Of a DNA stretch of 49,599 nucleotides, positions 1 through 49,599 are shown piece by piece (positions within the stretch are counted from its first letter, which is position 1; each line of letters starts with the position of its first letter). The translations under genes and the position numbers were made by a program. The DNA comes from an uncultured Clostridia bacterium. Its GTDB lineage: Bacteria; Bacillota; Clostridia; Christensenellales; UBA1242. The DNA is taken from positions 1-49,599 of the forward strand of contig CALVMU010000009.1 in the NCBI GenBank assembly GCA_944348085.1, read 5' to 3'. The notes below the pieces were generated by a model. The model saw only the letters and a list, made by a program, of their open reading frames with translations, did no database searches and was not told the origin of the DNA.

Positions 1-136
1 ATATTAAGTTGTTTTTTTCGCGCTCGGCAGTTAACCTCTATCGGTTTAATTCCGCTTACGCTCCATACGCAGAACTTCGTTCTTGGCGTTCAGCCCGCGC
101 TCCACCAGAGCAGCTTGGGCATATTAAGTTGTTTTG
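1..136. repeat. 15-bp direct repeats flanking a GC-richer 105-bp patch
   Basis: The sequence ATATTAAGTTGTTTT occurs at 1-15 and again at 121-135, so the window opens with one 120-bp period. The DNA between the copies is clearly richer in GC than the AT-rich surroundings. Read on the minus strand, about 113-45 it is open for about 24 codons ending RMERKRN-stop, which looks like the C-terminal end of a protein, but a stop lies immediately upstream in that frame. A small inverted repeat (TTAACC/GGTTTAA) lies at about 30-48. It could be a mobile-element or tandem-array remnant, or an assembly overlap at a contig end. Confidence 0.5.
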
Positions 137-281
137 TGGCTATGATTTAATTAGCTTGGTTTAGGCTTTGCATTTTTTAGCCATTTTTCAATCTCTCTTA
201 TTCTGTTTTTAAAAGAAGAGGGATGGAACAAGTGTTTGAATGGCTCAAACACTTGGCAACCTATTTCAAGATTGCATTGCT
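137..281 (-). other. Gene-free stretch with an 11-bp hairpin; small RNA candidate
   Basis: No coding region of useful length is visible. A perfect 11-bp inverted repeat with a 5-base loop (229-239 and 245-255, arm CAAGTGTTTGA) lies about 20 bases downstream of the predicted minus-strand start site. It has no adjoining U tract, so it is not a simple terminator. The only short frames are about 7 codons. A structured non-coding RNA is possible but the family is not recognised. Confidence 0.3.
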
Positions 282-310
282 ATCTTATCAAATTTAAATC
301 AATAAGTCAA
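282..310 (-). promoter_or_regulatory. Promoter, TTGACT-17-TAAGAT with extended TG
   Basis: On the minus strand a -35 TTGACT (305-310), a 17-base spacer and a -10 TAAGAT (282-287) preceded by TG-A (288-290) make a good housekeeping promoter. It fires away from the yabP operon into 1-275, where no convincing gene is seen, so it may drive a small RNA. Confidence 0.55.
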
Positions 311-326
311 CAATTTTTTCAAAAAA

Positions 327-515
327 TTATAAAATTTTTACAATTTCTTGTCCTGGAAGATTGTCATTAGCGTTGTTTATGTCGTCAAGCCTGTTCTTTT
401 GCCAATTTATAACGATGCAAGTTATCACAACAAAAAGAATAAGCAAGGTTATTCCGCCATAAATCAAAATGTTTTTAACTTTTTGCTTCTTTGTCTTTTT
501 TGGTTTTTCTTCCAT
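327..515 (-). CDS. Small DivIC/FtsB-like membrane protein, shortened
   Basis: The product has 62 residues: a Lys-rich cytoplasmic N-terminus (1-14), one membrane span (about 15-36) and a very short extracytoplasmic tail ending PGQEIVKIL. It is third in a minus-strand yabP-yabQ operon, the slot occupied by divIC in Bacillus. The topology and a PGE-I-V-like C-terminus fit the DivIC/FtsB division proteins. Those are normally about 100-125 residues with a long coiled coil after the membrane span; here that coiled coil is nearly absent. Its start lies 41 bases inside yabQ, suggesting translational coupling. DivIC identity rests mainly on position and topology; it could be an unrelated small membrane protein. 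Confidence 0.5.
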   Translation of the reverse strand: MEEKPKKTKKQKVKNILIYGGITLLILFVVITCIVINWQKNRLDDINNANDNLPGQEIVKIL

Positions 516-828
516 CTTTTAAATTATACCACTTCTCTTTGCCTTTTGTCCACAAAAATTTTGCTAAAAAATCAAAACAAATCATTCCCAGCAAAAATGA
601 AAGGATGGCAAACAGTCTAAATTGTCCATAATTTGCAAGCAAATTGAAAGCGGAAAAAATGAAAAAGCAAATCAAAATGGTAAAAAAATAGCAAATTTGT
701 GCTAAAAATTTATGCTTTTTTATGTTTTTGACGCAAATTTTGCACAAAAGAAAAGTTATTCCAGCCAAAATACCTCCACAAAACAAAACGATAAAGACAA
801 TCGGTTGATTAAGAGAAGGATAGAGCAT
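475..828 (-). CDS. yabQ: Spore cortex biosynthesis protein YabQ
   Basis: This is a 117-residue integral membrane protein with three to four hydrophobic segments (about 9-29, 42-62 and 68-90) and a Lys/Asp-rich cytoplasmic tail. The signature is the segment NYGQFRLFAILSFLLG, close to the N-Y-G-x-(I/F)-R-x-(Y/F) core of SpoYabQ proteins. In Bacillus, YabQ sits in the forespore outer membrane and is needed for cortex formation. The start codon overlaps the last base of yabP and the 3' end overlaps the next gene, so this is a tight operon. Family assignment rests on the motif plus the yabP neighbour. Confidence 0.8.
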   Translation of the reverse strand: MLYPSLNQPIVFIVLFCGGILAGITFLLCKICVKNIKKHKFLAQICYFFTILICFFIFSAFNLLANYGQFRLFAILSFLLGMICFDFLAKFLWTKGKEKWYNLKDGRKTKKDKEAKS

Positions 829-1082
829 TATTTAAATATCCTTTTGAGAAGAGTTGGTTTCTTTGCACCAGACAATGAAAATTTTAAGTTGGAGATGCTT
901 CCGCTGATCCAAACAAGGCAGTTGTCAAGGTCGAGTTTGGTCACCTCAAGGCTAGAGCCTGTTATCACAACAGTTTTGCTTTCTGTTTCAACCACGGCTT
1001 GAGTTGCGGTCGCGCTTGCCACCTTTTTTGCACCTTTTATTTCAAGTTTTTCATAGTTTTCAAGAGTTAAACATTCATTCAT
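828..1082 (-). CDS. yabP: Sporulation protein YabP (YabP/YqfC family)
   Basis: The 84-residue product contains the YabP/YqfC core: a leading L-E-N-Y-E-K-L-E-I-K-G strand, then ITGSSLEVTKLDLDNCLVWI and I-S-G-S-I. In the family this small beta-rich protein is made under mother-cell control during sporulation and acts with YabQ. The start ATG at 1082 has a Shine-Dalgarno TAAGGAG about 6 bases upstream on the minus strand. It heads the yabP-yabQ-divIC-like operon and is divergent from the pseudouridine synthase gene. I could not pick out a sporulation sigma promoter by eye. It is slightly shorter than the usual ~100 residues. Confidence 0.8.
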   Translation of the reverse strand: MNECLTLENYEKLEIKGAKKVASATATQAVVETESKTVVITGSSLEVTKLDLDNCLVWISGSISNLKFSLSGAKKPTLLKRIFK

Positions 1083-1159
1083 AATCGCTCCTTACAAGTT
1101 TTTTATATTTTATTAAACAAATTTGGAAAAAATACTAACGCCCAAGCTCTTTTTTGTTG

Positions 1160-1171
1160 TAAAATATATTT
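1160..1171 (+). promoter_or_regulatory. -10 element six bases before ATG (leaderless start)
   Basis: The hexamer TAAAAT (1160-1165) ends exactly six bases before the ATG at 1172, placing the expected transcription start on or next to the start codon. There is no Shine-Dalgarno sequence. The -35 region is not recognisable. The same geometry is seen before holB, addB and walJ. Confidence 0.5.
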
Positions 1172-1993
1172 ATGAGAAAAATTGAGTTGATTTCAGAGCA
1201 AAACGGCAAGCTCTCTGACCTTCTTGAAAGGGCAGGGGTGCGTTATAACGAAATCTTTAAAGCGCTAAGAAACAAAGATATAAAGGTCAATGGCGCTCGG
1301 GTTAAAGTTAATGTGGATGTGCATAAAGATGACAAGGTTGAAATCTTTTTGTCTGAAAGAAAAGAGGCGTTGGCAAAAGTTGTTTATCAAGACGACAACA
1401 TTTTGGTGGTGGACAAAACCGTAAACCAAGAGGTTGAGGGCGAAAACGGTCTTGCAAGCCAATTTTCTGCGCTTGCCGTGCATAGACTTGACCGAAACAC
1501 AACTGGACTTGTTTTGCTTGCAAAAAACAGAGATGCACAAGAGGCGCTTTTTGAATGTTTTAAGAAAAAATGGATAACAAAAAAATATATTTGTCAAGTC
1601 TATGGTCAAACAGATTTTAAAGGTGAGACTCAAAAAGCCTTTCTTGTTAAGGATGAGAAAAACAGTTTTGTGAAGATATATGACAGACCTGTCAAAAATT
1701 CAAAGCAGATTGAAACGATTTTCAAAACGCTTAAAAATGATGGCGACTCAAGTTTTGTTGAATGCGAGCTTCTCAGTGGCAGAACGCACCAAATAAGAGC
1801 GCACCTTGCGCACCTAGGGCATCCAATCATTGGTGACGGAAAATATGGAAAAAATATTGTTAACGAAAAATTCAAGGAAAAATATCAAAAATTGCATTGT
1901 TTTTATTTAAAAATCAATAAAATTTCACCAAAATTTGAATATTTATCGCAAAAAGAATTTTTTAGCAATCCAAAATTCTATAAAATCATTTAA
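1172..1993 (+). CDS. RluA-family 23S rRNA pseudouridine synthase
   Basis: This 273-residue enzyme should isomerise specific uridines in ribosomal RNA to pseudouridine. An N-terminal S4 RNA-binding domain (about 10-66, with VNGARV) is followed by the RluA/RluD catalytic domain. The catalytic motif HRLDRNTTGLVLLAKN (about 109-124) contains the essential Asp, and a later GRTHQIRAHLAHLGHPIIGD block is the family's second hallmark. The exact target site (RluC- or RluD-type) cannot be told. It stands alone, divergent from yabP, with a predicted leaderless start. No convincing hairpin terminator follows, only a long T-rich stretch. Confidence 0.9.
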   Translation: MRKIELISEQNGKLSDLLERAGVRYNEIFKALRNKDIKVNGARVKVNVDVHKDDKVEIFLSERKEALAKVVYQDDNILVVDKTVNQEVEGENGLASQFSALAVHRLDRNTTGLVLLAKNRDAQEALFECFKKKWITKKYICQVYGQTDFKGETQKAFLVKDEKNSFVKIYDRPVKNSKQIETIFKTLKNDGDSSFVECELLSGRTHQIRAHLAHLGHPIIGDGKYGKNIVNEKFKEKYQKLHCFYLKINKISPKFEYLSQKEFFSNPKFYKII

Positions 1994-2236
1994 TTTGTTT
2001 TTTCAGTCGATAATGCAAAGCAAATAAAATAGGTAAAAAAATTACAAAAATGTTTTTTTTGCTTATTTTTTTGTTTTTTTAATAATTTTTAATATTTTTT
2101 GCTTATTTTTTAACTATTTTTTTAATTTTTGATTTAATTTTTAAAAATTCTGCTTTATATCAAAAATTTTCAAAAAGTTTTTTGGCAATTTTTTTATTAT
2201 TTTTTTTAGCTATTTTTCGATTTTTTTCGCAATCGT
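1994..2236. other. T-rich low-complexity spacer
   Basis: About 240 bases are dominated by T and A runs with almost no G or C. No gene, repeat unit or strong hairpin is visible. The plus-strand T tracts may end transcription of the upstream gene, and the region insulates the giant lipoprotein gene downstream. Confidence 0.6.
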
Positions 2237-2266
2237 TTGCAAAATAGTTGTAAAAAGTGTTAATAT
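2237..2266 (+). promoter_or_regulatory. Promoter of the giant lipoprotein gene
   Basis: A -35 TTGCAA (2237-2242), an 18-base spacer ending TG-T, and a -10 TAATAT (2261-2266) precede a strong ribosome site GAGGAGG (2307-2313). The leader is about 47 bases long. Confidence 0.6.
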
Positions 2267-2319
2267 GTAAATATTAAATATACTAGAAATAAAAAGCGCT
2301 TTAAAAGAGGAGGCCTTTT

Positions 2320-5300
2320 TTGAAAAGATACATAACACTTTTTATTTTTTCAGTCTGCGTTTTGTTTGGGCTAAGCGCTTGCGCTCAGCCTGCGTCTATT
2401 TATGGCGAGTTTAAGCAAGAGGAGTATACTTTAAATCTTGAAGAGACAATCGATTTGTCACAAGAGCTTTCGCTGACAGGCACAACCCTTGAAGAAGTTT
2501 CAATCGAATTTTCAAATCAGGGCATTTTGGCTTTGTCTGAAAACACCTTGACGGCAACAGAAAGTGGTTCGACTTTGGTTTTGGTAAAAAGCGGACAAGA
2601 GACGATTGCCAGCTGTCAAGTGAATGTAAATTTCAAGTTTGACTTTCCTCAAAATTTGCAAATTTCTCTTGACGGACAGCTTTCGTGGGAAGAGAGCTAT
2701 ATAACAAATGGCGACGAGGTTGTCAAAGCGCAAGGTTACATAGTTTACATAGACGACACAAGGCAATATCAGGTTTCAACAAACTCATTCAGTTTCAGCT
2801 CAAACGGTCTTGATTTTGGACGATACCAGGTGAGCATTCAGGCGATTGCGTTTGACAGAGAACATGTTCTCGCCTCTGAAATCTCACCAGCGCAAACAGT
2901 AGTTTATGATTATGTCAGTGTGGTGGAAGGTCTTAGTGTCGAGGTTTCTTCAACTTATTTAAATCAGCAGGCAACTCTTTCATGGAACCACACACAAAAT
3001 GTCGTTTATGATGTCATCATCAACGATTTTAAAGTCAATCAAACACCGCTTTACACTTCAAGCTTTACCTATGATTTTTCAAGGTTTGCAAACGGCAGAG
3101 AAATCACAGTTCAAATTGTTGCAAAAGATTTGTTTAACGAGCTTATGCAAACAACCTCCACTTATACAATTAGCAAACTTCGCTCGGTCAGTGCAACATT
3201 CAGATATAACAGTCCAGACGGCTATCTTATAGTCAACGACACAATAAACGACAGCCAAAGCGTGAACGGCTATATTGTTCACTGGTCAAGCCTTGACGGT
3301 CAAAGCAGTGGACAAAAGGTGATTCAGAGTGGAGAGCGAGAATATCTTGACGAGCTTGCCACTGGCATCTACAACATTTCGCTTCAAGCGCTTGGTGGCG
3401 AGGCCAACGGAGGACTTTATCTCAACAGCGGAAGCGGTCAGTCTTTCACTTTTGCAAAACTTTCAACTCCTGAGCCAGAACTCGTGTATAATGGTGAGAT
3501 CGTCACAATAAACCTTAGCGAAGGCGACAACGGCTATGTGCAAAGCTATAAAATAGTCATCGGACAAGAGGAAAGAATAGTCAGCCTTACAGACACAAAC
3601 CAAATTGTTTTGGACGCATCCGATTTTTCTGAAGGCGATAACTTGATTGAAATCTATGCGCTTCCAACAGCAGAAGAAGGCTCAGACACTGGCGTTGCAT
3701 ATTTCTCTCAAGGCGAGGCTTTGACAAATCGAGTGCTAAATTCGGCCGCCTTCACACAAAATGTCTATCTTTTAAGTGACATTTCAAACATATCACATTC
3801 ATTTGACACCACAAACGAAAGCCAATCAGTTCTGACTTTTGAAAATGTTGAGTTTGCAGACAGCTTCAGACTCTTCATCAACGAGCAGGAAATAGAAGAT
3901 TTCAGCTTTGAAATTGGCGCTCAAAACACAGAAATCAGATTTGAAAACTTAAGCCAAATTCTTCCAGATGAAAACAACAGCTATCAATTCCGCATTGAAG
4001 CTTACAGACAAGACAACCTTAGCATCAACTCATTTGGCACAAAAACTTTGACAATTTTGGATGCGCCAACAACTGCACCTGCAGAAAATGGTCAATACTG
4101 CTGGAACGCTGTTGAAGGCGCTGTGTATGAATACACAATCTATCAAACAGACAGCGCTGGCGAAAATGCACATCCTTATCTGACCGACAGCACAGACGGA
4201 CTTTGCCTTAACGAAGCTTTGCCTTTTGGATATTATTCCATTCAAGTGATTGCAAAAAGCAGTGACACAAATGTTTACTTAGACAGCAATTTTGCAGACT
4301 CAAGCAAAATTTTAGAGGATGATTTCTTGGTCTATGAGCAAATTGCGTCTCCACAAATTCAACTTATTGAAAAGGAAGGCGTGTTCAGCATTGTTATTTC
4401 AGATGTGGAATATGCAAGCCACTATTCAATTTTGCTTGACGGACAAGAAATAGACTTTTTTGACACCTTGCAAAACCAAGAAAGTTATACGCGTCAGCTT
4501 ATTGGTCAAGATTTCTCTCAAGAAAAAACTTTTGTTCTGACCGTTGTCGCAAGTGCTGGAGACAGGTTTGACTCAACTCTTCACACTTCTTCAGAGCCAT
4601 CTCAGATAAACATAATCAGAGTTTCAGCTCCATCTTATCAGACAGAAGAGGGCTATTCAAGCTCTGGACTGTTTGGAATTGAAGGAGAATACGGCGAAAA
4701 GATTTCAGAAACCTTGACCGTTTCAAGTGGACTTGACGATGCGTATGTTGATCACTTTGACATTCTTGTTGGTGGCGTAAAAGCAAACACAGACAACGCA
4801 AATCAAATCAACCTTATTGACAGAGGCGAAAGCTTTACAGTTTCTATCTCTGCCATTGCAAAAGCACAAGAGGGCAACAACTATTATTTAAACAGTGCTT
4901 CGACAAACATTACGGTAAACAGACTTTCAAGGCCAACAAACCTTGCCTTTGCAAATGAGGAGCTTTCACTTTCAGACAGCAACGACAACACTGAAAAATA
5001 TTTTGTTGAGGTTGAGCTTCAAGTTGCAAGTGGAAAAAGAACGATAAGGTTCTTCACAGACACAGACAGCACCACAATAAATCTTCAAGACAAAATTGAT
5101 CAGTTTTTGGAAAACCAAGCTTTTGCAAACGAGTTTGCTCAAGCCTCTGGCATCAAAGTTCGCGTTTATGCTTATGCTGAGCCATATTCTGAAAGAGGAG
5201 TGCTTTATCTTCAATCAGCCTTGGCAACAACAGCCACAGCGCAAACAGAACTTTCAATTGACAAATTGCCATCAACAACACTTTCTTTTGATGCCAATGA

Positions 5301-8300
5301 CACGCAAAACCTTTTGAGCTGGAACGCGGTTGGAGCTGGCACAGTCTATGACATATACAACGGCGACAGCTTGGTCAGAAAAGACTATAGCGCAACAAGC
5401 ATCTATTTAAACCAAGTTTTAAATGGCGGAGATTTGACAAATGAAAATATGACATTCTCTGTTGTTGCCAAAAATCCAAGTTATCTAAATTCTTCCTCTT
5501 CAAATGAGGTGGCAATTGCAAAACTTAGCGCCTTAGACGAGGTCAGCCTTGTAAACAACGGTGGAAATTGGCAGGTTGTTTTAAACATCGCCAAATCTTC
5601 AGATGTTGGCAGAATAGCCAAAGTTTTGGTTAATGACGAAGAGGTCAGCTTTACAGCAGGCTCTTCAACAGTGACAATTGATTTAAGTGAGTATCAAGAA
5701 CAAACCTTCACGCTTGCAATTCAATTTGTCGCTTCAAACGGAACGAGCGAGCAAGTTTATTATGTAAACTCAGACCTTTTCAATCTGTCTCTTACTGACA
5801 TTTCTGAAAACTCTTTGAATGGCGAAATAGCAAATGACGAGATTGTTTGGCAAAACCCTTATCAAAGCTGGCAAAATCAGTTTGTCACTTACAACCTTGT
5901 GGTTAGCGCAAACGGCACTCAATTTGAAATAAATTCTTACAGCCAGACATCAATTTCTCTCAGTCAGCTTGAGGCTTTGACTGGAGCAACCTTTGACTCT
6001 GGACAGATTTCAGTTTCAATCACTTCTTCACTTGCGCCATGCGCTGTAAGCCTGCCTGGTTCTGCAAATTTCGGACAGGCTACGCAAAGTTTTTCAACAG
6101 AAAAAGTGCAGGCGGTTGAAGAGGGAACTGTTTCGGTTGCTTTAGGCTCGTCAAATGACCTGATTGAAAGACAGCTTAACAGCTTGGCTCAAATAACCTT
6201 TGAAAACATTTGGACAGGCGATGTGGTTTTTGATGTTTATATAAATTCAACCACTGCACCAGCCTTTGAAAACTTGTCAGTGTCTGCTCCTTACTCAGAT
6301 TGCTCTATCACTCTTTCTGGCACAACATTCACTCTCTCTATTTCTTCAAGTCAGCTGACGCGAGAAGGCGAAAACAAAATATATTTGAAAGTTAAACAGC
6401 AAAACAAGATTTCATCTGATTTGACAGAGTTTGCCAGTTCAAGAAACAGCAATATCTCAAGCGCTTCTTTGAGCGCAGACGGAACTTTAACTGTCAGATT
6501 TGGAAGCTATTATGACGACACTTTAGTGCTGAAACTCAACATTTCTGAACAGCCTGCTCAGTTTGAAAGCTATCAAATCAGCTCATCAGTTCAAGAAATC
6601 GACATCAGCGCCTTTCTTGAAGGCATGAGCGGTTCAATTGAACTTGAACTTTTGGTGGTTGACTCAGAACTTTCAATGCTTTCAAGCCTTTCAAGCACTG
6701 AAATTTCTGAAACCAAACTTGCTCCAATCTCAAGCATAGAAACTTCGCTTGACGGACAACTGACTTTCAATCTTGCAACCACTGGCACAAGCGGAACAAC
6801 CATTCAGTTTGTTGTTCGCGATGAAAGCGGTCAAGAATACACCTTCTCTCCGTCGCGAGAAAGCACTTTTGTTTACACATATTCTCTTCAAAACCTTGTA
6901 AAACTCTTGTCTTTAACGCAAGAAGGAACATACAATCTTTCATTTGCAAACAGACTTTCTGGCTCGCTAAACTCAGACTTTATCAGCTATCAGCTCAGAT
7001 TTAATGTTGAAGAGGCTGACATGGTGTTCAAATACAGACAAAATGTGACAAGCGACTATATTATCATCAAAGAGCTTCCATCCACTTCAAATCTCTCAAC
7101 AAGTGGTTTGCGCATCAGGGTTGTGCGCGGAAGTGGAGCTGTCAGCCAAACAAACATTCTAGTTGATGACGAAATGCTGACTGCGGGCTACTGGGATTCA
7201 AACACAAATTCATTCAGACTTTCACTGCCAAACTATGGCGACGAGCGTGATGACAATGTTTATGCTTCTTTTGCACTAAGCATCAATGCGCTTTTAGAAG
7301 AGCAGTCAAGCGGAAGCTTTACAATTGAGGTTTATCGCATAGCTGAAGAAAATGACAATGTTTACATTTTTGGCTCGACCAGCTTTGCGCTTACAAAACT
7401 CAATTCAGTCAGTGGCGCAAACATTGCCTCTAGTGCACTTACTTGGACATGGAGCCGAGGTAGCACGCCAGCAGGAACAACTCCATCAAGCTATATAATT
7501 TCAATTTGGCAAAGTGGAGCGCAAGAAAATGCTCAGACAATCACGACAACCTCAAATAGCTATGATTTAACACAAGTTGTTTTAAACAGTGGACAACATA
7601 GTATAACAATACAGGCAGTTTCTCAAAACGAGAATGTTATTGCATCATCTGCTTCAACAACTTTGACTGCATATAAATATGCTCAAACAAAAGGCGTGAC
7701 ACTTGACAATGGCAGAATTGTATTCAATCTTAACAGCTCAAGCGGAACTCTTGACGAAAATCTTGACCTTGTGCAAGTGTTCTATTCAAATGTCAATAAT
7801 GACCTTGCTGAAAATCTTGCAAATATTGGTGGGGCAGGATTTGACGATATCTTCACCTTCCAAACATCCACCGTTGACGCTCAGACCTTAAAACTTGTCT
7901 TTGAAGAGACCGACTCAACAGGGCAGACAAGCACAGGCAGAAGATATACAGCAACAGTCAATGCAATGGATTTGCTTACAAACTTTACCGTTCCAAACGG
8001 TTCTGCAGGCACAACAACCTTCCTTCAAAGACTTGACAGCTACATCACTTCAGGTGGCGACACAACTCAAGAGATTTTCAGAAACTTGCAGAATTTCTAC
8101 AATCTTATCAAAGACATGGCTCAAGGCGTAAGTGACGGCGAAATAATTTTTGACGATTTTGGAAGGGCAATTCCAAATGGTTACTACAATGTTTCAGTCG
8201 TTCAAACGGCGACAAACCCAAGCGACGACTTTATTGACTCTGACCCATCAAGCGAAAAACTTATCTATGTTTCTGCTTCACCAACCATGACGCTTTTCAG

Positions 8301-11300
8301 CACTTATGATGAAGAAACGGGAGAAGAAAGCTATAACGCTAGCTATCAAGTGCGCAACATCGTCGACGATGAGGGCGCTTTGAACCTGGCAACAGAATAC
8401 ATCATGTTGTTTAGAAATCAGACTTCTTTAGAAAATGCTTATCGTTTTGAGCTTTCATTCGATGGCAGTTCGTGGTCAATCTTTAATGGCGAGCAAAGCC
8501 TTCCGGATGTGATCAGTGGTGATGCAAATTCATTTACCATCAACTTTACTGCCCTTGGCGAGACTATGAATGGCGAGGATTATTTAATTGACAAGGCAAA
8601 TCAATACTATGTCTATACCTACGCCGTTGGCAACAACAATTCTTGCTATGGCAAGAGTGAACAACTTGACCTGACTTTCTTAACCATTGAACAAAACAAT
8701 CTTAGTTTTGCAGACGGAGTGTTTACAATCACAACTTCTGGCAACGAAATTGGAAGCGACATTTTGATTCGTTATCGCAGACAATATACCTCTGGCACTG
8801 AAGTTCAAGAGGTGATAACTCGAGCAGAAACTGACAATGAGGGTCGTGTTGTGCTTAACGATTATCTTACAACAGCAGGCTTGTATGACTATGTTATTTT
8901 CAATGTTATGGGACAGATAAACAATGTTGCAAACACCATGAAGCTTCCAAGTGTTTCATATGGAATATTAAATCTATACAAGCTTAACATTCCAACTCTT
9001 ACAACAACTTCAAACATGCTTCAAATTTCAGCAAACAGCTCGGACAGCTCGCACGGGCCATTTAAGTATAGACTTGAAAATGAGGCTTCTGACTTATCAG
9101 TCACTTCAACTGCAGAATTTTATGGACAAGATGGATACCGTCAACTCAACTTTGACCATAACGAGACAGACATAAGCGGACTTAACAATGTGATATTTAT
9201 TCCTACAACTTCAATCCTAGGCTCAGGGTTTATAATTGAAGATTATGAGGACTCTATTTATGATTTTGAAAAAGTTATAAACAATGCCATTGTGCTTGCT
9301 TCAAATACATCATCAATTTCAGTTCAATCACTGCCAGCAGTTGAAAATTTGAGAATTGAAAATGGCAACTTGGCTTGGGACGAAATTGTGCTTGACGGGC
9401 AACAGCTCTCAGAAGGGGCAGAAATCGTTTATAAAGTTGTGGTTGAATATCTTGATGACTCACAAAGCTATGACAGACGAGAATTTTTCACTTTAAATAG
9501 CTATTTTGACACAGCCGAAATTGATTATACTCTAGCTCAAGGAGACGGACGCTATTTCAATTTTGCAGTTTATGCCTATGCAGGCAATATAAGCGAAAGC
9601 GGAACGGAGCTTGTTGAAGGTGGCTATATTGACATTGCAAGTCCAATCACTTTTGACAATGGCTCAAATGTTCTATATTCAACGCCAACAACTTTAACTC
9701 AAATTTCAAAACAAAACGCTCCAGAATTTGCGCTTGTCGACCAAGTTTATGACGGCAAGTTTGCAATTGCAAGAACTGAAGAAAACTTAAGCTTTGCAGT
9801 GGAACTTGTTTGGTCGGGCGGCCGAGAGGTAACTCTCACTCAAAGCGACTATAGAGTGACCACTGGTGAAATTGGTGAAGGCGATGCTGTCACAGATGTT
9901 TACTTTATAGAGATTATAAATGAAGCTTACGCAGCATCAACATCGTTTACTATAAGAATTTATGCTTACAAAGAAAATGCAATAAAATCAGCACCACTTA
10001 CTTCAAAATCGGTTTACAAATTGCCAGCTGTGACTAAGAGTGATATAGTGCTCGGCTTTGACACAGTCAGTCAAATAAATTCACTTTCACTTGCCTCATA
10101 TTTTGAAGATCATCAATATGCATTTGCAAACAATATGTATGAAATTGTTGTAAATGGCTTGGCTGAAACCATCTTAAACAGCGACAGCATGCAAATTGCA
10201 AACGCAGCTGACCTTGCAGGTCAAACTTTGACAATAATTGTCAGAGCAAAGGATGGAATAACAAACTACTTGACAAGCGAAAGCTATTCAATCGAAATCA
10301 CACAGTTTGTTGAGCCAACTGACGAAGAGGGCACACCTCTTGTTGAGTTTGTGGTTGATCGCGACAATGTTCGACTGGTTTGGAACATTGCTCAAGGCGC
10401 AGATTATGATGTAAGCCAAGATTATGAGTTCATCATTGAGCTTGTTTATCAGTCAGGCAAAACAGAAGTTCAAACAGTAACAAACTATGACCTTATTTCA
10501 ACGGATGATGGCGAGTATAAACAATATTATTACCAGCCAAGAAATCAAGAAATTATCACAGATGTCAATATCTATGGCAGAAAAATCACAAACACAGATC
10601 AGCTTGAACTTTATGGACCTATCACAATAAATCTTGACAATCCAATTGACTTTAGATTGTTTGCTAGTGGCTCGGGAACAGAAGATGACCCTTACATCAT
10701 TGAAAACGGCGACAATTTCAACAATATAAGTTTGCGAGATAGTCAGGATGAAACAGTATACTTTGCTCTTGGCGCAAACATCGAACTCACGCTTGACAAT
10801 GAAGACTTCTTCCTTGAAAACTTCTATGGCTCGCTTGATGGTCGAGACTACACAATCACTGTCAACTTTGAAAAAGAAGCGTTTGTCAGCGAAAATGCAA
10901 CCATAAACAAAAATGTTTCAACCAGGGCAGACCAAGCAATCAACTTCAGCTTCTCGCAAAGTTTGATTAAAACGATAAATGAAGGTGCAATTGTTAAGAA
11001 CATGAACATTGCAATTTCGCATAACCTGACAAGTGCCTCAAACTATCAAGCAATTGTCTTGAGCGGTCTTGCAACTGAAAACTACGGCACAGTCTCAGCT
11101 GTCAATCTGACATCTCTTGAAGGCACCTTTGGACAGTCAATTTCAACACTTGCTCTTGGCGGACTTGTTGGCTTTAACAGCGGAATAGTTGAAGATTGCA
11201 ACAACATGGCAAACATTGAAATGACAACTCAAAATTCTTCAACAATCAACTTGATGTTTGGTGCAATTGTTCTCAAAAATGAAAGTGGCGGACAAATCTT

Positions 11301-11799
11301 AGGCTGTCAAAACAACGCAGACATAAGCATAACTGTTCGCAGAAACGGTCAAAACATTTATGTTGGCGGTGTAGTTTATGAAAATGGCGGAAGCATTATT
11401 GCTTCAGGCAACAATGCTGGCGTTTCTGCTCAAGGAAGTGGAACTTTCAGCAGCACTATTGGTGGCGTTGTTGGCTATAACAATGGCACTGCAAGCCATA
11501 TCTATAACAATGGCACAGTTTCTTCATCACAAAGCTCTGGAAGCGCAGGTCTTATCTATTATTATCGTGGAGGACGAGTTGAAACCGCATTTGAGCTTAC
11601 TGGTTCAACCATCATCAATTCAATTTATGGTGGGGCGGTAAATCAAGGCACAATCTATGGCTCTGGCAACTCGACTTCAAGCCTTACAGTCACAGCGCTC
11701 AGCGGTCTTAGCGATGGGCAGACCTTCACAACTGGCTTATACACAGTCACAATCAATATTGATGCCGGCACTTATAGCGCAACGCTTTCAAAAAGCTAG
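2320..11799 (+). CDS. Giant modular surface lipoprotein (Big2, Fn3-like array, GLUG-like end)
   Basis: This is a 3159-residue exported protein. It starts at TTG, supported by GAGGAGG six bases upstream. Residues 1-21 are a lipoprotein signal ending L-S-A-C, with Cys21 the predicted lipidated residue. Residues about 30-105 resemble a bacterial Ig-like (Big2) domain. Then come roughly 25-30 beta-sandwich modules of 90-100 residues, fibronectin-III-like, with recurring L-S-W-x-x-V openings and Y-x-I-x-V-x-A endings. From about 2784 (GTEDDPYII) a C-terminal beta-helix-like part begins, with GLUG-like repeats at about 2946 (LGGLVGFNSG), 3015 and 3047 (IGGVVGYNNG). There is no LPXTG motif or enzyme motif. 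Likely an adhesin or surface scaffold; ligand unknown. It probably forms an operon with the next gene. Confidence 0.85.
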   Translation: MKRYITLFIFSVCVLFGLSACAQPASIYGEFKQEEYTLNLEETIDLSQELSLTGTTLEEVSIEFSNQGILALSENTLTATESGSTLVLVKSGQETIASCQVNVNFKFDFPQNLQISLDGQLSWEESYITNGDEVVKAQGYIVYIDDTRQYQVSTNSFSFSSNGLDFGRYQVSIQAIAFDREHVLASEISPAQTVVYDYVSVVEGLSVEVSSTYLNQQATLSWNHTQNVVYDVIINDFKVNQTPLYTSSFTYDFSRFANGREITVQIVAKDLFNELMQTTSTYTISKLRSVSATFRYNSPDGYLIVNDTINDSQSVNGYIVHWSSLDGQSSGQKVIQSGEREYLDELATGIYNISLQALGGEANGGLYLNSGSGQSFTFAKLSTPEPELVYNGEIVTINLSEGDNGYVQSYKIVIGQEERIVSLTDTNQIVLDASDFSEGDNLIEIYALPTAEEGSDTGVAYFSQGEALTNRVLNSAAFTQNVYLLSDISNISHSFDTTNESQSVLTFENVEFADSFRLFINEQEIEDFSFEIGAQNTEIRFENLSQILPDENNSYQFRIEAYRQDNLSINSFGTKTLTILDAPTTAPAENGQYCWNAVEGAVYEYTIYQTDSAGENAHPYLTDSTDGLCLNEALPFGYYSIQVIAKSSDTNVYLDSNFADSSKILEDDFLVYEQIASPQIQLIEKEGVFSIVISDVEYASHYSILLDGQEIDFFDTLQNQESYTRQLIGQDFSQEKTFVLTVVASAGDRFDSTLHTSSEPSQINIIRVSAPSYQTEEGYSSSGLFGIEGEYGEKISETLTVSSGLDDAYVDHFDILVGGVKANTDNANQINLIDRGESFTVSISAIAKAQEGNNYYLNSASTNITVNRLSRPTNLAFANEELSLSDSNDNTEKYFVEVELQVASGKRTIRFFTDTDSTTINLQDKIDQFLENQAFANEFAQASGIKVRVYAYAEPYSERGVLYLQSALATTATAQTELSIDKLPSTTLSFDANDTQNLLSWNAVGAGTVYDIYNGDSLVRKDYSATSIYLNQVLNGGDLTNENMTFSVVAKNPSYLNSSSSNEVAIAKLSALDEVSLVNNGGNWQVVLNIAKSSDVGRIAKVLVNDEEVSFTAGSSTVTIDLSEYQEQTFTLAIQFVASNGTSEQVYYVNSDLFNLSLTDISENSLNGEIANDEIVWQNPYQSWQNQFVTYNLVVSANGTQFEINSYSQTSISLSQLEALTGATFDSGQISVSITSSLAPCAVSLPGSANFGQATQSFSTEKVQAVEEGTVSVALGSSNDLIERQLNSLAQITFENIWTGDVVFDVYINSTTAPAFENLSVSAPYSDCSITLSGTTFTLSISSSQLTREGENKIYLKVKQQNKISSDLTEFASSRNSNISSASLSADGTLTVRFGSYYDDTLVLKLNISEQPAQFESYQISSSVQEIDISAFLEGMSGSIELELLVVDSELSMLSSLSSTEISETKLAPISSIETSLDGQLTFNLATTGTSGTTIQFVVRDESGQEYTFSPSRESTFVYTYSLQNLVKLLSLTQEGTYNLSFANRLSGSLNSDFISYQLRFNVEEADMVFKYRQNVTSDYIIIKELPSTSNLSTSGLRIRVVRGSGAVSQTNILVDDEMLTAGYWDSNTNSFRLSLPNYGDERDDNVYASFALSINALLEEQSSGSFTIEVYRIAEENDNVYIFGSTSFALTKLNSVSGANIASSALTWTWSRGSTPAGTTPSSYIISIWQSGAQENAQTITTTSNSYDLTQVVLNSGQHSITIQAVSQNENVIASSASTTLTAYKYAQTKGVTLDNGRIVFNLNSSSGTLDENLDLVQVFYSNVNNDLAENLANIGGAGFDDIFTFQTSTVDAQTLKLVFEETDSTGQTSTGRRYTATVNAMDLLTNFTVPNGSAGTTTFLQRLDSYITSGGDTTQEIFRNLQNFYNLIKDMAQGVSDGEIIFDDFGRAIPNGYYNVSVVQTATNPSDDFIDSDPSSEKLIYVSASPTMTLFSTYDEETGEESYNASYQVRNIVDDEGALNLATEYIMLFRNQTSLENAYRFELSFDGSSWSIFNGEQSLPDVISGDANSFTINFTALGETMNGEDYLIDKANQYYVYTYAVGNNNSCYGKSEQLDLTFLTIEQNNLSFADGVFTITTSGNEIGSDILIRYRRQYTSGTEVQEVITRAETDNEGRVVLNDYLTTAGLYDYVIFNVMGQINNVANTMKLPSVSYGILNLYKLNIPTLTTTSNMLQISANSSDSSHGPFKYRLENEASDLSVTSTAEFYGQDGYRQLNFDHNETDISGLNNVIFIPTTSILGSGFIIEDYEDSIYDFEKVINNAIVLASNTSSISVQSLPAVENLRIENGNLAWDEIVLDGQQLSEGAEIVYKVVVEYLDDSQSYDRREFFTLNSYFDTAEIDYTLAQGDGRYFNFAVYAYAGNISESGTELVEGGYIDIASPITFDNGSNVLYSTPTTLTQISKQNAPEFALVDQVYDGKFAIARTEENLSFAVELVWSGGREVTLTQSDYRVTTGEIGEGDAVTDVYFIEIINEAYAASTSFTIRIYAYKENAIKSAPLTSKSVYKLPAVTKSDIVLGFDTVSQINSLSLASYFEDHQYAFANNMYEIVVNGLAETILNSDSMQIANAADLAGQTLTIIVRAKDGITNYLTSESYSIEITQFVEPTDEEGTPLVEFVVDRDNVRLVWNIAQGADYDVSQDYEFIIELVYQSGKTEVQTVTNYDLISTDDGEYKQYYYQPRNQEIITDVNIYGRKITNTDQLELYGPITINLDNPIDFRLFASGSGTEDDPYIIENGDNFNNISLRDSQDETVYFALGANIELTLDNEDFFLENFYGSLDGRDYTITVNFEKEAFVSENATINKNVSTRADQAINFSFSQSLIKTINEGAIVKNMNIAISHNLTSASNYQAIVLSGLATENYGTVSAVNLTSLEGTFGQSISTLALGGLVGFNSGIVEDCNNMANIEMTTQNSSTINLMFGAIVLKNESGGQILGCQNNADISITVRRNGQNIYVGGVVYENGGSIIASGNNAGVSAQGSGTFSSTIGGVVGYNNGTASHIYNNGTVSSSQSSGSAGLIYYYRGGRVETAFELTGSTIINSIYGGAVNQGTIYGSGNSTSSLTVTALSGLSDGQTFTTGLYTVTINIDAGTYSATLSKS

Positions 11800-11833
11800 C
11801 ATTATATTTCAAAAACAGGAATAAACATATTCT

Positions 11834-12727
11834 ATGAAAAAATTTACCATAATTTTGTCGGCACTTTTGTTTGTGCTGTGTCTCGGTTTTGGCGGAAGAA
11901 GCACATATGCTTCTCAGTCAAATGAAAGCTTTATCAAAGTTCAGACAATTTCATATCAGAGTGGCGCTGTTTTGCAAGGGTTTTATTTCTCTTGCGATGA
12001 TGAAATGCTTGCCTTAAATGGCGCCGACTCTCAAACTATACAAGCTTTCAAAAATTCGCTCCTGTCACAGATAAATCATCTGAAAAGCTTGATGATAGCC
12101 TCATATTCTGCGATTTATCTTCAAAATCCAAAGCCAGAATTTGCAATTGGCGAAGGTGGTGGGCTTGAGGTCAGTTTGGTGACTGACCCAAGTTCAAATG
12201 CGCTGGGCTTTCAACTTTTGTTCACTTCGCAAGAGGCATGGGCGTTCTATCATCCATCAGACGAGAGCGAAACTCCAGCTGAAGAAAGTCCGCAGTTTAT
12301 CACAACTCACTCTTCACAAGGACAAATCCTCTTTGCGCAAACACTTTCTTCTTTAAACATGACGGTCGGTCAATACTTAAAAAGTTTGTATTTGACGGCG
12401 GCACAGTCAGTTTCGCTTTCGGTTGAAGAAAGCTATAACCCTTCATATATTTACGAGTACGCGCTCTCTTCTTCAAAAGTCCATTCCAATGCTGACAAAA
12501 TTGAATATTCAAGACTAGGTCTTTATCACCATATCTGGACGCGAAGCGAAGATCAGCTTGCTTCAAACAGCCAAATCAATCTATATTATTATCAGCCAAA
12601 CCAGCAGTGGTGGTATTTGACGGCGATTTGCATTGGCTTGGGCGTGGTGTTGATTGGAGGAGTGATTGCTATCGCAAGCAAAAAGCTTAAAAAAGAAAAA
12701 ACAAATCAGCATAAAACATTAAACTGA
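11834..12727 (+). CDS. Exported protein with C-terminal membrane anchor, unknown function
   Basis: The 297-residue product has an N-terminal signal peptide (about 1-26, ending T-Y-A-S), a roughly 235-residue extracytoplasmic part, one C-terminal membrane span (about 264-284) and a Lys-rich cytoplasmic stop-transfer tail. No enzyme motif was recognised. The gene begins 34 bases after the giant lipoprotein with no terminator between and is followed by a strong terminator, so the two are probably one transcript. It may anchor or assist the giant protein at the surface, but that is inference from position. The ribosome site is weak (AGGA about 13 bases upstream). Confidence 0.8.
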   Translation: MKKFTIILSALLFVLCLGFGGRSTYASQSNESFIKVQTISYQSGAVLQGFYFSCDDEMLALNGADSQTIQAFKNSLLSQINHLKSLMIASYSAIYLQNPKPEFAIGEGGGLEVSLVTDPSSNALGFQLLFTSQEAWAFYHPSDESETPAEESPQFITTHSSQGQILFAQTLSSLNMTVGQYLKSLYLTAAQSVSLSVEESYNPSYIYEYALSSSKVHSNADKIEYSRLGLYHHIWTRSEDQLASNSQINLYYYQPNQQWWYLTAICIGLGVVLIGGVIAIASKKLKKEKTNQHKTLN

Positions 12728-12747
12728 AAAACAAATTTTTAGAAAAG

Positions 12748-12785
12748 AAAAAAGGACAGCTTGTCATAAAAGCCTGTCCTTTTTT
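12748..12785 (+). terminator. Rho-independent terminator
   Basis: A 12-bp perfect stem (AAAAAAGGACAG / CTGTCCTTTTTT, 12748-12759 and 12774-12785) with a U tract closes the giant-lipoprotein operon. Confidence 0.9.
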
Positions 12786-12844
12786 GTATATTACAATAAG
12801 TGACTTTAAAACGACAATCAATCTGATTTTATAAAGGGGGAATT

Positions 12845-13609
12845 GTGGAAATTTTAGCACTTGCATTTTTGGGTCTGTTGCAAGGGTTGACCGAGTTTTT
12901 GCCAGTTTCGTCAAGCGGGCATTTGGTTTTGTTTGGCAACCTTTTCAAACTTGAAGAAACCCTTTTCGTTTCAATCATTCTGCATGTCGCAACGCTTTTG
13001 TCAGTTGTGATTGTTTTCAGAAAAGAGATTTGGCACATTCTGCGACATCCTTTTTCAAAAGAAGGGCTAAATCTTATCATTGCAACAATTCCAACTTGCT
13101 TGATTGCGCTGATTGCTCTTCCAATTGCAAAGATTTCGTTTGAAGGCAAATTTTTGGGCATTTCATTTTTGATAAGTGCAATCCTATTGTTTTTTGCTGA
13201 GAAAAAGAAAAATTCTCGCCCCTTTGTAGCAAAACAAATTTCCACAAAAGAAGCGCTCTTTATGGGCATTGCGCAAGGGCTGGCAATCTTTCCTGGCATT
13301 TCACGCTCAGGCGCAACGATAAGCGCAGGTCTGTTTTCTGGCGTAGACAAAAGCGAGTCGGCAAAGTTTTCATTTATCATGTCTCTTCCTATCATCGTTT
13401 TGTCGCTGATTATGGAAATTTTTGAGATTTCGCAGTCAAATGTGTCAATTTCAGTTTCGCCACTCGGTCTTTCGCTTGCCTTTATCATAGCCTGCGTTGT
13501 CGGCATTTTGTCAATCAAATTGATAGTAAAGCTGACATCAAACTCAAGCTTAAAATATTTCAGCGCCTATCTTGTTTTGATCGCAATTGCATCATTCATC
13601 ATTTTATAG
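12845..13609 (+). CDS. uppP: Undecaprenyl-diphosphatase UppP (BacA)
   Basis: This 254-residue polytopic membrane enzyme dephosphorylates undecaprenyl diphosphate to recycle the lipid carrier for cell-wall synthesis. Both family signatures are present: LLQGLTEFLPVSSSGHLVL near the N-terminus (with the catalytic-region Glu and Ser residues) and FPGISRSGATI at about 150. Around seven hydrophobic segments are visible. The start is GTG at 12845, fixed by AAAGGGGG five bases upstream. The gene sits 10 bases ahead of the P-type ATPase with no terminator between, so they form a two-gene operon. Overproduction of this enzyme gives bacitracin tolerance in other bacteria. Confidence 0.95.
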   Translation: MEILALAFLGLLQGLTEFLPVSSSGHLVLFGNLFKLEETLFVSIILHVATLLSVVIVFRKEIWHILRHPFSKEGLNLIIATIPTCLIALIALPIAKISFEGKFLGISFLISAILLFFAEKKKNSRPFVAKQISTKEALFMGIAQGLAIFPGISRSGATISAGLFSGVDKSESAKFSFIMSLPIIVLSLIMEIFEISQSNVSISVSPLGLSLAFIIACVVGILSIKLIVKLTSNSSLKYFSAYLVLIAIASFIIL

Positions 13610-13619
13610 AAGGAGAGGT

Positions 13620-16244
13620 ATGGAGTTTTATAAAAAGTCGGTCTCAGAAAGTTTAAAAGAGGTTGCTTCCTCGTCAAATGGTTTGACTGAAGAAGAGGCA
13701 AAAGCGCGTGAAAAAGACCTCTTTCATGAAGAGTTTTTTGATGAAAAGCACGGCATAGTCAGTAAATTTTTTGCGCAGTTTTTTGACCTTATGATAATCA
13801 TTTTGCTTCTTGCCTCAATCATTTCAATTGCAATTGGCATTGCACAAAAGACAAGCGAAGAGATCATTGACGGAGTTGCAATTCTTGCGATTGTGATCAT
13901 GAATGCAATTTTTGGTGTTGTTCAAGAAAACAAAGCGGAAAAATCTTTGGCGGCGCTAAAAAAATTGACAGAGCAAGAGGTTTTTGTCTATCGAGATGGC
14001 TCGCTTAAAAAAATCTCTTCAAGCGAGCTTGTTATTGGTGATGTCATTTCGCTTGAGGCTGGAACAATTCTTCCTGCTGACTGCCGATTGATTGAAGGGT
14101 ATGAACTTAAAATAGATGAGTCTTCACTTACTGGTGAGAGCGAAGCAACGCTGAAATCTACCGATTTTGTTTCAGAAAAAACGCTGTCAATTTCAGAGCA
14201 AAAAAACATGGTCTTCAAAGGCACAAATGTCACTTATGGCAGAGGCAAAGCTGTCGTGGTCGCCCTTGGCATCAACACCGAGTTTGGCAAAATTGCAAAA
14301 GGCATAAAGGAAAGCGCAAAAGAGCTTACTCCTCTTCAAAAAAGCATCAAAGGCGTTGCCAAGGTTTTGACTTTTCTTGTGCTTATCATTGCCTTTATCA
14401 CTTTTGTTATTGAAATTTGCATTTCGCCAGCAAACATAATGGAAGCCTTTTTGACAGCCGTTGCCATTGCCGTTGCTGCCATTCCTGAAAGCATGCCTGC
14501 GGTCATCACAATCATCATGAGCATGGGCATTGCGCGTCTTGCCAAACAAAAGGCGGTTGTAAAACGCATGCACGCGGTTGAAACACTGGGGTGCTGTGAT
14601 GTTATTTGCTCAGACAAGACCGGCACAATCACCGAAAACAAAATGACAGTCACTGCCACATATTTTGATGGCGAGCTTAAAAAAGAAAACTTTAAAAAGA
14701 GTGCTGGTTTTGAAACTTTTTGCAGATTTATGCTTCTTTGCAATGACTCAAGCTTTTCAAAAGGCTCTTTTGTTGGCGACCCAACAGAAGTGGCGCTGTC
14801 AAATTTTTGTTTGAAAGAAGGCTATCGAAAAAGCGAAATTGACAAAACCTATCCTCGCATAAAAGAAAAACCCTTTGACAGCACAAGAAAGTTGATGTCG
14901 GTTTCTTACAACGAAAATGGTCAAGAGGTTATGGTCACAAAAGGGGCAGTTGACTTCTTGCTTGAAAAATGCTCGCATGTTTGGCTGAAAGGGCAAATGT
15001 ATCCGATGACCGACAAACTTAAAAGCGAAATAGTCAAAGCAAACAAGGCAATGTCAAAAAAGGCGCTCAGGGTGCTTGCGTTTGCTTTCAAAACAAATGT
15101 GGGCGGAACGCTTGACGAGCAAAACCTTGTGTTTGCAGGTCTTGTTGGAATGATTGACCCGCCGAGAAAGGAAATTGCTCACGCGGTAAAAAAATGCAAA
15201 CGAGCAGGCATGCGTGCGGTTATGATAACAGGTGACCACAAAGACACAGCATTTGCAATCGCAAAAGAGATTGGGCTTACTGACAATGAAAGCGCTGTGC
15301 TTTGTGGCTCAGAGCTTGACAAACTTTCTGATGATGAGCTTGACAAAATCATATCTTCAATTTCTGTTTTTGCAAGGGTCAGTCCAGAAAACAAGGTTCG
15401 CATAGTTGAGGCACTCAAAAAGCAGGGGCACATTGTTGCCATGACAGGTGACGGAGTCAACGACGCGCCAAGTCTTAAACGCGCAAACATTGGAATTGGC
15501 ATGGGCAAAAGTGGAACCGATGTTGCCAAAGAGGTTGCCGACATCATCATCACTGACGACAATTTTGCAACCATTGTGGTCGCGGTTGAAGAGGGACGAA
15601 AAATTTATCAAAACATTCAAAAGACGGTCAAGTTTTTGTTTTCTGCAAACATGGCGGAGCTTTTGTCACTGTTCTTTGTCACAATTTTCTTTCCGCAATA
15701 TGTCTTTTTGTTGCCCGTTCAAATTCTGTTTGTCAATTTGATAACCGACTCGCTTCCTGCGGTTGCGCTTGGAGTGGAACTGCCAGAGAAGGATCTTATG
15801 TCGCATCCGCCACGAGATGCAAAGAAGGGGCTGTTCTCAGACGGCGTTGGAATTTCAATTGTTGTGCTTGGCATGGTTCAAACACTGCTTGTTGTGCTTT
15901 CATATATCATAGGGCTCTATGTTTTTGGCGAGTATACTGCTACAACAATGGCGTTCTACACACTCAACATGATTCAGATGTTCTATTTGGCTTCAATGCG
16001 CACAAACGCGCCTTTCTATAAATCAAAGCCACACAAAAACAAATTTTTCCTTCTGGCAGTTGGTTTCTGCTTTGCTCTGATTGCGCTGTTTGCCTTCACG
16101 CCTTTAAGGTCAATCTTTGGGCTTGAAAAACTTTCGTTTTCTGCATGGCTTATCATTTTGGGGCTTTGCATTCTCATGCTTCTTATCAGCGAGCTTTACA
16201 AGTTTTGCGAAAAGAAAATTTTGGCAAAAAAACTTAAAAAATAG
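13620..16244 (+). CDS. P-type Ca2+-transporting ATPase (type IIA-like)
   Basis: The 874-residue pump should export Ca2+ across the plasma membrane using ATP. The start is ATG at 13620, with AAGGAGAGG just upstream; an in-frame ATG at 13587 lies inside uppP and lacks a ribosome site. Visible in order: cation-ATPase N-terminal domain, actuator TGES, the M4 motif AAIPESMPA (the usual PEGLP is PESMP but the ion-binding Glu is kept), phosphorylation motif DKTGTIT, the hinge TGDGVNDAPSLK, M5 SANMAELLSLF (Asn and Glu kept) and M6 FVNLITDSLPA (Asn, Thr, Asp kept). These match both Ca2+ sites of SERCA-type pumps, so Ca2+ is the likely ion, though Mn2+ cannot be excluded. Confidence 0.92.
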   Translation: MEFYKKSVSESLKEVASSSNGLTEEEAKAREKDLFHEEFFDEKHGIVSKFFAQFFDLMIIILLLASIISIAIGIAQKTSEEIIDGVAILAIVIMNAIFGVVQENKAEKSLAALKKLTEQEVFVYRDGSLKKISSSELVIGDVISLEAGTILPADCRLIEGYELKIDESSLTGESEATLKSTDFVSEKTLSISEQKNMVFKGTNVTYGRGKAVVVALGINTEFGKIAKGIKESAKELTPLQKSIKGVAKVLTFLVLIIAFITFVIEICISPANIMEAFLTAVAIAVAAIPESMPAVITIIMSMGIARLAKQKAVVKRMHAVETLGCCDVICSDKTGTITENKMTVTATYFDGELKKENFKKSAGFETFCRFMLLCNDSSFSKGSFVGDPTEVALSNFCLKEGYRKSEIDKTYPRIKEKPFDSTRKLMSVSYNENGQEVMVTKGAVDFLLEKCSHVWLKGQMYPMTDKLKSEIVKANKAMSKKALRVLAFAFKTNVGGTLDEQNLVFAGLVGMIDPPRKEIAHAVKKCKRAGMRAVMITGDHKDTAFAIAKEIGLTDNESAVLCGSELDKLSDDELDKIISSISVFARVSPENKVRIVEALKKQGHIVAMTGDGVNDAPSLKRANIGIGMGKSGTDVAKEVADIIITDDNFATIVVAVEEGRKIYQNIQKTVKFLFSANMAELLSLFFVTIFFPQYVFLLPVQILFVNLITDSLPAVALGVELPEKDLMSHPPRDAKKGLFSDGVGISIVVLGMVQTLLVVLSYIIGLYVFGEYTATTMAFYTLNMIQMFYLASMRTNAPFYKSKPHKNKFFLLAVGFCFALIALFAFTPLRSIFGLEKLSFSAWLIILGLCILMLLISELYKFCEKKILAKKLKK

Positions 16245-16263
16245 GCAAAAATGCCTATTTTTT
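16236..16263 (+). terminator. Rho-independent terminator overlapping the ATPase stop codon
   Basis: A 12-bp stem AAAAAATAGGCA / TGCCTATTTTTT flanks a short A loop; the TAG stop of the ATPase gene lies inside the 5' arm. Confidence 0.9.
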
Positions 16264-16314
16264 GTTATTTAGACATTTTAACAAGAAAAATTATTTTAAT
16301 TCTTGAAAAATTTG

Positions 16315-16323
16315 TGATAAAAT
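16315..16323 (+). promoter_or_regulatory. Extended -10 six bases before holB ATG (leaderless start)
   Basis: TG-A-TAAAAT (16315-16323) ends exactly six bases before the ATG at 16330. No Shine-Dalgarno lies in the interval and no good -35 is seen. The start codon should be at or next to the 5' end of the mRNA. Confidence 0.65.
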
Positions 16324-16329
16324 GTATGC

Positions 16330-17265
16330 ATGGAAGTTTTTGAAATTATCAAACAAAGCGATGACTTTAAATATTTTGCAAACGCTAAAAAAATGCCACA
16401 TTCCATTTTGCTGTTTTCAAAAGATGAGCAATATTCTCTTGAGCTGGCAAAGCTTTTGGCAATTCAAATTTTGGATGGCAAGGTTGACAGTGAAAGCGAA
16501 GTTTTCAAAAAAGTTATGCTTTTTTCACATCCAGATGTGAAATATTATCCTTCCAAAAATCAACTGCTTGTTGCTGACAGCGAAGAGATTGTCAGCGAAA
16601 GTTTTGTCAAGCCGATTTTTTCAAACAGCAAAGTTTTTATTATAAAAAACATTGACAACTCAATGGAGAGCGCGCAAAACAAACTGTTGAAAACGCTTGA
16701 AGAGCCGTCAAAACACGCCTATCTTATTTTGACTTGCTTTAATCCTGCTCTGGTGCTTCCAACAATCAAGTCAAGATGCGCCAAAAGAGATTTGGCAAAG
16801 CTGAGTGATGAGCAGATAGAGTCAGTTTTAGGAAATGAAAATCCTCTTGCCATCAAACTTGCTGATGGCGGTCTTGGTAAAGCAATTTCGCTCAGTCAAA
16901 AACCTGACCTTGACGAAATTTTTGCTTTGGCGCTTGACATTATGACCAAAATGAAGTCGAGCAAAGAGGTTTTGTCTTATTCAAAACGCATGCAAAAATT
17001 TTCAAAAGACTTTCAACTTATTGTAGAGTGCATGTCGCTTATTTTGGAGGACCTTTTAAAGCTGAAAACTGGCGGAAAAATTCGGCTTGAAATGTTTGGA
17101 GAAGAGCTGAAAAAGGCAAGCGAAGGTTATTCAATCAAAGCGCTCACAAAAATCAACGGAAAAATAAATGACGAGCAAAAGGAAGTTTTTTATAATGTAA
17201 ATCAACTTATTGCTATGGAAAACTTGCTGTTAAACATCTTGGAGGTTAAATATATATGCAAATAG
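16330..17265 (+). CDS. holB: DNA polymerase III clamp-loader subunit delta'
   Basis: The 311-residue protein is the delta' stator of the clamp loader that places the sliding clamp on DNA. The family core is clear: FIIKNIDNSMESAQNKLLKT, then LEEPSKHAYLILTCF and LPTIKSRC (the sensor S-R-C region). The nucleotide-binding loop is absent and the zinc-binding Cys cluster is missing; a non-ATP-binding delta' is normal. Gene order holB-ricT-trmN6 is the conserved Firmicutes arrangement. The stop lies 10 bases inside ricT. Translation is predicted to start on a leaderless transcript. Confidence 0.9.
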   Translation: MEVFEIIKQSDDFKYFANAKKMPHSILLFSKDEQYSLELAKLLAIQILDGKVDSESEVFKKVMLFSHPDVKYYPSKNQLLVADSEEIVSESFVKPIFSNSKVFIIKNIDNSMESAQNKLLKTLEEPSKHAYLILTCFNPALVLPTIKSRCAKRDLAKLSDEQIESVLGNENPLAIKLADGGLGKAISLSQKPDLDEIFALALDIMTKMKSSKEVLSYSKRMQKFSKDFQLIVECMSLILEDLLKLKTGGKIRLEMFGEELKKASEGYSIKALTKINGKINDEQKEVFYNVNQLIAMENLLLNILEVKYICK

Positions 17266-18074
17266 AAGTGGTAAGCGCCAGATTTTATAAAGGGTTTCAA
17301 GACTACTATTTTTCACCAAATGGGCTTGAGCTTAAAAATGGCGACAAGGTGATTGTTGACACCGAAAAAGGCAAAGATCTTGTGACAATCGTGGGTGACA
17401 AAAAAATGATTGATGCATCTACTCTTACAGAACCGCTTAAAAATGTGGTCAAAAAAGCAAGCGAAGACGAAGTCAAAGATGCTGAAGAGAACATGGCAAA
17501 AGCATCCAAACTTTTACCAGAGATAAGAGAAATTGTGAAAAAAGAAAACCTTGAAATGAAGGTTGTTTCGGTCGAGAGCAACTATAACTATTCAAAACTT
17601 GTGATAAATTTCACTTCAGAAGGCAGGGTTGACTTTCGAGATCTTGTCAAAAAACTTGCCGAAAAATATAAGACTCGAATTGAGCTCAGGCAAATTGGGC
17701 CACGCGACGCAACAAGGCTTATGCCATGTCTTGGCGTTTGCGGAAAACAAACCTGTTGCAGTCAAGGTGTCAAATTCAATGACCATGTCAGCATCAAAAT
17801 GGCAAAAAATCAATCGCTGAGCCTAAATCCAAACAGCATAAGTGGACTTTGCGGAAAGCTGCTTTGCTGTCTTGCCTATGAAAATCAGTATTATAGCGAA
17901 ACACTTAAAATGATGCCAAAAATAAACAGCATGGTTACCACGCCAGACGGCACAGGCAAGGTGATGTATCTTGACCTTATAAAGAAAAAGGTTTTGGTAA
18001 AATTTCAGTCAGAGCAGTCAACTGAAATCAAGGTCTATGACTGCGGTCAACTCAAGTTTAAAAAAGAGGACTAG
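17256..18074 (+). CDS. ricT: RicT (YaaT), PSP1-domain protein
   Basis: The 272-residue PSP1-domain protein is the RicT/YaaT subunit known in Bacillus to act with RicA and RicF on RNase Y-dependent mRNA maturation, sporulation and competence. A Cys-rich core carries CLGVCGKQTCC (about 166-176) and GLCGKLLCC (about 198-206), fitting iron-sulphur ligation described for the Ric complex; the basic-acidic PSP1 fold surrounds it. The start ATG at 17256 has GGAGG about 10 bases upstream and overlaps the end of holB. The yabA gene that usually lies between ricT and trmN6 in Bacillus is missing here. RicA and RicF are not in the window. Confidence 0.92.
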   Translation: MQIEVVSARFYKGFQDYYFSPNGLELKNGDKVIVDTEKGKDLVTIVGDKKMIDASTLTEPLKNVVKKASEDEVKDAEENMAKASKLLPEIREIVKKENLEMKVVSVESNYNYSKLVINFTSEGRVDFRDLVKKLAEKYKTRIELRQIGPRDATRLMPCLGVCGKQTCCSQGVKFNDHVSIKMAKNQSLSLNPNSISGLCGKLLCCLAYENQYYSETLKMMPKINSMVTTPDGTGKVMYLDLIKKKVLVKFQSEQSTEIKVYDCGQLKFKKED

Positions 18075-18078
18075 CAAA

Positions 18079-18783
18079 GTGGAACGAGAAGAAGACCTTC
18101 AGTGCAGAGGGCTGAAAATCATTCAAGATGACAGGCTTTACACTTTCACATCAGACTCAGTTGTGCTTGCAAATTTTGTTAAAATCAAAAAAGGTGAAAA
18201 AGCTGTTGAGATTGGCGCGGGCTCTGGTGTCATCTCAATTTTGTTGTCGGCAAAAATGCCAGTCAGCAAAATTTACGCTTTCGAGCTTCAAAACGAAATG
18301 GCATCTCTTGCCAAACGAAATGTTGCGCTCAACTTTCTTGAAGACAAGATTGAAGTCATAAACGACGACATTGCAAATTTTCAAAACTATGTTGAAAGAG
18401 CGGGCTTTTCGGTTGTGTTTTCAAATCCGCCATATATGAACAGCTCAAACGAAAACGCCAGCGAGGTCAAAGCAATTGCAAGGCATGACAAATTTTTGTC
18501 GTGTGAAAAGCTTTGCAAAATGGGAAGTGCGCTTCTAAAAGAAAAGGGGCGGTTTTATCTTTGCTATCCGCCAGAAAGACTGTGCGAGCTTTTTGTTGAA
18601 ATGAGCAAATGCGGACTGGAGCCAAAGCGAATGTTTTTGACAGAAAACAATAAAAAACAAATCAAACTTTGCTTTATCGAAGCGGTCAAAGGCGCTTCTC
18701 ATGGGCTTAAAATTTTGCCAAATCTCACAGTCAACGACGCTGACGGAAAATATCTTGAGGCCCTTCATACCAAATATTTTTAA
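18079..18783 (+). CDS. tRNA(Val) adenine-N6 methyltransferase, TrmN6/YabB family
   Basis: The 234-residue SAM-dependent methyltransferase has a Rossmann motif I VEIGAGSGVISILL (about 41-54) and the N6-adenine catalytic motif NPPYMNS. Family members methylate A37 of tRNA1(Val). I place the start at GTG 18079, eight bases after AGAGGA and five bases after the ricT stop; the longer frame from ATG 18037 would overlap ricT by 38 bases and has no ribosome site. Third in the holB-ricT operon, as in Bacillus. A terminator follows immediately. Confidence 0.87.
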   Translation: MEREEDLQCRGLKIIQDDRLYTFTSDSVVLANFVKIKKGEKAVEIGAGSGVISILLSAKMPVSKIYAFELQNEMASLAKRNVALNFLEDKIEVINDDIANFQNYVERAGFSVVFSNPPYMNSSNENASEVKAIARHDKFLSCEKLCKMGSALLKEKGRFYLCYPPERLCELFVEMSKCGLEPKRMFLTENNKKQIKLCFIEAVKGASHGLKILPNLTVNDADGKYLEALHTKYF

Positions 18784-18807
18784 TGCCTCTTTCAAGAGGT
18801 GTTTTTT
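18784..18807 (+). terminator. Rho-independent terminator
   Basis: Stem CCTCT/AGAGG (18786-18790, 18795-18799), extended by wobble and AT pairs, with a TTCA loop and six Ts. It closes the holB-ricT-trmN6 operon. Confidence 0.7.
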
Positions 18808-18855
18808 ATAATCAAAAAATTTTGTAAAATTATGTAAAAATCTTTAAAAAGTGTT

Positions 18856-18883
18856 TTGAAATAATTTACCTTTGTGTTACAAT
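18856..18883 (+). promoter_or_regulatory. Promoter of the Spo0A-like gene
   Basis: A -35 TTGAAA (18856-18861), a 16-base spacer ending TG-T and a -10 TACAAT (18878-18883). The ribosome site GAGGAG follows at 18899-18904. No clear Spo0A box (TTTGTCRAA) is seen here. Confidence 0.6.
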
Positions 18884-18912
18884 ATATCCTGTCACAACGA
18901 GGAGAATGGGAA

Positions 18913-19296
18913 ATGGAAGAAAATGAAATTGAAGACTATGAATATTTGACTAAAATTTTAATCAACATGGGCATCACGCCAGATAAACTTGGATTTGAAT
19001 ATCTTAGATATGCAATCACGCTTGTTGCAAATGATTCAAGCTATCTTCAGGCTATCACCAAAAGACTTTATCCAGACATTGCAAAGCATTTTGGCGTGAA
19101 AAGTCGCGACATTGAAAGGTGCATAAGGTTTGCCATCGGTCAGTCATATAACTGTGGAGGTCTGCTTGAAATAAACAATCTTTATGGCACTGTTGTTTAT
19201 AAAAACGATTATAAGCCAACAAATGGCGAACTTATTGGCATTCTTGCCGACAAGTTTGTGATGCACTCAAAGCGCAAGAAGGTTGGGCTTGGTTAA
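18913..19296 (+). CDS. Orphan Spo0A-type DNA-binding domain protein
   Basis: The 127-residue product covers only the C-terminal effector domain of Spo0A. Matching segments are the opening L-I-N-M-G-I-T-P helix, ITKRLYPDIAKHFGV, the recognition helix SRDIERCIRFAIGQSY and the closing KPTNGELIGILADKF. The normal Spo0A N-terminal phospho-receiver domain (about 120 residues with the phosphorylated Asp) is absent, and no receiver reading frame lies upstream. The start is ATG 18913, eight bases after GAGGAG; an earlier in-frame ATG at 18874 falls in the -10 region. It is monocistronic with its own promoter. It may be a constitutive or competing regulator of Spo0A targets; no full Spo0A gene lies in this window. 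Confidence 0.85.
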   Translation: MEENEIEDYEYLTKILINMGITPDKLGFEYLRYAITLVANDSSYLQAITKRLYPDIAKHFGVKSRDIERCIRFAIGQSYNCGGLLEINNLYGTVVYKNDYKPTNGELIGILADKFVMHSKRKKVGLG

Positions 19297-19440
19297 AAAA
19301 CATTCAAAATAAACAGAGCTTGAAAAATTGATAAATCTGATTAAATAACACAATTTTCTTGCAAAAAGTTTCTCTAAAGAAACAAAAGAAAAAACTAATT
19401 TAAAAAATCGAAAAAACACAAAAAATCTTTCTTTATTCCT

Positions 19441-19468
19441 TTGTTTTTTCAATCGTTTGTGATAGACT
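19441..19468 (+). promoter_or_regulatory. Promoter of the Pro/Glu-repeat lipoprotein
   Basis: -35 TTGTTT (19441-19446), 16-base spacer ending TG-A, and -10 TAGACT (19463-19468). An AAAGGAG ribosome site follows at about 19484-19490. Confidence 0.45.
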
Positions 19469-19499
19469 ATTCTTGCGTTACACAAAGGAGAAAAAATAT

Positions 19500-20240
19500 A
19501 TGAAAAGGCTATGGAAAAAGTTTTTGTGCTTTTTGATTTTGCCAATCGCTTTGATAGCTGTTGGATGCACAAATTCAGCAAGCAATGACGATGGAAATTC
19601 TACTCAAATTGAAAATGAAGTAAAGCCAGGTGATGGCCAAGAAGACCCGCCAATTGATATGCCAGATAATGATTCAACTGAAGAGTTGCCAACTGAGCCA
19701 GAAACTCCAGCCGAACCAGAAGAGCCAACCGAGCCAGAGACTCCAGCTGAGCCAGAAGAGCCAACTGAGCCAGAGACTCCAACTGAGCCAGAGACTCCAA
19801 CTGAGCCAGAAGAGCCAACTGATGAACCAACCGAGCCAGAGATAACTCAATATACAATAACTTTTGAGATTGTTACAGCCTTTGAAGATTTTATCACCAA
19901 AGAGTGTTTTGATTGTCCTATGGAACTGACAAAGTTGCATCCAGAATTTGAAATAGAAAGCAATGAAGGAATGGTGCAATATATTTCAAAAGATTTTGGA
20001 ATGACACAATATGCAATACACTTTAAAAACAAAGATGGCAAAGCGATTGTGACAACCGAGAAAGACGGCAAACAATATCTTGAGTTTGATTTTTATCACA
20101 CCGCAATGAACGATGTATATTTTTCAATCAATGGCGAGGAGTATCGAGTGGAAAACAGTGGAGGAATGGTATTCAAGCAGACATTCAGGATTGAAATATC
20201 AGAAAACTCAACATTTTCACTGGACCTAGACAGAATGTAA
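19500..20240 (+). CDS. Lipoprotein with Pro/Glu/Thr repeat stalk, unknown function
   Basis: The 246-residue product has a lipoprotein signal (1-23, I-A-V-G-C, Cys23 lipidated), a short low-complexity spacer, a roughly 50-residue TEPETP/AEPEEP repeat stalk (about 66-115), and a C-terminal domain of about 125 residues containing two Cys and several beta-like strands. The stalk would span the cell wall and present the C-terminal domain outside. I chose ATG 19500 because an AAAGGAG site sits just upstream; the longer frame from 19473 starts within that leader. It has its own promoter and a strong terminator. The terminal domain is not recognised. Confidence 0.8.
   Translation: MKRLWKKFLCFLILPIALIAVGCTNSASNDDGNSTQIENEVKPGDGQEDPPIDMPDNDSTEELPTEPETPAEPEEPTEPETPAEPEEPTEPETPTEPETPTEPEEPTDEPTEPEITQYTITFEIVTAFEDFITKECFDCPMELTKLHPEFEIESNEGMVQYISKDFGMTQYAIHFKNKDGKAIVTTEKDGKQYLEFDFYHTAMNDVYFSINGEEYRVENSGGMVFKQTFRIEISENSTFSLDLDRM
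19696..19845 (+). repeat. In-frame tandem repeats encoding the TEPETP stalk
   Basis: About ten near-identical 15-base units (GAGCCAGAGACTCCA and variants with GAAGAG) lie in tandem. Differences are mostly single bases. Copy number is likely to vary by slippage while keeping the frame. Confidence 0.85.
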
Positions 20241-20273
20241 AAAATCGAAACCATCAACAATTTCGATTTTAAC

Positions 20274-20307
20274 AAAAAACACATACTTTGAGTGTATGTG
20301 TTTTTTT
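20274..20307 (+). terminator. Rho-independent terminator
   Basis: Stem AAAAAACACATAC / GTATGTGTTTTTT with a 7-base loop and a long U tract closes the lipoprotein gene. A second inverted repeat (AAAATCGAAA / TTTCGATTTT, about 20241-20270) precedes it. It could work in both directions. Confidence 0.85.
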
Positions 20308-20314
20308 ATTAAGC

Positions 20315-20762
20315 TTAGTCTTTTGCTTGTTCGTCTAAAGGAGCGTAAGTTTTTTTCAAATGCAGCATTTTGGATTGCATAAACTTTGTCTAATTCTAAA
20401 ATGTTTAAAACAGCTCCCTTCAACAGCATACATTTCTTCTCCCCAAGGTGCTACAAAAACGATGCTTTTTACAACTGGAATATATTGAATTGGTTCAGCT
20501 ATTGGCTGATAAACTCCAGGCGTTTCAGTTTCTTTATACTTAGCGGCAAATTTATCAGGCTTGACAATATATTCTTCACCATCTGGATTTTTAACAATCA
20601 TGCTGCCTTCAACTTTAACTTTGCTTTTTGTTTCACTGGTAACATAAACTTTGCCATCTTTCATAACTCTTGGTCTGGTGTCAATTTCTTCTCCAATTTT
20701 TCCAGGTCTAGCAGAAATCAACGCGGCCTTTTTGGCACTTTCAACTTGAATGCCGTACTCAT
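20315..20762 (-). pseudogene. Frameshifted gene, phage-like small protein family
   Basis: Read on the minus strand, one protein of about 149 residues can be rebuilt only by changing frame three times. Frame 1 starts at ATG 20762 (MSTAFK) after GAGGAG (20767-20772). One base is missing near 20745, after which VESAKKAALISARPG and the bulk of the protein follow. One extra G in GGG (20416-20418) shifts to GAVLNILELDKVYAIQNAAF. One extra A in a run of seven (20350-20356) shifts to EKTYAPLDEQAKD and a stop at 20315. Two parts share a G-E-E-x-Y ... F-x-x-x-Y pattern, suggesting an internal repeat. The longest intact frame (20356-20826) starts at GTG without a ribosome site. A real pseudogene or sequence errors at homopolymers; function unknown. 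Confidence 0.65.
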
Positions 20763-20855
20763 CATTCTCCTCATAAAAACTTACTTGGCGGACAAACCGA
20801 CAACCAATCCTAACACAAAAATCCACATTGGTGCTGGGTGGATTAGGATAAAAAT

Positions 20856-21470
20856 CTATCTAAAATAAATATTGTTAAGATTCTTACTTTTTTCGATGTT
20901 TCCTCCCTGATTATGTAATGATTTATGTTTAAATTCTTTAATTAGGTTTTTAAATTTTTTAAATCTCATACCAGTATAAAATTTGTATATTTTACCATTT
21001 ATAATTACAAAAATATAAACCTTATTATTTCTTTGAATTTCAGAAAAATCGTAATCTGCTGGCCATAGCCCTAATTGTAATATATCTCCCTCCTGAACAT
21101 ATGTTGGGAGTATTAGTTGTTCTGTTGTTATGTGTGTATTTGAATTTCCACGATGTTCAATAATTGTATTATCTAGTTTTTTCATTCCTTGGATATAATT
21201 GACGAAATAAAATTTTCTATCAATATAGTATCCAACACAAGCGCAAGTAAATTTTGTGTGCCCATTGTTTAGAATATTAATTTGTTGATACTGATGTTCA
21301 ATAAAAGCATTTATTTTTATTTTTTTGTCAATTATCTTAAACTTTAAAGTTTTTGATTTTTGTGCTAAATAAAGTGATACACAAATTGCCAAAAAAGTTA
21401 GAAAAGCAGCGATAGAACTGATTAGCTCAGACATTCCAAAAGACCAATTACTATTTAATAATAAACTCAT
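20856..21470 (-). CDS. Membrane-anchored protein of unknown function
   Basis: The 204-residue product has one N-terminal membrane span (about 17-39) and a basic, beta-rich soluble part with many aromatic residues; no motif is recognised. The start ATG at 21470 has AGGAGA upstream and a strong promoter. Codon use is more AT-rich than in the housekeeping genes nearby and the product is Lys/Ile/Asn-rich. Together with the adjoining frameshifted gene this suggests a decaying accessory segment between the Spo0A-like gene and tyrS. No terminator was seen downstream. Confidence 0.7.
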   Translation of the reverse strand: MSLLLNSNWSFGMSELISSIAAFLTFLAICVSLYLAQKSKTLKFKIIDKKIKINAFIEHQYQQINILNNGHTKFTCACVGYYIDRKFYFVNYIQGMKKLDNTIIEHRGNSNTHITTEQLILPTYVQEGDILQLGLWPADYDFSEIQRNNKVYIFVIINGKIYKFYTGMRFKKFKNLIKEFKHKSLHNQGGNIEKSKNLNNIYFR

Positions 21471-21487
21471 ATAATTCTCCTAGTCAT

Positions 21488-21516
21488 ATTATAACATAAA
21501 AAGAAGGATTTTTCAA
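21488..21516 (-). promoter_or_regulatory. Promoter TTGAAA-17-TATAAT overlapping a terminator
   Basis: On the minus strand the -35 TTGAAA (21511-21516) lies in the loop and arm of the upstream terminator hairpin. A 17-base spacer ending TG-T leads to the perfect -10 TATAAT (21488-21493). It drives the 204-residue membrane protein gene. Confidence 0.8.
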
Positions 21517-21524
21517 TCCTTCTT
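21497..21524 (-). terminator. Rho-independent terminator downstream of tyrS
   Basis: A perfect 10-bp stem AAGAAGGATT / AATCCTTCTT with a 4-base loop is followed on the minus strand by a U-rich run. It ends the tyrS transcript. Confidence 0.75.
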
Positions 21525-21530
21525 GGTGTC

Positions 21531-21692
21531 TTATTGATTGTTTTGCAAATTAGTATAAACTACATTTGCGGGTATAGTTGAAAAGTTGCTGTTTATTTGG
21601 GTAAAAGTTTTTAAATCGTGAGCAAGAAGAAAGGATATCTTTTCAAGTTGCTTTGGATTTATGTTTACTTTACCTTGCTTTAATGTTGGCAT
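21531..21692 (-). CDS. Possible 53-residue protein downstream of tyrS
   Basis: An ATG-to-TAA frame of 53 codons starts 51 bases after tyrS on the same strand and ends seven bases before the terminator. It begins MPTLKQGKVNINPKQLEKI and is polar and amphipathic, with no membrane span or known motif. There is no Shine-Dalgarno before the ATG and the frame is closed by a stop shortly upstream. It is either a weakly translated tail of the tyrS mRNA or the remnant of a longer gene. Confidence 0.3.
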   Translation of the reverse strand: MPTLKQGKVNINPKQLEKISFLLAHDLKTFTQINSNFSTIPANVVYTNLQNNQ

Positions 21693-21743
21693 TAAATTTG
21701 TTTTTTATTGCAAGAACAACATAAGAATATCAAAATTAAACTA

Positions 21744-22988
21744 TTAATTAGAATAGTTAGAAATTTTTACTTTTAAAAAGGTTTTCTTACCTTTTTTGAC
21801 AATTATTTCTTTTTTTGTTAGGTTAATGTTCTCATTTATGCTCTGAACTTTTTTGTCATCAATCATAATTCCATTTTGCTCAATAAGACGTCTTATCTCG
21901 GATTTTGAATTGAATATTGAAAGTCGTGAGAGAAAATCAATAACATTTATAACCCCAGATAGATTAACTTCTTCGGTTGGCATGTTTTCATCGGCTTTGC
22001 CATTTGAAAAAAGTTCTTCGCTTGTTTTTCTTGCTTTTTCAGCTTCAACCTCGCCGTGAACAAGTTTTGTCACTTCAAACGCCATAAGTTTTTTGGCTTT
22101 CACAATATCTTCTTTACACATTCTTTGAATTTCTTTGACATCAATCTTTGTGAAAAATCTTAAAAGTCTTTCAACATCGGCATCAAGACAATTTACAAAA
22201 TGTTGGAAGAAATCAAACACTGATGTTTTGCTTCTTGACACCCATAAGGTTCCTTTTTCTGTTTTGCCCATTTTTATTCCTTCTGCATTTGTGAGAAGTG
22301 GACAAGTTAAACCCATCATAAGAGGTCTTTCAGTTCCGTCTTTAAAATTCATTTTTCGGCTAAGTTCTGTTCCTGCAACGATGTTTCCCCATTGGTCAGA
22401 GCCACCAATTTGTAGAACACAGCCGAATTTGTCATTAAGATGAACAAAATCAAAGGCCTGCATAAGCATATATCCCATTTCCATAAAGGTCAATCCACCT
22501 TGTTTTAATCTATTTTTGTACAGGTCTTTTTTAAGCATTTCGCTGACATTAAAGTTAACACCAACATCACGAAGAAAGTCGATGTAAGTTATGGTCTTTA
22601 GCCAATCGGCATTATCAACTATAATTGCAGGGTTTTCACCGTCAAGCACGATGAACCTTTCAAGAAGTCCTTTAATTTCTTTTGCATTGCGAGAGACTTC
22701 TTCTTTTGAAAGCATTTTTCTCATATCGGTTTTGTTACTCGGGTCGCCAATAAGAGCTGTTGCTCCGCCAATAAGAACAATACATTTATGTCCACAATCT
22801 TGTAATATTCTTGCCATTTGGAGCCCAAAAAAATGACCAATGTGTAGGTCATCGGCTGTCGGGTCGATGCCGATGTAAAAGGTTATAGGACCTTCACTTA
22901 AAATTCTTTTTGTTTCTTCCAAGTTTGTTGCTTGAAAAACAAATCCTCTATTTTCGAGCTGCTCAAAAGCATTATTTTTAAATTTCAT
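21744..22988 (-). CDS. tyrS: Tyrosyl-tRNA synthetase
   Basis: This 414-residue class Ic synthetase charges tRNA-Tyr with tyrosine. The HIGH motif appears as DPTADDLHIGHFFGLQM, the KMSKS loop as KMGKTEKGTLW, and the C-terminus carries an S4-type RNA-binding domain (about 345-410). Length is normal for bacterial TyrS. The start ATG 22988 has AAGGAG (22995-23000) at good spacing. Upstream on the minus strand lies an unusual regulatory leader with a Tyr-codon-rich peptide and two terminators; a tRNA-Ser gene lies further upstream in the same direction. This is the regulated gene of that leader. Confidence 0.97.
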   Translation of the reverse strand: MKFKNNAFEQLENRGFVFQATNLEETKRILSEGPITFYIGIDPTADDLHIGHFFGLQMARILQDCGHKCIVLIGGATALIGDPSNKTDMRKMLSKEEVSRNAKEIKGLLERFIVLDGENPAIIVDNADWLKTITYIDFLRDVGVNFNVSEMLKKDLYKNRLKQGGLTFMEMGYMLMQAFDFVHLNDKFGCVLQIGGSDQWGNIVAGTELSRKMNFKDGTERPLMMGLTCPLLTNAEGIKMGKTEKGTLWVSRSKTSVFDFFQHFVNCLDADVERLLRFFTKIDVKEIQRMCKEDIVKAKKLMAFEVTKLVHGEVEAEKARKTSEELFSNGKADENMPTEEVNLSGVINVIDFLSRLSIFNSKSEIRRLIEQNGIMIDDKKVQSINENINLTKKEIIVKKGKKTFLKVKISNYSN

Positions 22989-23007
22989 AATTAACTCCTT
23001 TTTATTT

Positions 23008-23079
23008 TCAAATTTTTATTAAAATTAAAATTGTTTTCACGCCCAAACGGGCGTATGCTCTAAAAATAAATCTTTTCAT
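23008..23079 (-). CDS. Second small leader ORF before tyrS (23 residues)
   Basis: A 24-codon frame with ATG at 23079, six bases after AAGGAG, encodes MKRFIFRAYARLGVKTILIL plus three residues and ends at TGA, eight bases before the tyrS ribosome site. It lies after both leader terminators, so it is read only when they are passed. Its coding sequence contains a GC-rich hairpin (ACGCCC/GGGCGT, 23039-23054). It may couple translation to tyrS. Expression is unproven. Confidence 0.4.
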   Translation of the reverse strand: MKRFIFRAYARLGVKTILILIKI

Positions 23080-23091
23080 AAAAACTCCTTA

Positions 23092-23129
23092 TAATAAAAA
23101 ATCTGCCATAAGTTTTCACTCGTGGCAGA
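23092..23129 (-). terminator. tyrS leader terminator 2 (strands 4:5)
   Basis: On the minus strand TCTGCCA (strand 4 side, 23123-23129) pairs with TGGCAGA (strand 5, 23102-23108), with an inner AGT/ACT extension, followed by TTTTTTATTAT. Strand 4 (CTGCCAC, 23122-23128) is also fully complementary to the end of strand 3 of terminator 1. Confidence 0.8.
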
Positions 23130-23132
23130 CTT

Positions 23133-23172
23133 AAAATAAAAACTGCCACATAGCGATTTTGCTATATGACAG
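23133..23172 (-). terminator. tyrS leader terminator 1 (strands 2:3)
   Basis: On the minus strand CTGTCATATAGC (23172-23161) pairs with GCTATGTGGCAG (23154-23143) over 12 bp including two G-U pairs, with a 6-base loop and the U-rich tail TTTTTATTTT. Its 5' arm is the target of the antiterminator strand. Confidence 0.85.
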
Positions 23173-23224
23173 ATGTTTTTAGATTTAATTATTTGCGCCC
23201 ACAAAAACTCCTACATATAGCATT

Positions 23225-23272
23225 CTATTTGTAGTAGTAATAATATGAGTTGTTTGCAAATAATTTTTTCAT
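23225..23272 (-). CDS. tyrS leader peptide with five consecutive tyrosines
   Basis: A 16-codon frame encodes MKKLFANNSYYYYYK and stops at TAG. It has an AAGGAT ribosome site (23277-23282) and lies just downstream of a plausible promoter. Five Tyr codons in a row (TAT TAT TAC TAC TAC, 23245-23231), a very rare composition, sit directly ahead of tyrS. This is the expected sensor of charged tRNA-Tyr, by analogy with the Phe-rich PheM leader of E. coli pheST. Confidence 0.85.
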   Translation of the reverse strand: MKKLFANNSYYYYYK

Positions 23273-23306
23273 TTTTATCCTTATGTAAATATTTCTTTTA
23301 TTATAT

Positions 23307-23334
23307 ATATTACGTTTATAATGTAACGATGCAA
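23307..23334 (-). promoter_or_regulatory. Probable promoter of the tyrS leader
   Basis: -35 TTGCAT (23329-23334), 16-base spacer and -10 TAATAT (23307-23312) on the minus strand, giving a start about 25 bases before the leader-peptide ATG. Read-through from the tRNA-Ser promoter is also possible because no terminator separates them. Confidence 0.5.
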
Positions 23335-23344
23335 TATATAAAAT

Positions 23345-23432
23345 TGGCGGAGAGATAGGGATTCGAACCCCAGGATGCTTTCACATCAACGGTTTTCAAG
23401 ACCGCCGCTTTCGACCGCTCAGCCATCTCTCC
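23345..23432 (-). tRNA. tRNA-Ser (anticodon UGA)
   Basis: The 88-base minus-strand gene folds into a class II cloverleaf: acceptor GGAGAGA/TCTCTCC, anticodon loop CTTGAAA with anticodon TGA, a long variable arm as expected for serine, T-loop GGTTCGAATCC, discriminator G and an encoded CCA. It reads UCA and related Ser codons. It lies just upstream of the tyrS leader in the same direction. Confidence 0.95.
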
Positions 23433-23469
23433 ATAAATTTTTTTGTGCTCTTTTTTGAAGAACACTCTC

Positions 23470-23498
23470 ATTATACACATTTTATCTCTTTTTATCAA
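23470..23498 (-). promoter_or_regulatory. tRNA-Ser promoter TTGATA-17-TATAAT
   Basis: On the minus strand the -35 TTGATA (23493-23498), exactly 17 bases of spacer and a perfect -10 TATAAT (23470-23475) lie about 38 bases before the tRNA 5' end. Confidence 0.85.
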
Positions 23499-23643
23499 GT
23501 CTTTTGCCAAAAATTTTTAAAAAATTTTCAAACATTCTTTTTGGCGCCTTTTCTTTTTGAAAAAACAGGTTTTTGTTTAGCGCGATTTCGGCAAAAACGC
23601 ACATATTTCGACAATAATCAGCGTGCGAAAGTTGGCGAAGAGG

Positions 23644-23652
23644 TGTTAAAAT
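23644..23652 (+). promoter_or_regulatory. Extended -10 promoter element
   Basis: TG-T-TAAAAT (23644-23652), with only a weak -35, lies 21 bases before the ATG of the next gene. A purine-rich stretch with AAAGG follows as a weak ribosome site. Confidence 0.5.
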
Positions 23653-23673
23653 TGGGAAAAGGAAAAAGAAAAT

Positions 23674-24186
23674 ATGAAAAAATATGAAAGAGCAGTTTCG
23701 TTTGAAGAAAAATTTGTATGCTTAAATGAAGGGCTTAAGAGAGAGATATGGCAGGCCATATCTTTTACCTCATCAAAACAAATGCTTGAAAAGGCAAAGA
23801 TGATTTCATCCATTTCGCATTGCCAGCATAGAAGTTTGGAGCAGGTGATTATCTTTTTTATGGATTTTTTTGAGGTGCTTTTAAGAAGCAAGCTTATTCG
23901 TTTGACAGAAAAAGAGATTTGTGAATTTAAAAAACTTTTGATTTCAAAAGGCGCAAAAGGGCTTTTTGAGCTAGGTGAAGAGATAAATGGTGATATTTTG
24001 CGTTACAAACAAAACGACATTGACATGTTTTATCCTGTCAAAATTTTGGAGCGCGTGCTTTTTGGTGACAACAAAGACTTTGCTTGGCTGATTGATTTTT
24101 TAACTAGTGGAGACTATCCGCAAGACACCATATTGCAAAAGTGGATGAATGAGTATGGTGAAAATCGCTATCTTCTTGACTTTTAG
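23674..24186 (+). CDS. Hypothetical helical protein
   Basis: The 170-residue product appears soluble and almost entirely helical, with no signal peptide, membrane span or motif that I recognise. Alternating acidic and basic helices and a C-terminal W-L-I-D-F-L-T-S-G-D-Y-P segment are visible. An in-frame ATG a few codons later could also serve as start. It converges with the next gene, the two stop codons overlapping by four bases, and no terminator separates them, so the two mRNAs would be antisense at their 3' ends. Function unknown. Confidence 0.65.
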   Translation: MKKYERAVSFEEKFVCLNEGLKREIWQAISFTSSKQMLEKAKMISSISHCQHRSLEQVIIFFMDFFEVLLRSKLIRLTEKEICEFKKLLISKGAKGLFELGEEINGDILRYKQNDIDMFYPVKILERVLFGDNKDFAWLIDFLTSGDYPQDTILQKWMNEYGENRYLLDF

Positions 24187-25010
24187 TCGCTTTCAAGGTC
24201 GACGATTTTGCCACTTTCAGTTGAAAATGTGATTGTTTTTGGCATGTTTTGCGATAGAGCAAAGCATGTTTTTTCTTTTATAAATTTAAAATAGGTGACA
24301 TTTGGCAAAAATTCTTTCAAAGCTTTTATTGAAATTGAATTTTGCACATTTTCAGCAAGCAAGGAGTGAGCAAAAGAATAGTTTTGATTTTTAAGTGCGA
24401 CCATAAATTCAAACGGCAAAAGTTTTTCTGGAACAGTTTTGTTTTGCGTCCAAGAGCTAAGCTTAAGTCCATTTTCGGCAAAAACAAACTCACTGTCAAA
24501 ATATTCATTTTTGACAATAAAAGAATTGTCATTTTCTTTCAAATCGCCAGAAAAAACTTTGATTTGCGCGTTTTGAGGGTTAAAAATCACAATCAAGTTT
24601 TGCTCACCTTCAAAAGTGCAGACCACCAAATTTCTTATGCTTTTGCAGGTGTATGATGAAAATGGAAATTCCAAAACCTTTTTTGCTTTATCAGATTTAA
24701 AAGCAATGTAATCTTTGCCAAATTCCACTTCGGTTGAAAGTTTTGGAAAGGAAAAGATGTCAAAAGAGTGCATTGACAAACTTTCTACAAAAAAGATATA
24801 GCAGTCATCTTCAAAATTTATGGTTTTGTAAAAAGGACTTTTTTCTAAAGAGTTAAGGTTGAGAGCAAAAGCAATGGCTCCCTTTTTGCCGACTGGATAG
24901 ACATCAATTTTGACAGGCTCTGCAATCGTAAGATTTTCGTTTTTATCGAGAAAAACCTCTTTGCCATTAAATTTTAAAAGGCAATCATATTCACTGTAAA
25001 GTTTAAACAT
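24183..25010 (-). CDS. Hypothetical cytoplasmic beta-rich protein
   Basis: I place the start at ATG 25010 (MFKLYSEYDCLLKFNG), giving 275 residues. The longer frame from 25046 has no ribosome site, and TAAAAT (25016-25021) ends five bases before 25010, so the mRNA is probably leaderless. The product has many short beta-like strands in the first 200 residues and a helical C-terminal part; there is no signal peptide or recognised motif. It is divergent from the Myb-like regulator gene and converges on the previous hypothetical. Function unknown. Confidence 0.65.
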   Translation of the reverse strand: MFKLYSEYDCLLKFNGKEVFLDKNENLTIAEPVKIDVYPVGKKGAIAFALNLNSLEKSPFYKTINFEDDCYIFFVESLSMHSFDIFSFPKLSTEVEFGKDYIAFKSDKAKKVLEFPFSSYTCKSIRNLVVCTFEGEQNLIVIFNPQNAQIKVFSGDLKENDNSFIVKNEYFDSEFVFAENGLKLSSWTQNKTVPEKLLPFEFMVALKNQNYSFAHSLLAENVQNSISIKALKEFLPNVTYFKFIKEKTCFALSQNMPKTITFSTESGKIVDLESD

Positions 25011-25103
25011 ACAATATTTTACTCTCTGCATGGACAAATAATGCAAAAAAGAAGGTTTAAAAATCTGAATTGTGTCAATAAAGATTTGCGAAGGAGAAAA
25101 AAT

Positions 25104-25859
25104 ATGAAAGGTTTATGGGAAAACAAAGAGGTGACTGAACTGTTTAAAACTGTTGAAAACAGCAAGCAAAAGGGGGTTTCTCTGCGAAACGCTTTTGCCT
25201 CTCACGCAAAAAAATATGGCAGACAGCCAAATTCAGTGAGAAACTATTACTATCAAGAAATTGACAGGCTTGCAAACGACAAGGCTCGAAGTGGTGAGCT
25301 GAAGATTGATTTGAAAAAACACATTAAAAACAAAAGCGCTTCTTTTTCAAAAGAAGAGGAGAAAAATCTTGTTGCAAAGATTGACCAGCTTCGCGCTCAA
25401 GGCAAAAGTGTGAGAGGGGCTTGTTTTGTGCTATCTGAGGGCGATCCAACAAAAATGCTTCGCTATCAAAACAAATATCGAAACGCTGTAAAGCAAAAAG
25501 AAAGCAAGAGCGGTGGTGCTGACATAATCAAATTTTCTTCAAAGAGGCAAGGCTTGAGCGAAAGCGATATCACCTCACTTTTTATGGGACTTGTGAGGCT
25601 TGTTAAGCGAAACATTACAAGCGAAATTGAACAAAAACAGCAAAAAGACAAAGAAAGTTTGAATGAAAAACTGAGAAAGGCAACGCTTATGCTGGGCGAG
25701 AAGGATCACGAAATTTTGACTCTGAAAGAAAAGTTTGACAAACTCAGACAAGACTATCAGGCGTTAAATCAAAAGATGATGAAATTAAAATGTGAAAAAG
25801 CAAGCTTTCTTTCAAAGAAATTGTCTTCATCAAAAGTTAAAGCGGTTATCAATGTCTAA
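25104..25859 (+). CDS. Myb/SANT-like DNA-binding protein with coiled coil (RsfA-like)
   Basis: The 251-residue protein has two helix-turn-helix-like repeats. The first (about 4-60) contains LWENKEVTELF and the third-helix segment GRQPNSVRNYYYQEI, the layout of Myb/SANT-like sporulation regulators such as RsfA of Bacillus. A second, more divergent copy lies at about 77-130. The C-terminal part (about 180-250) is a Lys/Glu-rich coiled coil, probably for self-association. The start ATG 25104 follows AAGGAG; the frame extends upstream to 25041 without a ribosome site. The terminator overlaps the stop codon. A regulator role is inferred; the target is unknown. Confidence 0.7.
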   Translation: MKGLWENKEVTELFKTVENSKQKGVSLRNAFASHAKKYGRQPNSVRNYYYQEIDRLANDKARSGELKIDLKKHIKNKSASFSKEEEKNLVAKIDQLRAQGKSVRGACFVLSEGDPTKMLRYQNKYRNAVKQKESKSGGADIIKFSSKRQGLSESDITSLFMGLVRLVKRNITSEIEQKQQKDKESLNEKLRKATLMLGEKDHEILTLKEKFDKLRQDYQALNQKMMKLKCEKASFLSKKLSSSKVKAVINV

Positions 25860-25868
25860 CCGCTTTTT
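25839..25868 (+). terminator. Rho-independent terminator overlapping the stop codon
   Basis: Stem AAAGCGGTTA / TAACCGCTTT (25839-25848 and 25857-25866) with an 8-base loop and a T run. The TAA stop of the regulator gene is the first part of the 3' arm. Confidence 0.9.
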
Positions 25869-25870
25869 TG

Positions 25871-25899
25871 TTGCAAAAATCGAGCTGTTGTGATAAAAT
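25871..25899 (+). promoter_or_regulatory. addB promoter, leaderless geometry
   Basis: -35 TTGCAA (25871-25876), 17-base spacer ending TG-A and -10 TAAAAT (25894-25899). The hexamer ends six bases before the addB ATG at 25906, and no ribosome site fits in between. Confidence 0.75.
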
Positions 25900-25905
25900 G
25901 CTTCT

Positions 25906-28900
25906 ATGAAAATGACGCTTTGGGCGGAAGAAAATTTTTCGCTTGCAACAGAACTTATGTTTTCGTCGATTGACTGCCGTGACTATAACATAGAACATAT
26001 TGTTATCGTGCCCGACAGATTTTCTTTGCTTGCCGAAAAAAAATTGCTTGAAAAACTGCCAAATCACATTCTTTTTAATGTAAAAGTCACAAATTTTTCT
26101 TCTTTTACCACATTTTTGCTTGAAAAATTGGGCAGGGCGAGCGAACTTGTTTCGGCAGGTGAGCGCATCTTAATCTTGCAAAAGGCGGTAAATCGCGTCA
26201 AAGATCAGTTTGTCTATTTTAAGAAAAGCAACATCAATTTTTGTTCTCAACTTTTCAAGGCGATTTCGCTTTTAGAGTCGTCTAGAGTTTTTCCAAGCGA
26301 TATAGAAAGCGAGAAATTTGCTCTTTCAAGCACAAAAAATAAGTTTCATGACATCATGCTTGTCTATCAAGAATATCTTGCTTTGCTTGGTGACAGACTT
26401 GACCCAGCGCTGTTGTTTGAAAAATTGCTTCAAGAAAACGATTTGGAAAAGATTTTGGCGGGCAAAAAGATTTATCTTGCGCAATTTGACAGCTTTACAA
26501 GCCAGATGTATGAGGTTATAAAGCTTCTTGCTTTAAAATCAAATGAGCTTAGCGCCTCAATTGCCTTTTCTCAATCGATTGGAAATGGCTATATTTATGA
26601 AAGCGATATTGAAAATAAGTTTAAAGCAATTGCAAAAGAAAACAACATTCAAATTGAAGTGAAGGTTGGAAAACTTGAAAAAAGTGAAAGTCAAAAGGCG
26701 ATTTTGCACAACCTTTTTTCTTGCCAGCTTGAAGCAAGCAAAGAGAGTGGTGCTTTCAAGAGCATTAAAGCCTATTCAAAGAGGGATGAAATTGAGTTTG
26801 TTGCCAGAGGCATTTCTGCGCTAACCAAGAAAGGTGAAAAATTTTCAGCTTTTGCGCTTGCGCTTTCAGATATTCAAAAATATAAAGCGGACATTGAAGA
26901 GGTTTTTGGCAAGTTCAACATCAGGCACTTTATTGACTATTCGCAAAACGCGTTTGACACAGTTGTCACAAGAGCGCTTATTGGGCTTTTTAATGTTTCC
27001 ATTCAAAACTTTTCAAGAGAAGCGGTGATTGGTTTTTTGACAAATCCGCTAATTGCGCGTTTTGAAAATTGTCAGCCTATGATAGAGGAAATCTTGAAGA
27101 AAAATCTTGACGGACGCTGGAAATATAGCCGATTTTTTGATTTTTCAAGTCCGCTTATGAGGCTTGTTAAAAATTTTGATGAAGCAAAAACAAACACAGA
27201 GATGTTTGCTCAAGTCAGATGTTTTCTCGAGGCAATAAATGTCTCGCGAGAAGAATTTTTGGTTCAGTTAAATAAAAAAGGACTTTATCAAGAGGAAAGC
27301 ATTGAAAGGCAGGGCTATGACCAACTGCTTGAAGCCATCGATTTAATTGCAAAAAACAGCGAAAGTGGCAGGTGTGATAAACGAGAATTTGTCAAAGAGC
27401 TTGAGCTTATTCTCTCATCAAAAGAGCTTTCTTCAGTGCCAAGCTTGGTTGATGCAGTTATGATTGGCGACTGCACCGACAGCTTTTTTGAAAAGCGAAA
27501 ATTTTTGTTTGTGCTTGGCGGACAAGATTTGCCTAAGGTTATTGGCGACAACTCAATTTTGTCTGATCGTGAAATTGAAAACCCAATCTATCACAAGGTG
27601 GTTGAGCCAACAAGTCGCATGATAAACAGAAGAAACAGGTTTGCTCTTTTCAACCTTTTGAGCGAGGGTTGGCAGAAAATTTACATCTCATATTTGGCGC
27701 TTGGTGATGACGGCAAACCAGCTGCAGAGCCGTCATACATAAAACAACTTAATGAAATTTTTGAAGAAAAAACTTTGCTTATTCAGAAGGCGTTTGCATT
27801 AAAAACAGATGATGACTGGGCAAACTTTTTTGGCGCAGAGAGTAATTTGGATGGTTTTTTGCTTGAAAAACAAGAAAAAACTGCTCAAACTTTGGATAAA
27901 AATCCAGACAGAAACAAAAATTTGTTTTTTGGCAAAGGCTATTTTTCGGTGACACAGCTTGAAACATTTTTCTCTTGTCCTTTCAAACATTTTGCAAAAT
28001 ATGGACTGAAACTGAGCGAAAAAGAAAGCTTTGCTTTTGATGCGCGCGACAGTGGAAACATTTGTCATAAAGCGGTTGAACTTTTTGTCGGTCAATTTTT
28101 GGGCAAAGATTTTCAAGAAGAATATGGCATGATTGAAAGCTTTTTGGAGCAAAACTTTGATAAAATAATCGAAGAGGCTGGCGCGAAAGAAAAACTGGAG
28201 CTTTTGTCAGAACAAGAGGGCATGAAAAGGTTTTTGGCATTTCAAATCAAAACCATTCTTAAAAATGTTTGTCTTGAAATGCAAAACTCTTTCTTTAAGC
28301 CTGTTCTGCTTGAAGAGAAGGTTGAATCAGAGCTTGGCGGACTTAAGTTTGCTGGCAAGATTGACCGCATAGACGAGGCGGGCGACTTTTTCAGAATCAT
28401 TGACTATAAAACAGGCAAGCCAAAATCACTGCTCAAAGATTTGTATTATGGTGACAAACTTCAGCTTTTTCTCTATTCTCTTGTGGCAGGTCAGAGGCTG
28501 CACAAAACTTGTGGCGGTGTGTTCTATTTTGATTGCAGGTTCAATTATGAAGAGAACGAAAGCGGAAAGGCAATTTTGAAAGGTCTTGCTGAAAATGATG
28601 ATGAAAACTTAAAACAATTTGACAAAAACATTTTTGAAAACGGCAAAAGCGTTATTCTGCCTCTTGCCATTTCAAAGACCAAAAACAAAACTTTTACTGG
28701 AAGAGCAATTGCCAAAAAGTCTCTTTCGTTCTATCAGCAATATGCTTTAAAAATTGCAACAAAAGCGCTGGATGCGATAAAAGAAGGCTTTACAGAAGCA
28801 AAACCAGACGAAAACTCTTGCAGAAACTGCATCTATGGCGCGCTTTGTGGCTATCGAAAAGAACAGGGCGAGCGAATAAAAAAGTTTAGCGAAAAAAGGT

Positions 28901-28911
28901 TTGGAGACTAA
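25906..28911 (+). CDS. addB: ATP-dependent helicase/nuclease subunit AddB
   Basis: This 1001-residue protein is the AddB half of the AddAB complex, which resects double-strand breaks for RecA-dependent repair. The C-terminal RecB-type nuclease shows GKIDRIDEAG, IIDYKTGKPKS and a following Q. The four Cys of the iron-sulphur clasp are visible: one in FFSCPFKHF (before the nuclease) and three in CRNCIYGALC near the C-terminus. The N-terminal P-loop found in Bacillus AddB (G-x-S-G-S-G-K-T) is absent; here the protein opens MKMTLWAEENFSLATELMF. AddA follows three bases downstream. The mRNA is predicted leaderless. Confidence 0.92.
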   Translation: MKMTLWAEENFSLATELMFSSIDCRDYNIEHIVIVPDRFSLLAEKKLLEKLPNHILFNVKVTNFSSFTTFLLEKLGRASELVSAGERILILQKAVNRVKDQFVYFKKSNINFCSQLFKAISLLESSRVFPSDIESEKFALSSTKNKFHDIMLVYQEYLALLGDRLDPALLFEKLLQENDLEKILAGKKIYLAQFDSFTSQMYEVIKLLALKSNELSASIAFSQSIGNGYIYESDIENKFKAIAKENNIQIEVKVGKLEKSESQKAILHNLFSCQLEASKESGAFKSIKAYSKRDEIEFVARGISALTKKGEKFSAFALALSDIQKYKADIEEVFGKFNIRHFIDYSQNAFDTVVTRALIGLFNVSIQNFSREAVIGFLTNPLIARFENCQPMIEEILKKNLDGRWKYSRFFDFSSPLMRLVKNFDEAKTNTEMFAQVRCFLEAINVSREEFLVQLNKKGLYQEESIERQGYDQLLEAIDLIAKNSESGRCDKREFVKELELILSSKELSSVPSLVDAVMIGDCTDSFFEKRKFLFVLGGQDLPKVIGDNSILSDREIENPIYHKVVEPTSRMINRRNRFALFNLLSEGWQKIYISYLALGDDGKPAAEPSYIKQLNEIFEEKTLLIQKAFALKTDDDWANFFGAESNLDGFLLEKQEKTAQTLDKNPDRNKNLFFGKGYFSVTQLETFFSCPFKHFAKYGLKLSEKESFAFDARDSGNICHKAVELFVGQFLGKDFQEEYGMIESFLEQNFDKIIEEAGAKEKLELLSEQEGMKRFLAFQIKTILKNVCLEMQNSFFKPVLLEEKVESELGGLKFAGKIDRIDEAGDFFRIIDYKTGKPKSLLKDLYYGDKLQLFLYSLVAGQRLHKTCGGVFYFDCRFNYEENESGKAILKGLAENDDENLKQFDKNIFENGKSVILPLAISKTKNKTFTGRAIAKKSLSFYQQYALKIATKALDAIKEGFTEAKPDENSCRNCIYGALCGYRKEQGERIKKFSEKRFGD

Positions 28912-28914
28912 AAA

Positions 28915-31900
28915 ATGTTAACAGAAGAACAACAAAAGGTTTTAGATTTTGATAAGCAAAGGCTGATTATCTCTGCATCTGCTGGCAGCGGTAAAACTTT
29001 TGTGCTGATAAAATATATTTCAAACCTTATTTTGACCAAAAAAGTGCCACTTCGCAGATTTTTGGTGCTGACCTTCACCAAAGCGGCTGCAAATGAGATG
29101 AAACAGAGGCTTCAAACTGCCTTTTTGGCAGAAAAACCGTCACCGTTTTTGTCTCAGCAAATTGACGAAATCTCTTCAAGCGACATAAGCACAATTGACG
29201 CATTTTGCGAAAAAGTGATAAAGCAAAACCTGTCAAAGACCTATCTTGACGAAAACTTTTCTGTTGTCGATGAAAGACAAAGCGTTCTTTTGATGCAAAG
29301 GGCATTTGATAGGACTGTTGAGGAGTTTTCTACAACAAACACGAATGAGTTTTCACAAATTTTCTTTGCTTTTAAAAAGATGAAAGACAACATCTTTGCT
29401 TGCATGCAATATCTTTTAAGCTATTTTGACAGCCAAGATGATGAAGAATATTTTATTGACTATATTTTAAATAACAGCGAAAAACTTTTCAGTGAAGCGT
29501 GCAGTGCGCTCAATCAAAATTTAAAAGAAAGTTTTATCTCTCTTACTGAGCAACTGTTCGCCTTCAACAGCTCAGAGCCTCAACTGGTCACATATTTTGA
29601 CTTTTTGCAGAATGTTTTGAAAAGCCCTCTGAGTGACGACTTTATTGAAAATGCAAAGACCTTGTCTGGCATCACATTTCCAAGGCTTCCTGGCAAGACC
29701 GCTGATGTTGCAGGCAAAGCACTTCTCAAAGCGGTTGGCGACGGGCTGAAAAAATTGATCTTTTCGCTGTCGCAATATGACTTTTCGCCATTATCTTTGC
29801 AAAAGCAGAAATTAAACACTCTTGGCAACGCAATTTTAAAATTTTATCAAAATTTCAAGCAAAATTATGTAAAAATCAAACAAAATCAAGATGTTATTGA
29901 TTTTGCCGATGCTGAAAAGATTACAAAATCGCTTCTTGAAGACGACGAGGTTTTGACTGCTTTGCAAGAGAGCTATGACTATATCTTTATTGATGAATAC
30001 CAAGACACAAACGCGCTTCAAGAGTCAATAATCAAACCTATTGCGCAAAAAGGCATGTTTGTGGCTGTGGGCGACATCAAACAAGGCATCTACGGCTTTA
30101 GAAATGCAAGCATGGACATTATGCTTCAAGATATTGCCGATTTTTCTGCCGATGAAAACTCAGAAGCGCTGTTTCTTAAGTCCAATTTCAGAAGCGATAA
30201 AAAAATTCTTGATTTTGTCAACTTTATTTTTGAAAAAGTGATGACAAAAAACTCATCTGGCGTGGATTATAAAGAGACTTCAATGTTTAAAGGCGAAAAA
30301 GACTTCAAATTTGATGGTCAAGAGGCAGTGCAGGCTTTGATATGTCAAGAAGAGCAAAACGATGCGGAAGAGTCGCTCGAGGTTTATGACATCACGAAGG
30401 ATCCTCTGACCAACAAAAGCAATGGCAAGGTTGAAGCAAGGGCGATTGTCAAAAAGGTTAAAGAGTTTTTGGCAAGCAAGATTTATAACCCACAAAATGA
30501 CAGCTTTGAAGAAGTCAGACCTCAAGACATTGCAATCTTGTTTAGAAACAGAAACAATGTTATGCAAGAGTGCTACAGACTTCTGAGTCAAAACGGCATC
30601 AGCGCAATAACCGATTCAAAAAATTCACTTTTTGAGAACAACGCGGTCAAGGTTTTGTGCGCGCTTATAAAACTGGCAATTTCTTCAAAAGATGACATTG
30701 CTTTAGCCACAGTGATGCACTCGCCATTTGGTGATTTTTCGCTTGACGAGCTTGCTTCGATTTCATTGTCTGGTGAAGGAAAATTTTATGAAAAAACTGA
30801 AAAATTGAGGCAAAACAATCAAAAAATTGAAAAATTTTATCAATTTTTAAGCGATTTTGCCTTTAACTGTGGTCTTTATGGCATAATCAAAACGCTTAAA
30901 CAAAAACTTTCTCAAACCCATTTCTTTGAAAAATTTTCGTCAAACACTCTAGAAGACAAGCAAAGCGTCGAGCAGTTTTACAGTTTTATCAGTTCAATAA
31001 ACGCCGACTTCAATCTCCAAGCAGTTATTGAAGGCTTTGAAAACTTGAATGTAAAGTCGGCGCAAGTTTCTCAAACTGAAAATTCTGTGCTTTTGACCAC
31101 AATCCATGCGACAAAAGGGCTTGAATATCCAATTGTTATTTTGGCAGGTTGTGGTGACAATTTTGACAGAGCAAACACAAATCCTTATGCCATTTCAAAA
31201 AGGTTTGGATTTGGCACAAATGTCTATGATGATGTCACTTTGACCAAAAGCACAACGCCTGTTTTGCGAGCAATCAAGTTGGAGGCAAAAAAGAAGAGCT
31301 TTGTTGACGAGCTTATGATTTTCTATGTTGCGCTAACTCGCGCCAAAAATCACCTTGTGCTGTGCGGCACGCAAGCAAACCTACTGGCAAAAACAAAACC
31401 AGAAGAATGCTCGACTTACTTTGACTTTTTGCTTTTCAGCCTTGGTTGTGGTGGAGTGGAAAGGCTTGTAACAGACGGAGAACTTCAAACAGCAAACTTT
31501 TCTGTCAAAATTGTGGAAGGTGAGCAAGAGGAGGAAGCTCTTGCTCAAAAAGAAAATTTGATTGACTTTGATGAGGAAAAGGTCAGAAAATTGCTTAAAA
31601 ATCAAACATACTCAGGGCTTAACGAGATAGTTGAGCTTAAAAGGTCAGTGACATTGCTTGCAAATGAAGAAAAGGATTTCCTGAGTGAAGCGAACTTTTC
31701 TGAGCGAGGAAAGGTTTTGCGCGAAGAGAGCATTTTGCAAGGAGATGCTGTGCACCTGGCGCTTGAAAAGCTTGATTTTGAAAAGATAAATTCCTTAATT
31801 GACCTTGAAAAAGAGCTTGAGCAAGACGAGGAGCTTTCAAAAAGTTTGTCTTTTATTGATAAAGATGTCCTCTTTCAAAATATTATGCTGATAAAATCAG

Positions 31901-32193
31901 TCAGCGGAAAAGGGCAAATATATAAGGAAAAGCAATTTGTCATGAGCCTGCCACTTGAGCAAAGTGATGAAGAGATTGTTGTGCAAGGTGCGATTGACTT
32001 CTGCTCTGTAAGCGAAAAAGAGGTTGTGCTTATTGACTATAAATATTCCTCGCAAAAAAATGAGGAAATTTTGAAAAAACGATACAAGGCTCAACTTGAC
32101 CTTTATGAAAAGGCGCTCATCAAAGCTTTTCCAAACAAAACTATAAAAAAATATTTATTATCATTAAAATATGCAAAAATAATTGAATTTTAA
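28915..32193 (+). CDS. addA: ATP-dependent helicase/nuclease subunit AddA
   Basis: The 1092-residue UvrD-like superfamily 1 helicase with a C-terminal nuclease is the motor subunit of AddAB. In order: Q-motif start TEEQQKVLDF, Walker A SASAGSGKTFVL, motif II FIDEYQDTNALQ, motif III VGDIKQGIYGFR, motif V TIHATKGLEYPIV, motif VI YVALTRAKNHLVL and nuclease IDFCSVSEKEVVLIDYKYS with the later Q-L-D-L-Y. Length is a little below the usual 1150-1250. It is translated right after addB (three-base gap) and followed by a terminator, so addBA is a two-gene operon. All catalytic motifs look intact. Confidence 0.95.
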   Translation: MLTEEQQKVLDFDKQRLIISASAGSGKTFVLIKYISNLILTKKVPLRRFLVLTFTKAAANEMKQRLQTAFLAEKPSPFLSQQIDEISSSDISTIDAFCEKVIKQNLSKTYLDENFSVVDERQSVLLMQRAFDRTVEEFSTTNTNEFSQIFFAFKKMKDNIFACMQYLLSYFDSQDDEEYFIDYILNNSEKLFSEACSALNQNLKESFISLTEQLFAFNSSEPQLVTYFDFLQNVLKSPLSDDFIENAKTLSGITFPRLPGKTADVAGKALLKAVGDGLKKLIFSLSQYDFSPLSLQKQKLNTLGNAILKFYQNFKQNYVKIKQNQDVIDFADAEKITKSLLEDDEVLTALQESYDYIFIDEYQDTNALQESIIKPIAQKGMFVAVGDIKQGIYGFRNASMDIMLQDIADFSADENSEALFLKSNFRSDKKILDFVNFIFEKVMTKNSSGVDYKETSMFKGEKDFKFDGQEAVQALICQEEQNDAEESLEVYDITKDPLTNKSNGKVEARAIVKKVKEFLASKIYNPQNDSFEEVRPQDIAILFRNRNNVMQECYRLLSQNGISAITDSKNSLFENNAVKVLCALIKLAISSKDDIALATVMHSPFGDFSLDELASISLSGEGKFYEKTEKLRQNNQKIEKFYQFLSDFAFNCGLYGIIKTLKQKLSQTHFFEKFSSNTLEDKQSVEQFYSFISSINADFNLQAVIEGFENLNVKSAQVSQTENSVLLTTIHATKGLEYPIVILAGCGDNFDRANTNPYAISKRFGFGTNVYDDVTLTKSTTPVLRAIKLEAKKKSFVDELMIFYVALTRAKNHLVLCGTQANLLAKTKPEECSTYFDFLLFSLGCGGVERLVTDGELQTANFSVKIVEGEQEEEALAQKENLIDFDEEKVRKLLKNQTYSGLNEIVELKRSVTLLANEEKDFLSEANFSERGKVLREESILQGDAVHLALEKLDFEKINSLIDLEKELEQDEELSKSLSFIDKDVLFQNIMLIKSVSGKGQIYKEKQFVMSLPLEQSDEEIVVQGAIDFCSVSEKEVVLIDYKYSSQKNEEILKKRYKAQLDLYEKALIKAFPNKTIKKYLLSLKYAKIIEF

Positions 32194-32195
32194 TT

Positions 32196-32242
32196 AAAAA
32201 AGGCAAGAATTTTTCAAATTTTCAATAAATTCTTGCTTTTTT
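32196..32242 (+). terminator. Rho-independent terminator
   Basis: A 10-bp stem GCAAGAATTT / AAATTCTTGC (32203-32212 and 32227-32236), with flanking A and T runs, ends the addBA operon. Confidence 0.85.
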
Positions 32243-32352
32243 CATATATTTTTTCAATCTTTTTTCGCCTTTATTTATAAGAAGAAAACGATAATTGAAA
32301 TTTAAAAATCAAAAAAAATTTTGCAATTTTTGAAGAAATTTGTTGAATTTGT

Positions 32353-32380
32353 TTGTAAAATAATTTTTATGTGTTATACT
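32353..32380 (+). promoter_or_regulatory. Promoter with extended -10
   Basis: -35 TTGTAA (32353-32358), 16-base spacer ending TG-T, -10 TATACT (32375-32380), then an AAGGAG ribosome site before ATG 32404. Confidence 0.65.
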
Positions 32381-32403
32381 AATTGCGAAAAAGGAGTGAA
32401 ATT

Positions 32404-34800
32404 ATGTTTATTTCAATGTTGGCCGATATTGACAGTGCTATCACATCTTTCTTTACTCAACTTACTGCAGCAATTGGCTTTGGAGGATATCTTGGCATTG
32501 CTCTTGGCGTTGAAGTGTTTTTCATTTTGCTGTTTCTTTTGAAATCTGCCTTTTCTTATGAGGCAAGACTTAAAAGAAGCCTTGTCAAATACAACAACTG
32601 GTTGTTCAAAAACAAAAAACTTGACAAGGGCAACATAAAAGAATTCAGCAATCTTGTCAAAAAAGGCACCAAGCGAGTTGTCTATTATTGGCAACAATTT
32701 ATTCTGTTCCGTGAAGGTGGGCCAACAAACTATTTGTCAGAAGAAAACTTGATTGAAAAGCCACTCAAAACAAGCAGCTGGGCAAGCAATATCAAAAATT
32801 TGGTTTTGCTCACTTCTGCTTGGGCAGTTGTTTGCCTTTTGTTTGGTTTTGCCTCTCAAGCAGGCAGGGCTTTCTCGCTTAACCTTTTTGCCATCGCATT
32901 TGTTATTCCTGTGCTTGTGCTTGTTTTGGGCGTGCTTGTTGTGATTATTCTTAAAGCAAAAAGAGTTATGAACCTTGACGATATCTATCAAAACTATCAC
33001 ATCTTTGCAAGGTTTATCACAAATGCTAGCGTGGATTTGCCTGAATACATTGACTATGAACTTCTCTTCACTCAAAAGGAAATCACTAGAGGAAATCCTC
33101 AACTTAGAGAGTTTTATGAGGCTAAGGCAAGAAAAGCCAAAGAAGAATTTGAAAAAGCAAAACAAAAAGAAACTGAATATGTTGAATACAACTTTGAAAA
33201 GGCTGGCGTTGACGGTGCGCTTGTTTTAGAGCGAGCTATGAAGGAAAGTGAAGACTATATCAACAAAAAACAAAACATTCTTTCAAAGATTGCCGACATT
33301 GAAGCTCAGAAAGAAGCGTTAAAACGAAACTATGAAAACAAGCAAAAAGATTTGCAGAAAAAAATTCAGTCTATGAAAGAAAGCATTGCAAAGCTTCTTC
33401 AACAACAAGAGGCAACAACAAACCGTATGGAAGTGACTTTCTTGAAGACAAGACAAGACCAAGACAGAGCAAAACAAGAGCAGTTCCAATCTGAATATGA
33501 CCAAGAAGAAACACAATTTGCAATTTCAAATGACGAACTTAACAAACAACTTCAAGAGCTTCATGCTCAACTTGACGAGTCTAAGATTGATGTTGAACAA
33601 GCAATGCTTGCAGAATATCAAGCCTTCTACGAAAAAGTTTTGAAGGTTTCAATGAATCGAGCTGAGAAGAAAGTTAAAAATGAAGTTATTGACCTTCGCA
33701 GTAAGGTTGCAGAAAGCGACAATCAACTTATGGTTGTTCAAACTCAACTTAAAAGATTGGTTGACGAAAACGCGGTTTTGCGTGATGCGCTTGAAAAAGA
33801 AGGAAAAGAGGTTGCTCCAGAAACTTTGCCAGGAAAATATGATGAAAACGGCAACTATGTTTATGAAGACGGCTCTTACCATGATCCAAATGGCTTGTAT
33901 CACGACAAAAACGGTGTTGTTTATGACATAAACGGAAACATCATTGAACAGGAAAAACAAAAGACAGAGAAAGAAATTTTGGATGACCAATTTGGAAACT
34001 TTGAGCTTCCTGACAATGAAAACCCAGAAGATAAAGCAGAAATTGAAAAGGCAATTGCAGAGCAGTTTGGTGCTCCAATCAGCGATGATACAGCTCAACC
34101 TGAAGAAAAGGCAGTTGAGGTAAAAGAAGAAAAACCAGAAGAGACAAAAGAAACTTCAAACGAGGCAAGTGAGGCTCAAGCAGAAGGGACTCCAGCTGTG
34201 ACAAGCGAGACTTTGGCAGAAGAAAAACCTGCCAAGAAGAGAGGCAGGCCTCGCAAACCAGTTTCAGAAAACCCTGAGCCAAAAGAAGCAAAGAAACGCG
34301 GAAGACCAAGAAAAGAGGTCAAAGAGGCTCAAGCAGAAGAGGCAAAAATCGAAGAAAAACCAGCGAAAAAACGCAGTCCTTACAAAAAGACCGCTGGCAG
34401 AAAACCAAGCACGACCAAGAAAGCTAGCACAACTGCAAAAACAAGTGCAAAAACTGGTGCGTCAAAATCTTCAACCAAAAAAGCGACCACAGAAAAGAAG
34501 GCTCCTGCAAAAACAAAATCTCCAACCTTGGCGCAAATCAGCAAGTTGATTTCAGAAGAAGAGGAAAAGCTCAGCAAAATGAAAGCGTTTATCAATTCTG
34601 AAATTGATGATGTTGTCAATGGTGAAAACACTGAGGCTATCGACAAGGAAAAAGACGAAATCATGAAAACCGTTGAAAACTTGAAAGAAAAAGCCGAAAA
34701 TGTTAAACAAACTGACAAGTCAGAGACAGAGCTTGCAAACATCAACAAACGCCTTGAAGAACTGATTAAAGAGATTTCTGATTTAAACAACAAAAAATAA
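32404..34800 (+). CDS. Membrane-anchored coiled-coil protein with AT-hooks and H1-like tail
   Basis: The 798-residue protein has three membrane spans (about 30-50, 132-151 and 160-184), a long Glu/Lys/Gln coiled coil (about 225-475), a short repeat block YDENGNYVYEDGSYHDPNG (from about 478), an acidic linker, two AT-hook motifs KKRGRPRK (about 609-618 and 629-637) and a histone-H1-like Lys/Ala/Thr/Ser tail (about 650-705), then a final helix pair. AT-hooks bind the minor groove of AT-rich DNA, so the C-terminal part should be cytoplasmic and could tether the nucleoid to the membrane. This is inference; the whole architecture is not one I recognise. The start ATG 32404 follows AAGGAG. It is a single-gene transcription unit. 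Confidence 0.8.
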   Translation: MFISMLADIDSAITSFFTQLTAAIGFGGYLGIALGVEVFFILLFLLKSAFSYEARLKRSLVKYNNWLFKNKKLDKGNIKEFSNLVKKGTKRVVYYWQQFILFREGGPTNYLSEENLIEKPLKTSSWASNIKNLVLLTSAWAVVCLLFGFASQAGRAFSLNLFAIAFVIPVLVLVLGVLVVIILKAKRVMNLDDIYQNYHIFARFITNASVDLPEYIDYELLFTQKEITRGNPQLREFYEAKARKAKEEFEKAKQKETEYVEYNFEKAGVDGALVLERAMKESEDYINKKQNILSKIADIEAQKEALKRNYENKQKDLQKKIQSMKESIAKLLQQQEATTNRMEVTFLKTRQDQDRAKQEQFQSEYDQEETQFAISNDELNKQLQELHAQLDESKIDVEQAMLAEYQAFYEKVLKVSMNRAEKKVKNEVIDLRSKVAESDNQLMVVQTQLKRLVDENAVLRDALEKEGKEVAPETLPGKYDENGNYVYEDGSYHDPNGLYHDKNGVVYDINGNIIEQEKQKTEKEILDDQFGNFELPDNENPEDKAEIEKAIAEQFGAPISDDTAQPEEKAVEVKEEKPEETKETSNEASEAQAEGTPAVTSETLAEEKPAKKRGRPRKPVSENPEPKEAKKRGRPRKEVKEAQAEEAKIEEKPAKKRSPYKKTAGRKPSTTKKASTTAKTSAKTGASKSSTKKATTEKKAPAKTKSPTLAQISKLISEEEEKLSKMKAFINSEIDDVVNGENTEAIDKEKDEIMKTVENLKEKAENVKQTDKSETELANINKRLEELIKEISDLNNKK

Positions 34801-34804
34801 AAAG

Positions 34805-34838
34805 AAAAGAACTTTCTGGCAAAAGAAAGTTCTTTTTT
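34805..34838 (+). terminator. Rho-independent terminator
   Basis: A 12-bp stem AAAAGAACTTTC / GAAAGTTCTTTT with an 8-base loop and U tract follows the AT-hook protein gene. Confidence 0.9.
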
Positions 34839-34918
34839 ACCGAAAGAGAGTAAAACCAAAATATTGTTAAAAATTTTGGCAATATATTATATTTTATTTA
34901 AAAATAATTACATACCAC

Positions 34919-34947
34919 TTGAAAAAATCATTTTAGTATGCTAAAAT
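34919..34947 (+). promoter_or_regulatory. typA operon promoter
   Basis: -35 TTGAAA (34919-34924), 17-base spacer ending TG-C and -10 TAAAAT (34942-34947). The leader before typA is about 40 bases. Confidence 0.8.
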
Positions 34948-34992
34948 TATATAGTTTTAGAGGGATAGGCTTAGTTAAAAGGACAGATATTT

Positions 34993-36825
34993 ATGATAAA
35001 CGAAAAGATAAGAAACATTGCAATTATTGCGCATGTTGACCACGGCAAAACTTCACTTGTCGATGCTCTTTTAAAGCAAGGCATGGTTTTTAGAGACAAC
35101 CAAGCTGTGGAAGATCGCGTTATGGACTCAAATGCACTTGAGCGTGAAAGAGGAATCACAATTCTTTCAAAAAACTGCTCATGTGTTTTTAATGGCGTTA
35201 AAATCAACATCATCGACACTCCTGGACACGCTGACTTTGGCGGAGAAGTGGAGCGCGTTCTTAAAATGGTTGATGGCGTTTTGCTTGTTGTTGACGCTTT
35301 TGAAGGACCTATGCCTCAAACTCGTTTTGTGCTTGAAAGGGCGCTTGCTCTCAAGCTTAAGGTTGTTGTGGTTGTAAATAAGTGCGACAGACCTGACGCT
35401 CGCGTGAGCGAAGTTGTTGATGAAGTGCTTGAACTTCTTATTGACCTTGATGCAGACGATGAGCAACTTGACAGCCCATTTGTTTTTGCATCAGCAAGAA
35501 ATGGTGTTTCTTCACTTGACCCAGAAAAAGCTGGTGAAGATATGACTCCACTTTTTGAAACAATTTTGAAACATATTCCAGCGCCAAGCGGTGACGAAAA
35601 TGGCGCAACCCAAATGCTTATCTCATCAGCAGAGCATAACGACTATGTCGGCAAACTTGCTGTTGGCAAACTCAGCAGAGGCTCGCTTGCCGTTGGACAG
35701 AGCGTGGTGCTTTGCAACTATCATGACGAAAAGAAAATGGTCAGAAGCAAGGTTGTCAGCTTGTTTGTTTTTGAAGGCCTTAAAAAAGTGCCTGTTCAAA
35801 AAGTTGAAATTGGTGAAATTGCTTGCGTTGCTGGTCTTGAAGATGTTCAGATTGGTGATACAATTTGTGACCCAAACAGCGTAGAGCCAATTGAATTTGT
35901 CAAGATTGCAGAGCCTTCAGTTGAAATGACATTTATGGTCAACGACAGCCCATTCGCTGGCAAAGAAGGCAAATTTGTCACCTCAAGACATATTCGAGAC
36001 AGACTTTACAAAGAGGCTGTCAAAGATTTGTCGCTTAGAGTGACTGACGGCGAAACAGCAGAGCGCTTCAAAGTTTGTGGTCGAGGTGAAATGCACCTTT
36101 CTATTCTTATCGAAAATATGAGGCGTGACGGCTATGAGTTTCAAGTTTCAATGCCAAAAGTTTTGATTAAAACCATTGACGGCGTCAAGTGTGAGCCAGT
36201 TGACAGGCTGTTCTTGGATGTTCCAGAAGATTGCACTGGCATCGTGATGCAAAAGATGGGCGTTCGTAAGGGTGAACTTGTTGGCATGACACCACATGGC
36301 AAACGAATGAAAATGGAATTTACAATCCCTTCTCGTGGACTTTTTGGCTTTAAGAGCGAACTTCTTACCGACACTCGAGGCGAAGGCATCATCAATTCAA
36401 TTTTCTTTGAGTATCAACCTTGGAAGGGCGAGATAAAACGAAGAGAATATGGCTCTCTTATTGCGCATGAAACTGGCGAGGCTGTTGTTTATGGCTTGTT
36501 CAATGCGCAGGAGCGAGGCGATTTGTTTATTGGACCTGGCACACCAGTTTATGCTGGCATGGTTGTTGGACAAAACCCAAAAGGCGACGACATTGTGGTC
36601 AATGTCTGCAAAAAGAAACATCTTTCAAACTGCAGAGCGTCTGGCTCAGATGATGCGCTCAGACTTACTCCACCAAGAAAGATGTCGCTTGAAGATGCTA
36701 TTGAATTTTTGGCTGACGACGAGATTTTGGAAGTCACACCAAAAAGCATGAGAATCAGAAAAATCATTCTTGACCACAATATGCGACTTCGTGAAAAAGG
36801 CAAAATTTTGAGAGGGGAAATTTAA
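34993..36825 (+). CDS. typA: Ribosome-associated GTPase TypA/BipA
   Basis: The 610-residue translational GTPase is of the EF-G/LepA class and is known to bind the ribosome and help 50S assembly and stress adaptation. G-motifs: IIAHVDHGKTSLVDALL (G1), RGITI (G2), DTPGHADFGGEVERV (G3) and NKCD (G4). The domain II, III, V and TypA-specific C-terminal regions follow at the normal length. AAAGGAC lies about ten bases before ATG 34993. It is first in a run with a small membrane protein and dnaB; the next start codon overlaps its stop. Confidence 0.96.
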   Translation: MINEKIRNIAIIAHVDHGKTSLVDALLKQGMVFRDNQAVEDRVMDSNALERERGITILSKNCSCVFNGVKINIIDTPGHADFGGEVERVLKMVDGVLLVVDAFEGPMPQTRFVLERALALKLKVVVVVNKCDRPDARVSEVVDEVLELLIDLDADDEQLDSPFVFASARNGVSSLDPEKAGEDMTPLFETILKHIPAPSGDENGATQMLISSAEHNDYVGKLAVGKLSRGSLAVGQSVVLCNYHDEKKMVRSKVVSLFVFEGLKKVPVQKVEIGEIACVAGLEDVQIGDTICDPNSVEPIEFVKIAEPSVEMTFMVNDSPFAGKEGKFVTSRHIRDRLYKEAVKDLSLRVTDGETAERFKVCGRGEMHLSILIENMRRDGYEFQVSMPKVLIKTIDGVKCEPVDRLFLDVPEDCTGIVMQKMGVRKGELVGMTPHGKRMKMEFTIPSRGLFGFKSELLTDTRGEGIINSIFFEYQPWKGEIKRREYGSLIAHETGEAVVYGLFNAQERGDLFIGPGTPVYAGMVVGQNPKGDDIVVNVCKKKHLSNCRASGSDDALRLTPPRKMSLEDAIEFLADDEILEVTPKSMRIRKIILDHNMRLREKGKILRGEI

Positions 36826-37088
36826 TGAAACCAGAAGAGAGCAGAGATTTAAGAAAAAATTCAAAAAGGTTGATGTGGTTTTTGCTGTGCATCTTCCTCT
36901 TTGATGCAGTCATAGTTTTCACACTTATAAACTATGCTGGTCTTTCACCTGTGCTGTCTGGATTTATTATTATTGTGATAACTGCTGTTGTATATTTGTG
37001 TTTTTGGCTTATTTGTGCTAAAATAGACAAAAAGAACAAGATAAAACAGGAAAAGGAAAGTTACAAAGACCCTTTCACAAAAAAATAG
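36825..37088 (+). CDS. Small two-span membrane protein
   Basis: The 87-residue product has a basic N-terminus, two membrane spans (about 16-36 and 44-65) and a highly charged Lys-rich cytoplasmic tail. The ATG shares one base with the typA stop (TAATG), so translation is probably coupled. It lies between typA and dnaB in the same direction with no terminator on either side. No family recognised. Confidence 0.75.
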   Translation: MKPEESRDLRKNSKRLMWFLLCIFLFDAVIVFTLINYAGLSPVLSGFIIIVITAVVYLCFWLICAKIDKKNKIKQEKESYKDPFTKK

Positions 37089-37119
37089 TTTGACTTTGTT
37101 GAAACTTTAGGAGGACAAA

Positions 37120-38541
37120 ATGGCTAGAGATTATAGAATTCAACCACACAATTTGGAAGCTGAGCAAGCAGTTCTCGGCTGTATTTTGATTGACAATCAA
37201 TCACAGATCGACATCTTGGCCATTATGCATGAGAACGATTTTTATTCTGAAGCTCACTCTCAGATTTACAAAGCGATGAACAAAGTCTATCAAAAGTCAA
37301 TACCAGTTGACTTCGTCACTTTGACTGATCAACTTGAAAAAGATGGCATGCTTGAAAAGGTTGGCGGAATTGACTATATCATGACGCTTACAAATGTTGT
37401 TCCATCAGCTGCAAACTTTAAGTATTACTGCGACATTGTCAAATCAGACTCAATAAGACGAAAGCTTATTCGCTCAGGTCAAGACATCATTGAAGATGCC
37501 TTTGACAATTCTGACAAAGACAAATCTCTTCAATTTGCTGAGCAGATCATTTTTGACATTGCTGAAAAAGAGGGACGCTCAAGCCTTGAACATGTTGGAA
37601 GAGGTGACGGCCCAGTCAAAAAAGTTATCGATAAGTTTGGCGAAATTGCAAAAGACCCAACCGTTTTGAAAGGTATTCCGACAGGCTATACCGATTTTGA
37701 CAAAATCACAAATGGTCTTCAAAACAGCGACCTTATTCTCTTGGCTGCAAGACCAGGTGTTGGTAAAACTTCATTTTCTATGAATATCTTGGTGCATGCT
37801 GCCACAGAGCTCAACAAAAAATGTGCAATCTTCTCGCTTGAAATGAGCAAAGAACAGCTTATGCAAAGGGCGATTTGCTCACTTGCAAAAGTTGATATGG
37901 GCAAAGCACTCAAAGGCGAAATGGACGCAGAAGAGTGGAAGCGCATTTGGGCTGCAAGCAAAAAGCTTGAACAGAGCGGACTTTACATTGACGACAGCTC
38001 AATGACAACTCCAGCTGACCTTCTGTCAAAATGCAGACGACTTAAGATGCAAGACGGACTTGATCTTATCATGGTCGACTATATCCAGCTTATGAATTCT
38101 GGAAAGAAAGCGGACAACCGTCAACTTGAAGTCAGCGACATTTCAAGAACGCTTAAGATTGCTGCAAAAGAGCTTAATGTTCCAATCATCGTGCTTTCTC
38201 AGCTTTCGCGTGCTGTTGAAAGCAGACAAGACCATAGACCACTGCTGTCTGACCTTAGAGACTCTGGTGCGATTGAACAGGACGCCGACATTGTGCTGTT
38301 TATCTACAATCCTGAAAAATACAACGATCCAACTGATGATGAACCAGGAACGGTTGAACTTATTGTTGCAAAACACAGAAATGGTGGCACTGGAACTGTC
38401 AAATTGCGCTGGATAGGACAATACACAACCTTTGTCAACTTGCAAGACAAGGTTGCTGTGCAAAAAACGGCAAAAACGACTCCAAGCCAAATTGAAGAAG
38501 CGCCAGTTGAAAACATAGATGTTGATGTGTTTGATGATTAA
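37120..38541 (+). CDS. dnaB: Replicative DNA helicase DnaB
   Basis: The 473-residue hexameric helicase unwinds the replication fork (called DnaC in Bacillus). The N-terminal domain begins HNLEAEQAVLGCILIDN. The RecA-like motor has Walker A AARPGVGKTSFSMNI, Walker B LIMVDYIQLM and the arginine-finger region SQLSRAVESRQDHRPLLSDL. Length is normal. Ribosome site AGGAGG about seven bases before ATG 37120. The C-terminal tail (about 450-473) is acidic. It is followed 12 bases later by an extracytoplasmic protein gene, an unusual operon partner. Confidence 0.97.
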   Translation: MARDYRIQPHNLEAEQAVLGCILIDNQSQIDILAIMHENDFYSEAHSQIYKAMNKVYQKSIPVDFVTLTDQLEKDGMLEKVGGIDYIMTLTNVVPSAANFKYYCDIVKSDSIRRKLIRSGQDIIEDAFDNSDKDKSLQFAEQIIFDIAEKEGRSSLEHVGRGDGPVKKVIDKFGEIAKDPTVLKGIPTGYTDFDKITNGLQNSDLILLAARPGVGKTSFSMNILVHAATELNKKCAIFSLEMSKEQLMQRAICSLAKVDMGKALKGEMDAEEWKRIWAASKKLEQSGLYIDDSSMTTPADLLSKCRRLKMQDGLDLIMVDYIQLMNSGKKADNRQLEVSDISRTLKIAAKELNVPIIVLSQLSRAVESRQDHRPLLSDLRDSGAIEQDADIVLFIYNPEKYNDPTDDEPGTVELIVAKHRNGGTGTVKLRWIGQYTTFVNLQDKVAVQKTAKTTPSQIEEAPVENIDVDVFDD

Positions 38542-38553
38542 GAGGAGGAATAG

Positions 38554-39516
38554 ATGGCAGAAGAAAAAAAGTTTAACAAAAAATGGCTTATTGTGATTGC
38601 AATTTTGGTTTTGATTGTCATTATTGTGGTGACCGTCATTTTGTGCTTACCAGGCAATCCAGCCAGTGCGGTTGTTGCGCTTAAAAATGAAAAGAAAAAC
38701 TTTTTGCTTAAAGATAGTAATTCAAAAGGGCAATATATATATTTTGAGCTTGTCGTTCTTGGCAGTGACGCAAGTGTTTATACAGCAGAGCTTGTTGACA
38801 TTGAAAGCATTTTGTCAAACATTGAAGTTATTGTAGATAAATATGCAGATTATTCAGTTTATTTTGAAGAAAATGAATATTTCTACAACAATTATCATCC
38901 AGTTACAAACTCGCTTAACAATCTTGGAACTTACAAAAACAACATTTTAAATGAGCTTCAATATGTTCAAGATGAGCTTGACTCAGCTTCAAGCGACTTC
39001 TTGAGAGAAGCTGTGATTTCAGTTCGCTCAAACTTTGCCGAGATGCTTTCAAACTTTGAAACAGCTTTCAGTTCATTAAACAATATCTTTGCAGAAAGTT
39101 ATTTCGGCTTTGAAAACAACCTTAGCACGCAACTTGCTTTGAGCGCGGCAACAGATTATGTTTCTGTGCTTTCTGACAAGTTTGACGAGCTTGTTCAATC
39201 GGATACAACCGGCAGTGCACTTGCTGACTATAATTATTCTGCTGGAGCCGTGGTTGATGCTTTCGACAATTTTATTACAGAATTTAACGACTCTTATCAA
39301 TCAGATTTTAAAAACTATTATTTTAACTCTAGCATTTCTTCTAAATACCAATCTATAAACAACTTCTATCAGCTTTATTCTCAAACAAATTTTAAGCCTG
39401 TTATTGCTTCTGCCTCTGGCACTGACTCTTCAGTCACTTTCACAATGACTTTTGAAGGCGTTGAAGATGGCGCAGGCGTGTATAACCAGCTTAAAAGCTT
39501 TTTAGGAGGTAGATAA
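38554..39516 (+). CDS. Membrane-anchored extracytoplasmic helical protein, unknown
   Basis: The 320-residue product has a charged start (MAEEKKFNKK), one N-terminal membrane span (about 11-33) and a roughly 285-residue outside part that is mostly helical and rich in Ser, Asn, Phe and Tyr; the last 30 residues look beta-like. It has no enzyme motif. A GAGGAGG ribosome site lies between the dnaB stop and ATG 38554. Its stop overlaps the start of the next gene (TAATG), so the pair is likely made in equal amounts and may work together at the cell surface. Confidence 0.75.
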   Translation: MAEEKKFNKKWLIVIAILVLIVIIVVTVILCLPGNPASAVVALKNEKKNFLLKDSNSKGQYIYFELVVLGSDASVYTAELVDIESILSNIEVIVDKYADYSVYFEENEYFYNNYHPVTNSLNNLGTYKNNILNELQYVQDELDSASSDFLREAVISVRSNFAEMLSNFETAFSSLNNIFAESYFGFENNLSTQLALSAATDYVSVLSDKFDELVQSDTTGSALADYNYSAGAVVDAFDNFITEFNDSYQSDFKNYYFNSSISSKYQSINNFYQLYSQTNFKPVIASASGTDSSVTFTMTFEGVEDGAGVYNQLKSFLGGR

Positions 39517-40502
39517 TGGTTAAGGCGAGAAAAATTTTATCAGCGTTGGTTGCTTTACTGCTTGTTGCTTGCGCGTTTGTATTATTCGGTTGCTCAGGCA
39601 CAACAACAGCTCAAATTTATCAAAACATACAGGATTTTATCACAAAAACAACAAGCGACACATCATTTATTGATGTAAACAATTCTTTCAAAAACTTTCA
39701 AAAATATAATGACTCTGGAGCGCTTGAAACCTCTGATGAAAACCAACAAAAATTGCTTCAAATTGTGATGGAATATATCAAAACAAATGTTTGGCAATTT
39801 GAAGAATACACCGAAAATCATGACTATGGTGATCTTGAGCAAAAACTTGCTTCATTAAACGATGCTTTTGACGAAGCAAAAGAGCGACATGATGACCTTG
39901 TGACATCAGCTCCAAATTCTTCACAACTTGTCTATAATGGTTTTGCAACATCTTATCAAAGCGCATGCATTGATTTTATCAACAAAGCTTACGATTTTGC
40001 TCTTTCTATGCAAAAAACTTTCGTTAACGATATGAAACTTTTGGATTTTGACTTTGCATCTATCACAGTGGATCAGGCAAATTTCTATCTTGACACAATC
40101 AGACTTTCTCTTGCTGACGATTGCAGACTTTTCTTCCTTGATTCATGCAAAGGCGAGAAGATAGAGCAAGTGGGAGAATCTTCAGCCGTAGCACAGACGC
40201 TTACAAACATTCAAAACATAAGCGATGCGACTGTGACCTATCAAAAAGGCGAGGCTTATGTTGCACTGAGACAGGTTGAGCAAGCTTTGGCAAATGAGAG
40301 AACTCATCTTCAAGAAGCTCTTTCAGCATTCTCTTTCTATGATTATCAAAATATCTATGAAAGAAACATCGACTCATATGCAAACAATCTTGAAAATGCA
40401 GAAATTTATCTTGAAACTATAGACGACTATTTCTATGCGGACAACTCTTTCGCTAACAGCTATATCGGCAAATTCTTTGAAAAAATCGCAACAATTTATT
40501 AA
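39516..40502 (+). CDS. Lipoprotein with helical domain, unknown
   Basis: The 328-residue product has a lipoprotein signal ending V-L-F-G-C (Cys26 lipidated) and a soluble helical outer domain rich in Asp, Asn, Gln and Tyr, with an ordinary hydrophilic C-terminus. Like the preceding protein it has no recognisable catalytic motif. The ATG overlaps the previous stop, with GGAGG just upstream. It is last in the typA-to-here run. The two products have similar length and composition, but I cannot show common ancestry by eye. Confidence 0.8.
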   Translation: MVKARKILSALVALLLVACAFVLFGCSGTTTAQIYQNIQDFITKTTSDTSFIDVNNSFKNFQKYNDSGALETSDENQQKLLQIVMEYIKTNVWQFEEYTENHDYGDLEQKLASLNDAFDEAKERHDDLVTSAPNSSQLVYNGFATSYQSACIDFINKAYDFALSMQKTFVNDMKLLDFDFASITVDQANFYLDTIRLSLADDCRLFFLDSCKGEKIEQVGESSAVAQTLTNIQNISDATVTYQKGEAYVALRQVEQALANERTHLQEALSAFSFYDYQNIYERNIDSYANNLENAEIYLETIDDYFYADNSFANSYIGKFFEKIATIY

Positions 40503-40644
40503 TATTATCGGAAGCCGAACTTGCTTGCAAGGGTGAGGCTGATGTTTATACATACAAAGTGATGAGTGTGCGTTAGCACAAAAATTCGATAGAATTTATT
40601 AAAATTTTATGCTAATAAAATTTTAACATCACATAATTTATAAT
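40503..40644 (+). promoter_or_regulatory. Intergenic with three hairpins and the gltX -10 element
   Basis: No gene is seen. Three small inverted repeats follow one another: TGTGC/GCACA (40567-40580), AAATTC/GAATTT (40582-40597) and AAAATTTTAT/ATAAAATTTT (40601-40624). The last may terminate the dnaB run weakly. A perfect -10 TATAAT (40639-40644) lies 12 bases before the gltX ATG. No T-box and no Glu-rich leader peptide are present. Confidence 0.5.
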
Positions 40645-40656
40645 ATAGGAAATTTT

Positions 40657-42291
40657 ATGAACAAATATCAAAAAATTGCAGAACTTATTTTTCCAGGCGG
40701 AATCTCAACAGAAGAAATTTTGCAAAAATATCCACCTAGAAAACTTGCAGAAGGGCAAGAGGTGACTCGTTTTGCGCCTAGCCCAACAGGCTACATGCAT
40801 ATTGGCAACTTTTTTCCCGCTTTTATAAGCTATAACCTAGCAAAGCAAAGCGGGGGAGTTTTTTATCTTCGTTTTGAAGACACAGACTCAAAAAGAGAAA
40901 TCAAAGAGGCGAAAGAGGTCATATATCAAATTCTTGAAAGGTTTGGCATCTTTCCTGATGAATATCAAACTTTGGATGGCAAAGATGTTGGCGAATATGG
41001 ACCTTATGTGCAAAGCCAAAGGGCAGAAATATATCGCGCTTTTGCAAAAAAATTGGTTTCTGAAGGCAAAGCTTTTCCATGTTTTTGCAAAAAAACTGAA
41101 GGCAAAGAGGATGTTTTAAAGTCTCGTCAAAGCAAATTTGAAGAAGATGACGAAAAGGAATATGATCCATGCAGAGACCTTTCTTTTGAAGAGGTCAAAG
41201 CACATATTGACAACGGCGAAAAATTTGCAATCAGACTGAAAACAAAAAACGATGGCTCGCAAAGAGTGAAGTTCTACGACCTTATCAAAGGCGAAATTGA
41301 AGCCAAAGCAAACAGCAAAGATTTTGTTTTGCTCAAAAATGACGGCATTCCACCTTATGCTTTTGCTCACGCAATTGATGACACGCTTATGGGCACAACG
41401 ATCGTGGTGAGAGGGGAGGAATATATCTCTTCAACTCCAATGCATGTCGAACTTTTTGAGGCGCTGGGCTTTAAACCTATGCACTATTGCCACAACCCTC
41501 TTATCTGGAAAATTGATGGTGAGGGCAAACGCAAAATTTCAAAACGAAAAGATCCAGAAGCTGACATGCGGTTCTATTTCCAAGAGGGCTATCCAAAGAC
41601 GGCAGTGCTTGAATATCTTCTCAACCTTATCAACTCGGGCTTTGAAAATTGGCGAAAAGAAAACCCTGACAAATCTTGGAAGGAATACCATTTTGGAATA
41701 AAGGACATCACAACCGTTGCGCCAGTTTTTGACATTGTCAAACTGAGCGATATTGCAAAAAATGTCATTTCAAAAATAAGTGGACAAAAACTTTATCAGA
41801 TATGGTTTGATTGGGCAAAAGAATTTGATGAGAACCTTGCAACAAAACTTGAAACTGACAAAGAAAAGTTTGTAAAACTTTGCTCTATGGAGCGCGATAA
41901 CAGTCCAAAACCAAGAAAAGACATCTACAATCTCAAAATGATGCAAGATTATTTTAGCTATGCTTTTGAAAGGCCAAATCTTGACGGAATTGATGAAAAA
42001 GAAAATTTTGTAGAATTTATCAAAGCGTATCTCAAGGGCTTTAAAATGCCATCTTCAAATGAAGAGTGGTTTGCAGATATCAAAGAGATTGCGGCGGCAA
42101 ACGGCTACGCTATTGACAACAAACTTTACAAGCAGGACCCAAGCGCCTTTAAAGGCAACATTGCAAAAGCCTGCCTCTTTGCAAGACGAGCAATCACAGG
42201 CAAAGATAACGGACCATCACTTTACTATATTATCGATGCTCTTGGCAAAAGCGAAACACTTGCAAGACTTGAGAAAGCAACAAAAATTTAA
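40657..42291 (+). CDS. gltX: Glutamyl-tRNA synthetase
   Basis: This 544-residue class Ib enzyme attaches glutamate to tRNA-Glu (and possibly tRNA-Gln if non-discriminating, which cannot be told here). The HIGH region reads RFAPSPTGYMHIGNF and the KMSKS loop reads KRKISKRKDPEADM. It is longer than the common ~480-residue form, mainly through a roughly 50-residue N-terminal and central extension, as in some Clostridia. AGGA lies about eight bases before the ATG. It has its own -10 and a strong terminator. Confidence 0.95.
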   Translation: MNKYQKIAELIFPGGISTEEILQKYPPRKLAEGQEVTRFAPSPTGYMHIGNFFPAFISYNLAKQSGGVFYLRFEDTDSKREIKEAKEVIYQILERFGIFPDEYQTLDGKDVGEYGPYVQSQRAEIYRAFAKKLVSEGKAFPCFCKKTEGKEDVLKSRQSKFEEDDEKEYDPCRDLSFEEVKAHIDNGEKFAIRLKTKNDGSQRVKFYDLIKGEIEAKANSKDFVLLKNDGIPPYAFAHAIDDTLMGTTIVVRGEEYISSTPMHVELFEALGFKPMHYCHNPLIWKIDGEGKRKISKRKDPEADMRFYFQEGYPKTAVLEYLLNLINSGFENWRKENPDKSWKEYHFGIKDITTVAPVFDIVKLSDIAKNVISKISGQKLYQIWFDWAKEFDENLATKLETDKEKFVKLCSMERDNSPKPRKDIYNLKMMQDYFSYAFERPNLDGIDEKENFVEFIKAYLKGFKMPSSNEEWFADIKEIAAANGYAIDNKLYKQDPSAFKGNIAKACLFARRAITGKDNGPSLYYIIDALGKSETLARLEKATKI

Positions 42292-42321
42292 TATAATCTA
42301 TAGTTTATGGAAATAAAACTG

Positions 42322-42348
42322 AAAGCGCGCAAATCAAGCGCGTTTTTT
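42322..42348 (+). terminator. Rho-independent terminator after gltX
   Basis: Stem AAAGCGCGC / GCGCGTTTT (one G-T pair) with a 7-base loop and T run. Confidence 0.85.
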
Positions 42349-42380
42349 CACAAAAAAAATTGAATTGAATAAATATTATT

Positions 42381-42578
42381 ATGACAAAAGATGAAGACGG
42401 ACTCGAAATGACAGGGGCTGAAATGGTTGCTTTGGCTGGCAGTGTTGCCATGTGTCTTTCTAAAAAACTGACACCGAGAGAGATTTGCCTTATGCGGACA
42501 TTTTTTCAAGCAGTTGCGTCAAACTTGTCGACCATTGAATACACCGATACCATTTGCAAAAGCAAAAAATTCAAATAA
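42381..42578 (+). CDS. Small cytoplasmic helical protein (65 residues)
   Basis: The 65-residue product begins MTKDEDGLEMTGAEMVALAG and has two predicted helices with the segments LSKKLTPREICLMRTFF and a closing L-S-T-I. This layout resembles small conserved Firmicutes proteins of unknown function (DUF6774-like), but I could not confirm it. There is no ribosome site; AT-rich sequence with TAAAT lies just upstream, so the start may be leaderless too. A terminator follows. Confidence 0.6.
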   Translation: MTKDEDGLEMTGAEMVALAGSVAMCLSKKLTPREICLMRTFFQAVASNLSTIEYTDTICKSKKFK

Positions 42579-42605
42579 TTGAGCAAATCATGGCAAAAGC
42601 AAATC

Positions 42606-42637
42606 AAATGACAACAAATGCTTTGTCATTTTTTTGT
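42606..42637 (+). terminator. Rho-independent terminator
   Basis: Stem AAATGACAA / TTGTCATTT (42606-42614 and 42623-42631) plus T run. Its 3' arm contains the -35 box of the tRNA-Gly promoter. Confidence 0.8.
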
Positions 42638-42650
42638 TTTGTGCTAAAAT
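42623..42650 (+). promoter_or_regulatory. tRNA-Gly promoter
   Basis: -35 TTGTCA (42623-42628), 16-base spacer ending TG-C, -10 TAAAAT (42645-42650). The tRNA begins eight bases later. Confidence 0.8.
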
Positions 42651-42658
42651 GTGCTTAT

Positions 42659-42732
42659 GCAGGCATAATTTAGTGGTAAAATGTGTGCTTCCCAAGCATA
42701 ATTCGCGGGTCCGATTCCCGTTGCCTGCTCCA
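42659..42732 (+). tRNA. tRNA-Gly (anticodon CCC)
   Basis: A 74-base cloverleaf: acceptor GCAGGCA/TGCCTGC, anticodon loop TTCCCAA giving CCC, T-arm CGGGTCCGATTCCCG, discriminator T and encoded CCA. It reads GGG. The next gene starts 24 bases downstream with no terminator, so the tRNA and that mRNA may be co-transcribed. Confidence 0.93.
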
Positions 42733-42755
42733 AAATTATCATGAGAGGAGTAGTT

Positions 42756-43910
42756 ATGTATCAAATGTATATGCCACTGGCAAAACAGTTTTATGAGGAT
42801 GTAGATAAAAAGCTACGCCAAAAAAAATTTCACAATTCACAAAATGAATTTGACAGCGAGCAATTTATCGATTATGTCTATGGCGAGTTGGCAAGATTTA
42901 CCAGTTTTTTGACTGTAGGAAGTGAAGGTGAAGCCAACATAGGCTATGCACTGCTTAAATGCTTAAAAGAGTTGAGTTTTCCATTTGCAGATTACCTGGA
43001 AAAACGATTGGACAGAAGATATTCTTCCTTCATGGTCACCAGAAAAACTGAAGATTTTTGCCAAAGATATTTTAATTATGGGAAAGAGCATGTAAGAAAT
43101 ATTATCGATATGGTGGAAAAATATCAAAGTTCTTTGCCAGATGTAGAGCAGTCTGTTATTGATAAAAAAGTTTTGGATTTGCTTCCAACCATAAAAGAAT
43201 TGGTTTCTGCAGAGACTGTGCCATCTCAAACCAACCAACTTTTGGATAAAATTAACAGCTCAGCGCTTGCTTTGAATGATTTATGCGATAACTTAGAAAT
43301 AAGTTTAAAAGACGGCTTTGTAAAAAGCTTAAATGAGCAAACGCAAGCTACAGTTGACAAACTTAAAGATGACAAAATGCAAGTTAAAGTTATGAATGGT
43401 CAAGATTTTAACCTTATCATTCACTCTTCAAACACTCCAGAAGAATTTCTTGAAAACGAAGGGCAAGGCTATCACCAAATGATATCGACTTCGCTTATTG
43501 ACAACCAAAATATTCGAGCATATCAAGCTTCAAATGTTAAATTTGCTTTTTATGGACAAATAACGCCAGAAAATTTGATTTCTGCATATAGCCGTGATGC
43601 AAGCACAGACTTTTCAGAAGAAGGCATTTTGTCTTCCTTTTCAACTCCAGATTACCTTTCATTAGAGGGCTTTAAAGGCAAAACGAGAACTGGCGAAGGC
43701 CTTTCAGGCTATAGCGAAATTATGCTTTCTGGTCAGGAAATTAGCAAGCCAGACGCTATAGTTTGCTACGATCATATAACCGAACAAGAAAAGGAGCTTG
43801 CCGACAAATATCATCTTGATATAATTTTAATTGAGACCGAACACTACAAGGACATGTTAAAACCTGATTATAGAGAGCAGAACAGAGACAATGAAGACGA
43901 ATACGCGTGA
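42756..43910 (+). CDS. Unknown protein with helical N-terminus and compact C-terminal domain
   Basis: The 384-residue product has no signal peptide or membrane span. Residues about 1-210 are helical with a coiled-coil-like stretch. The C-terminal half (about 215-370) is a mixed alpha/beta domain with the segments MISTSLIDNQNIRAYQ, YSEIMLSGQEI and PDAIVCYDHITEQEKELADK. The spacing of a Ser-Thr-Ser segment, a central aromatic patch and a later E-x-x-L is loosely like ADP-ribosyltransferase-fold proteins, but I would not assign that. The start is ATG 42756 after AGAGGAG; the upstream ATG 42741 lies over the ribosome site. Its end overlaps ogt by 20 bases. Confidence 0.7.
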   Translation: MYQMYMPLAKQFYEDVDKKLRQKKFHNSQNEFDSEQFIDYVYGELARFTSFLTVGSEGEANIGYALLKCLKELSFPFADYLEKRLDRRYSSFMVTRKTEDFCQRYFNYGKEHVRNIIDMVEKYQSSLPDVEQSVIDKKVLDLLPTIKELVSAETVPSQTNQLLDKINSSALALNDLCDNLEISLKDGFVKSLNEQTQATVDKLKDDKMQVKVMNGQDFNLIIHSSNTPEEFLENEGQGYHQMISTSLIDNQNIRAYQASNVKFAFYGQITPENLISAYSRDASTDFSEEGILSSFSTPDYLSLEGFKGKTRTGEGLSGYSEIMLSGQEISKPDAIVCYDHITEQEKELADKYHLDIILIETEHYKDMLKPDYREQNRDNEDEYA

Positions 43911-44403
43911 ATATAAAACAACTTTTTCGTCTCCTTTAGGCGAAATTTTGATTAAAAGTAGTAAAAATGCCATAACTTCGCTCAGTTTTACGCAAGCAGA
44001 AACTAAGAAAGCAGAAACTAAGCAAACAGAAACTTGCAGGGTGCTTGAAAAGGCAAAAGTTTGGCTTGAGGGCTATTTTGCTGGCAAAAACTCTAAAATC
44101 GACTTTCCGCTTGAACCAAATGGCACACCTTTTCAAAAGATGGTGTGGCAATGTTTGTTAGATATAAATTATGGCGAGGTGTCGACCTATGGCATGGTTG
44201 CCAAAAAGGTCGCCCAAAAACTAGGAAAACAAAAAATGTCAGCAAGGGCAGTTGGGCATGCGATTGGACAAAATCCGATTGCAATCATAATCCCTTGCCA
44301 TAGAGTGGTTGGCGCAAATGGCGCGCTTACTGGTTATGCGTGGGGTTTGGAGCGAAAAATCAAACTTTTAGAACTTGAAAAGGCAAATAAAAAGTTGCCT
44401 TAG
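43891..44403 (+). CDS. ogt: Methylated-DNA-protein-cysteine methyltransferase
   Basis: The 170-residue suicide enzyme removes O6-alkyl groups from guanine onto its own Cys. The active-site motif PCHRVVG is intact, preceded by the helix-turn-helix region VSTYGMVAKKVAQKLG and ARAVGHAIGQNPIAIIIPCH. The N-terminal domain contains a small repetitive insert AETKKAETKQTETC (about 36-49), perhaps from local duplication. The start lies 20 bases inside the previous gene, implying translational coupling. The gene ends 24 bases before tRNA-Pro. Confidence 0.95.
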   Translation: MKTNTREYKTTFSSPLGEILIKSSKNAITSLSFTQAETKKAETKQTETCRVLEKAKVWLEGYFAGKNSKIDFPLEPNGTPFQKMVWQCLLDINYGEVSTYGMVAKKVAQKLGKQKMSARAVGHAIGQNPIAIIIPCHRVVGANGALTGYAWGLERKIKLLELEKANKKLP

Positions 44404-44427
44404 TTTTTGGTCTCTTGAATGTTTTAA

Positions 44428-44502
44428 CGAGGTGTAGCGCAGGGGGAGCGCGTGCGGTTCGGGACCGTAAGGCCGTGGGTTCAAATCCCACCACCTCGAC
44501 CA
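44428..44502 (+). tRNA. tRNA-Pro (anticodon CGG)
   Basis: A 75-base cloverleaf: acceptor CGAGGTG/CACCTCG, D-arm GCGC...GCGC, anticodon loop TTCGGGA giving CGG, T-arm GTGGGTTCAAATCCCAC, discriminator A and encoded CCA. It reads CCG. A strong terminator follows at once. Confidence 0.93.
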
Positions 44503-44506
44503 AATC

Positions 44507-44540
44507 AAAAAAGCATGTTGCTAGAGCAATATGCTTTTTA
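44507..44540. terminator. Bidirectional rho-independent terminator
   Basis: Stem AAAAAGCAT/ATGCTTTTT with an inner TTGC/GCAA extension and a TAGA loop; T runs lie on both strands. It serves tRNA-Pro on the plus strand and the 573-residue protein gene on the minus strand. Confidence 0.85.
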
Positions 44541-44545
44541 AAAAA

Positions 44546-46267
44546 TTATTTATAGTTATCTGAATAATCATCACCAAATGCTTTAACTGTTCTAAAGACT
44601 TCGTTGTTAATTCTTCTTTTCAATTCTTTCATCAATCCTTCTTTATTTGTTGCAGCACGATAAGCCTCTTTTTTAGATTCAAATTCTTTTTTCATTTCAT
44701 TACGAGTGATTTCATTAGGCTCTTTATTAATTTCTGCTTGCAATTTTCTCAATTCTTCTAATTTACTCTTGTGATCTGAATAAATTTCTGCTAAAACATC
44801 TGCAAGTTTTGAAACAATTTCTTCTGCAGAAGGATCGACATCTTTATCCAAATATGAGGATGGAGTTTTATTTTTTACTATTTTTGATGTGATTGTTTTG
44901 ACTTTTTTAGGCAGAAGCATAGCGTTGTTAACTTGGAATATAATGTTTTTTTGTTCAGGAGTAGCATTTTTATATTTAGCTTTTCCACTTGCGCCTACAA
45001 AAACACCATGTGTTCCAAGGACTTCTGCGGCATATTTTTGAAGTTTGGCGACCGCAAGTTTAGAAGGCAGTTTTACAAGGGATTGAGCAGGACCATTTTG
45101 AACTGGTGGATTGCCAGCTGGTTTTGTTACTTCATCAGAATCTGTTGTAGTATTATTTTCTGGATGGTTATGTTCATGACCTTCTGCAGGAGCTGCTTCA
45201 TCGGATGATTTTTTATCACTTTCTCCAAGCTCAACTTCTTTTCCAGAAATCTCTTTGCAGATGTCTTTGATTGCAGTCAAAATTTCTTCATTAAAAGGTG
45301 AGTAGCTCAACATGTCGCTGAGCGGATCAGAAATTGCAAACAAAACATTGTCGTCAACTTCTTTTCCAAGTTGATAGCAAAGAGTTAAAAATACGGCTTC
45401 AGTCGCAGGAATAGCATATTTAAGGTCTATGCCTTTATCTTTAAAATATTTTCTTACCTCGTCATCTATCTTCTCGAGTGCAAATTTTAAAAGGTTTGAG
45501 TTGTCATTTAAATCAAAAGTTTTTATGGCATCTTCTATTGAAGGCTCCGGATCTAAAGGACTTTCATTTGTAATTAAAGGCAGTTCTTCGCCATTTTGAT
45601 AATATCTCAGCATCCTTTCATCTTTTTTTGTTGTAAGACAAAATGTTTCCATGGTAGAAGCCGTTGCTGAAAGTTGGTTCATAATTGTGGCGCTGTTAAG
45701 AAAAGCTTTTGTTTTATTATATATTGTTTCGTCAAAGTGTTCTTCTATTTGTCTTAGAACATTATCGATAACAGAGTTGTCGAGAGAAGCATCTTTTGTG
45801 CTTGGTGCAACTGCAAGAATAAGTTTTGTTGCTATTTCGTAAAACTTATCCAATTTATCATTTTCTGATGTAGCAATAGTTACAAGACAAGCAGCAATGA
45901 TTGGCATAGTAAGAGATTTCTCGTTTTTTGCAACAATATCCAAATTATTCAAAAAAGCATTCTTTGTTGTATCGTCCAAGCTTTCGCACTCTTTTTTCAA
46001 AACATCGATAGAGATTGTGTTTTTTCTCAGCTCTTCAATTTCTTTACGAACTTCTGCATCCATTTCTCCAGATGTAGTTTGACAAAATGTTTTATAAATA
46101 GAATAAAAATATGGATATTCTATAGCAGTGGATTCATTAACAAGAAAAGAAACAAAGTTTGAAGAATCTGGAATGCGAGGATCGCAAAGTTCTTTCTCAC
46201 AAGCTTGTTGAAAGTCGTTTGAATTGCGATAAAGCGCGTCAAGAATCTTCTTTAATTTTTCGTTCAT
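44546..46267 (-). CDS. Large cytoplasmic helical protein of unknown function
   Basis: The 573-residue product has no signal peptide or membrane span. Residues about 1-360 are helical with several repeat-like helix pairs. A polar linker (about 365-410) contains a small His-rich patch EGHEHNHPENN and Pro/Asn residues. The C-terminal part (about 410-573) is Lys-rich and coiled-coil-like. No motif recognised. The start ATG 46267 follows AGGGGG and a near-consensus promoter, so it is probably well expressed. It is a single-gene unit with its own terminator. Its function and relation to its neighbours are unknown. Confidence 0.75.
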   Translation of the reverse strand: MNEKLKKILDALYRNSNDFQQACEKELCDPRIPDSSNFVSFLVNESTAIEYPYFYSIYKTFCQTTSGEMDAEVRKEIEELRKNTISIDVLKKECESLDDTTKNAFLNNLDIVAKNEKSLTMPIIAACLVTIATSENDKLDKFYEIATKLILAVAPSTKDASLDNSVIDNVLRQIEEHFDETIYNKTKAFLNSATIMNQLSATASTMETFCLTTKKDERMLRYYQNGEELPLITNESPLDPEPSIEDAIKTFDLNDNSNLLKFALEKIDDEVRKYFKDKGIDLKYAIPATEAVFLTLCYQLGKEVDDNVLFAISDPLSDMLSYSPFNEEILTAIKDICKEISGKEVELGESDKKSSDEAAPAEGHEHNHPENNTTTDSDEVTKPAGNPPVQNGPAQSLVKLPSKLAVAKLQKYAAEVLGTHGVFVGASGKAKYKNATPEQKNIIFQVNNAMLLPKKVKTITSKIVKNKTPSSYLDKDVDPSAEEIVSKLADVLAEIYSDHKSKLEELRKLQAEINKEPNEITRNEMKKEFESKKEAYRAATNKEGLMKELKRRINNEVFRTVKAFGDDYSDNYK

Positions 46268-46308
46268 AATTTGTCCCCCTAAAAAAAGATCTTTCTTTTT
46301 TCGTTTAT

Positions 46309-46337
46309 ATTATATCATATTTATTTGCATTTTTCAA
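46309..46337 (-). promoter_or_regulatory. Promoter TTGAAA-17-TATAAT with extended TG
   Basis: On the minus strand -35 TTGAAA (46332-46337), exactly 17 bases ending TG-A, and -10 TATAAT (46309-46314): close to ideal. It drives the 573-residue protein gene. Confidence 0.88.
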
Positions 46338-46343
46338 TAGCTA

Positions 46344-46386
46344 ATTAAAAAAAATAGACAAAATCATATTTTTATATGATTTTGTC
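46344..46386 (-). terminator. Rho-independent terminator of walJ
   Basis: A perfect 13-bp stem GACAAAATCATAT / ATATGATTTTGTC (46357-46369 and 46374-46386) with a 4-base loop, followed on the minus strand by TATTTTTTTTAA. Confidence 0.88.
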
Positions 46387-46418
46387 CATGTTTTTGCGCC
46401 AATTTTTGTAAATTCAAG

Positions 46419-47201
46419 CTATTTTAACCTGAAAATTGTGCCAACATTTGTGGTTGCAACATCAATTTTAAGGTCTCGGCCTTCTTCAATTCCATCCTTT
46501 TGCAATAGTGAACAAATGGTTGAATAGGCAAGGCGAGGGGAGTTGTTTTCTTTGCTAAGGTGAGCAAGCACAAACTGTCTTGTTCCGCTATATGCAAGCC
46601 GTTCAAGCGCTTCTCCGCTGTCGATATTTGACAGGTGACCGTTTGGCCCGTCAATTCTGCGTTTTAAAGAAAGTGGATAGCGCGTGCCTTTATACAGCAT
46701 TTCGCGGTCATAGTTTGACTCCAGATAGATCAGCCTGCTTCCTGCCATTTTTGCCAAAATTCTGTCGTTATAGTGTCCAAGATCGGTCACAATTGAAATT
46801 TTTTTGTCGCCTTCTTCCACTGAAAAGCCGTAGCAAGCAACATCGTGAGGCACTTCGATTGGAGAGATAACCAAATCCTTAAATTGAAAATCATTGTCAA
46901 AAAGTTGACGATTTTTAAGTGAAACTTTTTTCAATTTGTCTTCAAGCCCAATCCAAACTTTTTCATGGGCAAAAACTGGAACATTAAATTTGCTTGCAAA
47001 CACATCAACACCTTTTATGTGGTCGCTATGCTCATGCGAAACCACAATGGCGTCAATTGAAGAAGGATCGACGCCCAAGAGCTTTAGTTTTTCTATTGTT
47101 TGCGTTGCATTTATTCCATCATCCAACAAAATTTTTGTGTTTTCTGTTTCTATAAGCGAGCAGTTTCCATCACTGCCAGAGGTCAAGTTTACAACTTTCA
47201 T
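46419..47201 (-). CDS. walJ: Metallo-beta-lactamase-fold hydrolase WalJ/YycJ
   Basis: The 260-residue protein belongs to the YycJ/WalJ family of metallo-beta-lactamase-fold nucleases, linked in other Firmicutes to the WalRK operon and to DNA metabolism. Metal motifs: SGSDGNCSLIET near the N-terminus, SHEHSDHIKGV (HxHxDH), a PHDVACYGF His, TDLGHYND and the C-terminal LAHLSKENNSP. The start is ATG 47201 rather than 47339: the longer frame runs through the promoter and a separate small gene. TG-C-TATCTT ends six bases before this ATG, so the mRNA is probably leaderless. WalRK is not in the window. Confidence 0.9.
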   Translation of the reverse strand: MKVVNLTSGSDGNCSLIETENTKILLDDGINATQTIEKLKLLGVDPSSIDAIVVSHEHSDHIKGVDVFASKFNVPVFAHEKVWIGLEDKLKKVSLKNRQLFDNDFQFKDLVISPIEVPHDVACYGFSVEEGDKKISIVTDLGHYNDRILAKMAGSRLIYLESNYDREMLYKGTRYPLSLKRRIDGPNGHLSNIDSGEALERLAYSGTRQFVLAHLSKENNSPRLAYSTICSLLQKDGIEEGRDLKIDVATTNVGTIFRLK

Positions 47202-47207
47202 GGCTAT

Positions 47208-47236
47208 AAGATAGCACAATTTGACAAAAAAAGCAA
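47208..47236 (-). promoter_or_regulatory. walJ promoter, leaderless geometry
   Basis: On the minus strand -35 TTGCTT (47231-47236), 17-base spacer ending TG-C and -10 TATCTT (47208-47213). The hexamer ends six bases before ATG 47201. The -35 box abuts the stop codon of the preceding small gene. Confidence 0.7.
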
Positions 47237-47392
47237 TTACAGATGCAAATTTTGTAGAAAAACCTCGCAAAATCCACTTTCGCTTGCAAAAAAAGCTTCT
47301 GTCGGTGTTAGGGTTAAGGCTAGCACGGTCATCATCCAAACAAAAAGGCAGAATAGGGCTATAGCGATAAGGATAAATAAACGGTTTTTCAC
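47237..47392 (-). CDS. Small membrane protein (51 residues), GTG start
   Basis: A GTG-to-TAA frame of 51 codons encodes a protein starting (M)KNRLFILIAIALFCLF. It has a basic start, one membrane span (about 4-29) and a short polar tail with one Cys. TG-T-TAAAAT ends exactly six bases before the GTG and there is no ribosome site, the same geometry as the other leaderless genes. It ends directly before the walJ -35 box, in the same direction. Small size and lack of homology knowledge keep confidence moderate; its function is unknown. Confidence 0.55.
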   Translation of the reverse strand: MKNRLFILIAIALFCLFVWMMTVLALTLTPTEAFFASESGFCEVFLQNLHL

Positions 47393-47398
47393 ATCAAT

Positions 47399-47407
47399 AT
47401 TTTAACA
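47399..47407 (-). promoter_or_regulatory. Extended -10 six bases before a GTG start
   Basis: TG-T-TAAAAT on the minus strand, hexamer 47399-47404, six bases from the GTG at 47392. The -35 is weak. Confidence 0.6.
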
Positions 47408-47495
47408 TTTTTGTCGGCAGCAGCTTAAATGAAAAGCGACCAATTTTTGTCTAAATGTTTCCCATTTTGTCGAAGCAAAACAATCACTTTTTTAT

Positions 47496-47525
47496 TTGAC
47501 AAATCTCACGCTGTGGTGATAAAAT
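47496..47525 (+). promoter_or_regulatory. metG promoter
   Basis: -35 TTGACA (perfect, 47496-47501), 18-base spacer ending TG-A and -10 TAAAAT (47520-47525), followed by AGGAG (47533-47537) and ATG 47543. The leader is only about 10 bases, too short for a T-box or attenuator. Confidence 0.85.
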
Positions 47526-47542
47526 AAGCTCTAGGAGACATT

Positions 47543-49114
47543 ATGAAAGAAAAATTTTATATTACAACGCCAATTTATTATCCAAGCAACAAATTTACAC
47601 TGGGCAATTGCTATACAACTGTTATTTGTGACACTATTGCAAGATTCAACAGAAAACAAGGCAAAGATGTTTTTTTCTTGACAGGAACAGATGAGCATGG
47701 TCAAAAAATCAGTCTTTCTGCAGAAAAGGCAGGCAAAAGTGAAAAGCAATATCTTGACGAGATGATTGCCGATGCCAAGGCGCTTTGGTCACTTCTTGGC
47801 ATAACTTATGATAAGTTTATCAGAACGACAGATGACTATCATGAAAAAGCTGTTCAAAAAATTTTCAACAAACTTTATGAAAAGGGCTACATCTATAAAG
47901 GCAAATACAGCGGACTCTACTGCACACCATGTGAATCTTTTTGGACTGAAAGCCAGCTTGTTGATGGAAAATGTCCAGACTGTGGCAGAGAGGTCAAGCT
48001 TCAAGAGGAAGAAGCTTACTTTTTCAAGCTTTCTGAGTTTTCAGACAAACTTTTGGCACTTTACAAAGAAAATTCAACATTCTTGCTTCCATCGACCAGA
48101 GTTAACGAAATGGTCAACAACTTTATCAAACCAGGGCTTCAAGACCTTTGCGTTTCAAGAACCTCAGTAAAGTGGGGCGTGCCTGTTGAATTTGACCCAA
48201 AACACACAATCTATGTTTGGATTGATGCACTTTCCAACTATATCACAGCGCTTGGCTATGCAAGTGATGACGACTCGCTGTTCAAAAAGTTTTGGCCAGC
48301 AGATGTCCACATTATCGGCAAAGAGATTGTCCGCTTCCATGCAATAATTTGGCCGGCGATGCTTATGGCACTTGACCTTCCTCTTCCAAAACAAATTTTT
48401 GGTCATGGCTGGATGCTGTTCGGTGGCGACAAACTTTCAAAAAGCAAAACGGCAAATGTCAAAGAATGTGTTGACCCAAGAATTTTGGCGCCAAGATATT
48501 CTCGCGATGCAGTCAGATACATCTTGCTTCGCGAAATTCCTTTTGGCTCTGACGGCAACTATTCAACTGAAAATTTCTTGACCAAATTTAATGCCGAACT
48601 TTGCAACAACTTTGGTAACCTTGTTTCAAGAACTTTCTCAATGCTTAAAAAATATTTTGACTCTGTTGTGCCAGCAGTCAAAGAATATGGCGCAAACGAA
48701 ATTGAACTGCAAAACAAAGTTTTGAAAGAAAAGGACAATGTGCTTGCATATATGCAGAGCTATGATGTTTCAAAAGCAATCACATCAATCTTCAACATCT
48801 TTTCAGAGGCAAACACCTACATTCAACTTGCTCAGCCTTGGGCTGTTGCAAAGCAAGAAGGTCAAGAAGAAAGCCTTAAAGCCATCATGCGCAGTCTGCT
48901 TGAGTGTATAAGACTGGGCTGTGAATTGCTTGAGCCTTTCATGCCAGACTCATCAAGAAAGGTGCTTTCTGCTCTTGGAATTGAAAATCAAGAGTTTTCA
49001 AACCTCGACAAATTTGAAGGTCTTAAAGCAGGACAAAAGCTTGCAGATCTTTCAATCCTCTTCCCTCGCCTTGACATTGCAAAAGAACTTGAAGAGCTTG
49101 CAAAGCTAAGTTAA
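47543..49114 (+). CDS. metG: Methionyl-tRNA synthetase
   Basis: The 523-residue class Ia enzyme charges initiator and elongator tRNA-Met. N-terminal TTPIYYPSNKFTLGNCYTT holds a variant HIGH motif (TLGN). FFLTGTDEHGQKI follows, then a zinc knuckle with CTPC and CPDCG, and the KMSKS loop KLSKSKTANV. The anticodon-binding helical domain is present. The optional C-terminal EMAP-like tRNA-binding domain is absent, so this is the short form. It has a consensus promoter and its own terminator. Confidence 0.97.
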   Translation: MKEKFYITTPIYYPSNKFTLGNCYTTVICDTIARFNRKQGKDVFFLTGTDEHGQKISLSAEKAGKSEKQYLDEMIADAKALWSLLGITYDKFIRTTDDYHEKAVQKIFNKLYEKGYIYKGKYSGLYCTPCESFWTESQLVDGKCPDCGREVKLQEEEAYFFKLSEFSDKLLALYKENSTFLLPSTRVNEMVNNFIKPGLQDLCVSRTSVKWGVPVEFDPKHTIYVWIDALSNYITALGYASDDDSLFKKFWPADVHIIGKEIVRFHAIIWPAMLMALDLPLPKQIFGHGWMLFGGDKLSKSKTANVKECVDPRILAPRYSRDAVRYILLREIPFGSDGNYSTENFLTKFNAELCNNFGNLVSRTFSMLKKYFDSVVPAVKEYGANEIELQNKVLKEKDNVLAYMQSYDVSKAITSIFNIFSEANTYIQLAQPWAVAKQEGQEESLKAIMRSLLECIRLGCELLEPFMPDSSRKVLSALGIENQEFSNLDKFEGLKAGQKLADLSILFPRLDIAKELEELAKLS

Positions 49115-49138
49115 AAAAGAGCGCGCAAGCTCTTTTTT
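49113..49138 (+). terminator. Rho-independent terminator after metG
   Basis: Stem AAAAAAGAGC / GCTCTTTTTT with a 6-base loop, starting within the stop codon. Confidence 0.88.
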
Positions 49139-49183
49139 GTTTAAAGACAAGCAAAAAACATGCGGTTGCTTGCACTCAGCCTC

Positions 49184-49212
49184 TTGCAATTTTGCCGTCG
49201 ATTTGATATAAT
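49184..49212 (+). promoter_or_regulatory. Promoter of the leucine-rich repeat gene
   Basis: -35 TTGCAA (49184-49189), 17-base spacer ending TG-A, perfect -10 TATAAT (49207-49212), then AAAGGAAG as ribosome site. Confidence 0.85.
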
Positions 49213-49231
49213 CAAAACAAAGGAAGAAAAA

Positions 49232-49599
49232 ATGAGAAAAGAAAATGGCGTTTTGTCTAGTGTGACAAATGATGACCTTAAACTTCTAGAAACAAAACCA
49301 AAGAAGTTTTGGCAAGGCGTAACCGAGATAGGAGATTATGCATTTTATGGCATAGGATTAACCTCAATCACCATTCCGTTCAGTGTAACCGAGATAGGGG
49401 ATAGTGCATTTTCTTGTTGCACAGGCTTAACCTCAATCACCATCCCAAACAGTGTGACAAGTATAGGAGAGCGTGCATTTTCTTATTGCACAGGCTTAAC
49501 CTCAATTACCATTCCAGATAGTGTAACCGAGATAGGAGATTATGCATTTTATGGCATAGGATTAACCTCAATCACCATTCCGTTCAGTGTAACCGAGAT
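49232..49599 (+). CDS. BspA-type leucine-rich repeat protein, cut at window end
   Basis: The visible 122 codons start [20 protein letters not shown] and then enter tandem 22-23-residue repeats of the BspA/LRR_5 type, for example [20 protein letters not shown]. There is no signal peptide in the first 35 residues, unlike secreted BspA proteins, so it is either cytoplasmic or exported in another way. The start ATG 49232 has AAAGGAAG at good spacing and a strong promoter. The gene continues past the window edge, so its length and C-terminus are unknown. In other bacteria such repeats mediate binding to host or matrix proteins. Confidence 0.85.
49319..49599 (+). repeat. LRR-coding tandem repeats with an exact long duplication
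   Basis: The coding repeats are 66-69 bases each. The unit starting at 49319 recurs without visible change at 49523, a spacing of 204 bases (68 codons), over at least 75 bases to the window end. The intervening units differ by several bases. This points to recent duplication or gene conversion. Confidence 0.85.

Follow-up and report, generated by a model that had tools for sequence, protein, structure and literature searches.

A putative tyrosine-codon leader-peptide attenuator ahead of a second tyrosyl-tRNA synthetase gene in an uncultured Clostridia bacterium

The 5' region of a tyrosyl-tRNA synthetase gene (tyrS) of an uncultured Clostridia bacterium appears to be a ribosome-mediated transcription attenuator that measures Tyr-tRNA, a reading to which we assign a probability of roughly 0.9 from comparative sequence analysis. 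The locus lies on contig CALVMU010000009.1, of which a stretch of 49,599 nucleotides was analysed as a whole (the window). Its anatomy, conservation, compensated base pairs, the matching of leader codons with the downstream gene and a geometric fit support this reading, and the region very probably functions as a sensor of Tyr-tRNA. The mechanism class is already known, also from Firmicutes (his genes, ilv); new are the tyrS variant and a second small reading frame, ORF2, between the attenuator and the gene.

Architecture of the tyrS upstream region

Ahead of tyrS stands a short open reading frame with clustered cognate codons and a ribosome-binding site, its stop codon 236 nt from the gene, and two intrinsic terminators (T1 and T2) lie in between (Table 1). 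An alternative helix of strands 1 and 2 (1:2) would act as antiterminator against T1 (2:3), and the 5' arm of T2 is able to pair with the 3' arm of T1 (3:4). T2 is absent from the sites returned by a simple terminator scan of the region. Of 3000 dinucleotide shuffles, 7 produced an exact complement of at least 9 nt linking the 14 nt directly 3' of the stop codon to positions +31 to +72, and the fold of the 302-nt leader has a z-score of −6.86, equalled in stability by 0 of 100 shuffles.

A preliminary description of this DNA, made from its letters alone, had proposed a leader peptide with Tyr codons and a ribosome site ahead of tyrS, and a strand 1 that pairs without mismatch with the 5' arm of T1, but had given no strand. 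Both features are found on the minus strand, strand 1 being the exact complement of strand 2, and the downstream gene is confirmed as tyrS by its match to TIGR00234 (388.5 bits; cut-off 113.8). The stop codon, which had been placed three bases before strand 1, needs a small correction, as TGCTATATG starts two bases after it, and position 23102, at which the proposed element ended, is explained as the end of T2. The attenuator as such is retained here; ORF2 had been left out, and tyrS is one of two such genes in the genome.

Table 1. Features of the tyrS upstream region, with positions in the window.
Feature	Position	Strand	Basis
Promoter-like site GTTACA-16-TATAAT, ahead of the leader	23300..23327	minus	predicted; 10/12 consensus match
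Leader ORF Shine-Dalgarno-like (SD) site AAGGA, 5 nt 5' of the ATG	23278..23282	minus	sequence
Leader ORF MKKLFANNSYYYYYK*, 15 codons, Tyr codons 10-14	23225..23272	minus	ATG at 23272, stop TAG 23227-23225
Strand 1 TGCTATATG, 5' strand of the antiterminator	23214..23222	minus	perfect complement of strand 2; covariation
Strand 2 CATATAGCA, common to antiterminator 1:2 and terminator 2:3	23160..23168	minus	5' arm of T1
Terminator T1 (2:3), 12-pair stem, then U-rich tail TTTTTATTTT	23143..23172	minus	terminator scan; covariation
Terminator-like hairpin T2 (4:5), T run after it	23102..23129	minus	folding, reading; covariation
ORF2 MKRFIFRAYARLGVKTILILIKI*, own SD AAGGAG, Tyr codon 9 at hairpin	23008..23079	minus	reading; relatives
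ORF2 hairpin ACGCCC-GTTT-GGGCGT, adjoining Tyr codon TAC 23055-23053	23039..23054	minus	reading
tyrS, tyrosyl-tRNA synthetase, 414 aa, type A	21744..22988	minus	TIGR00234; tree

We propose the following mechanism. With Tyr-tRNA plentiful, the ribosome would reach the stop codon of the leader and cover strand 1, T1 would form, and T2 would catch the read-through of T1. With Tyr-tRNA short, the ribosome would stall on the Tyr codons and leave strand 1 free to pair with strand 2 once this is made; T1 would thereby be blocked and tyrS transcribed by read-through. A freed strand 3 that pairs with strand 4 might in addition by-pass T2. As the controlled gene is usually the second tyrosyl-tRNA synthetase (TyrRS), the device may serve to raise the supply of TyrRS when charging of tRNA-Tyr by the housekeeping enzyme falls short. 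Attenuation by stalling on Tyr codons, as the preliminary description had put it, agrees with the conserved Tyr run, the covariation of 1:2 and 2:3, the lack of a T-box match and the codon-gene matching detailed below.

Conservation of the leader among relatives

The tyrS of the window belongs to a type (type A) represented by 22 loci (the window, L007 and L032-L051), of which L046 is unreadable, its sequence beginning 15 nt 5' of the gene. The leader is present in 20 of the 21 readable loci, which bears out the expected conservation of the Tyr run in related tyrS upstream regions. All 20 leaders consist of 15 codons with the run at codons 10-14, the exceptions within the run being Cys at 13 in L035, Gly at 12 in L044 and Trp at 12-13 in L048; across all 24 distinct leaders found before tyrS only, the 15-codon length occurs in 21. 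L033 lacks the leader. Upstream of its tyrS there is a different terminator-like hairpin (ATTGCCG/CGGCAAT) with a copy of the 3' arm on its 5' side, and some other device may have taken over from attenuation at this locus.

On the tree, which excludes L051, the type-A clade is supported at 100/99 and comprises 21 rows, 19 with a leader, and the sister row L013 has none. The leader label requires 5 changes (the labelled rows include L014 with an unrelated leader), which indicates that the leader was gained, lost or moved more than once.

At E <= 0.01, 35 of the 309 genomes of the family, belonging to 10 of 42 genera, had a match to a covariance model spanning the ribosome-binding site to T1 (R1). 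All 35 places were read; 10 were already known under other identifiers and 25 were new. Two of the matches (L096 in G044, L097 in G172) are not leaders on reading, the leader matches in G235, G109 and G296 end at a contig edge, and G176 has a leader without a recognisable tyrS behind it (L081, G176:C11:38601-38744). The frame of this last copy runs beyond the usual stop, and it is probably decaying. A related leader precedes six tyrS of another type, 49-51% identical (G116, G287, G078, G057, G098 and G129), and a seventh such gene in G140.

The class-level scan (391 genomes) gave two matches besides the host genome, both rejected, and the order-level scan (396 genomes) gave, outside the family, L105, L106 and the rejected L107 only. 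L105 (G627:C116) and L106 (G388:C26), which belong to other families of the order, carry Tyr/Phe-rich leaders (MKKNIIANAFYYFYFYGFNKS and MKKTFVYASYYYAYGYYYRSRSFNMR) with a terminator before the genes for DAHP synthase and prephenate dehydrogenase, respectively; we judge these leaders to be of independent make. Model matches in G623 (L107), G1000 (L111), G881 (L112) and G005 (L205) were read as unrelated or coding. A plus-strand match of models R1 and R2 in the window (23057-23179) overlaps T1 and T2 and was ascribed to the reverse complement of these symmetrical hairpins.

Leader codons follow the downstream gene

Codon specificity tracks the regulated gene, and this codon-gene matching is the best evidence for an attenuator. 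The same scaffold stands before tryptophanyl-tRNA synthetase genes (trpS) in G123, G188, G049, G297:C8 and G306:C14, identified by TIGR00233 for L101 and by the common start GDRPTG for the other loci. Each of the 24 distinct tyrS-only leaders has at least three Tyr codons and no Trp codon, and all five distinct trpS leaders carry Trp, always at codon 12. An exact test of this contrast gives 8e-6, a value that ignores relatedness, the leaders being related sequences and the counts not independent. Left out of the count were G235, G109, G296 (MNIIINKAVYYWYYI) and G176, all four without a readable gene, L014 (unrelated leader) and the operon L048. In L048, the sole tyrS-trpS operon found, the leader reads YYWW and trpS starts 21 nt after tyrS; no trpS stands downstream in the other loci among the 19 type-A loci on named contigs (323 to 3000 nt of downstream DNA checked). 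Comparatively this is a strong sign of codon sensing, amino-acid-specific sensing being the simplest reading, and would amount to a natural codon re-programming of an attenuator.

A further model, R3, matched 36 of the 309 genomes at E <= 0.02, with eight new places, all of which were read: the trpS loci of G297:C8 and G306:C14, the tyrS of G140, the rejected L205 and four loci with other codons. One of these, L202 (G129:C122:1725-1797), is a His-codon cassette before a radical-SAM-like gene (weak matches only), followed by a gene read as ileS. L206 (G113:C18; R3 E 4e-4) and L203 (G137:C19; 7e-3) hold a similar attenuator with Ile/Leu/Val runs upstream of the gene for a large protein, which in L203 has 619 aa and no Pfam or NCBIfam match. 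L201 (G018:C7:4957-5040) resembles the scaffold more loosely and comprises a leader with Met codons (MEKAKGLAIFFMGMHTGYCV) and a terminator directly 5' of metA (PF04204).

Base pairing and covariation

The 8 pairs of the antiterminator are 99.5% paired over 27 sequences (215 cells), as compared to at most 59.9% in slid versions. Two pairs are compensated and 4 invariant, and 7 of 500 shuffles reach as many compensated pairs; that there are only two is due to the near invariance of the 8-bp core. The flanking bases, 5' of GCTATATG and 3' of CATATAGC, co-vary as well, C going with G in 5/5 rows and T with A in 15/15; of the remaining 7 rows, one has A-T, one G-T and five are unpaired. T1 together with a hairpin of the codon run, in which CTACA of the Tyr codons pairs with TGTAG, is 94.4% paired with 8 of 14 pairs compensated, a value as high as in 0 of 500 shuffles; in L048, where Trp codons replace Tyr codons, the partner strand is altered to match. 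T2 is 97.1% paired with 3 compensated pairs (2/500 shuffles). An antiterminator mutually exclusive with T1 thus has modest comparative support.

The expectation that strands 1:2, 2:3 and 3:4 would all covary is borne out for the first two by compensated changes and fails for the third: for the 3' arm of T1 with the 5' arm of T2, alignment A1 showed no covariation above shuffles on three measures (253/500 as good). By eye, both sides are changed in L039 (TGGTAG with CTACCA), a locus displaced in the automatic alignment. We regard the 3:4 relay as a hypothesis.

Ribosome geometry and folding model

In the 27 leaders measured, 0-7 nt separate the stop codon from the GCTATATG core downstream of it. 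The leading edge of a ribosome reaches 15 nt beyond the first base of the P site, and this general value was used for the geometry. With codon 12 in the A site, 2-9 nt would be left 5' of the core (27 leaders), and a ribosome at the stop codon would overlap it by 3-10 nt in 27/27; in the model, a ribosome on the control codons would hence free the antiterminator strand and one at the stop codon block it.

In folds of the nascent RNA modelled up to, but not including, strand 3, the antiterminator has a probability of at least 0.5 in 27/27 leaders with the ribosome at codon 12, in 1/27 at the stop codon and in 19/27 without a ribosome. The corresponding probabilities for the window are 1.0, 0.12 and 0.02; a default-off state without translation would thus hold for the window but fail for most relatives, in which the antiterminator would form early. 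At equilibrium with the whole terminator, the antiterminator outweighs T1 in 12/27 leaders at the first Tyr or Trp codon, 14/27 at codon 12, none at the stop codon and 4 without a ribosome. In the window T1 wins (antiterminator versus T1 0.38/0.62 at codon 12, 0.03/0.97 at the first Tyr codon). As equilibrium favours T1 in many leaders, the modelled switch requires that antiterminator or terminator be chosen while the RNA is still being transcribed. This is the case in classical attenuators.

ORF2, a candidate second sensor

Between T2 and tyrS, a pattern TAYGCCC...GGGC occurs in 19 of the 20 leader-bearing type-A loci (not in L043) and in the leaderless L033. An SD-ATG precedes the hairpin in 18 loci (not in L007 and L033) and is in frame with the Tyr codon in 17/18, at 18, 21 or 24 nt; in L048 the first SD-ATG meets a stop at once and the next ATG is in frame. 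That the spacing varies in threes argues for translation. The hairpin pattern has three occurrences in the host genome, one of them at the window locus, and a like reading frame, MIELSCLKI-Y-APWGNIEI, lies upstream of L089, a tyrS of another type.

In every locus with the hairpin, the codon directly adjoining it matches the amino acid of the first leader: Tyr at the type-A tyrS loci; Trp at the trpS locus L204 (MKILLKL-W-PERAKS; one locus only); His in L202 (MEFIYRKT-H-AHQGR...; one locus only), where the first leader MLKNFNSTSYHFSHIV has two His codons; and in L048 a Tyr hairpin followed further on in frame by a Trp hairpin (T-W-PRNGAN). The remaining four trpS loci have ORF2-like frames that terminate in YW, YWN, YWRN or YWQKK and lack the hairpin; in L103 the frame is without a clear SD.

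From this comparison, ORF2 is probably a second, single-codon sensor of the same amino acid as the leader. A ribosome waiting at the cognate codon might hold the hairpin open or be a roadblock, e.g. against 5'-3' decay. We tentatively go further and, at close to an even chance, consider two serial sensors of different principle, attenuator and ORF2 codon-hairpin, as one portable cassette in which the codons of both frames are rewritten together (Tyr, Trp, His, Tyr plus Trp); ORF2 would then be a new kind of element, a tiny GC hairpin kept open solely by a ribosome paused at the cognate codon. Alternatively, and with a chance somewhat short of even, ORF2 and its GCCC/GGGC hairpin serve as mRNA stabiliser or translation-coupling frame only, with no sensing. 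A consensus fold from ORF2 to tyrS showed no conserved structure, alternative pairing or terminator, and the missing hairpins in L043 and in four of five trpS loci point the same way; the match of the hairpin codon to the first leader in all versions named above argues against it. If ORF2 is a sensor, it is a compact one and the most novel part of the system.

Other explanations of the upstream region

The two hairpins could also be ordinary tandem terminators of the transcript of a tRNA-Ser gene that lies 5' of the leader on the same strand (23345-23432), with a chance reading frame, tyrS having its own promoter at T2 or further downstream. Overlapping T2 just 5' of ORF2 is a weak promoter-like site (GTGAAA-17-TATTAT, 23119-23091, minus strand, 9/12), which, if used, would by-pass both terminators; promoter-like sequence was also read near the tyrS start in several relatives. 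The site has little weight, as the scan found 4 promoter-like sites in the region as compared to 2.8 in shuffles, and no minus-strand site was found by the scan between it and tyrS. No tRNA precedes the leader in 17 of 18 relatives scanned (L038 has a tRNA-Gly), and a conserved reading frame, strand 1 and compensated pairs are unexpected for a plain terminator. We therefore consider this explanation very improbable.

Inducible antibiotic-resistance genes (e.g. MsrD) can likewise be preceded by a leader ORF and a terminator, so that the leader could answer ribosome-targeting antibiotics or a general slowdown of translation (erm or ABC-F type) instead of Tyr-tRNA. That codon identity follows the synthetase (Tyr for tyrS, Trp for trpS, both in the operon), and that length, codon run and stop position are kept while the residues 5' of the run vary, leaves little room for such a role.

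The least probable explanation is direct binding of tRNA-Tyr by a T-box, intact or degenerate, with the small frame being incidental. T-boxes do occur in the host genome and before other tyrS of the family, but Rfam finds none in window or leader and the frame is kept as a frame whose codons track the amino acid of the downstream gene. The check for a T-box (RF00230) was negative for the whole window at the gathering score and for 22900-23460 among the 17 matches listed up to E = 10. These comprise the tRNA-Ser and 16 matches below the gathering score (among them Thr_leader, 14.9 bits, and a trpB motif, 22.5), which were dismissed.

Among the upstream regions of 80 other tyrS of the family, a T-box core was found by pattern in 25, two further hits (L113, L135) having been dropped as GGTGGCAACG; a stricter pattern had no match in the family tyrS upstream regions. 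Rfam at E <= 0.05 reported a T-box in 11 of 20 chosen tyrS regions, two above the gathering score, and at the gathering score none in 20 larger loci, though L018 and L031 carry the core. A short Tyr-rich reading frame was flagged in 9 of the 80 regions, and two of the nine, L014 (MKLMQKSYYYYYKI) and L145, were judged leaders followed by a terminator. Within one family, tyrS thus alternates between T-box, leader peptide and neither.

Relation to known systems

The leader pheM of E. coli pheST and the trp and his operon attenuators combine a cognate-codon leader peptide with mutually exclusive antiterminator and terminator, and the Tyr-tRNA attenuator proposed here is alike in both respects. It differs in that strand 1 follows the stop codon and pairs directly with the 5' arm of the terminator, and in that a further terminator and ORF2 lie downstream of T1. 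Vecchione and Sello reportedly found in 2010 that an auxiliary tryptophanyl-tRNA synthetase of Streptomyces coelicolor is under ribosome-mediated attenuation. By that account it is likewise a second, inducible synthetase behind a cognate-codon leader peptide and terminator, although in Actinobacteria and for Trp. We know of no ORF2 module in that system, nor, unlike in the S. coelicolor case, of an inhibitor linked to the TyrRS of the window type.

The Tyr T-box of Firmicutes also controls tyrS according to the charging state of tRNA-Tyr (excerpts of PMC2494555); the T-box senses the tRNA directly and was not found at the window locus. Histidine leader peptides were predicted before hisS paralogs in bacilli (Naville and Gautheret, 2010; PMC2965389), again an attenuator instead of a T-box before duplicated Firmicutes synthetase genes; these have His codons, and the available excerpts mention neither codon re-targeting between genes nor a second sensor ORF. 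Leaders with His runs stand before his genes in three Firmicutes lineages (excerpts of PMC9413887). They resemble the present leader in their consecutive cognate codons (three to five), terminator and antiterminator, but serve histidine-related genes and not a Tyr tRNA synthetase. The ilv-leu operon of S. aureus has a leucine-rich attenuator peptide with genetic support (excerpts of PMC5794164), also in a Firmicute, but for a biosynthetic operon and with branched-chain codons. The predicted ribosome-mediated attenuator uORFC-8-2 before cysS in Rhodobacterales shares the synthetase gene and tandem cognate codons, but belongs to Alphaproteobacteria and Cys (excerpts of PMC8632094). Further precedents are aroF in Acholeplasma (same excerpts) and trpS and leuS in Streptomyces (excerpts of PMC1262725).

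The preliminary description was aware of no leader-peptide attenuator for a Firmicutes tyrS. We met none in a search of PMC, a result that is not proof of absence, the subscription literature being mostly outside its scope; other Firmicutes genes have precedents (his, ilv). The joint occurrence of 'tyrS' and 'leader peptide' in the excerpts of PMC1262725 is a reference title, and in those of PMC9413887 a gene cluster with HisR2.

Genomic context

The host genome (1.06 Mb, 28 contigs, 98% complete) has a second tyrS (L002, G000:C15:12863-14086), 49% identical to that of the window. Reading of the 500 nt upstream of it revealed a plain promoter and neither leader nor T-box, and it has no Rfam match at the gathering score. 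Four T-box matches elsewhere in the genome, one above the cut-off, stand before genes read by eye as pheS, ileS, thrS and glyS; the lineage, with a genome reduced to about 1 Mb, thus has T-boxes on other synthetase genes, yet what appears to be a leader-peptide attenuator on its second tyrS.

The N-terminal domain of prephenate dehydrogenase (PF02153) has no match in the host genome and is matched in 14/14 control genomes. The bacterium is a probable tyrosine auxotroph; given this result in a 98% complete genome, Tyr is probably imported and can run short.

Named relatives with a type-A tyrS are uncultured Clostridia, Clostridiales, Clostridium or Christensenella. Another tyrS is also present in 9 of 11 type-A genomes examined, and none was found in G071 and G136. 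Type A was not seen plasmid-borne, each of 113 plasmid records with a TyrRS match having its best place below 60% identity. On the plus strand of the window, a lipoprotein-like ORF (19473-20240) contains a repeat region of the TEPETPAEPEEP type.
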